Origin: Alloyangia mangrovi
GTDB taxonomy: Bacteria > Pseudomonadota > Alphaproteobacteria > Rhodobacterales > Rhodobacteraceae
Length of the DNA: 50,893 bases
Direction: 5' to 3'
NCBI RefSeq assembly: GCF_002300555.2
Contig: NZ_NTHN02000038.1
Location: forward strand, 1-50,893
Below are positions 1-50,893 of this stretch, one piece after another. The notes under the pieces were generated by a model. The model was given only the letters and a program-made list of their open reading frames with translations. It searched no databases and was not told the origin of the DNA. The stretch's first letter is position 1. The number at the start of each line of letters is the position of its first letter. The position numbers and the translations under genes are program-made.

Positions 1-30
1 GCGAGTCAGAAGGCACCCACACAGACTCGC
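1..30. repeat. 7-bp inverted repeat at window edge
   Basis: GCGAGTC at 1-7 is the reverse complement of GACTCGC at 24-30, with a 16-nt loop. It could be the remnant of a terminator or hairpin belonging to a gene left of the window, but there is no T-tract. Nothing else is supportable up to the first gene at 234. Confidence 0.25.
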
Positions 31-233
31 GGCGGCACAACGCATGCACAGGAGATGCCCCGACCATGCGCACCGGCTGGCCAGCCGGGTGCCGCAGCGA
101 CAAATTCTTGCGCAATTTGCCTTGCCTTGCGGGCCCGCAGGCGCATCTTGACCATTGCCTGCCCGGAAGCCTGCCAAAGCTCCGCCGATCCACCCACTTG
201 CCAGATACACCGCCGACCAGACACACTGCCGAG

Positions 234-782
234 ATGACATCCCAGGACAGCCTTCCCAAACCTCTCGGCGACTACATCCGGACGTCTCGCATCGCCCTTG
301 CCGTGTCGCGCATCGAGGAGGACGCGCCGCTGATCCTGGTCAACGAGCCGTTCTGCCGGCTGACCGGATATGCCGCGACAGAGGTCCTTGGCCGCAACTG
401 CCGGCTCCTGCAGGGCGAGGAGACCACCGATGAGATGCGCCGCCCCCTGCATGACTTCGTGCGCGGCGCCGGACCCGACAGCGGCCGCTTCCCGATCCTC
501 AACTACCGCAAGGACGGCAGCAGCTTCTCCAACTTCGTCTTCATGACCCGGCTTTTCGACCGGAGCGGGACGGCGCGCTTCATCCTCGCTTCGCAGTTCG
601 ACATGACCTCGGCGATGCGCCGCAGCAGGCTGCCGCAGAACGACAAGGAACTGACCCGGGCCCTCGATGACGTCGAGCAGATCAGCCGGGAATTCGGGCT
701 CGCGGTCGTCGGCTCGGCGCAGCTGATCGCGGACTCCGTCGCGCTGCTGGCGCGGCTCTCGCTCGATGACCACAAAGATTGA
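234..782 (+). CDS. Short LOV-domain (PAS) blue-light photoreceptor protein
   Basis: This 182-aa protein is a single LOV/PAS domain (about residues 15-125) with a helical C-terminal tail (about 130-180). The LOV signature is complete: N55-C56-R57-L58-L59-Q60, where Cys56 would form the flavin-cysteinyl adduct, plus Asn90 (in NYRKDG), Asn100 (in FSN) and Gln121, the usual FMN-contacting positions. There is no output enzyme domain, so it is a short LOV protein that probably signals by dimerisation or by contacting a partner. The reading frame is open from 66, but LOV homology begins after the ATG at 234. The next gene is a CheB-CheR-HWE kinase starting 49 bp downstream and a response regulator follows it, so the three probably act together. 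Blue-light sensing is inferred from the residues. Confidence 0.85.
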   Translation: MTSQDSLPKPLGDYIRTSRIALAVSRIEEDAPLILVNEPFCRLTGYAATEVLGRNCRLLQGEETTDEMRRPLHDFVRGAGPDSGRFPILNYRKDGSSFSNFVFMTRLFDRSGTARFILASQFDMTSAMRRSRLPQNDKELTRALDDVEQISREFGLAVVGSAQLIADSVALLARLSLDDHKD

Positions 783-831
783 TATGCACGCCAGCGGGCC
801 CGGAGCCCGGATCGCCAAGGAAAGAGCAGGC

Positions 832-3800
832 ATGAAGGATAAGGACGCGCAACAGGCCCCGGCCCAGACGGGCGACAGCGAGCGCCTGTGCATCGTCGGC
901 ATCGGCGCTTCGGCGGGCGGGCTGGAAGCAATCCGCGAGATGCTGACCGCGGCGCGCGCCACGAGCAACCTGGCCTATGTGGTGATCCAGCATCTCGATC
1001 CGAACCACGAGAGCCTGCTGGCCGAGCTGCTCGCGCGGCACACCGAGCTGCGGGTGCGCCAGGCCTCGGGCGGCGAGAAGATCACCGCCGGCAACGTCTA
1101 TATCATTCCCCCCCGGCCACGGGCTCTCGGTCACAAGGGGGGGTGCTGCACCTCACCGAGTTCGCGCAGCCGCGGGGGTTGCGGCGGCCGATCGACGATT
1201 TCTTCGAGAGCCTCGCGCTCGACCAGGGCCGCTTTGCCGCCTGCGTGATCCTGTCGGGCACCGGCGCCGACGGCAGCGCCGGGTTGCGGGCGATCAAGGA
1301 ACATGGCGGGCTGTGCCTCGTGCAGCAGCCCGAGACGGCGAAATATGACGGCATGCCGACCTCGGCGCAGGCGACCGGGCTGGTGGATTTCGTCCGCCGC
1401 CCCGGCGAGATCGTCGAGGCGATCGAGCAGTTCTACGCCCACACACTGGTCGACACCGCCGACCGCCAGCTCGCCAACACGGTCGAGGCGCATCTCGAGG
1501 ACATCTGCGGCGTGGTGCGCAATTTCGTCGGGCATGATTTCTCGGGCTACAAGAAGTCGACGCTGATCCGCCGGGTGCAAAGGCGCATCCAGGTGCTCGA
1601 CCTCGACGACGCCAGCGCCTACCTCAAGCGGGTGCGCTCGGATCCCAAGGAATGCGAGATCCTCTTCCGCGAGCTGCTGATCAACGTCACGCGCTTCTTC
1701 CGCGACCCCGAGCATTTCGAGCGGCTGCGGGAACTGGCCGTCGCGCCGCTGGTCCGGGGCGCCGGCAATGACGACGAGATCCGCGTCTGGATTCCCGGCT
1801 GCTCGAGCGGCGAGGAAGCCTATTCTCTGGCGATGATGTTCGCCGAGGAGGCGCGGACGCAGAAGCGCTCGGTGAAGATCCAGATCTTCGCCACCGACAT
1901 CGACGAGCAGATGCTGCGCATCGCGCGCGACGCGACCTACCCGCAATCGGCGCTGGCCGACATCCCCGAGCAGATGCGCGACCTCTATACCATCGCGCTA
2001 GACGGGCGGTTCCGGGTCTCGGCCAAGATCCGCGACATGATCCGCTTCTCGGTGCATTCCATCGTCCGAGACCCGCCGTTCTCCAACATCGACCTGCTGT
2101 CCTGCCGCAACCTGCTCATCTACTTCGGCGACCAGCTGCAATCGACCGCCCTGCCGATTTTCCACTACGCGCTAAAGCCCGGCGCGACGCTCTTTCTCGG
2201 CCCCTCCGAGACGGTGGGCCGGCACGATCACGTTTTCAATCCGCTCGACCAGAGCGCGCGCGTCTTCCAGCGCAACAACGGCCGCCCCGAGTACCCGCTG
2301 CACCTGCGCAACGCGCAGCGCAGCCAGCCCTCGGGCCGCCGCCACGCCGCGGATGACGCCGAGCCCCCTGCCCGCCTCGACTGGCAGGAAAGCGACGTCG
2401 CCGAGCGCATCCTCTCGGCCTACGCTCCGCCGACGCTGCGGGTGACCGCGCGCGGCGAGATTCTGCGCTCCACCGGCCGGCTCGGCAAATACCTCGAGGT
2501 GACGCCCGGCCCCGACAGCGACAATTTCGCGCCCTCTCTCGCCCGCTCCGGCGTGCGCGAGGCGCTTTCCGCGATCCTTCGGCAGGTGGCGCGTAGCAAA
2601 AAGCGCACCATCTCGCGCGATCTTTCGGCGCGCTCCGAGTTCGGGACGCAGGCGTTCGACCTGATCGCCGATCCGCTCGAGGACGGCAGCATCCTTCTGG
2701 TGTTCCGCGAGCGCGACCGCTTCGAGGCGCTTGAGGATGACGCCTTCGAGGAACTCGACCCCGCGGACAGCCACGTGCAGAGTCTCGAACACGAACTGCG
2801 CGACACGCGCGCGCGGCTGCACACCACGGTGGAGGAGCTGGAGACGGCGAACGAGGAGCTGAAAAGCTCCAACGAAGAAATGATGTCGATGAATGAAGAG
2901 CTGCAGTCGACCAACGAGGAACTCTCGACGGTCAACGACGAGCTCAAGAGCAAGGTCGACGAGCTGTCGGTGGCCAATGCCGACCTGTCGAACTTCTTCG
3001 CCTCCACCGCGCTGCCGCTGGTGGTGGTCGACTCCAAGATGGCGATCCGCAACTTCACCGACGCGATCCAGTCGATCTACCCGTTCCGCGGCGCCGACCG
3101 GGGCCGGCCACTGGCCGAGGTGACCTCGTCGCTGCGTCGCAATGAAGAGGTGCTGCAGGCCATCGGCGAGGTGATGCGCAACGGCGAGCTGCGCCACATG
3201 CGCGTCAGCGACAGGGCCGAGGCGCGCACCTGGTCGCTGGTCATCACCCCCTACCGCAGCCGCGACGGCGACCTCAATGGCGCCACGCTGGTCTTCACCG
3301 AGGTGACCGATGCCCTGCGCCTCGAAGCGGCGCTCAAGCATGAAGGCGAGCGCCTGCGGCTGGCGCTGGATGTCTCGGGGCTGGCGGTCTGGGAGTGCGA
3401 TCCGCGCAACGGCACGGTGACGCTGGACGACTCCGGCTGCGCCCTGCTCGGCGTCGATGACCACACGCTTCCACTCGAGCGGCTGCTGCAGTCGATCGCC
3501 GAGGACAGCCGTGATGAGGTGCGCAAGGCCATCAACGAGGCCATGCAGGGCGGCGCCCCCATCGACGTGGTGGCCCGGCTCGGCGGTCTTGGCGCCCATG
3601 CGCGCTCGATCCAGATCGTCGGCCGCCGCATCGCCACACCGCGGGCCGAGCGGGTGCTCGGCGTGCTCTTCGACGTGACCGAGGAGCAGGACGCCAAAGA
3701 CGTGCGCGAGATGATGCTGCGCGAGATGAACCACCGCGTGAAGAACATGTTCTCGATCATCTCGAGCATGGTGCGCATGGCTGGCCGCAAGGCCGAGAGC

Positions 3801-4280
3801 GTGCCCGACTTGGTGGAGGGCGTGCAGAGCCGGATCAACGCCCTCGCCCGCTCGCATGACCTCACGCAGAAGACCCCGCGCGGGCACAAGTTCGGGCTCG
3901 AGGATGCGATCCGCGCTTCGCTCGAGCCCTACCGCGGCGACAAGGAGCTGACCCCCGGTGGCCCCGAGGTCCCTGTGGCCACGCATGAGCTCACCTCCCT
4001 CTCGCTGCTGTTGCACGAATGGTCGACCAATGCCGCGAAATACGGCGTGCTGGGGCATAAGCCGGGGCGGCTCGAAGTCTCTTGGCGGCGCGACGGAAAA
4101 TTCGTCGAACTCCTGTGGAACGAAATTCACGAGACGCGGGTTGAGCCTGATGACGGGGCAGCGGGCTTCGGCTCGACGCTGGTCCAGCTTTCGGCGGTTC
4201 AGCTGAGCGGCACGGTCTCTGTCGACTTCGGCGACTACGAAAGAAGGATGGTGCTGCGTTATGTCCCTGACGAGCAGTAA
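832..4280 (+). CDS. CheB-CheR-PAS-HWE histidine kinase fusion, frameshifted at two homopolymers
   Basis: This is a multidomain sensor kinase of about 1148 aa once two frame breaks are repaired. In order: a CheB methylesterase domain with Ser27 (GIGASAGG), His54 (IQHLDP) and about Asp146 (SGTGADGS) as catalytic triad; a CheR methyltransferase domain (INVTRFFRD, GCSSGEEAYSLA, ATDID, SCRNLLIYF); a coiled coil rich in NEEL repeats (about 650-715); two PAS domains; and an HWE-type kinase with phospho-acceptor about His967 in MNHRVKN, HEWSTNAAKYG and W-x-E (LLWNE). The ATG at 832 follows AAGGAAAG at 819-826. The frame breaks between a C7 run (1108-1114) and a G7 run (1137-1143); one base less in each gives IIPPGHGLSVTRGVLHL, the expected CheB sequence. 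The stop overlaps the response regulator start by 20 bp. Similar fusions feed alphaproteobacterial stress or motility control; the target here is unknown. Confidence 0.85.
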
Positions 4281-4653
4281 GACGACCCCGGCCCGGGGGC
4301 GCGTGATGATTTGCGAAGACGAGGTGATCGTCGCCATGGACCTGCAGATGCTGGTCGAGGACTTTGGCTACGAGGTCATCGGCCCCTTCCCCGGGCTGCG
4401 CGAGGCCTTTGCCGCGCTTGGTGATCAGCGCCCGGACATCGCGCTTCTTGACGTGCGCCTGAAGGATGGCGAGGTCTTTCCGCTTGCCGACCGGCTGCGC
4501 GACATGGGCGTCGGGCTCGTCTTCCAGTCCGGCCACGTCTACGACGACGAGATCCACGCCAAGTACCCGCAGGCCGGCTGCTGCCTGAAGCCGATCAACC
4601 CGGCCGGGCTGCGCACCGCCCTGCAGAGCGCCGAGACAGTCGGCACCGCCTGA
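4261..4653 (+). CDS. Single-domain response regulator (receiver only)
   Basis: This 130-aa protein is a stand-alone CheY-like receiver. The acidic pocket is E19-D20, the phospho-acceptor is Asp64 (LLDVRL), the switch Ser is about S90 in FQSGH, and the conserved Lys is about K110 (CLKPI). The F-x-S-G segment resembles the FATGUY motif of alphaproteobacterial single-domain receivers paired with HWE/HisKA_2 kinases. It starts inside the 3' end of the kinase gene (20-bp overlap), so translational coupling and phosphotransfer from that kinase are likely. With no DNA-binding output it probably acts by protein contact, as a phosphate sink, or in a relay. Confidence 0.88.
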   Translation: MSLTSSKTTPARGRVMICEDEVIVAMDLQMLVEDFGYEVIGPFPGLREAFAALGDQRPDIALLDVRLKDGEVFPLADRLRDMGVGLVFQSGHVYDDEIHAKYPQAGCCLKPINPAGLRTALQSAETVGTA

Positions 4654-4668
4654 CCCCAGGCTGAGCGC

Positions 4669-5248
4669 TCAGCCCGGCAGCACCGCCGCCATGCCGCCGA
4701 TGGCGATGAGCCAGGCGGAGGCCACTGCCCCCGCGATGCGCCCGAGCCGCGCCTGCAGCAGGTCGATCACCCCCCCAGCCCACAAGCACGAAGGCGGCCA
4801 TCCCCAGGATGCCGCCGAGCGCGGCGAGCAGCCCATCCCGGCTCGCCGCCGGCGCATCTCCCGAGAGCGCCGCAACTGTGGTGCCCGCCATGGCGAGCAC
4901 CGCAAGCGGCGCCCCCGGCAGCGAAACACCCCAGAGCGCCAGCGCCCCGAGCCCGACGGCCAGCAGGGCGCCGAGCCGTAACGAGGGTGCGAGCTCCGGC
5001 CAGACCCCGTGCAGCACGATGCCCGCCGCTGCCGCCAGAACCAGCGCCGGGTAGGCAACCCGCACCGACTCCAGCGCTTGCCGGGCCAGCAGCAGCGCCA
5101 CCGCGGCAAGCAGCAGCATCTGCAGCGGCGCCATCACCGGATGCAGCAGCCCCGCGTAGAACGGCCCGAGGTCTCCGAAAGCATCATGCGCCAGCGCGGC
5201 CTGCGGCATCGCGACCAGCGCAGCCGCCGGAAGGGCTGCCCGGGTCAC
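4669..5248 (-). CDS. HupE/UreJ-like membrane protein, second of a pair, frameshifted at C7
   Basis: This predicted integral membrane protein has about 5-6 hydrophobic segments and begins with a short hydrophobic leader followed by AHDAFGDLGPFYAGLLHP, close to the HupE/UreJ N-terminal motif (AH....GF..G..HP). I start it at GTG 5248, which overlaps the stop of the upstream hupE-like gene (GTGA). The frame breaks at a C7 run on the plus strand (4770-4776). With six bases the protein reads through VGWGVIDLLQARLG and ends at 4669, giving about 192 aa, so the break is probably a homopolymer error. HupE/UreJ proteins are proposed nickel or cobalt permeases; no hydrogenase or urease gene lies nearby. 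Partner function with the 5245-5844 gene is inferred from the overlap. Confidence 0.65.
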
Positions 5249-5844
5249 AGCGCGCCGATCAGGAAGCCCGCGCCAAGCGCCGCGATCACCCCGCCGGCGC
5301 CGCGCACCGCCAGCGCGCCCGCGCGCGAGCGGGTCAGCATGCCGAAGGCGATGCCGCAGATGTGCAACAGGCCAGTGCCGATCACGAAGCCGCCCGCATA
5401 GGCCAGCGGGCTCACCGCACCCGGCATCTCGGTGCCATGGGCATGGCCGTGGAAGATCGCGAAGACCGCCACGATCACCGCCGCCACCGGCAGCGGCGGT
5501 CGCGCGGCGAAAAGCACCGCGAGCCCGATCACCAGTCCCGATGCGGCGATCCCCGTCTCGATCCCCGGCAGCGGCACGCCCGCTGCCCCGAGCATCCCGC
5601 CAAGCGCCATGACCAGCGGGAAGGTCACCGGCAGCAGCCAGACCGCGGGCGCGCCAAGGAACGCGCCCCAGAGCCCCACCGCCACCATGGCGATCACGTG
5701 GTCCCAGCCGAGGATCGGGTGCAGGAAGCCGGTGACGAAGCCCCCTGCGGCAACATCGCCCGAATGGGCCAGCGCTGGCGAGGCAGTGCCGAGCGCGACA
5801 AGGGTGAGCGCGAGCACGGTCGCAAAGAGACGTCTGGAATTCAT
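5245..5844 (-). CDS. HupE/UreJ family metal permease-like protein
   Basis: This 199-aa membrane protein has an N-terminal signal sequence (residues 1-24, ending ALA), then AHSG and the family signature GFLHPILGWDHVIAMVAVGLWG, followed by several transmembrane helices containing FHGHAHGTEMPG and GLLHICGIAFG. The His-rich segments (HSG, HP..GWDH, HGHAHG) are the presumed metal-binding positions in HupE/UreJ. The start is the ATG at 5844; an in-frame upstream ATG at 5895 would place a hydrophilic extension before the signal peptide. It is followed by, and overlaps, a second HupE-like gene. HupE/UreJ members are linked to nickel or cobalt uptake; the metal here cannot be told. Confidence 0.82.
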   Translation of the reverse strand: MNSRRLFATVLALTLVALGTASPALAHSGDVAAGGFVTGFLHPILGWDHVIAMVAVGLWGAFLGAPAVWLLPVTFPLVMALGGMLGAAGVPLPGIETGIAASGLVIGLAVLFAARPPLPVAAVIVAVFAIFHGHAHGTEMPGAVSPLAYAGGFVIGTGLLHICGIAFGMLTRSRAGALAVRGAGGVIAALGAGFLIGAL

Positions 5845-5953
5845 GGCAAAATCCTTTCTGGCATCGAATTGGCCGGCCTGCGCGGAGATTGCCATGCCCC
5901 ATGGTCAATGGCGAGGAGCGATCTGCCGGCCCGCGTCCAAAAGCCCCGCCGCC

Positions 5954-6598
5954 TCAGGCCCCGCGCCGCGACAGGATGTCCGCCAGCACGATGTAAGAGG
6001 CGGCGACATGGCTGCGCATCAGCCCGCGCGCGGCCTCGGCATCCTGCGCCATGATCGCCTGCGCGATGGCGTCATGCTCGGCGCGCGAGGTCGACAGGCG
6101 CGAGGCATCCACGTGGAAGTTCGCCGCCCGCCATGCCTGCGTCCGCAGGTTCAGTTCCTCCAGCACCGAGGCCAGCGCGGCATTTCGCGCGCCGGTCTTC
6201 AGCGCCGCGTGGAAGCGCGCGTTGATCAGCCCGTAGCGCTCGGCGTCCTCGCCACAGGTCTTGCCCTCCTCGAGGATGGCCAGCATGTGACGCCGCTCGA
6301 TCTCGGTCATCCGGTGCGCCGCCAGCGCGGCCAGCACGCTTTCCACCTCGCCAACCGCCTCGAAGAGCTCCGCGAGGTCGCTGGCCTTCATCCGGCGCAC
6401 CACGAAGGCGCGCCGCGCGCCGCGCTCGGCAAGGCTCGCCTGCTCGAGCCGGTGCAGCGCCTCGCGGACCGGGGTGCGCGAGACCCCGAACTGCTCGGCC
6501 AGTGCCTGCTCGACCAGCGGCTCTCCCGGCTTCATCCGCCCTGCCACGATCTGGTCCACGAGGCTGTCGAATATGCTTTCTGCCGTCCGAATGATCAT
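5954..6598 (-). CDS. GntR-family (FadR/FCD) transcriptional regulator
   Basis: This 214-aa regulator has an N-terminal winged helix (about 5-70; LVDQIVAGRMKPGEPLVEQ, FGVSRTPVREALHRLE) and a C-terminal all-helical FCD ligand-binding domain (about 80-210) with the metal-binding-type residues expected of the group (N-x-x-FH at NARFH, EH in RAEHDAI, H in RSHVAASY). ATG 6598 is chosen because family homology begins at once (MIIRTAESIFDSLVDQI). It is divergent from the peptide ABC/GGT operon starting at 6818. A GntR-type palindrome lies between them at 6641-6650, so it very likely controls that operon and itself, with a transport substrate or metabolite as ligand. Confidence 0.88.
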   Translation of the reverse strand: MIIRTAESIFDSLVDQIVAGRMKPGEPLVEQALAEQFGVSRTPVREALHRLEQASLAERGARRAFVVRRMKASDLAELFEAVGEVESVLAALAAHRMTEIERRHMLAILEEGKTCGEDAERYGLINARFHAALKTGARNAALASVLEELNLRTQAWRAANFHVDASRLSTSRAEHDAIAQAIMAQDAEAARGLMRSHVAASYIVLADILSRRGA

Positions 6599-6640
6599 GT
6601 GCGCCCCGCCGTCGTCGAAATGAACACTTTTATCTTGTTT

Positions 6641-6650
6641 ATGTATACAT
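6641..6650. promoter_or_regulatory. Putative GntR operator ATGTATACAT
   Basis: ATGTATACAT is a perfect 10-bp palindrome in the 219-bp region between the divergent gntR (start 6598) and the ABC operon (start 6818). FCD-type GntR regulators commonly bind TGTATACA-like sites. It sits 43 bp from the gntR start in an AT-rich patch (6621-6655) that probably also holds promoter elements. Binding is inferred. Confidence 0.6.
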
Positions 6651-6817
6651 GTCCCCACAACCTGAAACCACGAGACAACAGGTCGGTACAGGAGGAAACA
6701 GGAAAAACGCCGTCCAATTGGGCTGTTGCCCCCTCAGAGCCGGGACAACCGGACAGGCAGGGCCCGATGCGTTCGTTTCGACATGGGAGGAGACCATGCC
6801 AACAGGAGAGACAAGAC

Positions 6818-8425
6818 ATGACGCAAGTCGACCACAAGAAAGTTCTGGCCGAGCGCCTCTCGGCCCGGCTCGGCCGCCGCGCCGTGCTCAAGGGTCTCGG
6901 CGCCGGCATCGTCGCCGCAACCAGCGCCGGGTCCTTCCCCGGAATTGCCCGCGCCCAGCAGAGCGGCCACCTGAAGATCGCCTCGGTCAAGGTGATCGAC
7001 ACGCTTGATCCGCATTTCACCGGCTTCCTGTCGGCGATCCAGATCATCAACAACATCCACAACGGGTTGCTGAAGATCGCCTATGACGGCGAGAAGGTGA
7101 CCTTCGAGCCCGATCTGGCCGAGACCTGGGATCTCGAGGACGACAAGACCCACGTCTTCAAGCTGCGCGAGGGCGTGAAATTCCACGACGGCACCCCCTG
7201 CGATGCCGAGGCGGTGAAGTTCTCGCTGCTGCGGGTGAAGGAAGGCGAGCCCAAGTCGCCGCACGCCTGGAAGCTGGAGCTGCTCGAGGAGATCGAGGTG
7301 GTCGACCCGCTGACCGTCAAGCTGCACTTCTCCGAGCCCTATGCCTTCCTGCCCGTCGCGCTGACCGGATCCACAGGCCGCGCCGGCACCATCGTGAGCC
7401 CCGCCGCCGCGCAGAAATACGGCACCGACTACGGTCGCAACCCGGTCGGCACCGGCCCGTTCAAATTCGTCTCCTGGCGCGAGAATGATGCCATCGAGCT
7501 CGAGGCCAACACCGAGTACTTCGAGCCCGACATGCCCAAGCTCGAGCGCGTCACCTTCGTGCTGATGAACGAGGCCTCCACCGCGCTCGCCGCGCTGATG
7601 TCGGGGCAGATCCACGGCATGACCGACTGCCCGATGCAGCTGGTGGATCAGGTCGACGCCTTCCCCAAGGCGACGCTCTACGGCGAGATCGAGGGCAACT
7701 ACACCTTCGTCGGCATGAACTGCAAGAAGGGCCCCTTCACCGACATCAACCTGCGCCGCGCCGTCGCCTGGGCGCTGGACCGCGAGAAGCTGGTGAAACA
7801 GGCCTACTTCGGCCGTGCCCAGCAGGCCTACACCCCGATCTCCCCGCCCATGAGCGGCTTCTTCGACCCCGAGATCGCGACCTCCGGCCGTGGCCAGTGG
7901 TTCGACCTCGAGAAGGCCAAGGAATTCCGTGCCAAGGCGGAAAACCAGGACGAGATCGAAGTGACCTACATGATGGCCGAGCGCGGCCCGGTCGGCACCC
8001 GCATCGCGCAGACCGTGGCGCCGATGCTGGCCGAGATCGGCATCAAGGTGAAGCTCGAACTGATCGAGCCCGCCGCCTGGCTCAAGCGCCGCAACGAGGG
8101 CGACTTCGACCTCTACGACTTCGAGTGGGTGGCCGACCTCGACCCCGACGAGACCATCTACCCCGAGTTCAAGTCTGACGGTGCCTGGAACTTCTGCGGC
8201 TGGGTCAACACCCAGTTCGACGACCTGTGCAAGCAGGCGCAGGTGATCCTGGAAACCGAGGAGCGGGCCAAGCTCTACTACGCGGCAGAGGATCTGCTGA
8301 TGGACGAGGCGCCGATCGCGATCATGGCACACATGCCGATCTACAAGGTCTTCTCGGACAAGGTGCAGGGCTTCAACTACATCCCCGCCGACCTCGTGAA
8401 CCTGCATACGGTGAGCCTCACCTGA
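6818..8425 (+). CDS. ABC peptide/oligopeptide transporter, periplasmic substrate-binding protein
   Basis: This 535-aa family-5 (DppA/OppA-like) solute-binding protein delivers peptides or related ligands to the permease encoded next. The N-terminus carries a twin-arginine-like signal (GRRAVLKGLGAG, then a hydrophobic stretch ending IARAQQ, about residues 18-45), suggesting Tat export. The SBP_bac_5 core follows: LDPHFTG, L..G.VTFEPDLAETW, KLREGVKFHDGTPCDAEAVKFSL and YEDLLMDEAP-type C-terminal features. ATG 6818 is chosen because the signal sequence follows directly; the open frame further upstream has no homology. The stop overlaps the next start by one base (TGATG). The ligand is unknown; the operon ends in gamma-glutamyltransferase, which favours gamma-glutamyl peptides. 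Confidence 0.92.
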   Translation: MTQVDHKKVLAERLSARLGRRAVLKGLGAGIVAATSAGSFPGIARAQQSGHLKIASVKVIDTLDPHFTGFLSAIQIINNIHNGLLKIAYDGEKVTFEPDLAETWDLEDDKTHVFKLREGVKFHDGTPCDAEAVKFSLLRVKEGEPKSPHAWKLELLEEIEVVDPLTVKLHFSEPYAFLPVALTGSTGRAGTIVSPAAAQKYGTDYGRNPVGTGPFKFVSWRENDAIELEANTEYFEPDMPKLERVTFVLMNEASTALAALMSGQIHGMTDCPMQLVDQVDAFPKATLYGEIEGNYTFVGMNCKKGPFTDINLRRAVAWALDREKLVKQAYFGRAQQAYTPISPPMSGFFDPEIATSGRGQWFDLEKAKEFRAKAENQDEIEVTYMMAERGPVGTRIAQTVAPMLAEIGIKVKLELIEPAAWLKRRNEGDFDLYDFEWVADLDPDETIYPEFKSDGAWNFCGWVNTQFDDLCKQAQVILETEERAKLYYAAEDLLMDEAPIAIMAHMPIYKVFSDKVQGFNYIPADLVNLHTVSLT

Positions 8426-9378
8426 TGCTGCTGGTCCAGACCCTCGGAAAGCTCGGGCAGACGCTCGTCGTGCTGTTCATCGTCTCGGTTGCCACCTTCG
8501 GACTTCTGAAGCTGGCGCCGGGCGACCCGGTGCAGATCATGCTCGGCTCGGAATACTCGCAGGAGTCCTACGAGTCGCTCACCGCCGAAATGGGTCTGGA
8601 CCGGCCCTTCCTGGCGCAATACGCCGATTGGGCGCTGAACTTCGTGCAAGGCGACTGGGGCACCTCCTTTGTCGCCCGCACCGACATCTTCACCTATGCC
8701 TTCAAGGAGGCGCTGCCGGTGACGCTGACGCTGGCGAGCTTCTCGCTGGTCTTCGCGGTGCTGATCGGCGTGCCCCTGGGGGTGCTCTCGGCGGTCAAGA
8801 AGGACACCGCCTTCGACGCGGGCTCGGCGGTCTTTGCCCTGACCGGCACCGCGTTTCCGTCGTTCCTGCTCGGCATCCTGCTGATCTGGTTCTTCGGGGT
8901 GCGGCTCGGCTGGTTCCCGGTAATGGGCTATGTCTCGCCCTGGGAGGACTTCTGGACCGGGGTCTATCACATGATCCTGCCGGGGCTGACGCTGTCCACC
9001 TATTTCATCGCGATGATCACGCGCCTGACCCGCGCCACGCTGATCGAGGTGCTCGACCAGCCCTACATCGCCGCCGCACGCGCGCGGGGCGAGCCCGGCT
9101 GGCGGGTGATCTGGGTACACGGCGTGCGCAACATCGCCATGCCGCTGGTCACCATCCTCGGTCTGCAGCTCGGCACGCTGCTGCAGGGCACGGTGCTGAC
9201 CGAGACGGTGTTCAACCTGCCCGGCATCGGCCAGATGCTGACCTCGGCGGTGCTCGGGCGCGAGTACATGGTGGTGCAGGCGGGGGTGATGATGACCGCC
9301 TTCCTCTTCATCGGGGTCAACCTGCTGGTCGACCTCTCCTACCCGATCCTCGACCCCAGACTGAGAGACCGCAAATGA
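8425..9378 (+). CDS. ABC peptide transporter permease (DppB-like)
   Basis: This 317-aa inner-membrane permease has six predicted helices and the BPD_transp_1 fold. Family landmarks are the N-terminal LAPGDPVQIMLG, GDWGTSFVARTDI, and the EAA loop (AAARARGEPGWRVIWVHGVRNIAMPL) that docks to the ATPases, then ETVFNLPGIGQML. It partners with the DppC-like permease encoded next (ATGA overlap with its start at 9375). It is translationally coupled to the binding-protein gene. Confidence 0.93.
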   Translation: MLLVQTLGKLGQTLVVLFIVSVATFGLLKLAPGDPVQIMLGSEYSQESYESLTAEMGLDRPFLAQYADWALNFVQGDWGTSFVARTDIFTYAFKEALPVTLTLASFSLVFAVLIGVPLGVLSAVKKDTAFDAGSAVFALTGTAFPSFLLGILLIWFFGVRLGWFPVMGYVSPWEDFWTGVYHMILPGLTLSTYFIAMITRLTRATLIEVLDQPYIAAARARGEPGWRVIWVHGVRNIAMPLVTILGLQLGTLLQGTVLTETVFNLPGIGQMLTSAVLGREYMVVQAGVMMTAFLFIGVNLLVDLSYPILDPRLRDRK

Positions 9379-10283
9379 GCGCAGAGGCCACCAATGCCCC
9401 GGCCCCCGCGACGCTGCCGCCCGCCGGGCCCGCACCGCAGGCGCAGAGCCGCAAGCGCCGCTCGATCTTCGTGCGCCGCCCCTTCTTCACCGTCGCGCTG
9501 GTGATCGCCGCCGCCTACCTGCTGGCCGCCGCCTTCGCGCCCCATGTCGCCCCCTACGACCCGGTCCTTCAGTCGATGGACGCGATGATGCAGCCGCCCT
9601 CGGGCGCGCATCCGCTGGGCACCGACAGCTACGGGCAGGACATCCTGTCGCGGGTCATCTTCGGCGCCCGCTACGCGCTGGTGATCGGCATCTTCTCGGT
9701 GCTGATCGGCGCCGCCGGAGGTCTGGTGATCGGCCTTGCCGCCGGGCTCTCGGGCGGCTGGGTGGAATGGGCGCTGATGCGGCTCATCGATTCCATCCTC
9801 GCCCTGCCCTCGCTGATCCTCGCGGTCGCCTTCATCGCCATCCTCGGACAGGGCGTCGACAAGGTGGTGATCGCCGTGGGCCTGTCGATGGTCGGCCCCT
9901 TCTCGCGCACCGTCCGCGCCGACGTCATGCAGGTCAAGGTGCAGGGCTTCGTCGAGGCGGCGCACCTGATGTCGATCCCCTCGCTGCAGGTGATCCGCCG
10001 CCACATCCTGCCCAACGTGATCTTCCCGCTGGCCGTGCAGGTGACCATCCGCATCTCCGAAGCCATCCTCGTGTCGTCCTCGCTGTCGTTCCTCGGCATC
10101 GGCGTGACGCCCCCGACCCCCGACTGGGGGCTGATGATCGCCGAGGGGCGCGATTTCGTCAGCTTCGCGCCGTGGATGTCGGCCATGCCCGGCTTCGCGC
10201 TGGCGCTGCTGCTGATCGCGCTGTCGATCGTCGGCGACGGCATCCGCGAGGAATATGACCCCAAGAGCCGGAGGGGCGCATGA
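9375..10283 (+). CDS. ABC peptide transporter permease (DppC-like)
   Basis: This 302-aa second permease has an OppC N-terminal segment (FFTVALVIAAAYLL..FAPHVAPYDP), HPLGTDSYGQDILSRVIFGAR and an EAA loop (VEAAHLMSIPSLQVIRRHILPNV), followed by SLSFLGIGVTPPTPDWG, typical of DppC/OppC. Before the first helix lies a Pro/Ala-rich cytoplasmic tail of about 35 residues. The start ATG 9375 overlaps the dppB-like stop by 4 bp, and the stop overlaps the next ATPase gene by 4 bp, so all five transporter genes form one coupled operon. Confidence 0.93.
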   Translation: MSAEATNAPAPATLPPAGPAPQAQSRKRRSIFVRRPFFTVALVIAAAYLLAAAFAPHVAPYDPVLQSMDAMMQPPSGAHPLGTDSYGQDILSRVIFGARYALVIGIFSVLIGAAGGLVIGLAAGLSGGWVEWALMRLIDSILALPSLILAVAFIAILGQGVDKVVIAVGLSMVGPFSRTVRADVMQVKVQGFVEAAHLMSIPSLQVIRRHILPNVIFPLAVQVTIRISEAILVSSSLSFLGIGVTPPTPDWGLMIAEGRDFVSFAPWMSAMPGFALALLLIALSIVGDGIREEYDPKSRRGA

Positions 10284-11260
10284 TGCTGCAGCAGATCAAC
10301 GCCGAGGCGCTGCTGAGCGTCTCGGACCTGACCGTGCACCGCGGTCCGGCGAAGATCCTCGACCGGGTGAGCCTGTCGCTCGCCAAGGGTGAGACGCTGG
10401 CCCTCGTCGGCGAGAGCGGCGCGGGCAAATCGACCATCGCAACCGCGCTCATGCAGCTCCTCGACGGGGCCGAGATCGAAGGCACCGCCGATCTTCAAGG
10501 CGCGGGAGACCTGCTGTCGCTGCGCAAGCGCGAGATGGTCAAGCTGCGCGGCCAGCGCCTGTCGATGATCTTCCAGGACGCCGGCGCGGCGCTCAACCCG
10601 GCCTACACCGTGGGCCGCCAGCTGATCACCACGCTGCGCCGCAACCTCGGCCTCTCGCGCAGCGCGGCCCGCAGCCGCGCCATCGAGCTTTTCACCCAGG
10701 TCGGCATCAACGACGCCGAGGCGCGGCTCTCGGCCTTCCCGCACCAGCTCTCGGGCGGGATGCAGCAACGGGTCATGGTGGCCATCGCGCTCGCCTGCAA
10801 CCCCGATCTGCTGCTCGCCGACGAGCCGACCTCGGCGCTGGACGTGACCATCCAGGCGCAGATCATCCGGCTGATCCTGCAGCTCACCCGCGAGCGCGGC
10901 GCGAGCTGCATCTTCGTGCTGCATGATCTGGCGCTGGCCAGCCAGTCCTGCGACCGGATCGTCGTGCTCTACGCCGGGCAGGTGGTCGAATCCGGCCCCT
11001 CCGAGGAGGTGCTGAAGCGCCACCGGCACCCCTACACCCGCCAGCTCGAAAGCTGCGTGCTTGAGATCGGGCGCAAGGACCTGCAGGCGCCCGAGGGCAC
11101 CGTGCCCTCGCACGATCAGATGCCCGCCGGATGCCGCTTTGCCACCCGCTGCCCCCGCGCGCTGGACCGCTGCGCGCGCGAAGCGCCGCCGCTCACCCCC
11201 GCCGATCCCGCCCGCAGCGACGCGCGCGACCACCTCTTTGCCTGCTGGAACCCGGAATGA
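10280..11260 (+). CDS. ABC peptide transporter ATP-binding protein (DppD-like)
   Basis: This 326-aa ATPase shows Walker A GESGAGKS, signature LSGGMQQR, Walker B LLLADEPTSALD and the H-loop FVLHDLALA. The C-terminal oligopeptide-transporter extension carries the Cys motif CRFATRCPRALDRC, seen in DppD/OppD and linked to an iron-sulfur site in some members. It energises the permease pair encoded upstream together with the DppF-like ATPase downstream (ATGA overlap at 11257). Confidence 0.93.
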   Translation: MMLQQINAEALLSVSDLTVHRGPAKILDRVSLSLAKGETLALVGESGAGKSTIATALMQLLDGAEIEGTADLQGAGDLLSLRKREMVKLRGQRLSMIFQDAGAALNPAYTVGRQLITTLRRNLGLSRSAARSRAIELFTQVGINDAEARLSAFPHQLSGGMQQRVMVAIALACNPDLLLADEPTSALDVTIQAQIIRLILQLTRERGASCIFVLHDLALASQSCDRIVVLYAGQVVESGPSEEVLKRHRHPYTRQLESCVLEIGRKDLQAPEGTVPSHDQMPAGCRFATRCPRALDRCAREAPPLTPADPARSDARDHLFACWNPE

Positions 11261-12273
11261 TGCTCGACACCGCCACGACCCGCACGGCCCCGTCCCGCAC
11301 CGCCCCCATCTTCGAGCTGATCGAGGTCGAGAAGGTCTTCCAGGTCCGCCCGCCGGGCCGCCGCTTCACCCGTGAAAAGGTCGGGCTGCGCGCCCTCGAC
11401 GGCGTGCGCCTCAGCGTCGAGAAGGGCGCCTCGCTGGCCCTCGTGGGCGAGAGCGGCTCGGGCAAGTCCACGCTGCTGCGCATGGTGGCGGGGCTCGACG
11501 CCCCGAGCGGTGGCCGCGCGCTCTATCACGGCCGCCCGATCCGCGAGGTGCGCGCCGAGGGGCCGGGCTTCGCCCGCGACGTCGCCATGGTCTACCAGGA
11601 CGCCCGCGGCTCGCTCGACCCGCGCATGACCGTCGGTGCGCTGATCGCCGAGCCGCTGCGCCACTTCGGCATCGTGCCGAAGGCCCAGGAAGAAACCCGC
11701 GTCGGCGAACTTCTAGAGCGCGTCGGCCTGCCCGCCGATGCGGCGAAACGCTATCCCTCGGGCCTGTCGGGCGGACAGGTGCGCCGCGTCGCCATTGCCC
11801 GGGCGCTCGCCTCCGAGCCCTCGGTGCTGGTCGCCGACGAGGCGGTCTCGGGGCTCGACGTTTCGACGCAGGCGCAGCTCCTTACCCTCCTGCGCAAGCT
11901 GCAGCAGGAGATGGGCATTACGCTGGTCTTCATCACCCACGACCTTGGCGTCGCCAGCTACCTCTGCGAACAGATCGCCATCATGTACCTTGGCCGCATC
12001 GTCGAGACCGGCCCGACCGACGCCGTGCTGAACGCCCCGGCGCACCCCTATGCCGCCGCGCTGCGGGGGGCTGCGCCGCGCTTCTTCGAGCCGATCCCCG
12101 AGCCGCTGCCTGGCGAGATCCCGAGCCCGCTCGACCTGCCGAAGGGCTGCCGCTTCTCCACCCGTTGCCCCATGGCGCAGGACGATTGCCGCACCCGCGA
12201 CCCGCAGCTCGGAACGCTGGGCGCGGGCCGCGCCGTCGCCTGCCTGCACCCGCTCGCGCCATCAGACACTTGA
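11257..12273 (+). CDS. ABC peptide transporter ATP-binding protein (DppF-like)
   Basis: This 338-aa second ATPase has Walker A GESGSGKS, signature LSGGQVRR, Walker B VLVADEAVSGLD and H-loop FITHDLGVA, with the C-terminal CRFSTRCPMAQDDC motif. Walker B reads ADEA rather than the common ADEP; the catalytic Glu is present. The start ATG 11257 overlaps the previous stop. The 78-bp gap to the gamma-glutamyltransferase gene has no obvious terminator, so that gene is probably on the same mRNA. Confidence 0.92.
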   Translation: MMLDTATTRTAPSRTAPIFELIEVEKVFQVRPPGRRFTREKVGLRALDGVRLSVEKGASLALVGESGSGKSTLLRMVAGLDAPSGGRALYHGRPIREVRAEGPGFARDVAMVYQDARGSLDPRMTVGALIAEPLRHFGIVPKAQEETRVGELLERVGLPADAAKRYPSGLSGGQVRRVAIARALASEPSVLVADEAVSGLDVSTQAQLLTLLRKLQQEMGITLVFITHDLGVASYLCEQIAIMYLGRIVETGPTDAVLNAPAHPYAAALRGAAPRFFEPIPEPLPGEIPSPLDLPKGCRFSTRCPMAQDDCRTRDPQLGTLGAGRAVACLHPLAPSDT

Positions 12274-12351
12274 CGAGACTCTGCCGAGACCGCCATCACT
12301 CACGGACAACCAAAACTCGGCACTTTTTTATTCCCGACAGGAAGACCACGC

Positions 12352-13941
12352 ATGTTCGACTTCTTCTCCGCCCGACGCCCCAGCACCCTGGCCTCGCAGG
12401 CGATGATCGCCACCTCGCACCCGCTCTCGACGGCGGCCGGCCTCGAGATCCTCTCGGCCGGCGGCAGCGCCGTCGACGCGGCCCTCGCCGCCGTCGCGGT
12501 GCAATGCGTGGTCGATCCGCTGATGACCGGCATCGGCGGTGACTGCTTCGCGCTCTACGCGCCGAAGGGCGGTGCGGTGAAGGCGCTGAACGGCTCGGGC
12601 CGTGCCCCTGCCGCAGCCACCGTGGCTGCCTTGAAAGAGGCCGGGCTCGGCGATGAAATCCCCCAGACCAGCCCGCATTCGGTAACCATCCCCGGCGCGA
12701 TCTCGGCGTGGTGCCTGCTGCACGCCGACCATGGCACATTGCCGCTCGAGCGGCTCTTCGCCCGCGCCATCGGCTATGCCGAGAACGGCTACGCGGTGAC
12801 TCCGCGCGTGGCGCAGGACTGGTCCGAGGCCGCCGAGCTGGTCGGCAAGGACGCACATGCCGCCAAGGTCTTCCTGCCGAACGGCCGCGCTCCCGTTGCC
12901 GGTGAGCGCCACGCCCAGCCCCTGCTGGCGGCGCGCCTGCGCGAGATCGCCTCCGAAGGCGCCAAGGGCTTCTACCAGGGCGAGACCGCCGCGAAGATGG
13001 CCGCGCACCTGCAATCGCTCGGCGGGCTGCACACGACCCAGGACTTCCACGAGGGCACCGACGCAGCCTTCTGGACCGATCCCATTTCCACCACCTACGC
13101 CGGGCACGAGGTGGTCGAATGTCCGCCCAATGGACAGGGCCTCGCCGCGCTGCTGATCCTGCGCATCCTGTCGAAGTTCGACATGGGCGCCAAGATGTCC
13201 GAGGCCGACCGCATCCACCTGCACGCCGAGGCCACCAAGCTTGCCTACCACCACCGCGACGCGCTGATCGGCGATCCGGCCGCCTGCCCGGACGTGGTCG
13301 AGACGCTGCTCTCGGACGCGGTGGTGGACACCCTCGCCGCGCGCATCGACATGACCCGAGCCATGGAGCCCGCGCTCTGGGACGAGCCCGAGCATAAGGA
13401 CACGATCTATCTCTGCGTCGTCGATGCCGAGGGCAACGCGCTGTCGTTCATCAACTCGATCTTCCACGGCTTCGGCTCGACCCGGCTCGATCCCGAGACC
13501 GGCGTACTCTTCCACTCGCGCGGCGCCTCCTTCCGGTTGATCGAGGGCCATCCCAACGCAATCGCGCCGAACAAGCGCCCGATGCACACGATCATCCCCG
13601 GCATGGTGCGCAAGGATGGCGAGGTGGTCATGCCCTTCGGCGTCATGGGCGGGCAATACCAGGCGGCGGGCCATGCGGCCTTCCTGTCGGGCGTTCTGGA
13701 TCTCGGCCTCGACCTGCAGGCGGCGATGGATGCGCCGCGCAGCTTCGCCTATGGCGACGAGCTGCAGATCGAGCCCGGCGTTTCGACCGAAGCCCGCGCC
13801 GAGCTGGAAAAGCGCGGCCACAAGCTCAAGGTCATGACCAGCCCGATCGGCGGCAGCCAGGCGATCCGCATCGACGCCGGGAACGGCCTGCTCTCGGGCG
13901 GCAGCGACAGCCGCAAGGACGGCATGGCGCTCGGCTTCTGA
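12352..13941 (+). CDS. Gamma-glutamyltransferase-family protein, probably cytoplasmic
   Basis: This 529-aa Ntn-hydrolase of the gamma-glutamyltranspeptidase family would cleave or transfer gamma-glutamyl groups from glutathione-like or other gamma-glutamyl substrates. The precursor would cleave itself before Thr351 (in HKDTIYLCVVD), giving a large and a small subunit. N-terminal landmarks are ATSHPLSTAAGLEIL and the oxyanion-type GIGGDCFALY. Unlike periplasmic GGTs of about 580 aa, it has no signal peptide after the ATG at 12352 (SD-like AGGAAG at 12339-12344), so it should work in the cytoplasm. It follows a five-gene peptide importer, which suggests import of a gamma-glutamyl compound and then internal hydrolysis. 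Substrate is inferred only from context. Confidence 0.87.
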   Translation: MFDFFSARRPSTLASQAMIATSHPLSTAAGLEILSAGGSAVDAALAAVAVQCVVDPLMTGIGGDCFALYAPKGGAVKALNGSGRAPAAATVAALKEAGLGDEIPQTSPHSVTIPGAISAWCLLHADHGTLPLERLFARAIGYAENGYAVTPRVAQDWSEAAELVGKDAHAAKVFLPNGRAPVAGERHAQPLLAARLREIASEGAKGFYQGETAAKMAAHLQSLGGLHTTQDFHEGTDAAFWTDPISTTYAGHEVVECPPNGQGLAALLILRILSKFDMGAKMSEADRIHLHAEATKLAYHHRDALIGDPAACPDVVETLLSDAVVDTLAARIDMTRAMEPALWDEPEHKDTIYLCVVDAEGNALSFINSIFHGFGSTRLDPETGVLFHSRGASFRLIEGHPNAIAPNKRPMHTIIPGMVRKDGEVVMPFGVMGGQYQAAGHAAFLSGVLDLGLDLQAAMDAPRSFAYGDELQIEPGVSTEARAELEKRGHKLKVMTSPIGGSQAIRIDAGNGLLSGGSDSRKDGMALGF

Positions 13942-13967
13942 GCCGGGCCACAGACGGAAAATCCCAG

Positions 13968-13996
13968 CACCGCGCCCCTCCGGCGCGGTGTTTCTC
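13968..13996 (+). terminator. Intrinsic terminator after the ABC/GGT operon
   Basis: CACCGCGCC (13968-13976) pairs perfectly with GGCGCGGTG (13982-13990) around a 5-nt loop, followed by TTTCTCT. It lies 27 bp after the GGT stop and would end the operon. Confidence 0.75.
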
Positions 13997-14190
13997 TGTC
14001 CGGCCCCGGCCCGCGCGCATGGCAGCCCTGCGCCGAGGGCCGTTGTTCCCGCGCCCTGAGATCCTAGATGCAAGCCACACGGCGCCCTGCGGCGCGGCGC
14101 GGCCTCGCGGGATTTTTCTGCGACGGAAAGGCCGCCCCCATCCGTGTAACCCCTTCGGAACGTCACAGTTGAAGGCTTCGGGAACGCGCA

Positions 14191-15384
14191 ATGAGCATAC
14201 GCAAGACAGCTCTGATCATCGGGATGCTGACCCTCATCGGGGCGGGCGCCGGCTGGGCCTATCTCGACCGCGGCACCGAGCCCGCCGAGGCCGCGCCGCA
14301 GACCGTCGCCGTGACCCGCGCCACCGTTTCGAGCACCGTGCTCGCCACAGGGCTGATCGAGGCCGCCGACCTCGTCTCGGTCGGCGCCCGCACTTCGGGG
14401 CTGATCGAGGAGCTGCCGGTCGCGGTCGGCGACGAGGTGAAGCAGGGCGATCTCATCGCCCGCATCGACTCGCTCGAGCAGCAGAACGCCGTGGCGCAGG
14501 CCAAGGCCGACCTGACCCAGATCGAGGCCGAGATCGAGGCGAAGAAGGCCGAGATCCGACAGTCCGAACTGGCGGTGGACCGGCAGAGCGGGCTCAACGC
14601 CAAGAAACTCTCGGCCACCTCCGAGCTTGAGGCCGCGCAGGCGACGCTGGCGATGAACCAGGCCAACCTGCAATCGCTCGAGGCGCAGCTGGCGCGCGCG
14701 CGGATCGAGGTCGCCAGCGCCGAGCTCGACCTCGAACGCACCAGGATCACCGCCCCCATCGACGGCACCGTCGTCGCCGTGGTCAACGGCGAGGGCACGA
14801 CCGTGAACGCCTCGCAGGAAGCGCCGACCATCGTCAAGCTCGCGCAGCTTGGCCGGATGGAGGTGAAGGCCGAGATCTCCGAGGCCGACGTGATCAACGT
14901 CAAGCCCGGGCAAGAGGTGGAATTCACCCTGCTCGGCGCCCCCGATCTGACCTATACCGCGACCCTTGCCTCGGTCGAACCGGCGCCCTCCTCGATCAAG
15001 GACAGCGACGAGATCGATACCGACAGCGCGATCTACTACAACGCCCGGTTCACCGTGGACAACGCCGACCGCCTGCTGCGCATCGGCATGTCCGCCGATG
15101 TGACCATCTTCCTCGGCCGCGCCGAGGACGTGCCGACGTTGCCGCTCTCGCTGCTGCCAGCCAAGGGCCGCGGCGGACGCTACGCGCTGGACGTGCTCGG
15201 CACCGGCGGCCAGCCCGAGCGGCGCGAGATCGAGATCGGCATGAAGGACGCCACGCGTTTCGAGATCCTCTCGGGCCTCGAGGAGGGCGACCGCGTCATC
15301 AGCGCGGCCCGCGCCCCCGCCGCCATGGGCAATCCCGCGCGCGGTCCCGGCGGCCGCGGTGGCCCGCCGATGATGGGCCTGTGA
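14191..15384 (+). CDS. macA: MacA-like periplasmic adaptor (membrane fusion protein)
   Basis: This 397-aa membrane fusion protein of the RND/MacA type links an inner-membrane ABC exporter to an outer-membrane channel. Residues 1-24 form an N-terminal membrane anchor or signal. A barrel-sandwich/lipoyl half (GLIEAADLVSVGARTSG, VAVGDEVKQGDLIARID), a long alpha-hairpin (about 95-185, heptad-rich), the second lipoyl half (ITAPIDGTVVAV) and a beta-barrel domain follow. The C-terminus is Gly/Pro-rich (PARGPGGRGGPPMM). The macB gene starts 10 bp after the stop. No outer-membrane TolC gene is in the window, so a distant one would be needed. The exported substrate (macrolide, lipid, peptide or siderophore) is not determinable. 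Confidence 0.88.
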   Translation: MSIRKTALIIGMLTLIGAGAGWAYLDRGTEPAEAAPQTVAVTRATVSSTVLATGLIEAADLVSVGARTSGLIEELPVAVGDEVKQGDLIARIDSLEQQNAVAQAKADLTQIEAEIEAKKAEIRQSELAVDRQSGLNAKKLSATSELEAAQATLAMNQANLQSLEAQLARARIEVASAELDLERTRITAPIDGTVVAVVNGEGTTVNASQEAPTIVKLAQLGRMEVKAEISEADVINVKPGQEVEFTLLGAPDLTYTATLASVEPAPSSIKDSDEIDTDSAIYYNARFTVDNADRLLRIGMSADVTIFLGRAEDVPTLPLSLLPAKGRGGRYALDVLGTGGQPERREIEIGMKDATRFEILSGLEEGDRVISAARAPAAMGNPARGPGGRGGPPMMGL

Positions 15385-15394
15385 GGCGCAGGCC

Positions 15395-17329
<1,935 letters not shown>

Positions 17330-17370
17330 GCGCGCAGCCCCCGCCCCACGCCCTTCCGGAGCACATCGCC

Positions 17371-18327
17371 CTACCGGTATGCCCCCGCCTCGTGCAGCCG
17401 CTGCTCGAAGCGGGTGATGTTCCCCAGCGCCCGGTCCGATTGCACCACCATGCTTGCCACCAGCGCCTCGGCCAGGGCAAAGGCGCCGATCATGCTCGGC
17501 AGGGGCTGCGGCCCATGCATCTCGGGCAGCATCACCACGTCGGCCCCGCGCGCCAGCGGCCCCCGGGGGTCGTCGGTGATGGCAATCGTCCGCGCCCCCT
17601 GCCGCAGCCCCAGCTCATGCGCCGCGATGGTCTCGACCGAATAGTGCCGGAAGCTGATCGAGAGCACCACGTCCTCGGGCCCCGCCAGCGCGATGCGGTC
17701 GCGGATGTCTCCCGGCGTGCCCGCCCGGGGCGCGAAATTGTCAAAGGCCATGCGGGCGGTATAGCCGAGGTAATCGGCGATGGCGTAGCAGCTGCGCACC
17801 CCCACCACGTAGACCTGCCGCGCCTCCAGCATCAGCCGCGCCGCGGTGTCGATCGCCGCCCGGCTCTCGGCGGTGAAGGCGGACTCGAGGTTCCGGTGCC
17901 CCGCCTCGCGGATCGCATCCAGCACCGAGGCGCTGTCGCGCCCCGAGAGCTCCCCCGCCCGCTTGCCGTAGAGCTCGCCGCCCTGGCGCAGCGCGTCCTG
18001 AAAGGCATTTCGGCAGGCCTCGTAGCCGGTGAAGCCCAAGGCCTGCGACAGGCGCACCACCGTGTTGGCATTGGCCCCCGAGCGTTCGGCAAGGCTGCGT
18101 ACGGAATTCAGCGCGATCTCCTCGGGTTGGTCCGAGGCCCAGCGGGCCAATGCCGCGACACGCGGCGTTCCGCTGCGCCCGAGCTGGCGCAGCGCGCGGG
18201 CGAGATCGTCTAGCGAAGAAGGTATCGGCAGCTCGGCCTCCCGGGTCTTTACTCGCAGGGTTTTCGACTTAGTTCGTGGTGTTGGCAAGCATGATACATT
18301 TGTATTGTTTGGCTTGACCCTTCGCAA
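17371..18327 (-). CDS. RpiR-family (HTH-SIS) transcriptional regulator
   Basis: This regulator of up to 318 aa has an RpiR-type helix-turn-helix (about 40-115; SVRSLAERSGANANTVVRLSQALGFTGYEA) and a SIS domain (about 145-280; VYVVGVRSCYAIADYL, SISFRHYSVETIAAHELG, AITDDPRGPLARGADV). SIS domains usually bind phosphosugars, but RpiR members also control amino-acid and other catabolism. The start is uncertain: TTG at 18327 gives the longest form and TTG at 18288 is an alternative; neither has a strong SD. It is divergent from the TRAP/aminotransferase/BKACE cluster, with inverted repeats in or beside its 5' end, so it is the likely local regulator. Confidence 0.85.
   Translation of the reverse strand: MRRVKPNNTNVSCLPTPRTKSKTLRVKTREAELPIPSSLDDLARALRQLGRSGTPRVAALARWASDQPEEIALNSVRSLAERSGANANTVVRLSQALGFTGYEACRNAFQDALRQGGELYGKRAGELSGRDSASVLDAIREAGHRNLESAFTAESRAAIDTAARLMLEARQVYVVGVRSCYAIADYLGYTARMAFDNFAPRAGTPGDIRDRIALAGPEDVVLSISFRHYSVETIAAHELGLRQGARTIAITDDPRGPLARGADVVMLPEMHGPQPLPSMIGAFALAEALVASMVVQSDRALGNITRFEQRLHEAGAYR
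18294..18305. promoter_or_regulatory. Inverted repeat ATACA-TT-TGTAT, possible regulator site
   Basis: This is a perfect 5+5 bp inverted repeat in the AT-rich stretch between the RpiR gene and the TRAP binding-protein gene. It overlaps the 5' end of the longest rpiR-like frame, so it would lie in the leader if the shorter start (18288) is used. Its role is inferred from position. Confidence 0.4.
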
Positions 18328-18339
18328 TGAAATGTTTCA
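18328..18339. promoter_or_regulatory. Inverted repeat TGAAA-TG-TTTCA, possible RpiR operator
   Basis: This perfect 5+5 bp inverted repeat lies 49 bp upstream of the TRAP binding-protein start, exactly between the divergent genes. TGAAA/TTTCA half-sites are common among RpiR-family operators, which makes it the best candidate site for the adjacent regulator. Confidence 0.5.
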
Positions 18340-18388
18340 CTGACGGGCGAGAGCCGAATCTCGGACACCTTCCAGGGAGACAGACGAC

Positions 18389-19360
18389 ATGACCAAACCT
18401 CTCATCGGCGCCCTCGTCGCCGCCGCCACCGCGTTCGGCGCGAGCGCAGCCGTCGCGCAGGAGCAGACCTTCATCTCGATCGGCACCGGCGGCGTCACCG
18501 GCGTCTACTACCCGACCGGCGGCGCGATCTGCCGCTTGGTGAACCGCGGCCGCTCCGAGCACGGCATCCGCTGCGGCGTCGAGTCCACCGGCGGCTCGGT
18601 GTTCAACATCAACGCCATCCGCGGCGGCGAGCTGGAATTCGGCGTCGCCCAGTCCGACTGGCAATACCACGCCTACAATGGCACCTCGCGTTTCGAGGAA
18701 CAGGGCCCGTATGAAGGCCTGCGCGCGGTTTTCTCGGTGCACCCCGAGCCGTTCACCGTGGTCGCCCGCGCCGATGCCGGCATCGAGACCTTCGAGGATC
18801 TCAAGGGCAAGCGCGTCAACGTCGGCAACCCCGGTTCCGGGCAGCGCGGCACCATGGAAGTGCTGATGGACAAGCTGGGATGGACCATGGACGATTTCGC
18901 CGTGGCCTCCGAGCTGCAGGCGGCCGAACAGTCCCAGGCGCTCTGCGACAACAACATCGACGCGATGGTCTACACCGTCGGCCACCCGTCGGGCTCGATC
19001 CAGGAGGCCACCACCGCCTGCGATTCCGTGCTGGTCGACGTCGAGGGCGAGGCGGTCGACGAGCTGGTCGCCGACAACCCCTTCTACCGCACCGCCACCA
19101 TCCCTGGCGGGATGTACCGCGGCAATGACGAGGACACCCACACCTTCGGCGTCGGCGCCACCTTCGTGACCTCCGAAGACGTGCCGGAAGAGGTCGTCTA
19201 CCAGGTGGTCAAGGCGATCTTCGACAACATCGACCAGTTCCGCGGCCTGCACCCGGCCTTTGCCAACCTCGACCCGAAAGAGATGGCGACCGCGGGTCTT
19301 TCGGCGCCGCTGCACCCCGGGGCCGAGCGCTATTTCCGCGAAGCCGGTCTGATCGAGTAA
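18389..19360 (+). CDS. TAXI-family TRAP transporter substrate-binding protein
   Basis: This 323-aa periplasmic binding protein has a Sec signal peptide (residues 1-24, AAVAQ) followed by the TAXI-type fold: [47 protein letters not shown], and the [16 protein letters not shown] loop. TAXI proteins capture small organic anions or amino acids for the fused TRAP permease, encoded here 87 bp downstream after a strong hairpin. An SD (AGGGAGAC, 18374-18381) precedes the ATG. The ligand is unknown; downstream aminotransferase and BKACE genes suggest an amino- or keto-acid. Confidence 0.92.
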
Positions 19361-19385
19361 GGTCGCGGCACCGCGTAAGAGACCC

Positions 19386-19417
19386 GGCCCGGGCGCTGCA
19401 AAGGCGCCCGGGCCTTT
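19386..19417 (+). terminator. Strong GC hairpin between binding protein and permease
   Basis: GGCCCGGGCGC (19386-19396) pairs perfectly with GCGCCCGGGCC (19404-19414) and is followed by TTT only. The short T-tract suggests partial termination or 3'-end protection, giving more binding-protein than permease transcript, as is common in transporter operons. Confidence 0.6.
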
Positions 19418-19447
19418 CCGGAAGGCGGCATCAGAGGGGCGCGCAGC

Positions 19448-22099
19448 ATGACCGACAATCCACAGCAGACCGGTCCCGACCACGGCGGTCGCCAGTTCAG
19501 CGACGAGGAGCTTCAGGATCTCGTCGCCAGCACCGACAGCGGCGCGCGGGCGCCGACCAACCGGTTTGTCGCCATGCTCATCGCGGGTCTCGCGCTGGCT
19601 TGGTCGCTGTTCCAGCTCTGGATCGCGCAGCCGCAACTGTGGTTCGCCGATGTCTTCCCGGCGCTCAATTCGTCGCAGACCCGGCCGATCCACCTGACCT
19701 TCGCCATCCTGCTCGCCTTCCTCGCCTACCCGGCGCTGAAATCCTCGCCGCGCGACCGCGTGCCGCTGACCGACTGGATCCTCATGGCCGTCGGCGGCTT
19801 CTGTGCCTTCTACGTCTTCCTCTTCTCCAAGGATCTCGCGCTGACCGCGCGCTCGGGGCTGCCGACGCAGCTTCAGGTGGTCATCGGCGCCGTCGGCCTC
19901 GTGATCCTGCTCGAGGCCAGCCGCCGCGCGCTGGGTCCGGCGCTGACCATCGTCGGCGCGCTCTTCCTGCTTTACGCCTACATGGGCACCGGCTGGCTGA
20001 TCCCCGAGCTGATCGAGCACGAGGGGCTTTCGTTCACCGCGCTGATCAACGCGCAATGGCTCGACACCGCCGGGGTCTTCGGCATTCCGCTCGGGGTCTC
20101 GACCGCCTTCGTCTTCCTCTTCGTGCTGTTCGGCTCGCTGCTGGATAAGGCCGGTGCGGGCAATTACTTCATCAAGCTCGCCTTCGCCGGGCTCGGCCAC
20201 CTGCGCGGCGGCCCTGCCAAGGCCGCCGTCGTCGGCTCGGCCATGACCGGCCTGATCTCCGGCTCGTCGATCGCCAACGTGGTCACCACCGGCACCTTCA
20301 CCATCCCGCTGATGAAGCGCGTCGGCTTCACCAGCGAGCAGGCCGGCTCGGTCGAGGTCGCCTCGTCGGTGAACGGCCAGATCATGCCCCCGGTGATGGG
20401 CGCCGCCGCCTTCCTCATGGTCGAGTTCATCGGCATCTCCTACGTCGAGGTGATCAAGCACGCCTTCATCCCGGCGGTGATCTCCTACATCGCGCTGGTC
20501 TACATCGTGCACCTCGAGGCGCTGAAGAAGAACATGCCCGCTCTCGGCGAGGCCAAGTCCTTCGGCGGCATGATCCTCAAGTTCTTCATCGGCTTCGCCG
20601 TCGCCGGTGCAGCCTTCACCGCGCTGATCTACGCGGTCGGCGCGCTGAAGTCGGTCGCCCCCGGCCTGTCGGGCCCGATCATGATGGTCGTGCTGGCCGC
20701 GGCCTACCTGTGGCTGCTGGCCATCGCCGCGCGCCGCCCCGATCTCGAGGTCGACGACCCCAGCGACCCCAACATCAAGCTTCCCACCGTCGGCGAGGTC
20801 TATGCCACCGGGCTGCACTACATCCTGCCGATCATCGTGCTGGTCTGGTTCCTCATGGTCGAGCGCCAGAGCCCCGCGAAATCCGCCTTCTACGCCACCG
20901 CGCTGATGCTGCTGATCATCATCACCCAACGCCCGCTCAAGGCGATCATGCGCGGCGAGGGCGCCCGCGTGGCCGAGGAATTCCGCAACGGCTGGAACGA
21001 CCTGGTCGAGGGTCTCATCGCCGGGGCGCGCAACATGATCGGTATCGGCGTCGCCACCGCGGCGGCGGGGATCATCGTCGCCACGGTCACCAAGACCCCG
21101 ATCGGCACCGAGCTTGCAGGCCTAGTCGAGCAGCTCTCGGGCGGCAGCCTGATCATCATGCTGATCCTCGTCGGGATGTTCTCGCTGATCCTCGGCATGG
21201 GTCTGCCCACCACGGCGAACTACATCGTCGTCTCCTCGCTGATGGCCAACGTCGTGGTCTCGCTCGGCGCGCAGGAGGGGCTGATCGTGCCGCTGATCGC
21301 GGCGCATCTCTTCGTCTTCTACTTCGGCATCATGGCCGACGTGACGCCGCCCGTGGGCCTCGCCTCCTTCGCCGCCGCGGCGGTCTCTGGGGGCGATCCG
21401 ATCAAGACCGGCTTCACCGCCTTCTTCTACAGCCTGCGGACCGTCGCCCTGCCCTTCCTGTTCATCTTCAACCCGACGCTGATCCTCTACGGCGTCGACC
21501 TCGGCACCGCCTCGGGCATCCTGCACGCGGCCTTCGTCTTCGTGGTGGCCACCTTCGCCATGCTGCTCTTTGCCGCCGCGACGCAGGGCTACTTCTTTGC
21601 CCGCTCGCGCATCTGGGAAAGCGCCGCGCTGCTGCTGGTGGCCTTCACTCTCTTCGTGCCCAACGTCTGGCTGAACATGGTGCAGAGTCCCTTCCACAAC
21701 ATCCCGCCCGCCGAGTTCGAGCAGGTGCTGGCCGAGCTGCCCGAGGGCAGCCGGATCCGGCTGGAAATCCAGGGGCCCGACTTCAACAGCGGGCAGACCG
21801 CCTCGACCACGCTCGTCATGGATGCCCACGGCGCCAATGCGCAGGAGCGGATCGACAACTCGGGCCTGATGCTCTTCCCCGAGGGCGACGTGGTGAAGCT
21901 CGACGAGCCGATGTTCGGCACCCCCACCGCCGAGAAACTGGCGAACTTCGATTTCTACGCCGACGAGCCGGTGCAGATCGCCTCGGTGCTCGTCCCGCAG
22001 GAGCGGCTGCCGGCGCAGCTCTTCTACATCCCCGCGCTGCTGCTGCTGGGGCTGGTGATCCTGATGCAACGCCGCCGCCAGACCGTGCCGGCCTTCTGA
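19448..22099 (+). CDS. TRAP transporter fused permease (4TM + 12TM, TAXI type)
   Basis: This 883-aa inner-membrane protein fuses the small (DctQ-like) and large (DctM-like) TRAP subunits. A hydrophilic N-terminus (1-40) precedes the first helices. The DctM core carries GSAMTGLISGSSIANVVTTG, SVEVASSVNGQIMPPVMGAAAF, GMGLPTTANYIVV and IMADVTPPVGLASFAAAAVS, the usual sodium/substrate motifs. The C-terminal periplasmic segment (about 735-850) followed by a last helix matches the DUF3394 extension typical of TAXI-linked permeases. It imports whatever the 18389 binding protein captures, driven by an ion gradient. Confidence 0.92.
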   Translation: MTDNPQQTGPDHGGRQFSDEELQDLVASTDSGARAPTNRFVAMLIAGLALAWSLFQLWIAQPQLWFADVFPALNSSQTRPIHLTFAILLAFLAYPALKSSPRDRVPLTDWILMAVGGFCAFYVFLFSKDLALTARSGLPTQLQVVIGAVGLVILLEASRRALGPALTIVGALFLLYAYMGTGWLIPELIEHEGLSFTALINAQWLDTAGVFGIPLGVSTAFVFLFVLFGSLLDKAGAGNYFIKLAFAGLGHLRGGPAKAAVVGSAMTGLISGSSIANVVTTGTFTIPLMKRVGFTSEQAGSVEVASSVNGQIMPPVMGAAAFLMVEFIGISYVEVIKHAFIPAVISYIALVYIVHLEALKKNMPALGEAKSFGGMILKFFIGFAVAGAAFTALIYAVGALKSVAPGLSGPIMMVVLAAAYLWLLAIAARRPDLEVDDPSDPNIKLPTVGEVYATGLHYILPIIVLVWFLMVERQSPAKSAFYATALMLLIIITQRPLKAIMRGEGARVAEEFRNGWNDLVEGLIAGARNMIGIGVATAAAGIIVATVTKTPIGTELAGLVEQLSGGSLIIMLILVGMFSLILGMGLPTTANYIVVSSLMANVVVSLGAQEGLIVPLIAAHLFVFYFGIMADVTPPVGLASFAAAAVSGGDPIKTGFTAFFYSLRTVALPFLFIFNPTLILYGVDLGTASGILHAAFVFVVATFAMLLFAAATQGYFFARSRIWESAALLLVAFTLFVPNVWLNMVQSPFHNIPPAEFEQVLAELPEGSRIRLEIQGPDFNSGQTASTTLVMDAHGANAQERIDNSGLMLFPEGDVVKLDEPMFGTPTAEKLANFDFYADEPVQIASVLVPQERLPAQLFYIPALLLLGLVILMQRRRQTVPAF

Positions 22100-22110
22100 G
22101 GAGCCTTGCG

Positions 22111-22539
22111 ATGTACAAGACGATCCTTCTGCCCATCGACCTTTCGGCCCCCGCGAGCTGGTCCAAGGCGCTTCCCACGGCGCTGCATCTCGGCGGCGAG
22201 GGCATGGTGCTGCACGTGGTGACCGTGCTGCCCGACTTCGGCATGTCGATGGTCTCGGGCTACTTCAAGGACGGCTTCGAGAAGGGCGCGCTCAAGGAGG
22301 TCGGCAGCAAGCTGAAGGACTGGGTGAACGCCAACGTGCCGGACGCGGTGGAGGTGCATCCGCACGTCATGCACGGGCGCATCTACGACGAGCTTCTGCG
22401 TGCCGCCGACAAGCTGAAGGTCGATGCCATCGTGCTCTCGTCGCACACCCCGGAACTTGCCGACTACCTGCTGGGGCCGAACGCCGCCCGGGTGGTCCGC
22501 CACGCCAAACAGTCTGTCTTCGTCGTCCGCGGCGACTAA
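22111..22539 (+). CDS. Universal stress protein (UspA family)
   Basis: This 142-aa Usp domain protein has the N-terminal beta strand YKTILLPIDLS, the central HVVTVLPDFG, and the C-terminal nucleotide-loop region AIVLSSHTPELADYLLGPNAARVVRHAKQSVFVVR. The ATP-binding G-2x-G-9x-G(S/T) is partly degenerate (G at 128, no second SV pair). It starts 11 bp after the TRAP permease stop with SD GAGGAG. Usp proteins encoded beside TRAP transporters (as in TeaD beside TeaABC) can regulate transport activity by binding the carrier; that is the likely role. Confidence 0.88.
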   Translation: MYKTILLPIDLSAPASWSKALPTALHLGGEGMVLHVVTVLPDFGMSMVSGYFKDGFEKGALKEVGSKLKDWVNANVPDAVEVHPHVMHGRIYDELLRAADKLKVDAIVLSSHTPELADYLLGPNAARVVRHAKQSVFVVRGD

Positions 22540-22553
22540 TCGGAGAACTTTGA

Positions 22554-23888
22554 ATGGGACATGTCTTCGGACGCTCCAACGCGCAGCTGCCATCGGCGGT
22601 GCGCGGCGAGGGATGCTATATCCACGACGCCTCGGGCCGCGCCTATCTCGACGGCTCGGGCGGCGCCGCCGTGTCGTGCCTCGGGCATTCCGACCCGGAC
22701 GTGCGCGCCGCGATCCACGCGCAGCTCGACCAGCTCGCCTTTGCCCATACCGGCTTTTTCACCTCCGAGCCCGCAGAGAGCCTTGCCGAGCTGCTGATCG
22801 AACACGCCCCCGCGGGCATCGACCGGGTCTACCTGCTGTCGGGCGGCTCGGAAGCGGTCGAGGCGGCGATCAAGCTCGCCCGCCAGTATTTCCTCGAGAC
22901 CGGCGAGCCGCAGCGCCACCGGGTGATCGCCCGCCGCCAGAGCTACCACGGCAACACGCTCGGCGCGCTGGCCGCCGGAGGCAACGCCTGGCGCCGCGAG
23001 AAATACGCCCCGCTGCTGGTCGAGACCTCGCATATTGCCCCCTGCTACGAGTACCGCCTGCGCGCAGAGGGCGAGAGCGCCGAGGCTTACGGGCTGCGCG
23101 CCGCCGACGAGCTGGAGGCCGAGATCCAGCGCCTCGGGCCGGAGACCGTCATGGCCTTCATCGCCGAGCCCGTCGTGGGCGCGACCGCTGGCGCGGTTCC
23201 CGCCGTCGAGGGGTATTTCAAGCGCATCCGCGAGATCTGCGACCGCCACGGCGTGCTGCTGATCCTCGACGAGGTGATGTGCGGCATGGGCCGCACCGGC
23301 ACGCTCTTTGCCTGCGAGCAGGACGGCATCTCGCCCGACATCGTCACCATCGCCAAGGGGCTTGGCGCCGGCTACATGCCGATCGGCGCCATGCTCTGCA
23401 CCGCCAAGATCTACACTGCGATCGCCGAGGGCTCGGGCGCCTTCCAGCACGGCCACACCTACCACGGCCACCCGCTTGCCGCCGCCGCCGGGCGCGCGGT
23501 GCTGACCGGCATCCTCGGGCGCAACCTGCTGCCGCAGGTGCGCGCGCGGGGCGAGGTTCTGCAGGCCGCGCTGACCGAGGCGCTCGGCCAGCATCCGCAT
23601 GTCGGCGACATCCGCGGACGCGGGCTCTTCCGCGGCATCGAACTGGTGGCCGACCGGGACGGCAAGACCCCCTTCAATCCGGCGCTGAAGATCAACGCCA
23701 AGGTCAAGCGCTTCGCCATGGACGAGGGGCTGATCTGCTACCCGGCGGGCGGCACGCTCGATGGCCAGCGCGGCGATCACGTGCTGCTCGCCCCGCCCTT
23801 CATCATCTCCGAGGAGCAGATCGGCGAGCTGGTCGGCAAGCTCTCGCGCGCCATCGACAGGGCATTGGACGGGGCCATCGCCGCATGA
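22554..23888 (+). CDS. Class-III PLP-dependent aminotransferase
   Basis: This 444-aa fold-type I transaminase shows YLDGSGGAAVSCLGHSDPDV near the N-terminus, GGSEAVEAAIKLARQYF, YHGNTLGA, the PLP-binding Asp in LLILDEVMCGMGRTG, and the Schiff-base Lys268 in TIAKGLGAGYMPIGA. The GHTYHGHPLAAAA motif is characteristic of class III. Members act on omega-amino acids, beta-amino acids or amines with pyruvate or 2-oxoglutarate as acceptor; the sequence alone does not fix the substrate. It lies in the TRAP cluster, and its stop overlaps the BKACE start by 4 bp (ATGA), so the two enzymes are translationally coupled. Confidence 0.9.
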   Translation: MGHVFGRSNAQLPSAVRGEGCYIHDASGRAYLDGSGGAAVSCLGHSDPDVRAAIHAQLDQLAFAHTGFFTSEPAESLAELLIEHAPAGIDRVYLLSGGSEAVEAAIKLARQYFLETGEPQRHRVIARRQSYHGNTLGALAAGGNAWRREKYAPLLVETSHIAPCYEYRLRAEGESAEAYGLRAADELEAEIQRLGPETVMAFIAEPVVGATAGAVPAVEGYFKRIREICDRHGVLLILDEVMCGMGRTGTLFACEQDGISPDIVTIAKGLGAGYMPIGAMLCTAKIYTAIAEGSGAFQHGHTYHGHPLAAAAGRAVLTGILGRNLLPQVRARGEVLQAALTEALGQHPHVGDIRGRGLFRGIELVADRDGKTPFNPALKINAKVKRFAMDEGLICYPAGGTLDGQRGDHVLLAPPFIISEEQIGELVGKLSRAIDRALDGAIAA

Positions 23889-24688
23889 GCCGACTGGCAA
23901 AGCTGCCGCGCATCATGCTGGCCCCGAACGGCGCGCGCCGCACGCGCGCCGACCACCCCGCGCTGCCCGAGACCATCCCGCAGATCGTTGCCGCAGCAAC
24001 GGCCGCCCATCACGCCGGCGCCGAGGCGCTGCACGCCCATGTCCGCGACGCCGAGGCCCGCCACCTGCTCGATGCCGGGCTCTACCGCGAGCTCATCGCC
24101 GAGATGGCACGCGCCCTGCCAACGATGCCCGTGCAGATCACCACCGAGGCGGTCGGCCTCTACAGCTCCGCCGAACAGCGGGCGCTGGTGCGGGAGCTGC
24201 GCCCCGAGGGCGTCTCGGTCGCCCTGCGCGAGATGTGGCCGGATCCCGGTCCCGACCCCGAGGCGGGGCGCTTCTACGCCGAAACCGAAGAGGCGGGCAT
24301 CGCGCTTCAACATATTCTCTATGCGCCCGATCAGGTGAGCCGGCTGGCATCGCTCTGGTCCGAAGGGCTGCTCCCCGCCCCGCGGCAGGTGCTCTTCGTG
24401 CTGGGCCGCTACGCCCCGCCGACCCTCGCCCGACCCGAGGAGCTGGACGGCTTCCTGACGGCCGCCCGCGCCCTGCCCGAAGACGTGCAATGGGCCGCCT
24501 GCGCCTTTGGCCGCACCGAAGAGGCCTGCCTGCTGCGCGCCGCCGAGCTGGGTGGAGGGATGCGCATCGGCTTCGAGAACAACGTCGAGCGCCCGGATGG
24601 CAGCCCGGCCGAGGACAACGCGGGACAGGTCGCGGCGCTGGTGCAGGTGCTGGAGGCGCGCGCGTCCCCGCGGGGACAGGAGGTCTGA
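23885..24688 (+). CDS. BKACE-family (DUF849) beta-keto acid cleavage enzyme
   Basis: This 267-aa TIM-barrel protein belongs to the beta-keto acid cleavage enzyme family, which condenses a beta-keto acid with acetyl-CoA to give acetoacetate and a new CoA ester. N-terminal LAPNGARRTRADHPALP, the zinc-binding H50-x-H52 (LHAHVRD) and the C-terminal RIGFENN loop with its Glu are visible; the last is usually HVRVGLEDN, so this is a divergent member. It is slightly shorter than the usual 270-310 aa. It is coupled to the aminotransferase, which could supply its beta-keto acid by deaminating a beta-amino acid. The 3' end contains one copy of a 14-bp palindrome. Confidence 0.85.
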   Translation: MSRLAKLPRIMLAPNGARRTRADHPALPETIPQIVAAATAAHHAGAEALHAHVRDAEARHLLDAGLYRELIAEMARALPTMPVQITTEAVGLYSSAEQRALVRELRPEGVSVALREMWPDPGPDPEAGRFYAETEEAGIALQHILYAPDQVSRLASLWSEGLLPAPRQVLFVLGRYAPPTLARPEELDGFLTAARALPEDVQWAACAFGRTEEACLLRAAELGGGMRIGFENNVERPDGSPAEDNAGQVAALVQVLEARASPRGQEV

Positions 24689-24757
24689 TCCCCTTCGCCG
24701 TCCCCGCGGGGACGGGGCGCAGGCGGGCCGCCCTCGAAAGGGCGTCCCCGCGGGGAC
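24664..24757. repeat. Three copies of a 14-bp perfect palindrome GTCCCCGCGGGGAC
   Basis: Identical copies lie at 24664-24677 (inside the last codons of the BKACE gene), 24700-24713 and 24744-24757. Copies 1 and 3 share the longer GCGTCCCCGCGGGGACAGG. Centre spacings are 36 and 44 bp. The rest of the 150-bp gap up to the rhomboid gene holds no other visible feature. They could be protein-binding sites or a small dispersed palindromic repeat; each alone could fold as a stem-loop-free duplex. Confidence 0.85.
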
Positions 24758-24838
24758 AGGCCGCGGGTGCAGGGGTTTTCCGGGCCCGCCGCCCGATCCG
24801 CTCTTGACGCCCGGCCCGCGCGCGTCACTCTACCTCCC

Positions 24839-25615
24839 ATGTTCCCGATCCGAGATCACAACCCCTCGGGGCGCACGCCCTACGTCACCTACGCGCTGAT
24901 CATCGCCAATTCGGTGATCTTCCTGGGGTACTGGGCCCTGTTCACCGACCCCGCCGCGCTCGACGCCTTCTTCGAGCGGTGGGCGCTCTTCCCGTCGCAT
25001 ATCTCGCAGGGCTACGGCTACACGGGGATCATCACCTCGATGTTCCTGCATGGCGGATTCATGCATCTCTTCGGCAACATGCTGTTCCTGTTCATCTTCG
25101 GCGACAATATCGAGGACATGCTGGGCCACCTGCGCTACCTGCTCTTCTACCTTGCCTCGGGCATCGCGGCGGCGCTGCTGCAATATGTGGCCGACCCGAG
25201 CTCGGCGGTACCCACGGTCGGCGCCTCGGGGGCGATCGCCGGGGTGATGGGGGCGTACCTGCTGCTCTTTCCGAAGGCGCGGGTGGATATCCTCATCATC
25301 CTGATCATCATCTTCAAGGTGCTGCCGATCCCCGCCTGGCTGCTGCTGGCGGTCTGGTTCGGGCTGCAGATCTTCAGCGGCATCGGCAGCGCCGGGGCCG
25401 AGGGCGGCGTGGCCTACTGGGCGCATGTGGGCGGCTTCCTCGCGGGCCTCGTGATGATCGCCCCGGTCTGGCTGGCGCGCGGCGGCCCGGCCTTCTGGAA
25501 CCGCACCCACGGGCAGCCGCCGCATCCCGCCGCGCATTACGCGCTCGGGCGCACCCATATCCCCCGGGCCGGAACCCGGCAGAACGGGCGCAAGGACCCA
25601 TGGTCGAGACATTGA
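24839..25615 (+). CDS. Rhomboid-family intramembrane serine protease
   Basis: This 258-aa polytopic membrane protein has about six helices. The catalytic dyad is Ser130 (GASGAIAG) and His196 (WAHVGGFLAG), with the oxyanion/HxxxN region HGGFMHLFGNMLFLFIFGDN (H76, N80). A very hydrophobic helix (ILIILIII, 151-158) follows the Ser helix. The C-terminal tail (about 215-258) is Pro/His/Arg-rich and cytoplasmic. Rhomboids cut transmembrane substrates; the target is unknown. The 3' end overlaps the GFA-like gene start (25600) by 16 bp. Confidence 0.9.
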   Translation: MFPIRDHNPSGRTPYVTYALIIANSVIFLGYWALFTDPAALDAFFERWALFPSHISQGYGYTGIITSMFLHGGFMHLFGNMLFLFIFGDNIEDMLGHLRYLLFYLASGIAAALLQYVADPSSAVPTVGASGAIAGVMGAYLLLFPKARVDILIILIIIFKVLPIPAWLLLAVWFGLQIFSGIGSAGAEGGVAYWAHVGGFLAGLVMIAPVWLARGGPAFWNRTHGQPPHPAAHYALGRTHIPRAGTRQNGRKDPWSRH

Positions 25616-25982
25616 GCGGCGGGCCGGTCGCCGTCACCTGCCACTGCGGCGCCTGCGAGCTGCGCGTGACGCTGGCGGACGGGCTGAATTCCGCCCGCCG
25701 CTGCGACTGCTCCTTCTGCCGCCGCAGGGGCGCTGCCGCCGTGACCGCACCGAAAGGCGGGGTCGAGGTGGTGAAGGGTGCAGACAGGATGACGCTCTAC
25801 CAGTTCGGCACCAAGACGGCGCAGCACTATTTCTGCTCGGTCTGCGGCATCTACATGTACCACCGGCGCCGTCGAACCCGAACGAGTTCGGCGTGAACAT
25901 GGGCGGCATCGAGGGGGTGAACCCGGCGGAACACGAGCCGATCCCCTGGTCGGACGGGGTCAACCATCCTTCCGACCGGTGA
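25600..25982 (+). CDS. GFA/CENP-V-like zinc protein, frameshifted near 25870
   Basis: This small protein of the GFA (glutathione-dependent formaldehyde-activating enzyme-like) family would be about 127 aa. The zinc ligands are present: CHCGAC, CDCSFC and CSVCG. The start at ATG 25600 overlaps the rhomboid gene. The frame runs to a stop at 25896, but family homology continues in another frame from about 25872 (SNPNEFGVNMGG, then EHEPIPWSDGVNHPSDR) to a stop at 25982. A one-base deletion after CGGCGCCG (about 25871) explains it and gives YHRRRSNPNEFG, the expected length. This break is not in a homopolymer, so it may be a real mutation or a different kind of error. The biochemical role of most GFA proteins is unproven. 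Confidence 0.75.
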
Positions 25983-26046
25983 GCGGGCGGCCCGGGCGGG
26001 ACCGCCTCTGGCGGGCGTATTTGGAAAGAGAAGAAGCGCGGATGTG

Positions 26047-26073
26047 AAAAAGGGGAGCCCTGTGGCTCCCCTT
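26047..26073 (-). terminator. Intrinsic terminator of the inositol monophosphatase gene
   Basis: AAGGGGAGCC (26050-26059) and GGCTCCCCTT (26064-26073) form a perfect 10-bp stem with a 4-nt loop. Read on the minus strand it ends in TTTTT (26051 down to 26047). It sits 45 bp after the 26118 stop and may also stop plus-strand transcription from the GFA-like gene. Confidence 0.85.
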
Positions 26074-26117
26074 CCGTTCCGCTCGGCCCGCTGTTGCGCG
26101 GGCAGCGCGCGCCCTGT

Positions 26118-26909
26118 TCAGAGCTCGCGGATGGTCTTGGCGAAGGGATCGAAGATGTTGTTGCTGGCGCAGAGGATCGATCCGGTCTCGTAGGGGTCCT
26201 GATCCTCGCGGATGCCTTCGACCAGGGCGCCGGCCTCGGAGGCGATGAGCCCGCCCGCGGCGATGTCCCAGATGTTCAGCTCGCGCTCCCAGTAGCCGTC
26301 GTAGCGGCCCGCGGCCACATAGGCCAGATCGAGCGCCGCCGAACCCCAGCGCCGCACGCCGGCGCATTCGGGCATCAGGCGGGCGAGATCCTTGAGGGTC
26401 GCCGGAAGGGTTTTCTTGGCGGCGAAGGGCACACCGGTCGCGAAGATCGCCTCGATCATCCGGTGGCGGCCCGAGACGCGCAGGCGGCGCGAGTCGTTGA
26501 GCCAGGCACCGGCGCCCTTCTCGGCGTAGAACATCTCGTCCTTGGCCGGGTCGAAGACCACGCCGGCGACAATCTTGCCCTTGTGCTCGAGCGCGATGGA
26601 GATCGCCCAATGCGGCAGGCCGTGCAGGAAGTTGGTGGTGCCATCGAGCGGATCGACGATCCAGCGGCGGGTCGGATCCTCGCCGTCCTGGCCGCCACCC
26701 TCTTCACCGAGCCAGCCGTAGGTCGGGCGGGCGCCGAGGAGCTCGTCCTTGAGAATCTTCTCGGCGGCGATGTCCGCGCGCGACACGAAATCGCCCGCAC
26801 CCTTCATCGAGACCTGAAGGTTCTCGACCTCGCGGAAGTCCTTGACCAGCGACCGGCCCGCCTTGCGCGCGGCCTTGATCATGATGTTGAGATTGGCACT
26901 GCCCTGCAT
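26118..26909 (-). CDS. suhB: Inositol-1-monophosphatase family protein (SuhB-like)
   Basis: This 263-aa magnesium-dependent phosphatase has the motifs WLGEEGG (metal Glu), WIVDPLDGTTNFLHG (the D-x-L-D-G-T family signature) and WDIAAGGLIASEAGA (C-terminal metal Asp). The start ATG 26909 gives MQGSANLNIMIKAARKAG, typical of SuhB; the open frame upstream has no homology. It likely hydrolyses myo-inositol phosphate or related phosphates; SuhB also has ribosomal RNA antitermination roles in enterobacteria, not shown here. It is a monocistronic gene with its own terminator. Confidence 0.9.
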   Translation of the reverse strand: MQGSANLNIMIKAARKAGRSLVKDFREVENLQVSMKGAGDFVSRADIAAEKILKDELLGARPTYGWLGEEGGGQDGEDPTRRWIVDPLDGTTNFLHGLPHWAISIALEHKGKIVAGVVFDPAKDEMFYAEKGAGAWLNDSRRLRVSGRHRMIEAIFATGVPFAAKKTLPATLKDLARLMPECAGVRRWGSAALDLAYVAAGRYDGYWERELNIWDIAAGGLIASEAGALVEGIREDQDPYETGSILCASNNIFDPFAKTIREL

Positions 26910-27007
26910 GGCGACGGTTCCCGGATTTGGTTCAAGCCGCGCGTATACGCGGCTCGCCGGAAAAAGCCAAGTCCGTATGGCCTTGGGGGGTGCGTCGAAG
27001 CGACGCC

Positions 27008-27346
27008 TTACTGACCGGCCGGAACGTAGGCCCGCGGCAGCGGCGCGCTCTGGGTGCCCATCGTGCCGCGCCGGACAGTCCGGACGGGCTCTGCGTAGAC
27101 GCCGCCGGTGGGGGTTCCGCACCAGATTTGCCCGCCGAGGATCACCGGCTGCTGCTTTCCGGCACACATGTTTGGGCCCGGGTAGGCTTGCACCAGCGGC
27201 TGCGCAGTGCTTGCGCCTGCCACGAAGCCAGCAGAGCCGGGCATGTACATGTCGCCCGGGTACCCCAAGCTGCCCGCCTGGGCCGCGCCCGCAAGGGCCA
27301 CCAGTGCCGCTGCCGCGGCGCAAACGCTGAGAACTCGCATCTTCAT
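27008..27346 (-). CDS. Small secreted protein of unknown function
   Basis: This 112-aa protein has a clear Sec signal peptide (residues 1-24, ending AQA). The mature part is rich in Gly, Pro and Tyr with two Cys (MCAGKQ and IWCGTP) that could form a disulfide. I do not recognise a domain. It is transcribed alone, 98 bp upstream of suhB. A 7-bp inverted repeat (CCCGAAC at 27357-27363, GTTCGGG at 27374-27380) lies just upstream of its start. The rest of the 217-bp gap to 27564 shows nothing clear. Confidence 0.65.
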   Translation of the reverse strand: MKMRVLSVCAAAAALVALAGAAQAGSLGYPGDMYMPGSAGFVAGASTAQPLVQAYPGPNMCAGKQQPVILGGQIWCGTPTGGVYAEPVRTVRRGTMGTQSAPLPRAYVPAGQ

Positions 27347-27563
27347 CCCTCACATACCCGAACAGGGGGAACCGTTCGGGAGAGGCTAGCAGGCGGTAGA
27401 GCTATGTCAATTTTTCGCCGCATTTTGCCGGTCGCTCGAGGTCTCCGGAAACAATTGGGCGCAGGAGCGTGGATTACGCTCTGGATGAGAACGAGACTTG
27501 CCGCCGGAAACGGCACCGGCCGGCGCATCGCTGCGCCAGCCGGGCCCCCTGACCGCATCGGCC

Positions 27564-29225
27564 TCACTCGGCGGGCGGCATCTCCACCGTCACCGAGGGC
27601 ACGCCGTGGCGGGCGCGCAGACCGTCGCGGTAGATCGCCTTGAACAGGCCGAGGCACATCAGCAGCATCACCACCGAGAAGGGCAGCGCGCCGATCACCA
27701 TGGCGGTCTGGATCGCCGTCAGCCCGCCGACCAGCAGCAGCGCGGCGACCACGACACCCAGGGTCACGCCCCAGAAGATGATGTGCGGGCGGGCCTTCGG
27801 GCCCTCGTCACCCGCGGCGTTGATGGTGTTGACGATCAGCACCGCCGAGTCGGCCGAGGTCACCAGGTAGGTCATCAGCAGGATCACGATGATCACCGCC
27901 ATGCACCAGCCCAGCACGTCTCCGAGCATGATGCCGGTCATGGTGAAGATCTTGGCGCCATCGGTGGAGGCGAAGATCGCCCCCTTCGCCACGCCCGAGA
28001 GTTCCATGTCGATCGCCGTGCCGCCGGCGAAGGAGAACCAGACGAAGCACATGATCGACGGCACGATCATCGCGCCGAGCACGAACTCGCGGATGGTGCG
28101 GCCGCGCGAGATGCGGGCGAGGAAGAGGCCGACGAAGGGGGCGAAGGCCACCCACCAGGCCCAGTAGAACACCGTCCAGGCGCCCTGCCAGCCCGAGAGC
28201 GCGTCGCCGGTTTCCGACCCGTCGGGGCGGTAGACGGTGAACAGCATCTTGGGCAGCGCGATCAGGTAGTCGATCATCCCCATGAACAGCGCCTGCAGGC
28301 CGAACCAGGTGGAGCCGAAGATCATCAGGAAGGCCAGCAGGAAGATCGACAGCCCCATGTTGAGGTTCGACAGCCACTTGATGCCCTTGCCGACGCCCGA
28401 GAGCGCCGAGAGGGTCGAGGCGCCCATGATCACCACCAACGCCACGATGATGCCGGCGGGCGAGGCATTGCCCTCGGCGGTCACCAGCCAGTCGCCGATG
28501 CCGATCTTGCTCATCCCGGCGACGAACTGCTCGACGCCGAAGCCCAGCGTCTGCGCCACGCCGAGGATGGTGGCGATCACCGCGACGATGTCGACGAGGT
28601 GGCCGAGCGGGCCCGAAAGTGCCGAGCCGAAGAGCGGCGTCAGCGAGGAGCGGATGGTCAGCGGCAGGCCGCGGCGGTAGGTGAAATACCCCAGCGCAAG
28701 CCCGGCGATGGCATAGGAGGACCAGGCCGAGAAGCCCCAGTGCAGGTAGCTGTACTTGTAGGCGTTCATGAAGTTGTTCATGCTCTCGCCGTCCGCGAGC
28801 CCCTGGATCACCTCGGGGTTGTTGCGGAAGTGGTAGATCGGCTCGGCCACCGCCCAAGTCAGCATACCGACCCCGATGCCAGCGCCGAACATCATGGAAA
28901 ACCACGAGAAGTTGTCGAACTCGGGCTGTTCGTCATCATGGCCGAGCTTGAGCTTGCCCGCCGCCGGCCAGATTGCCAGTGCCAGGCAGACCAGCACGAA
29001 GAAGGCCATCACGTAGATGTACCAGCTGGCGAAATTGGCGAGGATGAAGGTGTTGAGCCCGCCGAGCACGCCGCCGGCCTGCTCGGGGAAGGCGACGGCC
29101 CAGAGCACCAGCCCGCCGACGGCGAGCTTGGAGGTCACCGTCACGTCGAGCGAGAAGCCGTTGTAAAAGCCCTTGTCGGCCGTCTTGATCGGCAGGTCTG
29201 AGAGGGGAGGTTCAATCTTTGCCAT
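27564..29225 (-). CDS. BCCT-family betaine/choline/carnitine transporter
   Basis: This 553-aa secondary transporter has 12 predicted helices. BCCT landmarks are present: GAGIGVGMLTWAVAEPIYHF, HWGFSAWSSYAIAGLALGYF, and the signature segment WTVFYWAWWVAFAPFVG (the tryptophan box for quaternary amines), then ISRGRTIREFVLG. The N- and C-terminal tails are short, so osmosensing domains are limited. It lies 92 bp downstream of choline-sulfatase on the same strand and is probably co-transcribed, which suggests it imports choline-O-sulfate, choline or betaine. Confidence 0.9.
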   Translation of the reverse strand: MAKIEPPLSDLPIKTADKGFYNGFSLDVTVTSKLAVGGLVLWAVAFPEQAGGVLGGLNTFILANFASWYIYVMAFFVLVCLALAIWPAAGKLKLGHDDEQPEFDNFSWFSMMFGAGIGVGMLTWAVAEPIYHFRNNPEVIQGLADGESMNNFMNAYKYSYLHWGFSAWSSYAIAGLALGYFTYRRGLPLTIRSSLTPLFGSALSGPLGHLVDIVAVIATILGVAQTLGFGVEQFVAGMSKIGIGDWLVTAEGNASPAGIIVALVVIMGASTLSALSGVGKGIKWLSNLNMGLSIFLLAFLMIFGSTWFGLQALFMGMIDYLIALPKMLFTVYRPDGSETGDALSGWQGAWTVFYWAWWVAFAPFVGLFLARISRGRTIREFVLGAMIVPSIMCFVWFSFAGGTAIDMELSGVAKGAIFASTDGAKIFTMTGIMLGDVLGWCMAVIIVILLMTYLVTSADSAVLIVNTINAAGDEGPKARPHIIFWGVTLGVVVAALLLVGGLTAIQTAMVIGALPFSVVMLLMCLGLFKAIYRDGLRARHGVPSVTVEMPPAE

Positions 29226-29317
29226 TCAGTTGTGTCCCTGTTGATCGGGCGTTGGGATAGTCCCGGCCGCAGCGCCCGTGGGCGGCCGGGTTGTAATTTC
29301 CGGGGTGAGGAACTGGG

Positions 29318-30841
29318 TCACTCGCCGCGGGGGAAGCGCGCGTTCTCCTCGACGACGTTGAGGTCCATGTGGTTGCGCATGTAGCGCTCCGAGGCCTTCT
29401 GCAGCGGCTGGAAGTCCCAGGGGAAATAACTGCCGTTGCGCAGCGCCTCGTAGACGATCCAGCGCCGGGCCTGGCTCTGGCGCACCTCGGCGTCGAAGCG
29501 GGCGAGGTCCCAGCGGGTGTCGGCGGCGGTGCGGAAGGCGTCGAGCGTTGCGGCGTGTTGCGGGTCTTCGGCGAGATTTGTCAGTTCATGCGGATCCGTC
29601 TCGAGATCGAAGAGAAGCTCGGGATCTAGCGCGCAGCGGCTGTACTTCCAGCGCCCCTGCCGCAGGCAGACCAGCGGCGCGTAGGAGGCCTCGGCGGCGT
29701 ATTCCATCGCCACCGGCGTGCCGCGCGTGCCGCCCTGCCCCAGCGGCACGAGGCTCTCGCCATCGGTCCAGGGGGCGATCTCGTCCATCGGCACACCGGC
29801 GAGGTCGCAGAGCGTGGGGCAGACATCGATATTGCTGACCGGCGTGTCGACCCGGCCGGGCGCCATCTGCGGCGCGGCGATCATCATCGGCACGCGCGCC
29901 GAGCCCTCGAAGAAGGACATCTTGAACCAGAGCCCGCGGTTGCCGAGCATGTCGCCATGGTCCGAGACCAGCAGGATGATGGTATTGTCTTCCTGCCGGG
30001 TGCCACGCAGCGCCTCCATGACCTCGCCGATCTTGTCGTCGAGATAGGAGATATTGGCGAAATAGGCGCGGCGCGAGCGGCGCACGTCATCCTCGGTCAG
30101 GTTGAAACTGCGCCAGTCGTTGGCGTCGAAGATGCGCTTGGAATGGGCGTCCTGCTCTTCGTAGGGGATCGGCCCGACCTCGGGCAGCAGGTGCTCGCAG
30201 TCCTCGTAGAGGTCCCAGTACTTGCGGCGCGCCACATAGGGGTCGTGCGGGTGGGTGAAGCTGACGGTCAGGCACCACGGGCGGGTGTCGTGGCCGCGAC
30301 CCAGATCGTAGACCTTGCGCGTGGCGTGGTAGGCGACCTCGTCGTCATATTCCATCTGGTTGGAAATCTCGGCGACGCCAGAGCCGGTGACCGAGCCCAT
30401 GTTGTGATACCACCAGTCGATGCGCTCGCCGGGCTTGCGGTAGTCCGGGGTCCAGCCGAAGTCGGGCGGGTAGATGTCGGTGGTCAGCCGTTCCTCGAAG
30501 CCGTGCAGCTGGTCGGGTCCGACAAAGTGCATCTTGCCCGACAGGCATGTCTGGTAACCGGCGCGGCGCAGGTGGTGGGCATAGGTGGGGATCGAGGAGG
30601 CGAACTCGGCGGCGTTGTCGTAGACCCCGGTGCGCGACGGCAACTGGCCCGACATGTAGCTCGCCCGACCCGGCGCGCAGAGCGGCGAGGCGGTATAGGC
30701 ATTGCGGAACCGGGTGGAACGCGCCGCCAGCGCCTTGAGGTGAGGGGCGTGCAGCCAGTCGGCGGGCCCGTCGGGGAAGAGGGTGCCGTTCAGCTGGTCG
30801 ACCATGAAGATCAAGATGTTCGGGCGGCTCGTCTGGTTCAT
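29318..30841 (-). CDS. betC: Choline-sulfatase
   Basis: This 507-aa type-I sulfatase hydrolyses choline-O-sulfate to choline and sulfate. Metal ligands D15-Q16 (MVDQLNG) and the sulfatase signature C55-A-P-G-R (the Cys becomes formylglycine) are present, as are KMHFVGPDQ, SDHGDMLG and the C-terminal choline-sulfatase extension (residues about 440-507, ending near NVVEENARFPRGE). There is no signal peptide from ATG 30841, so it is cytoplasmic like rhizobial BetC. It is divergent from a LysR regulator, with a BCCT carrier downstream; betaine synthesis genes betA and betB are not in the window. Confidence 0.93.
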   Translation of the reverse strand: MNQTSRPNILIFMVDQLNGTLFPDGPADWLHAPHLKALAARSTRFRNAYTASPLCAPGRASYMSGQLPSRTGVYDNAAEFASSIPTYAHHLRRAGYQTCLSGKMHFVGPDQLHGFEERLTTDIYPPDFGWTPDYRKPGERIDWWYHNMGSVTGSGVAEISNQMEYDDEVAYHATRKVYDLGRGHDTRPWCLTVSFTHPHDPYVARRKYWDLYEDCEHLLPEVGPIPYEEQDAHSKRIFDANDWRSFNLTEDDVRRSRRAYFANISYLDDKIGEVMEALRGTRQEDNTIILLVSDHGDMLGNRGLWFKMSFFEGSARVPMMIAAPQMAPGRVDTPVSNIDVCPTLCDLAGVPMDEIAPWTDGESLVPLGQGGTRGTPVAMEYAAEASYAPLVCLRQGRWKYSRCALDPELLFDLETDPHELTNLAEDPQHAATLDAFRTAADTRWDLARFDAEVRQSQARRWIVYEALRNGSYFPWDFQPLQKASERYMRNHMDLNVVEENARFPRGE

Positions 30842-30963
30842 GCGGAGTGCTGTCCTTTCCACGCGTCGTTGCGCCCGCCGGAGGGCGGACGCGTCTGTCG
30901 CAACATGGCGCGCCCCACCCGCTGGGCAAGCGGGGCGCGCGGCAAGTGCATCTGGTGTCATGA

Positions 30964-30996
30964 TATAAGTTTCGGAGAGAGTAGTTGACTTTCGGG
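30964..30996. promoter_or_regulatory. Divergent betC/lysR promoter region with spaced TTTCGG repeats
   Basis: In the 178-bp region between the divergent genes, TTTCGG occurs at 30970-30975 and 30990-30995, exactly 20 bp (two helical turns) apart, close to the lysR-type start at 31020. This spacing would suit a LysR-type tetramer, but no clear T-N11-A palindrome is visible. Weak evidence. Confidence 0.25.
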
Positions 30997-31019
30997 CAGA
31001 TGAACCGCGAAATCAGCTT

Positions 31020-31955
31020 ATGCGTGATATTGACATTTCTTATGGCACATTTGCCCGCTACGCCGCCGACCTGAGCCTCTTCCTGCTGGTGGCGGACTGC
31101 GGTCAGCTCTCTCGTGCAGCAGAGATCGCCGGGCTGTCGCAGCCACGGCTGAGCCAGCGGATGAAGTCGCTCGAGGAGGCGCTCGGGAAAGAGCTGTTGC
31201 GGCGCGAGCGGCGCGGGGTCGCGCTGACCCGCGACGGGCAGGCACTGCGCACGGCACTGACCCCGCATCTCGGCGAGGCCGCCGCCGGGTTTTCTCGCTT
31301 CCAGCGCCCTGCCCGCCGCCGGACTTTGGTGATCGAAACCGACCTCGCCTTTGCCAGCCTGCGCTTTCTGCCGGTGTTTCCCTCGCTCTGCGCCGCCTTC
31401 CCCGACCTCGGCATCTCGCTGCTGACCCGGCAGCTTCCCGAGGCGGGCGCGGACCGCGAGGCGGACCTGCGGATCCGCATGGAGCCGCGACACGAGGGGA
31501 CGGGCACCGCCTGCTGCCTGTTTGCCGAACGGGTGATGGCGGTCTGCAGCCCGGCCTTCCGCGACGCGCACCCGGGCCTCGGCGATCCGGACCCACTGCG
31601 GGGGCTGCCGTTGATCGAGCTCACCTCGGACGCCGGCGCGCCCTGGTTCACCTGGGGCAGCTGGCTGGCGCAGCTCGGGCCGGAGGCGGGCGTGCGCGGC
31701 GGTGGCGAGCGGATCAGCTTCAACAGCTACGACCACGTGATCCAGGCGGCGGAAAAGGGGCTGGGCGTGGCGCTCGGCTGGCGCGGGCTGATCGACAGCC
31801 GGCTGGAGACGGGCGCCCTGGTCCCCGCCCTGCCCGCCGCGGCGCAGGCCGAGCTGGAAAGCGGGCATGGCTACATGCTGCGGATGCTCTCGCGCCAGCC
31901 GGGTGAGGAGATGCGCGCGGTCTACGACTGGATCCGCGACAGTTTCAGCGGGTGA
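31020..31955 (+). CDS. LysR-family regulator next to choline-sulfatase
   Basis: This 311-aa LTTR has an N-terminal winged helix (about 15-75; GQLSRAAEIAGLSQPRLSQRMKSLEEALGKELLRRERRGVALTRDG) and a LysR substrate-binding domain (about 100-300; LIELTSDAGAPWFTWGSWL, HVIQAAEKGLGVALGWRGLID). The protein resembles the choline-sulfate-utilisation regulators found divergent from betC in proteobacteria. It is transcribed away from betC across a 178-bp promoter region and probably activates betC and the BCCT gene in response to choline-sulfate or choline. Confidence 0.85.
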   Translation: MRDIDISYGTFARYAADLSLFLLVADCGQLSRAAEIAGLSQPRLSQRMKSLEEALGKELLRRERRGVALTRDGQALRTALTPHLGEAAAGFSRFQRPARRRTLVIETDLAFASLRFLPVFPSLCAAFPDLGISLLTRQLPEAGADREADLRIRMEPRHEGTGTACCLFAERVMAVCSPAFRDAHPGLGDPDPLRGLPLIELTSDAGAPWFTWGSWLAQLGPEAGVRGGGERISFNSYDHVIQAAEKGLGVALGWRGLIDSRLETGALVPALPAAAQAELESGHGYMLRMLSRQPGEEMRAVYDWIRDSFSG

Positions 31956-31964
31956 GCTGCGGGC

Positions 31965-32368
31965 TCAGCCCTCGCGGCTGAGCTTCTCGGCCCGTCGCCG
32001 CACCAGCACGCCGCGCAGGTCGTGCATGGCCAGCAGCAGCGCGTCGGTGACCTCGTCGAGTTCGGCATCGCTGGCCTTCGACTGCGCCCACTGCGCGGCG
32101 GCGTTGAGCTGATCGATGGTGCGCTGCATCTCGTCGAAGCTGCGCCGCGCCAGCAGCGCCTTGCGATCCTCGACCCACGTGCCGATCGCCGCGAGGTCCT
32201 CGGGGGTGAGCTGGTGCTCGCCATGGGCGCGGACCTCGCCCTTGGCGAGGTTGACCACGGCGATCTGGGTCATCTCGATGCGGCGCTGCCGGTTCTCGCC
32301 GTCCACGCGGAACACGAGGGCCCCGTTGTCGCGGGTGCGGAAGAAGAACTCCGGCAGCGCCCCGGCCA

Positions 32369-32369
<1 letters not shown>
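31965..32369 (-). CDS. Conserved hypothetical protein coupled to aspartate aminotransferase
   Basis: This 134-aa soluble protein is not recognised. The N-terminal half (MAGALPEFFFRTRDNGALVFRVD, then RRIEMTQIAVVNLAKGEVR) looks beta-rich, like a small anti-parallel sheet. The C-terminal half (about 60-134) is charged and helical (ALLARRSFDEMQRTIDQLNAAAQWAQ). Its ATG overlaps the stop of the aminotransferase by one base (TGATG), so it is translationally coupled and may work with it or be a housekeeping passenger. It converges with the LysR gene, 9 bp apart. Confidence 0.7.
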
Positions 32370-34359
<1,990 letters not shown>

Positions 34360-34390
34360 GACCCGGGCCGAAAGGGCCGATGCCAGGACC

Positions 34391-34415
34391 GAAAGGCGCG
34401 GCCTCCGCGCTTTTC
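34391..34415 (+). terminator. Intrinsic terminator after sdhE
   Basis: GAAAGGCGCGG (34391-34401) pairs with CCGCGCTTTTC (34405-34415) around CCT, with one G-T pair. The 3' arm contains TTTT. It ends the xre-sdhE unit, 31 bp after the stop. Confidence 0.7.
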
Positions 34416-34510
34416 GCCACATCTGACTAGATTTAACCACTTCTTGGTCTTTTCCCTCCAGAACCATCGGTCATTCGGCATTGGGCCGCATGGCACTGGC
34501 GGAGACGATC

Positions 34511-35009
34511 ATGAGCATCCACGCCCCCCCTTGGAAGAAAACCGGTCACGGGCTACGTGGCGGGCTACCTGGAGACACTTTCGCTGCTCGAGCGGCTGCA
34601 CCGATTGCTGCTCGACGTGATCAAGGATGAGTTCGAGCGTGTCGGCATCCTCGAGATCAACGCGGTGCAGGCGCTCTTGCTGTTCAACATCGGCGACAAC
34701 GAGGTGACGGCCGGCGAGCTGAAGTCGCGCGGCTACTACCAGGGCTCGAACGTCAGCTACAATCTCAAGAAGCTGGTCGACATGGGCTACATGCACCACC
34801 AGCGCTGCGAGATCGACCGCCGCTCGGTGCGGGTCCGGCTGACCGAGAAGGGCCGCAATATCCGTGCCCTTGTCGACGAGCTGTTCCAGCGTCATTCCGA
34901 GGGCATCGAGGCGCGGCAGATCGTCGACCTGCAGGGGCTCGAGGACGTGAACAGCGGTCTGCGCCGGCTGGAGCGGTTCTGGACGGACCAGATCCGCTAC
35001 ATCTACTGA
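34511..35009 (+). CDS. MarR-family regulator (LdtR-like), frameshifted at C7 near start
   Basis: This winged-helix MarR protein would be about 165 aa after repair. The recognition region is VTAGELKSRGYYQGSNVSYNLKKLVDMGYMHHQRCEIDRRSVRVRLTEKG (about 65-115), flanked by dimerisation helices. The longest single frame would start at GTG 34557, but an ATG at 34511 with an upstream GGAGA (34500-34504) reads MSIHAPLGRKPVTGYVAGYLETL if the C7 run at 34524-34530 is six bases. The break is therefore probably an over-call, and 34511 the true start. The sequence resembles LdtR-type regulators of alphaproteobacteria, linked to L,D-transpeptidase and osmotic stress genes. No such target lies next to it. Confidence 0.82.
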
Positions 35010-35048
35010 GCGGGCGCGGCCCTTAGGTGACACCGTGGCGGCGGAAGA

Positions 35049-36080
35049 TCAGCTCCAGGGCCCCTCGTCCCCGTCCCGCCGCTTGCGCGGCACCGGGCGC
35101 GGGCGACCGGCGACACTGGGACGGCGCGGATCGTCCTCGACCACCTCGCGGCCCTCGACGCGGCTGCCGAATTCGCTGCCTGCCCCGCCCCAGTCGCCGG
35201 ACATACCGCCCTGCCGCGTGCCGCGCGGCTGGCCGTAGCCGCCCTGCGCGGCAAGCTCCTTCAGCGCCGCGATGCGGTTCTCGGTCGCCGGGTGGGTGGC
35301 AAAGAGGTTGTCGCGCTTGTGCATGTGCAGCGGGTTGATGATGAACATATGCGCGGTGGCCGGGTTCGCCTCGGCCCGCAGGTTGTCGATCCGCGCCGCG
35401 CCGCGCTGGATCTGCCCCAGCGCCGAGGCCAGCCACAGCGGGTTGCCGCAGATCTCTGCCCCGGCCTTGTCGGCGGCATATTCGCGGGTCCGGCTGATCG
35501 CCATCTGCACCAGGCCCGCCGCCATCGGCGCGAGGAACATCATCGCCAGCGTGCCGACGATGCCCATGCGGTTTTCGTCACGCGAGCCGCCGAAGAAGAA
35601 GGCGAAGTTGGCCAGCATGGAAATCGCCCCCGCGAATGTCGCGGTGACGGTCATGATCGCCGTGTCGTGGTTGCGGATATGCGCCAGCTCATGCGCCACC
35701 ACCCCCGCCAGCTCCTCTCGCGAGAGGCTGCGCAGCAGCCCCGTGGTCACCGCCACGGCGGCATTCTGCGGGTTGCGCCCGGTGGCAAAGGCGTTGGGTT
35801 GCGGGTTGTCCATCAGGTAGACCTTGGGGGTCGGCAGTCCGGCGTTCCGCGCCAGCTCGGCCACCATGTCGTGCAGCCCGAAGCGGTCGCCCGGCGAGAG
35901 CGGCTGCGCGCCGTGCATGCGCAGCACCATCTTGTCGGAGTTCCACCAGGTAAAGGCGTTCATCCCCCCGGCAAAGATCAGCGCGATCACCATGCCGGAG
36001 CTGCCGCCGATCAGGTAGCCGAGCCCCATGAAGAGGGCAGTCATCGCGGCCATCAGAAGGGCCGTCTTCGCATATCCCAT
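35049..36080 (-). CDS. htpX: Membrane zinc metalloprotease HtpX
   Basis: This 343-aa M48 protease of the inner membrane takes part in quality control of membrane proteins. Two N-terminal helices (about 5-45) precede the zinc site HELAH ([13 protein letters not shown]), and further helices and the third-ligand segment [12 protein letters not shown] follow. The [23 protein letters not shown]-terminal motif is typical. It is longer than the usual 280-300 aa because of a hydrophilic Gly/Arg-rich tail (about 290-343) with no visible domain. Converges with the MarR gene, 39 bp apart. Confidence 0.92.
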
Positions 36081-36159
36081 GGCGTGTCTCCGTCAGGCTG
36101 GATCGGGGGAGCGTGTTGCTCGACATATAGGCCGGCGCCCGTGCCGAACCAAGCCGGGC

Positions 36160-36933
36160 TCAGCGCAGCGCCGAGTCCGGAGCGCCCTCGGGACCGGGGA
36201 TGGGCACCAATTCGCCCACCATCATGTCATTGAGCTCGCGGAAGAGCTTGCGCGACATGGCGCGCAGGAAATCCCTGTAGCCCGAAGCCACCTCGACGAA
36301 GGCGCCCGGACCGTGTCGCACCTCGCCCTCGAAATATTCGACCACCCGCGGGTCCGAACCCATCACCGCCAGCCCGTTCACCGTCACCCCCTCGAAGGGG
36401 TAATGGGTGTAGGCCTGCTGCGGGCGGAAACCGTCGTTGGTGATCCCGTCCCCCGAGACATCGATCACCCGCCGCTCGCAGGCCGGGGCGGCCTCGAGGA
36501 TGCCGGCGCCGAAGCCGAGCGCATAGCCCATGGCAGTGGGATACCGGTTGTAGCTGCGCGGCGCGCTGAGCAGCCGCACCACCACGGCGTCGATCGTCGC
36601 CTCGTCGTGCAGCATGGTCCAGTCGAGCACCAGCTGCGACTGGTTGCGCCCGCTCCATTCGTAGGCGGAAAGCGCCACACTGCCACCGCCCTCGAGGATC
36701 GCCCGGCGCACGTCGGGATCGCGCAGCGCGCCGGCGAGTCCCTCCTTCTGCAACCGGTACTCCTGGTCGTCGACCGAGGACGACACGTCGAGAGCCAGCA
36801 GCAGCGCAAGCCGGCAGGAGGTCTCCTGCGCCCGTGCGGCGGAGCTGGGCAAGAGGCCCAGCCCCGCCGAAAGTCCCAGCGCGAGCCCCAGCCTCAGCCC
36901 CAGCGTCAGACCGCAGGCGAGACGCGCGCCCAT
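36160..36933 (-). CDS. DUF1194 (von Willebrand A-like) secreted protein
   Basis: This 257-aa exported protein has a signal peptide (1-35, ending ARA) and a vWA-like fold of the DUF1194 family. The MIDAS motif D49-V-S-S-S is followed by ALSAYEWSGRNQSQLVLDW, then RRVIDVSGDGITNDG. The family is found in Rhodobacterales and rhizobia with no assigned function; the MIDAS suggests metal-dependent protein binding in the periplasm. Start ATG 36933 lies 4 bp after the glyoxalase stop, so they are co-transcribed. A second DUF1194 gene lies at 47191. Confidence 0.85.
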   Translation of the reverse strand: MGARLACGLTLGLRLGLALGLSAGLGLLPSSAARAQETSCRLALLLALDVSSSVDDQEYRLQKEGLAGALRDPDVRRAILEGGGSVALSAYEWSGRNQSQLVLDWTMLHDEATIDAVVVRLLSAPRSYNRYPTAMGYALGFGAGILEAAPACERRVIDVSGDGITNDGFRPQQAYTHYPFEGVTVNGLAVMGSDPRVVEYFEGEVRHGPGAFVEVASGYRDFLRAMSRKLFRELNDMMVGELVPIPGPEGAPDSALR

Positions 36934-36937
36934 GGGG

Positions 36938-37372
36938 TTACCAGTGGCCGGTGTTGGGCATGCTCGCCCAGGGTTCGGCCGGCTCCTTGGCATCGCCCTG
37001 CTGCAGCAGCTCGATCGACACGTTGTCGGGCGAGCGCACGAAGGCCATGTGGCCGTCGCGCGGCGGGCGGTTGATCGTCACCCCGGCGTCCATGAGCGCC
37101 TGGCAGGCCGCGTAGATGTCCGGCACGGAATAGGCCAGGTGCCCGAAGTGCCGCGAGTCCGAGGGCAGCCCCTCGTCGCCATCCCAGTTGTAGGTAAGTT
37201 CCACGTCGGCGGTGCCATCGTCCTGATCCGGCGGGCAGAGGAAGACCAGGGTGAAGCGGCCCTTCTCGCTCTCCGTGCGGCGGCGCTCCTTCAGCCCCAG
37301 CAACTCGTAAAATGCGATGGATTTATCGAGATCTTTCACGCGAACCATGGTGTGCAGGTAGCGGATCGGCAT
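36938..37372 (-). CDS. gloA: Lactoylglutathione lyase (glyoxalase I)
   Basis: This 144-aa vicinal-oxygen-chelate enzyme converts the methylglyoxal-glutathione hemithioacetal to S-lactoylglutathione. Metal ligands are visible at His7 (LHTMVRV), Glu58 (VELTYNWD), His78 (HFGHLAY) and Glu121 (SIELLQ). The Asn in TYNWD and Gly-rich loop NWDGDEGLP fit nickel-type bacterial GloA. It is transcribed just before the DUF1194 gene with a 4-bp gap. Confidence 0.92.
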   Translation of the reverse strand: MPIRYLHTMVRVKDLDKSIAFYELLGLKERRRTESEKGRFTLVFLCPPDQDDGTADVELTYNWDGDEGLPSDSRHFGHLAYSVPDIYAACQALMDAGVTINRPPRDGHMAFVRSPDNVSIELLQQGDAKEPAEPWASMPNTGHW

Positions 37373-37449
37373 TTCTTGCCCTTTCCTCGTGGTCTTGGAG
37401 TCTTTGACCCTAGGCTAGCAGGCCGCGCCCACTTGTCGAGACTTCACAT

Positions 37450-38895
37450 TCAGAAGCGCGATTTGAAGCCGAGGCTGAGGGCGAAGGTCTCGGTCTCGAA
37501 GCGGCTCACGTTGCTCTCGGAGCGCTCGGCGCTGAGATCGAGCACCGGCACGAAACCAGCATAATCGAGCTTTTCGAAGGCCACCTGCATCTCGGCCCGC
37601 CAGACCTCGTCCTCGCGCCCACCTGGCACCGGGAAGAGAACCCTGTAGTCGGGGTATCGGTGCTCGAAGGCAGAAAGCCCGAAGGACAGGCGCACCGGCC
37701 CCACCGGCGCGCCGGGCTCGTAGCCGAGCCGCAGCCCGCGGGTGTCGCGGGTGATCTGACCGTTCTCCGATTCCGCGGCGCCACCGATGAGCATGGCCGA
37801 AACCGTGCCCGGCGTGCCGAGGTCACGGATCACCCCAAGCTGGTAGCCAAAAGTGTCGACGTCGTTGTAGGCGCTCGTCGCATCCTGCTGGTGCTGCCAT
37901 GACAAGCCGCCGGTCAGCGCGGTGACCGCGCCCAGCGGCTGCACGAGGCTGACCGCGGCGCGGCGGTAGTCATAGCTGTGCTCCCCGCCCTGCCAGGCGC
38001 GGCCAAGCGTTGCACTTCCGGAGGCAACGGGGCCCTTCTCGCCCAGCTGGCGCCGGTGCTGCAGGCCGACCTCCAGCGAGGAGGCCCCGAAGTCGGAATT
38101 CTCGACGCTCGGCGCCTTGTCCCGCGCCTCCTCGCTCAGCCGGACCCGGCGCAGCGTACCGTATCCGCGCAGCGTGGTCTCGGACTTCGGCCCGCGCTGC
38201 ACCGCATAGCCCAGTGACAGCGCGCCGCGCGCGGAGAGCCCCGAGAGGGCCTGCGCCGAGGGTGAGAGAATGCCGACCAGCGGCAGCCCGTCGACGGTAC
38301 TGATCTCCTCCGAGGCGCCGCCGTTGACGTTCGACGAAGGGGCGGCCGAGAGCTCGAGCGACAGGCTGAGCCGCGACAGGTTGCGCAATGCCTTGTATTC
38401 GCGCCCCGCGCGCCGCCCGAGCGCCTCGCTGGGCACGTCCATCATTGCGCGGCGCATCCAGAGCTGCGACAGGAAGTAGCTCTCGTCGAGCGCATAGGCC
38501 GCCGCCATGACCCGCGCCGCCTCATGCCTCTGCACATCGGTCTTGGCATATCGCAGCGTCTGCCGGGCGGCCTTGCGCGCCTCGGCGGCATTGCCGCGGC
38601 GCAGCTCGGCCTGGGCGATGACGAAATGGCCGTAGGGATCGGAAGGATCGGCCCGCAGCAGCAGCCCGCCCAGCTCCGCCGCCAGCGCGTAATGCCCCGT
38701 CTGCACCGCCCGCAGCGCGGCGATGCGCATCTGCGCGGCGCTCAGGGTCATGCCGCCAAGCGCCGAGGCCGCTTCGGAGGAGACGGGCGCGGAGGTGGTC
38801 GGCGCGGACGGCTCAGCCAGCGCCCCATCCTGACAGGTGAAAAACAGGGCGCCGGAAACGGCGAGCGCCGCATGGCGCAAGCTACGCAGTTCCAT
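37450..38895 (-). CDS. Surface lipoprotein assembly modulator (Slam, DUF560-like)
   Basis: This 481-aa outer-membrane protein has a signal peptide (about 1-28), an N-terminal helical TPR-like domain (about 45-165; AQAELRRGNAAEARKAARQTLRYAKTD) and a C-terminal beta-barrel of many amphipathic strands (about 170-481), ending in Phe (GFKSRF), the usual outer-membrane signature. This architecture is that of Slam proteins, which move specific lipoproteins to the cell surface in Neisseria and relatives. It starts 9 bp after the stop of a lipoprotein gene with a TbpB-like barrel domain, the usual gene pair. Identity rests on architecture and neighbour; it could also be another TPR-porin family. Confidence 0.78.
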   Translation of the reverse strand: MELRSLRHAALAVSGALFFTCQDGALAEPSAPTTSAPVSSEAASALGGMTLSAAQMRIAALRAVQTGHYALAAELGGLLLRADPSDPYGHFVIAQAELRRGNAAEARKAARQTLRYAKTDVQRHEAARVMAAAYALDESYFLSQLWMRRAMMDVPSEALGRRAGREYKALRNLSRLSLSLELSAAPSSNVNGGASEEISTVDGLPLVGILSPSAQALSGLSARGALSLGYAVQRGPKSETTLRGYGTLRRVRLSEEARDKAPSVENSDFGASSLEVGLQHRRQLGEKGPVASGSATLGRAWQGGEHSYDYRRAAVSLVQPLGAVTALTGGLSWQHQQDATSAYNDVDTFGYQLGVIRDLGTPGTVSAMLIGGAAESENGQITRDTRGLRLGYEPGAPVGPVRLSFGLSAFEHRYPDYRVLFPVPGGREDEVWRAEMQVAFEKLDYAGFVPVLDLSAERSESNVSRFETETFALSLGFKSRF

Positions 38896-38904
38896 CGTCG
38901 GGCC

Positions 38905-39978
38905 TTAGTGGGCGACGAGGCTGCAGATGTCTTCGCGTGCGCCGGACTTGCCGCATTGGGTCAGGACAAACATGCCGACTTCCTTCACGTCGTAATCACC
39001 GTCCTCTCCGAAGAGAGAAGAGATCGACCACGAGAGTTCGGTATTGCCCGCAGCATAGGCCGCGCCTTCGCCGCCGAAGACACCGCTGAACGTCCCTGCG
39101 GCAGAATCGTCGGTGAAGACGCCATTGCCGGCAAACTCACCGATCTCGTCGATCACCCCCTCTTCGAGGATGATGTTGCCGGCACTGGTGACCCCGCTGA
39201 CGCCTTCGGGCCGGACGTCGCGCGGATCGTACATCTTCCGGTTCAGGATTTGTCCGTTAAGCGCGGCTTCGGCAAAGTTGACATTTAGGAAGATCACGCC
39301 GGTCATCGGAACCGGCTGCCCCGGCAGGTCGAGTTCTGCATAATCATCCGGCAGCGTGCCGACCGGTTTCAGATCCAGACCATCGCGGGTGACCACGTTC
39401 GTCACCGCGGCATAGTTCCCAACGTAGGAGACCTGCCCCGACGCAGGATCGCTCTCGAAGTCGGGCGGATCAAAAGCTCCGACACGGCGATAGTAGCCGT
39501 CCTGGAAGACCGTATTGAACTGGCCACCGTCACCTACGGCAACCGCCGAGACACTCTCGTCAGGGCTCATGCCGCCAAGCGCCAGGAAAAATCGATCCAG
39601 CGGATCCTCCTGCACCGAGTAGGCCACGTAGTCGTCGAGCCCCATCACGTCGGTGAGCCGGTCGTTGCGTTCGTAGACGGCACTGACCGGGCTGGTGTCC
39701 AATCCGTTGATCTGAACGGTGAGCGCGCTCATGTCGGAGGCAAAGCTGAAGCTGGCGACGGTGGCCCCGATGTCCTCGGGAGTCCTCGTGCTGCCGGAAT
39801 CCACCGTGTCGTCAGTCCCGTCGGTGCCGTCCTCGTCGGTCCCGTCGGCGCCATCACTGCTGGTGTCCTCGCACGCCTGCAGCGGGTTGTCCCGGACACA
39901 ATCGTCGTTGCTGCTGCCGCTGCTCCCGCAGCCCGCCAAAAGCCCGGCAAAAGCCGCGGCGATCCAGACCTTCTCCAT
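38905..39978 (-). CDS. Putative Slam-dependent surface lipoprotein (TbpB-barrel-like)
   Basis: This 357-aa lipoprotein has the lipobox L14-A-G-C17. After it comes a flexible acidic linker with DGTD repeats (about 38-60), then a beta-rich region. The C-terminal half (about 225-340) shows FLNVNFAEAALNGQI, GNGVFTDDSAAGTFSGVFGGEGAAYAAGNTEL, the pattern of the eight-stranded barrel of transferrin-binding-protein-like lipoproteins (F.G.F.G..A.E..G). Four Cys besides Cys17 are visible, near both ends. It is upstream of, and 9 bp from, the Slam-like gene, so it is the probable cargo. The ligand (iron carrier, heme or other) cannot be deduced; no TonB receptor is nearby. Confidence 0.78.
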   Translation of the reverse strand: MEKVWIAAAFAGLLAGCGSSGSSNDDCVRDNPLQACEDTSSDGADGTDEDGTDGTDDTVDSGSTRTPEDIGATVASFSFASDMSALTVQINGLDTSPVSAVYERNDRLTDVMGLDDYVAYSVQEDPLDRFFLALGGMSPDESVSAVAVGDGGQFNTVFQDGYYRRVGAFDPPDFESDPASGQVSYVGNYAAVTNVVTRDGLDLKPVGTLPDDYAELDLPGQPVPMTGVIFLNVNFAEAALNGQILNRKMYDPRDVRPEGVSGVTSAGNIILEEGVIDEIGEFAGNGVFTDDSAAGTFSGVFGGEGAAYAAGNTELSWSISSLFGEDGDYDVKEVGMFVLTQCGKSGAREDICSLVAH

Positions 39979-40226
39979 AGAACTGCCCCGTAAACTGCTC
40001 GTTGAAACTCTTTGGTATTTTCTAGCGAGCCACCTGATCACCGAGCAACGTTCAACCCCTGATGCGAACAGCATTGACGTCGAAGTGAGACAATTCTGCC
40101 GCCACAGCATATCGCCCGCCGATCCCGCCTTTCCCCAACATCTTGCCGAAAATCCGCGGATCCGCCTTTGCCTCGCCGCCCCGATCCGCTATCTCGGAGG
40201 GGCAACACGACCAGCCCGGAGGCCTC

Positions 40227-41057
40227 ATGCGCCAGTATCTCGACGCCCTGCGCACCGTGCGCGATCTCGGCACCCGTTCGACCGACCGCACCGGCACCGG
40301 TACCATCTCCTATTTCGGGATGCAGTGCCGCTATCCGCTCGCCGAGGGCTTCCCGCTGGTGACCACCAAGAAGCTGCACCTGCGCTCGATCATCCACGAG
40401 CTGCTGTGGTTCCTCGCCGGTGACACCAACATCAAATATCTCAAGGACAACGGCGTCTCGATCTGGGACGAATGGGCCGACGAGAACGGCGATCTCGGGC
40501 CGGTCTACGGCCACCAGTGGCGGCACTTCCCGACGATCCGCGAGGAGATCGGCGACGACGGCGCCTCTCGCGTGCTGCTTGGCGAGGTCGACCAGATCGC
40601 CCAGCTCGTCGAGATGATCAAGACCAGCCCCGACAGCCGCCGCCTCATCGTCTCGGCCTGGAACCCCGGCGAGATCGGGCAGATGGCCCTGCCGCCGTGC
40701 CACACGCTCTGGCAGGTGCGGATCATCGGCGGCAAGCTGCACCTGCAGCTCTACCAGCGCTCGGCCGACATGTTCCTCGGCGTGCCCTTCAACATCGCCT
40801 CCTACGCGCTGCTGACGGTGATGCTGGCGCATGTGACCGGCTACGAGCCCGGCGATTTCATCCATTCGATCGGGGACGCGCATATTTACCTCAACCACCT
40901 CGAGCAGGTGGAGACGCAGCTTTCGCGCACGCCCCATGCGCTGCCGACGCTCAAGCTGGCGCGCGACGTGCCTTCGCTCTTCGACTTCCGTTTCGAAGAT
41001 TTCATCATCGAGAACTACGCGCCCGAGCCCGCGATCAAGGCCCCGGTGGCCGTCTGA
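40227..41057 (+). CDS. thyA: Thymidylate synthase
   Basis: This 276-aa ThyA methylates dUMP to dTMP using methylene-tetrahydrofolate. Motifs: [11 protein letters not shown], the catalytic Cys in [10 protein letters not shown], the nucleotide-binding [19 protein letters not shown], and [15 protein letters not shown] 40227 follows GGAGG (40217-40221). The stop overlaps the DHFR start by one base (TGATG), a common thyA-folA pair. The 248 bp between it and the divergent lipoprotein gene contains no other gene that I can support. Confidence 0.96.
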
Positions 41058-41530
41058 TGCTGACCCTCATCGTCGCCCGCGCCCGCAACGGCGCCATCGG
41101 CCGGGACAATGACATCCCCTGGTTCAAGCCCGAGGATCTGAAGCTGTTCCAGCGCGAGACCTCGGGCGGCGCGCTCATCATGGGCCGCCGCACCTGGGAG
41201 AGCCTGCCGGTCAAGCCGCTGAAGAACCGCCTCAATATCGTCGTCTCGCGGGATGCCTCGCTGACCGAGCACGTCGTGGGCTCGCTCGAGCAGGCTTTGG
41301 AACTGGCGCAGGCGATGGGCTATTTCCGTGTCTACGGCATGGGCGGGACGTCTGTGTACGAGGGGCTGCTGCCCCACGCCGACCGGCTGGTGGTCACCGA
41401 GGTCGATCTCGAGGTCGAGGGCGCAGATGCCTTCTTCCCGGCCTTCGACGAGGCGGAGTGGCGCGAGTTGGGCCGCAAGGAGTTGGGCGGGGACGGGCCG
41501 CGGTGTTTCGCGCGGGAATTGGTGAGATAG
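41057..41530 (+). CDS. folA: Dihydrofolate reductase
   Basis: This 157-aa enzyme reduces dihydrofolate with NADPH and regenerates the folate oxidised by ThyA. Motifs: LIVARARNGAIGRDNDIPW, the catalytic acid in the KPEDLKLF helix, GRRTWESLP (NADPH), and VYGMGGTSVYEGLLPHADRL. It is translationally coupled to thyA. Confidence 0.95.
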   Translation: MLTLIVARARNGAIGRDNDIPWFKPEDLKLFQRETSGGALIMGRRTWESLPVKPLKNRLNIVVSRDASLTEHVVGSLEQALELAQAMGYFRVYGMGGTSVYEGLLPHADRLVVTEVDLEVEGADAFFPAFDEAEWRELGRKELGGDGPRCFARELVR

Positions 41531-41666
41531 CGGCGACACGCCACGCCGATCGAAAATATCGCCAAACGACAACCTTTACCAAATAGCCATTTTACTTGAT
41601 TGAAATCCATTCCTGATAAAGGATTGGGTTTGGATATCTTTTGTTTAATTGGTGGAGTAATCGGTA

Positions 41667-42740
41667 ATGGCAAATCTCGACCTCAATGTCAAAATCCTGG
41701 CGGACCGTGTCAGGGCGCATTCCGAAACCATTCAAACCGAAGAGGCGGTGAAAACCTCGGTGATCCTGCCCTTCCTGCAGAGCCTCGGCTATGATGTTTT
41801 CAACCCTCTTGAGGTCATCCCCGAGTTCACCGCTGATGCGGTCGGCAAGAAGGGGGAGAAGGTCGACTATGCCATCGTCCATAACGCCGAGGTCAGCGTT
41901 CTCATAGAATGCAAGGGCCTGAACACCCAGCTCAACGAAAAGCATCTGTCGCAGCTCTTCCGATATTTCACCGTTACCAATGCCAAATTCGCCATTCTGA
42001 CAAATGGTCGCGAATACAGGTTCTATTCCGATCTGGAAGAGCCCAACAAGCTGGAACGGCGCCCCTTCTTTACATTTGACCTTCTGGACTACGCCAACAG
42101 CGCCCTCGCGGAACTCGCCAAATTTGAGAAATCCAGCTTCGACGTCGAAAGCATTTTGCAGCAGGCCGAACGGCTGAAGTATGTATCCGCAGTGAAATCG
42201 TTGCTTCTCGCCTGGATCGAAGAGCCTCCGGAAACCCTGACGAAGAGCATTGCCAATGTGGTCCACGACGGGCGCATCAACTCTGCCGTCCGCAACACCG
42301 TCAGTTCGGCAATTTCGGTAGCTTTCAAGGAAATCATTCGCGACCGGCTTCGCGAGCGCCTTTCTTCCGCGCTGGAGGATGGCCCCATGCAGGGTGGCGC
42401 CGAGGACGTAGATGTCGCCGACGCCGACATAATAACGACCGAGGAAGAAATCGAAGGGTGGCTCACGGTGAAGAGCCTGCTTCGTGGTGCACTCAGCACG
42501 GACCGGGTCGTCATGCGCGACGCCAAGAGCTACTGCGCCATCCTTCTGGACGACAACAATCGCAAGCCTCTCGTGCGCCTGCACTTCAACCGCACGCAAA
42601 AATACATCGGACTTTTCGACGGAGACAAGGAAGAGCGGGTCCCGATCGAGAACCTCGATGACATGCTGGGGCTGAAGGACCGCATACTGGCGACGGCGAG
42701 CAAATACGGCGAAGCGTCGCGAAAGGTGGCGAACGGCTGA
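41667..42740 (+). CDS. Orphan type I restriction HsdR N-terminal-like nuclease
   Basis: This 357-aa protein carries the HSDR_N PD-(D/E)xK-type fold near its N-terminus: EEAVKTSVILPFLQSLGYDVFNPLEVIPEF, KVDYAIV (Asp) and VLIECKG (the E-x-K pair), about residues 25-95, then LTNGREYRFYSDL, also typical. The C-terminal half (about 165-357) is helical then beta-rich (VRLHFNRTQKYIGLFD). It has no helicase, methylase or specificity subunit beside it. Composition is more AT-rich than its neighbours and the 136-bp upstream gap is strongly AT-rich, so horizontal acquisition is likely. Possible role in defence or DNA repair; not shown. Confidence 0.78.
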   Translation: MANLDLNVKILADRVRAHSETIQTEEAVKTSVILPFLQSLGYDVFNPLEVIPEFTADAVGKKGEKVDYAIVHNAEVSVLIECKGLNTQLNEKHLSQLFRYFTVTNAKFAILTNGREYRFYSDLEEPNKLERRPFFTFDLLDYANSALAELAKFEKSSFDVESILQQAERLKYVSAVKSLLLAWIEEPPETLTKSIANVVHDGRINSAVRNTVSSAISVAFKEIIRDRLRERLSSALEDGPMQGGAEDVDVADADIITTEEEIEGWLTVKSLLRGALSTDRVVMRDAKSYCAILLDDNNRKPLVRLHFNRTQKYIGLFDGDKEERVPIENLDDMLGLKDRILATASKYGEASRKVANG

Positions 42741-43182
42741 TTGCGGTGGCTCTCCGACGGCGGTCATCCGACCCCCGGCAGCCCGCGTCGCTAAACGCCG
42801 TCGCCCCGCAGATCGGTCCACGCGGGGTACCCGGATGGCGCTGAGTCGCATCTCCTTGCCTGTCCGAGCGCCGAAGCGCCCTTGCCGCCCCCTCACGGGG
42901 CCGTGTTAATCCTGACAATGACGCTGCGTCAGCATCTCGAAAAAGGTTCCAAGTCCCTGCAATCATGAGCCAGTTTCCGCCTGTCGGCACTCACGCTCCG
43001 GCTGCATTTGGCCGAGCCCCCTCCAAGAGGTCGTTTTTTCGTGGTGGTTCCGCCACAGCACGTTCATGTGAGCACTATGTGTGGATCGTTCCGGACGAAA
43101 GTTTGGTTGTATCCTCAGTCACACGCTCCGAAACGAGCCTGGACAACACATGATGAAACATGAAGAAATTGGAGCAGACCCA
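42741..43182. other. 442-bp intergenic region, no supported gene
   Basis: Between the HsdR-N-like gene and the barrel protein. A 62-codon frame (42965-43153) has no SD and an ordinary random composition, so I reject it. The segment includes a GC-rich part (42741-42900), a T6 run (43033-43038), and the leader of the barrel gene with SD GGAG (43170-43173). No tRNA-like cloverleaf, att repeat or terminator was found. Confidence 0.5.
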
Positions 43183-43788
43183 ATGAAACTCGCACGCATC
43201 GCCCTCCCGGCCCTCCTTGCAGGCTCCGTGGCAGTTCCGGCGTTCGCCGGCAGCCTCGCACCGACCGTGGTCGAGCCCGTCGTGACCCCGGTTCCCGTGC
43301 CCGTCGAAGTTGGCCGTGACTGGACCGGCTTCTCCGGTGGTGTTCAGCTGGGCTACGGCGCCTTCGACACCGATGGCACCCCGGACGACTACGAAGAAGC
43401 GATGACCTACGGCCTGAAATCGTACTATGACTACGACTTCGGCAATTGGGTTCTCGGCGGCGGCCTCCAGTACGACTGGTCCGACGCTGACCTCGGCGCT
43501 GCCGGCGACCTCGACGGCATCATGCGCGCAGGCCTTCGTGCCGGCTACGACATGGGCAACACCATGGTTTACGGCACGGGCGGCTACGCCAAGGCGTTCA
43601 CCAGCGGCGGCGACATCGACGCAGGTGACTCCGACGGTTACTTCGCAGGGATCGGTACCGAAACCTTCCTGACCGACAACTGGACCGTCGGCACCGAGAT
43701 CACCTACAACGAATTCACCGACTTCGACGCCGAAGACATGGAACTGAAGAACACCCAGTTCAACGTCTCGCTGAACTACCGCTTCTGA
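43183..43788 (+). CDS. Outer-membrane beta-barrel protein
   Basis: This 201-aa protein has a signal peptide (1-22, AFA) and a porin/OmpW-OmpA-barrel-like body of alternating strands rich in Gly, Tyr, Asp and Trp (WTGFSGGVQLGYGAF, WVLGGGLQYDWSDADLG, GLRAGYDMGNTMVYGTGGYAKAF), ending NVSLNYRF with a terminal Phe. About eight strands are expected. A proline-valine linker (VVEPVVTPVPVPVEV, 27-42) comes before the barrel. It has its own strong terminator, so it is monocistronic. Function (structural or adhesin) is not determinable. Confidence 0.85.
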   Translation: MKLARIALPALLAGSVAVPAFAGSLAPTVVEPVVTPVPVPVEVGRDWTGFSGGVQLGYGAFDTDGTPDDYEEAMTYGLKSYYDYDFGNWVLGGGLQYDWSDADLGAAGDLDGIMRAGLRAGYDMGNTMVYGTGGYAKAFTSGGDIDAGDSDGYFAGIGTETFLTDNWTVGTEITYNEFTDFDAEDMELKNTQFNVSLNYRF

Positions 43789-43824
43789 TCCAGACGCGTT
43801 GCGGGGCCCCCGGCCCTGCGACCG

Positions 43825-43861
43825 ATGCCCGGCCTCCTTGCGAGGCCGGGCATTTCGTTTT
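43825..43861 (+). terminator. Strong intrinsic terminator after the barrel gene
   Basis: ATGCCCGGCCTC (43825-43836) and GAGGCCGGGCAT (43842-43853) form a perfect 12-bp stem with a 5-nt loop, followed by TTCGTTTT. It lies 36 bp after the stop. Confidence 0.88.
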
Positions 43862-43950
43862 CCGGGAAGCTCCCTCCGCGCACAGGGGATTTTTCCAGGA
43901 GAACGCCACCGCGTTAGGCGTTTCGTCATGAAGGCGTTACACTCTTCGGC

Positions 43951-44280
43951 ATGTGGCGCAGCGTTTCGATTCCCCTTCCGGCGTTTGCCGCGGCCTGTCT
44001 CGCGGCCCTGTCCGGCATCCTCTGCGGCCTTCCCGCCGCGGCGACCTCGCCCATCGCCGAGGTGATCTGCGAGCCCTCGCCGCGCATGACCCAGCGGCTG
44101 AAACGCCAGCAAGGCGCGACGCTCGCCTCCACCGGCCTGCGCAGCCCCGACGAGGTGCTCGAACTCTGGCTCGACCCGCGCGACAACTGGACGATGGTCA
44201 TCGCCTATGCCTCCGGGACCTCCTGCATCGTCGCCATGGGCGCCCATTGGTCGCGCATGCAACCACAAGATCCGGCCTGA
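43951..44280 (+). CDS. Small secreted protein of unknown function
   Basis: This 109-aa protein has a hydrophobic N-terminal signal (about 1-32, AAATS). The mature part contains two Cys (VICEPS and TSCIVA) likely to form a disulfide, and the motif LDPRDNWTMVIAYASGTSC. No known domain is recognised. It lies upstream of parE on the same strand with a 102-bp gap. Supported by signal peptide and typical codon use; moderate confidence. Confidence 0.6.
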   Translation: MWRSVSIPLPAFAAACLAALSGILCGLPAAATSPIAEVICEPSPRMTQRLKRQQGATLASTGLRSPDEVLELWLDPRDNWTMVIAYASGTSCIVAMGAHWSRMQPQDPA

Positions 44281-44382
44281 TCCTCAGCGTCATCCCCATG
44301 ATGATGGGGTGCGGGGCTTTTCCCGCAAGCCACGCTCTGCCATACTCGGCAGCAACCAGAATCCGGGAACGAGCAGCAACAC

Positions 44383-46341
<1,959 letters not shown>

Positions 46342-46365
46342 GACGGCGCAAGCTCGCGCGCGGCG

Positions 46366-46396
46366 GGGAAGATGCACCCAAGGTGCTTGTTTTCCC
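46366..46396 (+). terminator. Intrinsic terminator after parE
   Basis: GCACC (46374-46378) pairs with GGTGC (46382-46386) around CAA. Flanking GGGAA and TTTTCCC can extend the stem, and a TTGTTTT tract follows the core. It lies 33 bp after the stop. Confidence 0.55.
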
Positions 46397-46450
46397 TCCG
46401 CGCATGGCACACCCTAGGCGAGTTCCATTCACGACAAACGAACACGCCCC

Positions 46451-46672
46451 ATGACCAAAACGACGCTCCTGCGCCTTCAGATCACCAGCTTCGTGCTGGT
46501 GCATATTCCTCTTTTTGCCCTTGTGCTCTATGCGCTGACCAATGGCGTCGCGGGCCGGCTCGACCTGCTGCTGGTGGCGCTGCTTGCCACCGTGGTCGCC
46601 GCGATCGCGATCTGGATGACGCTGGGCCGCGCACTGGGCGGTGGCGTCATACCGGCTCAGAAGAGCGCGTAG
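46451..46672 (+). CDS. Small two-helix membrane protein
   Basis: This 73-aa protein has two predicted transmembrane helices (about 9-31 and 37-58) with a short positive-inside turn; I do not recognise the family. The last 16 bp overlap the 3' end of the opposite-strand anti-sigma-like gene at 46657. Support comes from the length, start ATG and hydrophobic pattern only. Confidence 0.55.
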   Translation: MTKTTLLRLQITSFVLVHIPLFALVLYALTNGVAGRLDLLLVALLATVVAAIAIWMTLGRALGGGVIPAQKSA

Positions 46673-46995
46673 ACCAGCAGCGCGATCACGCCGAGCTTCA
46701 CCGCGATCACCAGCACCAGCAGGCCGCGGTTCTCTGGTGCGAGGAGGTCGCGCCAGAAACTGCGCGGCGCATCCTCCCCGAACAGCCGCGCCTGCAGCGC
46801 GGTGTAGACCCGGGGCGGCGGGACCTCGTCCTCGACCGGCCCCATGAAGCCGATGAAGCGGCTCTGCCAGAAATCCAGCTCTCGCAGCAGCTCGGGATCG
46901 CGCGCGACGGCGCGCAGCCCCTCGTCCTGCTCCTGCGCGGGCAACAGGCCAAGTGCGAGCTCGGCGGCAAACAGGGATTTCTCGGGGTTGGTCAT
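46657..46995 (-). CDS. Anti-sigma-factor-like protein (RskA N-terminal type), short
   Basis: This 112-aa protein has an N-terminal helical region resembling the sigma-binding part of RskA-type anti-sigma factors (LFAAELALGLLPAQEQDEGLRAVARDPELLRELDFWQSR), a Pro-rich linker (EVPPPRVYTALQARLFG), and a C-terminal membrane helix (about 90-112). It lacks the long periplasmic domain of full-length RskA, and no ECF sigma gene lies beside it. Either it is a minimal anti-sigma factor or an unrelated membrane protein with a similar helix pattern. It converges with, and overlaps, the small membrane gene. Confidence 0.55.
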   Translation of the reverse strand: MTNPEKSLFAAELALGLLPAQEQDEGLRAVARDPELLRELDFWQSRFIGFMGPVEDEVPPPRVYTALQARLFGEDAPRSFWRDLLAPENRGLLVLVIAVKLGVIALLVYALF

Positions 46996-47190
46996 CTGGC
47001 GGGTCCCACGGCGATCCTCCGGTGCGGCGGCCCGCATTCCCTGTTCAGGCCAACAGCCAGACCGCACGCCGCAAGAATGCCGCATCCTGCGCGTCGGTGC
47101 AATCTTGCCGTGGCAAACGGGCCTGTGACTTTCTTTTGCCGCCGAGCAGTGGCAGGCTGGGGTAAGTGCCTGCAACGCAAGGAGCCGTAG

Positions 47191-47896
47191 ATGCGTCCTC
47201 TCGTCTTGAGCCTCGCCCTTGCCTGCCTCGCCGGTCCCGCCCTCGCTCAGGACACCGATCTGGAACTCGTTCTTCTGGCCGACGCCTCGGGCTCGATCAC
47301 GCCCGGAGAGCTGCAGTTCCAGCGCGAGGGCTACGCCCTCGCGATCACCGATCCCGAGGTGCTCGCCGTCATCGCAGGCACCGCCTATGGCCATATCGCC
47401 GTGACCTACGTGGAATGGGCCGCCAACCAGGCGCAGGTGGTGGATTGGACGCTGATCGACGGGCCCGAGGCAGCTCGGGGCTTTGCCGCCGCGCTACTGG
47501 ACGAGCCACGCCAGGCCTACGGGCGCAACGCCATCGGCGCGGCGCTGCTCGAGGGGCTGCGGCTGATGGAGGAGAACGAGTTCGAGGGCTGGCGCCGGGT
47601 GATCGACTTCTCGGGCGACAGCGCCAACAGCTGGTCCGGTCCGAGCATCGCGGATGCCCGCGCGAAGGTGCTGCAGGCCGGTGTGACGATCAATGCCTTG
47701 CCGATCCTTCCGATGGGCGATCCCGGCCGCGCCCAGGGGGGGGCTCGAGACACTCTACGAGGAGCTGATCATCGGCGGCACCGGCGCCTTCGTGGTCACC
47801 GCCGAAAGCCGCGACAGCTTTGCCGAAGCGGTGAAGAAGAAGCTCATCCTCGAGATCTCCGCCCTGCCCCGAGAGACTTACGCGGCGGCGGAGTAA
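47191..47896 (+). CDS. DUF1194 (vWA-like) secreted protein, frameshifted at G8
   Basis: This second DUF1194 protein in the window would be 234 aa after repair. The signal peptide is 1-19 (ALA), then the MIDAS motif in LLADASGSITPGE, AVTYVEWAANQAQVVDW and RVIDFSGDSANSWSG, matching the pattern of the 36160 protein. The frame breaks at G8 (47736-47743). With seven bases it reads GRAQGGLETLYEELIIGGTGAF and ends at 47896 (LPRETYAAAE), as expected of the family. It lies 41 bp before a metallopeptidase-like lipoprotein gene on the same strand and may be in one unit. Confidence 0.85.
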
Positions 47897-47937
47897 CCCA
47901 CTTGCGCAAAAACGAAAAAGCAGCGCACCCTGCGACT

Positions 47938-48624
47938 ATGCGTATCCTGTTCAGCCTGTTGCTCCTGACCGCTCTCGCCGGCTGCGGCCGCCCGCTCAGC
48001 CCGAATGAGAGCAGCTTCCTCGACGCCATGCAGGGACCCCAGCTCGACAAGAGCCGGGTGCGCTTTCACGACGGGCTTGCGTCGCGCGCGGTGACCTTCG
48101 AGCGGCCAATCCGGCCGCGGCTGGCCTGCACCGAGCGTATCTGGCCGCCCTCGCAGGGCGAGACCGTCACGGTCTCTCCGGCGGCGCTGACGCTGTTCAA
48201 CCACATCTTCTACCGCGAGGACGTCTACCTCGACGACTACCTGCCCCGCTATCCCGAGCGGGTGAACCTCTATGCGGCGATGCTCTTTGCGCATGAGATG
48301 ACCCACGTCTGGCAATGGCAGAACCGCAAGACAACCGGCTACACGCCGTTGAAAGCCGCCACCGAGCACCAGGCCCATGTCGACCCCTACCTGATCGATC
48401 CCGACACATCGGCGCGGTTCCTCGATCACGGCTACGAACAGCAGGGCGCCATCGTCGAGGAATACGTCTGCTGCCAGCTTCTCGACCCCGAGGCACCGCG
48501 CACCGCGCGGCTGCGGGCGATGATCTCGGAGGCGATGCCGATCGGCGGGCTGGATGCGGCGCTCAGCGGCACCGACGTGGTGATCCCCTGGAAAGACGCC
48601 GCGATCGCGAACATCTGCCACTGA
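47938..48624 (+). CDS. Putative lipoprotein with HExxH zinc-protease motif
   Basis: This 228-aa protein has a lipobox L13-A-G-C16, so it is a lipoprotein. Its motif H119-E-M-T-H123 (FAHEMTHVWQWQ) is a zinc-binding HExxH. E174 or E175 (IVEEYVCC), about 50 residues later, could be the third ligand, as in gluzincin-type peptidases. The N-terminal part (20-100) carries strands and Trp/Pro-rich segments without a known domain. It is not assigned to a family by eye. Downstream of a DUF1194 protein; periplasmic or outer-membrane location is inferred from the lipobox. Confidence 0.75.
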   Translation: MRILFSLLLLTALAGCGRPLSPNESSFLDAMQGPQLDKSRVRFHDGLASRAVTFERPIRPRLACTERIWPPSQGETVTVSPAALTLFNHIFYREDVYLDDYLPRYPERVNLYAAMLFAHEMTHVWQWQNRKTTGYTPLKAATEHQAHVDPYLIDPDTSARFLDHGYEQQGAIVEEYVCCQLLDPEAPRTARLRAMISEAMPIGGLDAALSGTDVVIPWKDAAIANICH

Positions 48625-48641
48625 CCCGCAGCCCGGACATC

Positions 48642-48666
48642 AAAAAGCGGGACCAATTGGCCCCGC
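48642..48666 (-). terminator. Intrinsic terminator of csbD
   Basis: On the minus strand GCGGGGCC (48666-48659) pairs with GGTCCCGC (48654-48647) around AATT with one G-T pair, followed by TTTTT (48646-48642). It lies 31 bp after the csbD stop. Confidence 0.75.
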
Positions 48667-48697
48667 CGACGTTGCTTTGTTGGGTCGCGTCCCCTGA

Positions 48698-48895
48698 TCA
48701 GAGATCGTTCTGCCAAGCAGAGACCTGCTTTTCGGCCTCTTCCTTGGCGACGCCGTATTTCTTCTGGATCAGGCCGGCAAGCTGCTCGCGGTCGCCCTTG
48801 GCCTGCTGAACCTCGTCTTCGGTCAGCTCGCCCCATTGCTCGCGCACCTTGCCCTTGAATTCCTTCCAGTTGCCTTCGATTTGGTCCCAGTTCAT
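48698..48895 (-). CDS. CsbD-family stress protein
   Basis: This 65-aa small hydrophilic protein begins MNWDQIEGNWKEFKGKVREQWG, the CsbD signature, and has KGDREQLAGLIQKKYGV. CsbD proteins are induced by general stress in many bacteria; biochemical function is unknown. SD-like AGGAGG (48901-48906, minus strand CCTCCT on plus) lies just upstream of ATG 48895. Confidence 0.9.
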   Translation of the reverse strand: MNWDQIEGNWKEFKGKVREQWGELTEDEVQQAKGDREQLAGLIQKKYGVAKEEAEKQVSAWQNDL

Positions 48896-49014
48896 GACCG
48901 GTCCTCCTGAGGTTACGTCTGTAAAAGAAACCCCCGAGTCCGGGCTGCGGTTCCGCTTTCGCCGGGCAAGTTTTGCCCGGCTGAGCGCCACTCCGCCCAT
49001 CGCCGCGCCGCAGT

Positions 49015-49416
49015 TCACTCGGCGCGCTGGATCTCCTTCAGGTGGGCCACGAGATCGGCCACCGGCTGCACCGTGGGCACCTCGCCCTCCAGTGCCGCCT
49101 CGGCATCGAAGCCGAAGAACTGGCCGTAGACAGGCATGGGCGAGCCATGGCTGACCAGCGGATCGCGCCCGTCGATGCGCTTGACCACCCGCTCCAGCGG
49201 GAAGCTGCCGCCATTGGCGGCGGCGAGCTCGGTCAGGTTCACCGGCTTGATCATCAGCACCCCCGCCATCGGCCCGTCGCCGCGTCCGTCAAGGCCGTGG
49301 CATGTGGCGCAATGTTCGGTGTAGAGCGCCGCCCCACGGTCGGCATCCTGCGCAAGGGCAGCGCCAAGCGGCAGCGCGAGGACTAGGAGGGCGGTCAGGA
49401 AAAGAACGATCTGCAT
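49015..49416 (-). CDS. Small soluble c-type cytochrome
   Basis: This 133-aa periplasmic protein has a signal peptide (1-22, LAQ) and a class-I heme site C36-A-T-C39-H40, followed by a typical Met-rich region (GSPMPVYGQFF) for the axial ligand. The single heme and length fit a monoheme cytochrome c. Its redox partner is unknown. The frame reaches back to 49440, but MQIVLFLTAL at 49416 fits the signal peptide better. Confidence 0.85.
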   Translation of the reverse strand: MQIVLFLTALLVLALPLGAALAQDADRGAALYTEHCATCHGLDGRGDGPMAGVLMIKPVNLTELAAANGGSFPLERVVKRIDGRDPLVSHGSPMPVYGQFFGFDAEAALEGEVPTVQPVADLVAHLKEIQRAE

Positions 49417-49598
49417 GGTTGGGACCCCTTTCTGCCCCAAGCTTGCCCCTGTCGCCGCGCGCGCACCTTGATCGGCGTCAAGCAGCCGCGGGATCGCCGC
49501 AAGACGATCCGGCGCCGGGATCGTTGCGACCCCGGCGCCGGCGAGAAACCTTTCGAGCGGTAATGTGGCGGGGGCCGGTTGGCGACCCCTGCCCTTGG

Positions 49599-50893
49599 TC
49601 AGACCGCCGGCAGATCGCTGACGAAGACATACTCCAGGAAGTCGATGCGCAGCGGCTCGCCTGCGTCCGGCAGGCCCGAGAGCTCCAGCCGGTCCCCCGC
49701 CTCTATCGCAAGACCGGTGATCTCGCGTTCGGCGTAGGAGGTCTCGTTGACGATCGAGGCACCGGCGTCCGCATCCCAGACGAAGCTGTCGACCGTCTCG
49801 CCGTTCAGCAGCAGCGAGAGCTGCGACTGCCCGTCGGATTCGTCGAAGTAGCCCAGCTTGATGTTGTAGAGCCCGTTTGCGTCGGTAAAGTCGAAGCCCG
49901 CCACATGCGCCCCGCTGCCGGTAGCCTGGATCATCTGGTCGTTCGAGCCGTGGCCGTTGTTGAGCACCTGGAAGCCTTGCAGCTCCATGCTTTCCGCCTC
50001 CACGCGCACCGGGTCCGCGCTTGGCGGCGGGGTGACCGGCACCGCGACGTTGAAGCTGGTCAGCGCGCCGTTCGCCGCCACCGCGTTGCCGCTGGTGTCG
50101 AGCACCTGCCCCGCCTGCAGCGCCACCGTGTAGGCACCGTTGTCGGCGGTGTCCCAGCTGCCGCCCGGCGCCGCCACCGTATAGGTCGCGCTGCGCGGGC
50201 TGCCGTCGATGCCGACATTGACGCTCACCCCGGTGACCGAAAGGGCACCGCCCGGGCCGGTCACCGTGATGTCGCTCACGTCGATGCTCGAGGCATCGAT
50301 GGCGACGTTGTCGGCATAGGTCACCGTCACCGTGGTGGAGCTGCCACCGCCGACCCCGATGCCTGCCGCGCTGGCGGCGCTGACCGTGGGCGCCTGCAGG
50401 TCTTCCACCGGCTCCCCGCCACCGCCTTCGACCGGCGTGAAGTCGAGGTAGTCCACCCGCAGCGGCTCGCCGCCGTTGGGCACACCCGTGATCGCCACCA
50501 CATCGCCCGCCGCCAGCGTCACGGCCGCGAAGCTGTGCTCGGCGAAGGACGAGGAGTTCGCGATCGCATCCCCGGCATTCAGGTTCCAGGTGAAGGTCTC
50601 GCGCACCTCGTTGTTGATCATCAGGCTGAGCACCGAGTTGCCGTCGGACTCGTCGTAATGGCCAACGGTGATCTGGTAGGTGCCCGGGGTCTCGGCAAAG
50701 ACCAGGCTGGCGACATTGGGTCCGCTGCCCGGGGCCTGGATGAACGCGTCGTTCGAGGCGTGGCCGTTGGCGGTGGCGACAAACCCCTGCAAGGTCAGCG
50801 TCTCGGCCTCGACCCGGAAGGTCTCGCCGATGCTGGTGGGCGGCGGGGTGACCGGCACCGCGACGTTGAAGCTGGTCAGCGCGCCGTTCGCCG
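49599..50893 (-). CDS. Large repeat protein with CBM-like and Ig-like modules (partial)
   Basis: This is the C-terminal part (at least 431 aa) of a protein that continues past the window edge. It has two copies of a beta-rich, CBM-like module beginning VEAE (RVEAESMELQGFQVLNNGHGSND and RVEAETLTLQGFVATANGHASND) with Y.DESDG.S.LSL and GEPLR.D.L. They are separated by an Ig-like module (VTVTYADNVAIDASSIDV, GAYTVALQAGQVLDTSGNAVAANGALTSFNVAV) and by PVTPPP linkers. Such modules often bind carbohydrate, on secreted enzymes or adhesins. The C-terminus (LEYVFVSDLPAV) has no clear anchor. The catalytic part, if any, is upstream outside the window. Confidence 0.8.
   Translation of the reverse strand, partial: ANGALTSFNVAVPVTPPPTSIGETFRVEAETLTLQGFVATANGHASNDAFIQAPGSGPNVASLVFAETPGTYQITVGHYDESDGNSVLSLMINNEVRETFTWNLNAGDAIANSSSFAEHSFAAVTLAAGDVVAITGVPNGGEPLRVDYLDFTPVEGGGGEPVEDLQAPTVSAASAAGIGVGGGSSTTVTVTYADNVAIDASSIDVSDITVTGPGGALSVTGVSVNVGIDGSPRSATYTVAAPGGSWDTADNGAYTVALQAGQVLDTSGNAVAANGALTSFNVAVPVTPPPSADPVRVEAESMELQGFQVLNNGHGSNDQMIQATGSGAHVAGFDFTDANGLYNIKLGYFDESDGQSQLSLLLNGETVDSFVWDADAGASIVNETSYAEREITGLAIEAGDRLELSGLPDAGEPLRIDFLEYVFVSDLPAV
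50023..50077. repeat. 55-bp exact direct repeat, first copy (second 50839-50893)
   Basis: The 55 bases from 50023 recur exactly at 50839-50893, 816 bp (272 codons) away, and the second copy runs into the window end. They encode the NGALTSFNVAVPVTPPP linker of the repeat protein, showing that the 272-aa module is tandemly repeated. Confidence 0.85.

Follow-up and report, generated by a model that had tools for sequence, protein, structure and literature searches.

A lipoprotein gene (the client) and a Slam-like gene of Alloyangia mangrovi adjoin each other in a stretch of 50,893 nucleotides (contig NZ_NTHN02000038.1; the whole stretch is called the window below). Judging from sequence comparisons, they are likely to constitute a type 11 secretion (Slam) cassette of two genes, which is exchanged as a unit across Roseobacter-type bacteria. 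The initial annotation of this DNA described the pair as a Slam-like transporter with a TbpB-like lipoprotein. Its observation was correct, and its interpretation, in part supported here, is largely right: family matches of the relatives, a profile search, a fold comparison and the co-inheritance of the two genes point to such a pair.

The gene pair, its neighbours and the published locus

Both ORFs were recovered on the minus strand at the positions first reported, with 9 nt between the client stop and the Slam start (Table 1). A scan for promoters and terminators gave nothing above shuffles.

Table 1. Coordinates of the gene pair, its predicted domains and the adjoining genes in the window
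Feature	Position	Strand	Basis
DUF1194 gene, linkage independent of Slam	36160..36933	(-)	PF06707, 230.5 bits
Glyoxalase, fixed neighbour outside the system	36938..37372	(-)	PF00903
Slam-like outer-membrane protein, 481 aa, C-terminal Phe	37450..38895	(-)	ORF; SlipAM 18.4 bits
Predicted membrane barrel, residues about 176–481	37453..38370	(-)	SlipAM match; modelled strands
TPR domain, residues about 50–137	38485..38748	(-)	AlphaFold2 helices; TPR matches
Client lipoprotein, 357 aa, class A	38905..39978	(-)	ORF; lipobox LAGC, Cys17
Client C-terminal beta-barrel domain, residues about 181–342	38953..39438	(-)	
Acidic D/G/T linker of client with NPL copy of NP[F/L] motif	39754..39927	(-)	Sequence
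Client signal peptide and lipid-anchored Cys17	39928..39978	(-)	Read from sequence
Thymidylate synthase, other edge of slot	40227..41057	(+)	ORF, named by eye

A Slam search of 248 genomes of the family gave 135 matches in 125 genomes, and a single-sequence search with the client gave 45 matches in 44 genomes. When all 45 client matches were compared with 70 of the 135 Slam matches, 44 were found on the same strand and less than 700 nt upstream of a Slam relative; the one remaining match belongs to a client broken across two contigs (G100), of which it is the other half. Client-Slam adjacency therefore exceeds chance. Reading of 43 loci (the window, two Alloyangia and 40 regions hand-picked from the 135 Slam matches, with 17 of the 43 chosen because no client had been detected there) revealed a lipobox lipoprotein of ~300–390 aa directly upstream of Slam in 41, 40 by pattern and one (L076) accepted by hand. 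No client was found in L072 and L077, nor did a profile find one in L154, another Slam locus. The reading that most loci lack a client, as the single-sequence search would have it (44 of the 125 Slam genomes), was rejected on this count.

Two Alloyangia pacifica genomes (L002 and L003) are the closest named relatives that were identified. The window Slam protein is 84 and 75–76% identical to theirs, respectively, and the client 55 and 52%. At the DNA level, identity to the two Alloyangia is 62% for the client, 85 and 77% for Slam and 85–95% for the flanking genes, and it returns to 94–95% in both at the thymidylate synthase gene. Elsewhere in the window, the segment 41600–42830, between a dihydrofolate reductase gene and an outer-membrane barrel gene, is about 46–62% identical to Alloyangia where alignable vs mostly 85–95% around it, and contains a 357-aa ORF at 41667–42740(+) that is restriction-endonuclease-like by eye. 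An aspartate-aminotransferase-like gene (by eye) at 32369–33571(-) is apparently split by a frameshift near 33270 into two overlapping ORFs in different frames, which is either a sequencing error or a real break.

Loci of this type have been reported before. According to passages of a 2017 paper, Slams occur throughout all clades of Proteobacteria (PMC5449769), and Grossman et al. (2025) have described, in the text accompanying their Fig. 8, a marine cluster 3 T11SS locus in Rhodobacteraceae and Roseobacteraceae with thymidylate synthase, glyoxalase and DUF1194 genes as neighbours (PMC12282271). The view in the initial annotation that the client and ligand of such a system would be largely unexplored in a Rhodobacterales bacterium is not supported. 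In the same text, a lipoprotein with a predicted barrel is given for 10 of 11 such loci, TbpBBD for just 8 of 145 published loci and a DUF1194 neighbour for 102 of the 145; the authors consider that the cargo is seldom near, is too divergent or has been lost, and propose DUF1194 as a possible T11SS cargo. The window matches the locus described there in the bacterial families, in all three neighbours and in the combination of a Slam-type outer-membrane protein with a barrel lipoprotein, whose length (357 vs 282–375 aa) and predicted C-terminal 8-strand barrel also agree. The thymidylate synthase is of the ThyA type in the window vs flavin-dependent in the published locus. In contrast to the doubt expressed there that cargo is usually near the marine T11SS, 41 of the 43 loci read here carry a client, while few of the 41 upstream lipoproteins match Pfam barrel models well; a client that is usually present and often scores poorly favours the option "too divergent" among those given in that text. 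Among the papers listed in searches on Slam/T11SS, surface lipoproteins and DUF1194, only this one was found to treat the locus, and its text on the locus was not found to mention cassette exchange; a search on surface lipoprotein assembly and Roseobacter returned no paper. The locus type is already described; added here are the client found in nearly all loci read, the DUF1194 comparison and the apparent exchange of the cassette into one fixed place.

A DUF1194 protein as the true cargo or partner of the T11SS, the alternative raised in the text on this locus in PMC12282271, is very unlikely on the present counts. The gene is a neighbour in the window as in most of the published loci, and across the 248 genomes, 198 of which have DUF1194, the association with Slam is weak, though of the expected sign (106 of 125 Slam genomes vs 92 of 123 others, Fisher p 0.058). 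However, DUF1194 adjoins the glyoxalase gene in 15 of 19 loci without Slam vs 25 of 43 with Slam (25 of the 40 in which a glyoxalase gene was found; Fisher p 0.15), and a same-genus genome (G088) has kept both genes with no Slam or client match there, an ORF of the flavin-dependent thymidylate synthase type (named by eye) adjoining them. The 19 loci without Slam come from genomes chosen near the top of the glyoxalase list; L154, a 20th region with a Slam of its own, was not counted. Since DUF1194 adjoins glyoxalase about equally with or without Slam, its linkage is no evidence for a role as T11SS cargo, and DUF1194 was rejected as a Slam partner on linkage grounds. The glyoxalase gene itself has matches in 241 of the 248 genomes (E ≤ 1e-20) vs 125 for Slam. 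A second DUF1194-like frame lies at 47191–47770(+) of the window (with 36% identity to the first in the matching part), and the whole genome has four DUF1194 matches.

Resemblance of the two proteins to known families

The window proteins themselves score below curated cut-offs; matches to SlipAM/Slam and to TbpB/fHbp-type barrels come from their relatives. The window Slam matches SlipAM (PF04575, DUF560) over residues 407–466 with 18.4 bits, below the Pfam cut-off of 22. Among the 43 aligned Slam proteins, window included, SlipAM was found in 39 (E ≤ 1, best 3.1e-9), TPR_19 and TPR_14 each in 26 (E ≤ 1), and a C-terminal Phe, which the initial annotation had noted together with the TPR, in all 43. 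PF24575, the TPR model specific for Slam, gave no match to the window protein. AlphaFold2, run on an alignment of the window, L002 and L003, placed TPR helices at residues 53–136 (pLDDT 73–90 for 51–130). Of the structure proposed at the outset, these helices were borne out, whereas the barrel came out with 13 strands instead of 14, at low confidence from three sequences only. The window Slam alone gave chance-level matches only against PDB sequences.

It is improbable that the protein is another kind of barrel (porin-like, a BAM helper, or a polysaccharide exporter of the BcsC/PelB type) accompanied by an inward-facing periplasmic lipoprotein. Such a reading could draw on the low-confidence model, on the sub-threshold SlipAM score and on the Foldseek search with the Slam model, which gave nothing useful and listed porins, BAM, BcsC and PelBC. 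Against it stand the SlipAM matches of so many members of the family and the resemblance of the client to TbpB, fHbp and hemophilin.

The N-terminus of the client is MEKVWIAAAFAGLLAGC, with the lipobox LAGC around Cys17 and then a DGTD-rich linker, as first described; signal peptides and lipoboxes of the clients were assigned by eye or pattern. The initial annotation also claimed a C-terminal TbpB-type motif. Its kind (TbpB/fHbp) was upheld, but the window client alone matched no barrel family of this or another kind in Pfam at E ≤ 10, and it reached 10 bits against the NCBIfam model slam_lipo, for which the cut-off is 80. Two classes, first assigned by eye, were distinguished among the 41 clients: A with 28 members, that of the window among them, and B with 13. 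At E ≤ 1, the class A clients matched TbpB_B_D in 14 of 28 (best 6.2e-7), FHBP_C in 7 and slam_lipo in 20 (best 6.3e-7), and the class B clients matched FHBP_C in 7 of 13 (best 1.1e-6) and TbpB_B_D in 1. A class A profile searched against PDB sequences gave 15 rows, of which 13, all within the barrel part of the client, were fHbp, HpuA or hemophilin; the best was fHbp (E 0.0017), and HpuA and hemophilin were weaker (E 0.04 or worse). Two rows titled just "lipoprotein" were counted as fHbp, which we take them to be. The class B profile (A3) gave a single match, at E 0.77. In a fold comparison, the low-confidence client model resembled TbpB, fHbp and hemophilin. Taken from sequence and model, the presence of a C-terminal 8-strand barrel of the TbpB/fHbp kind in the client is supported.

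The pair recalls the Neisseria systems Slam1/TbpB and Slam2/HpuA and their relatives, in which, as set out in passages of PMC5449769 and PMC9090332, the translocon likewise consists of TPR and barrel and a TbpB-like lipoprotein gene lies beside the Slam gene in many species. Unlike in those systems, no TonB-dependent receptor, and no iron gene, was recognised beside the pair among the ORFs read in the window, in agreement with the initial annotation, and similarity stays below curated cut-offs. It is unlikely that the client, like hemophilin, serves as a haemophore for haem or iron.

Most clients of both classes share a short motif behind the lipidated Cys: [NQ]P[FLWIVH] occurs at most 16 residues after it in 32 of 41, with the NPL copy of the window client falling just outside this range. 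The linker behind the motif is highly variable, and the motif is kept nonetheless. In the L002 and L003 clients an NPLQ segment is tandemly doubled after the lipid-anchored Cys, and the window client has one copy. A pattern search of the 248 genomes gave 33 matches, 10 in Slam clients (eight and that of G240 read in the sequence, that of G080 by coordinates only), 20 in proteins without a lipobox and 2 in other lipoproteins (G177 and G167), with the second match of G014 left unread. Of 7 other lipoproteins in the DNA regions analysed, a small control that holds several doubtful members and the client of a second Slam pair, none had the motif; the lipoprotein filter of this control recovered 20 of the 41 clients, 18 of them with the motif. 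The motif may be a sorting tag read by Slam or by the lipoprotein route, which is offered as a lead only.

Inheritance of Slam and client across genomes

Single linkage unites all 41 clients even at E 1e-10, the two client classes are homologous end to end (hhalign 99.9%), and a single branch of the client tree (support 87) separates them. L072 and L077, in which no client was found, are absent from the tree sets. Client class changes 2 times on the Slam tree of the 41 loci (shuffled mean 11.3; 0 of 500 shuffles as low), 2 times on a tree of the TPR part, 3 times on that of the barrel part and 2 times on a careful Slam tree of 37 rows with long rows omitted. The ParE tree of these 41 genomes requires 12 changes of class, which is shuffle-like (431 of 500 as low), and the well-supported ParE branches by themselves force 7 (protein) or 10 (codon positions 1+2) changes. 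A flanking-gene tree of 39 rows, poorly resolved, also required 12.

Comparisons independent of the classes gave the same picture. Twelve well-supported client splits required 22 changes on the Slam tree vs 49 on ParE, and 13 Slam splits, one of which is probably counted twice as the two sides of the root, required 23 on the client tree vs 49 on ParE. Within each class, Slam and client distances remained correlated once flank distances had been removed (partial r 0.38 in class A, 27 loci, and 0.52 in class B, 12 loci; 0 of 2000 permutations as high, in a test that does not fully remove relatedness). Individual pairs of loci illustrate the conflict: L076 and L100 are 91% identical in ParE and 87% in glyoxalase vs 29% in Slam and 31% in the client, whereas L090 and L100, at a similar distance in ParE (90%), share 51% in both Slam and client. 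The Slam and client trees are mutually consistent and at odds with that of ParE. Given 2 class changes on the Slam tree vs 12 on ParE, Slam and client seem, as far as sequences can tell, to have been exchanged jointly between species at one chromosomal slot.

The main rival to exchange is hidden paralogy with many losses, in which ancestors held cassettes A and B, in the slot or elsewhere, and lineages lost one of them. Some genomes do have more than one substantial Slam match (two on one contig in G163, three in G129, two in G159), and class B Slams occupy two places on the Slam tree. The genome of the window itself holds a second, different Slam-lipoprotein pair, at 8881–10167(-) and 10173–11063(-) of L134 (C119:12000–31000), and this pair scores above the curated thresholds for SlipAM, TPR_Slam and TbpB_B_D. 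As in the window, the Slam gene lies directly downstream of the lipoprotein gene; unlike the window pair, it occupies another place in the genome and has another client, without the NP[F/L] motif. However, a second Slam match was found in none of the 43 regions, the ParE tree would require 7 to 12 class changes, and splits within class A also follow Slam rather than ParE, with 4 vs 9 changes for a split of 13 rows and 3 vs 5 for one of 5 rows. Hidden paralogy is rather unlikely. There is about an even chance that the slot by the glyoxalase gene is a fixed exchange site where cassettes of translocon and client are swapped between species and the flanks stay. Exchange would probably proceed by recombination in the conserved flanks of this slot.

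Proposed export route and implications

The export route proposed here is adopted from the Neisseria Slam1 model in PMC9090332. The newly made client, bearing a lipoprotein signal peptide, would receive its lipid on Cys17 and then be transported to the outer membrane. The Slam-like protein, whose TPR domain would lie in the periplasm, would take hold of the still unfolded client at the client's C-terminal barrel, and the membrane barrel of Slam would let the client through. Folding would follow outside the cell, where the lipid-anchored client would display its N-terminal domain on the flexible acidic linker. Translocation and surface exposure of the client, recombination as the route of exchange and selection for surface variation are inferred.

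These results weaken the linkage argument for DUF1194 as cargo. The 41 natural Slam-client pairs of two classes also make the acceptance of clients by Slam testable by partner swaps. If the reading of a fixed exchange site is true, the slot beside the glyoxalase gene would be a locus of surface-antigen diversification in these bacteria, perhaps driven by phages, predators or hosts.
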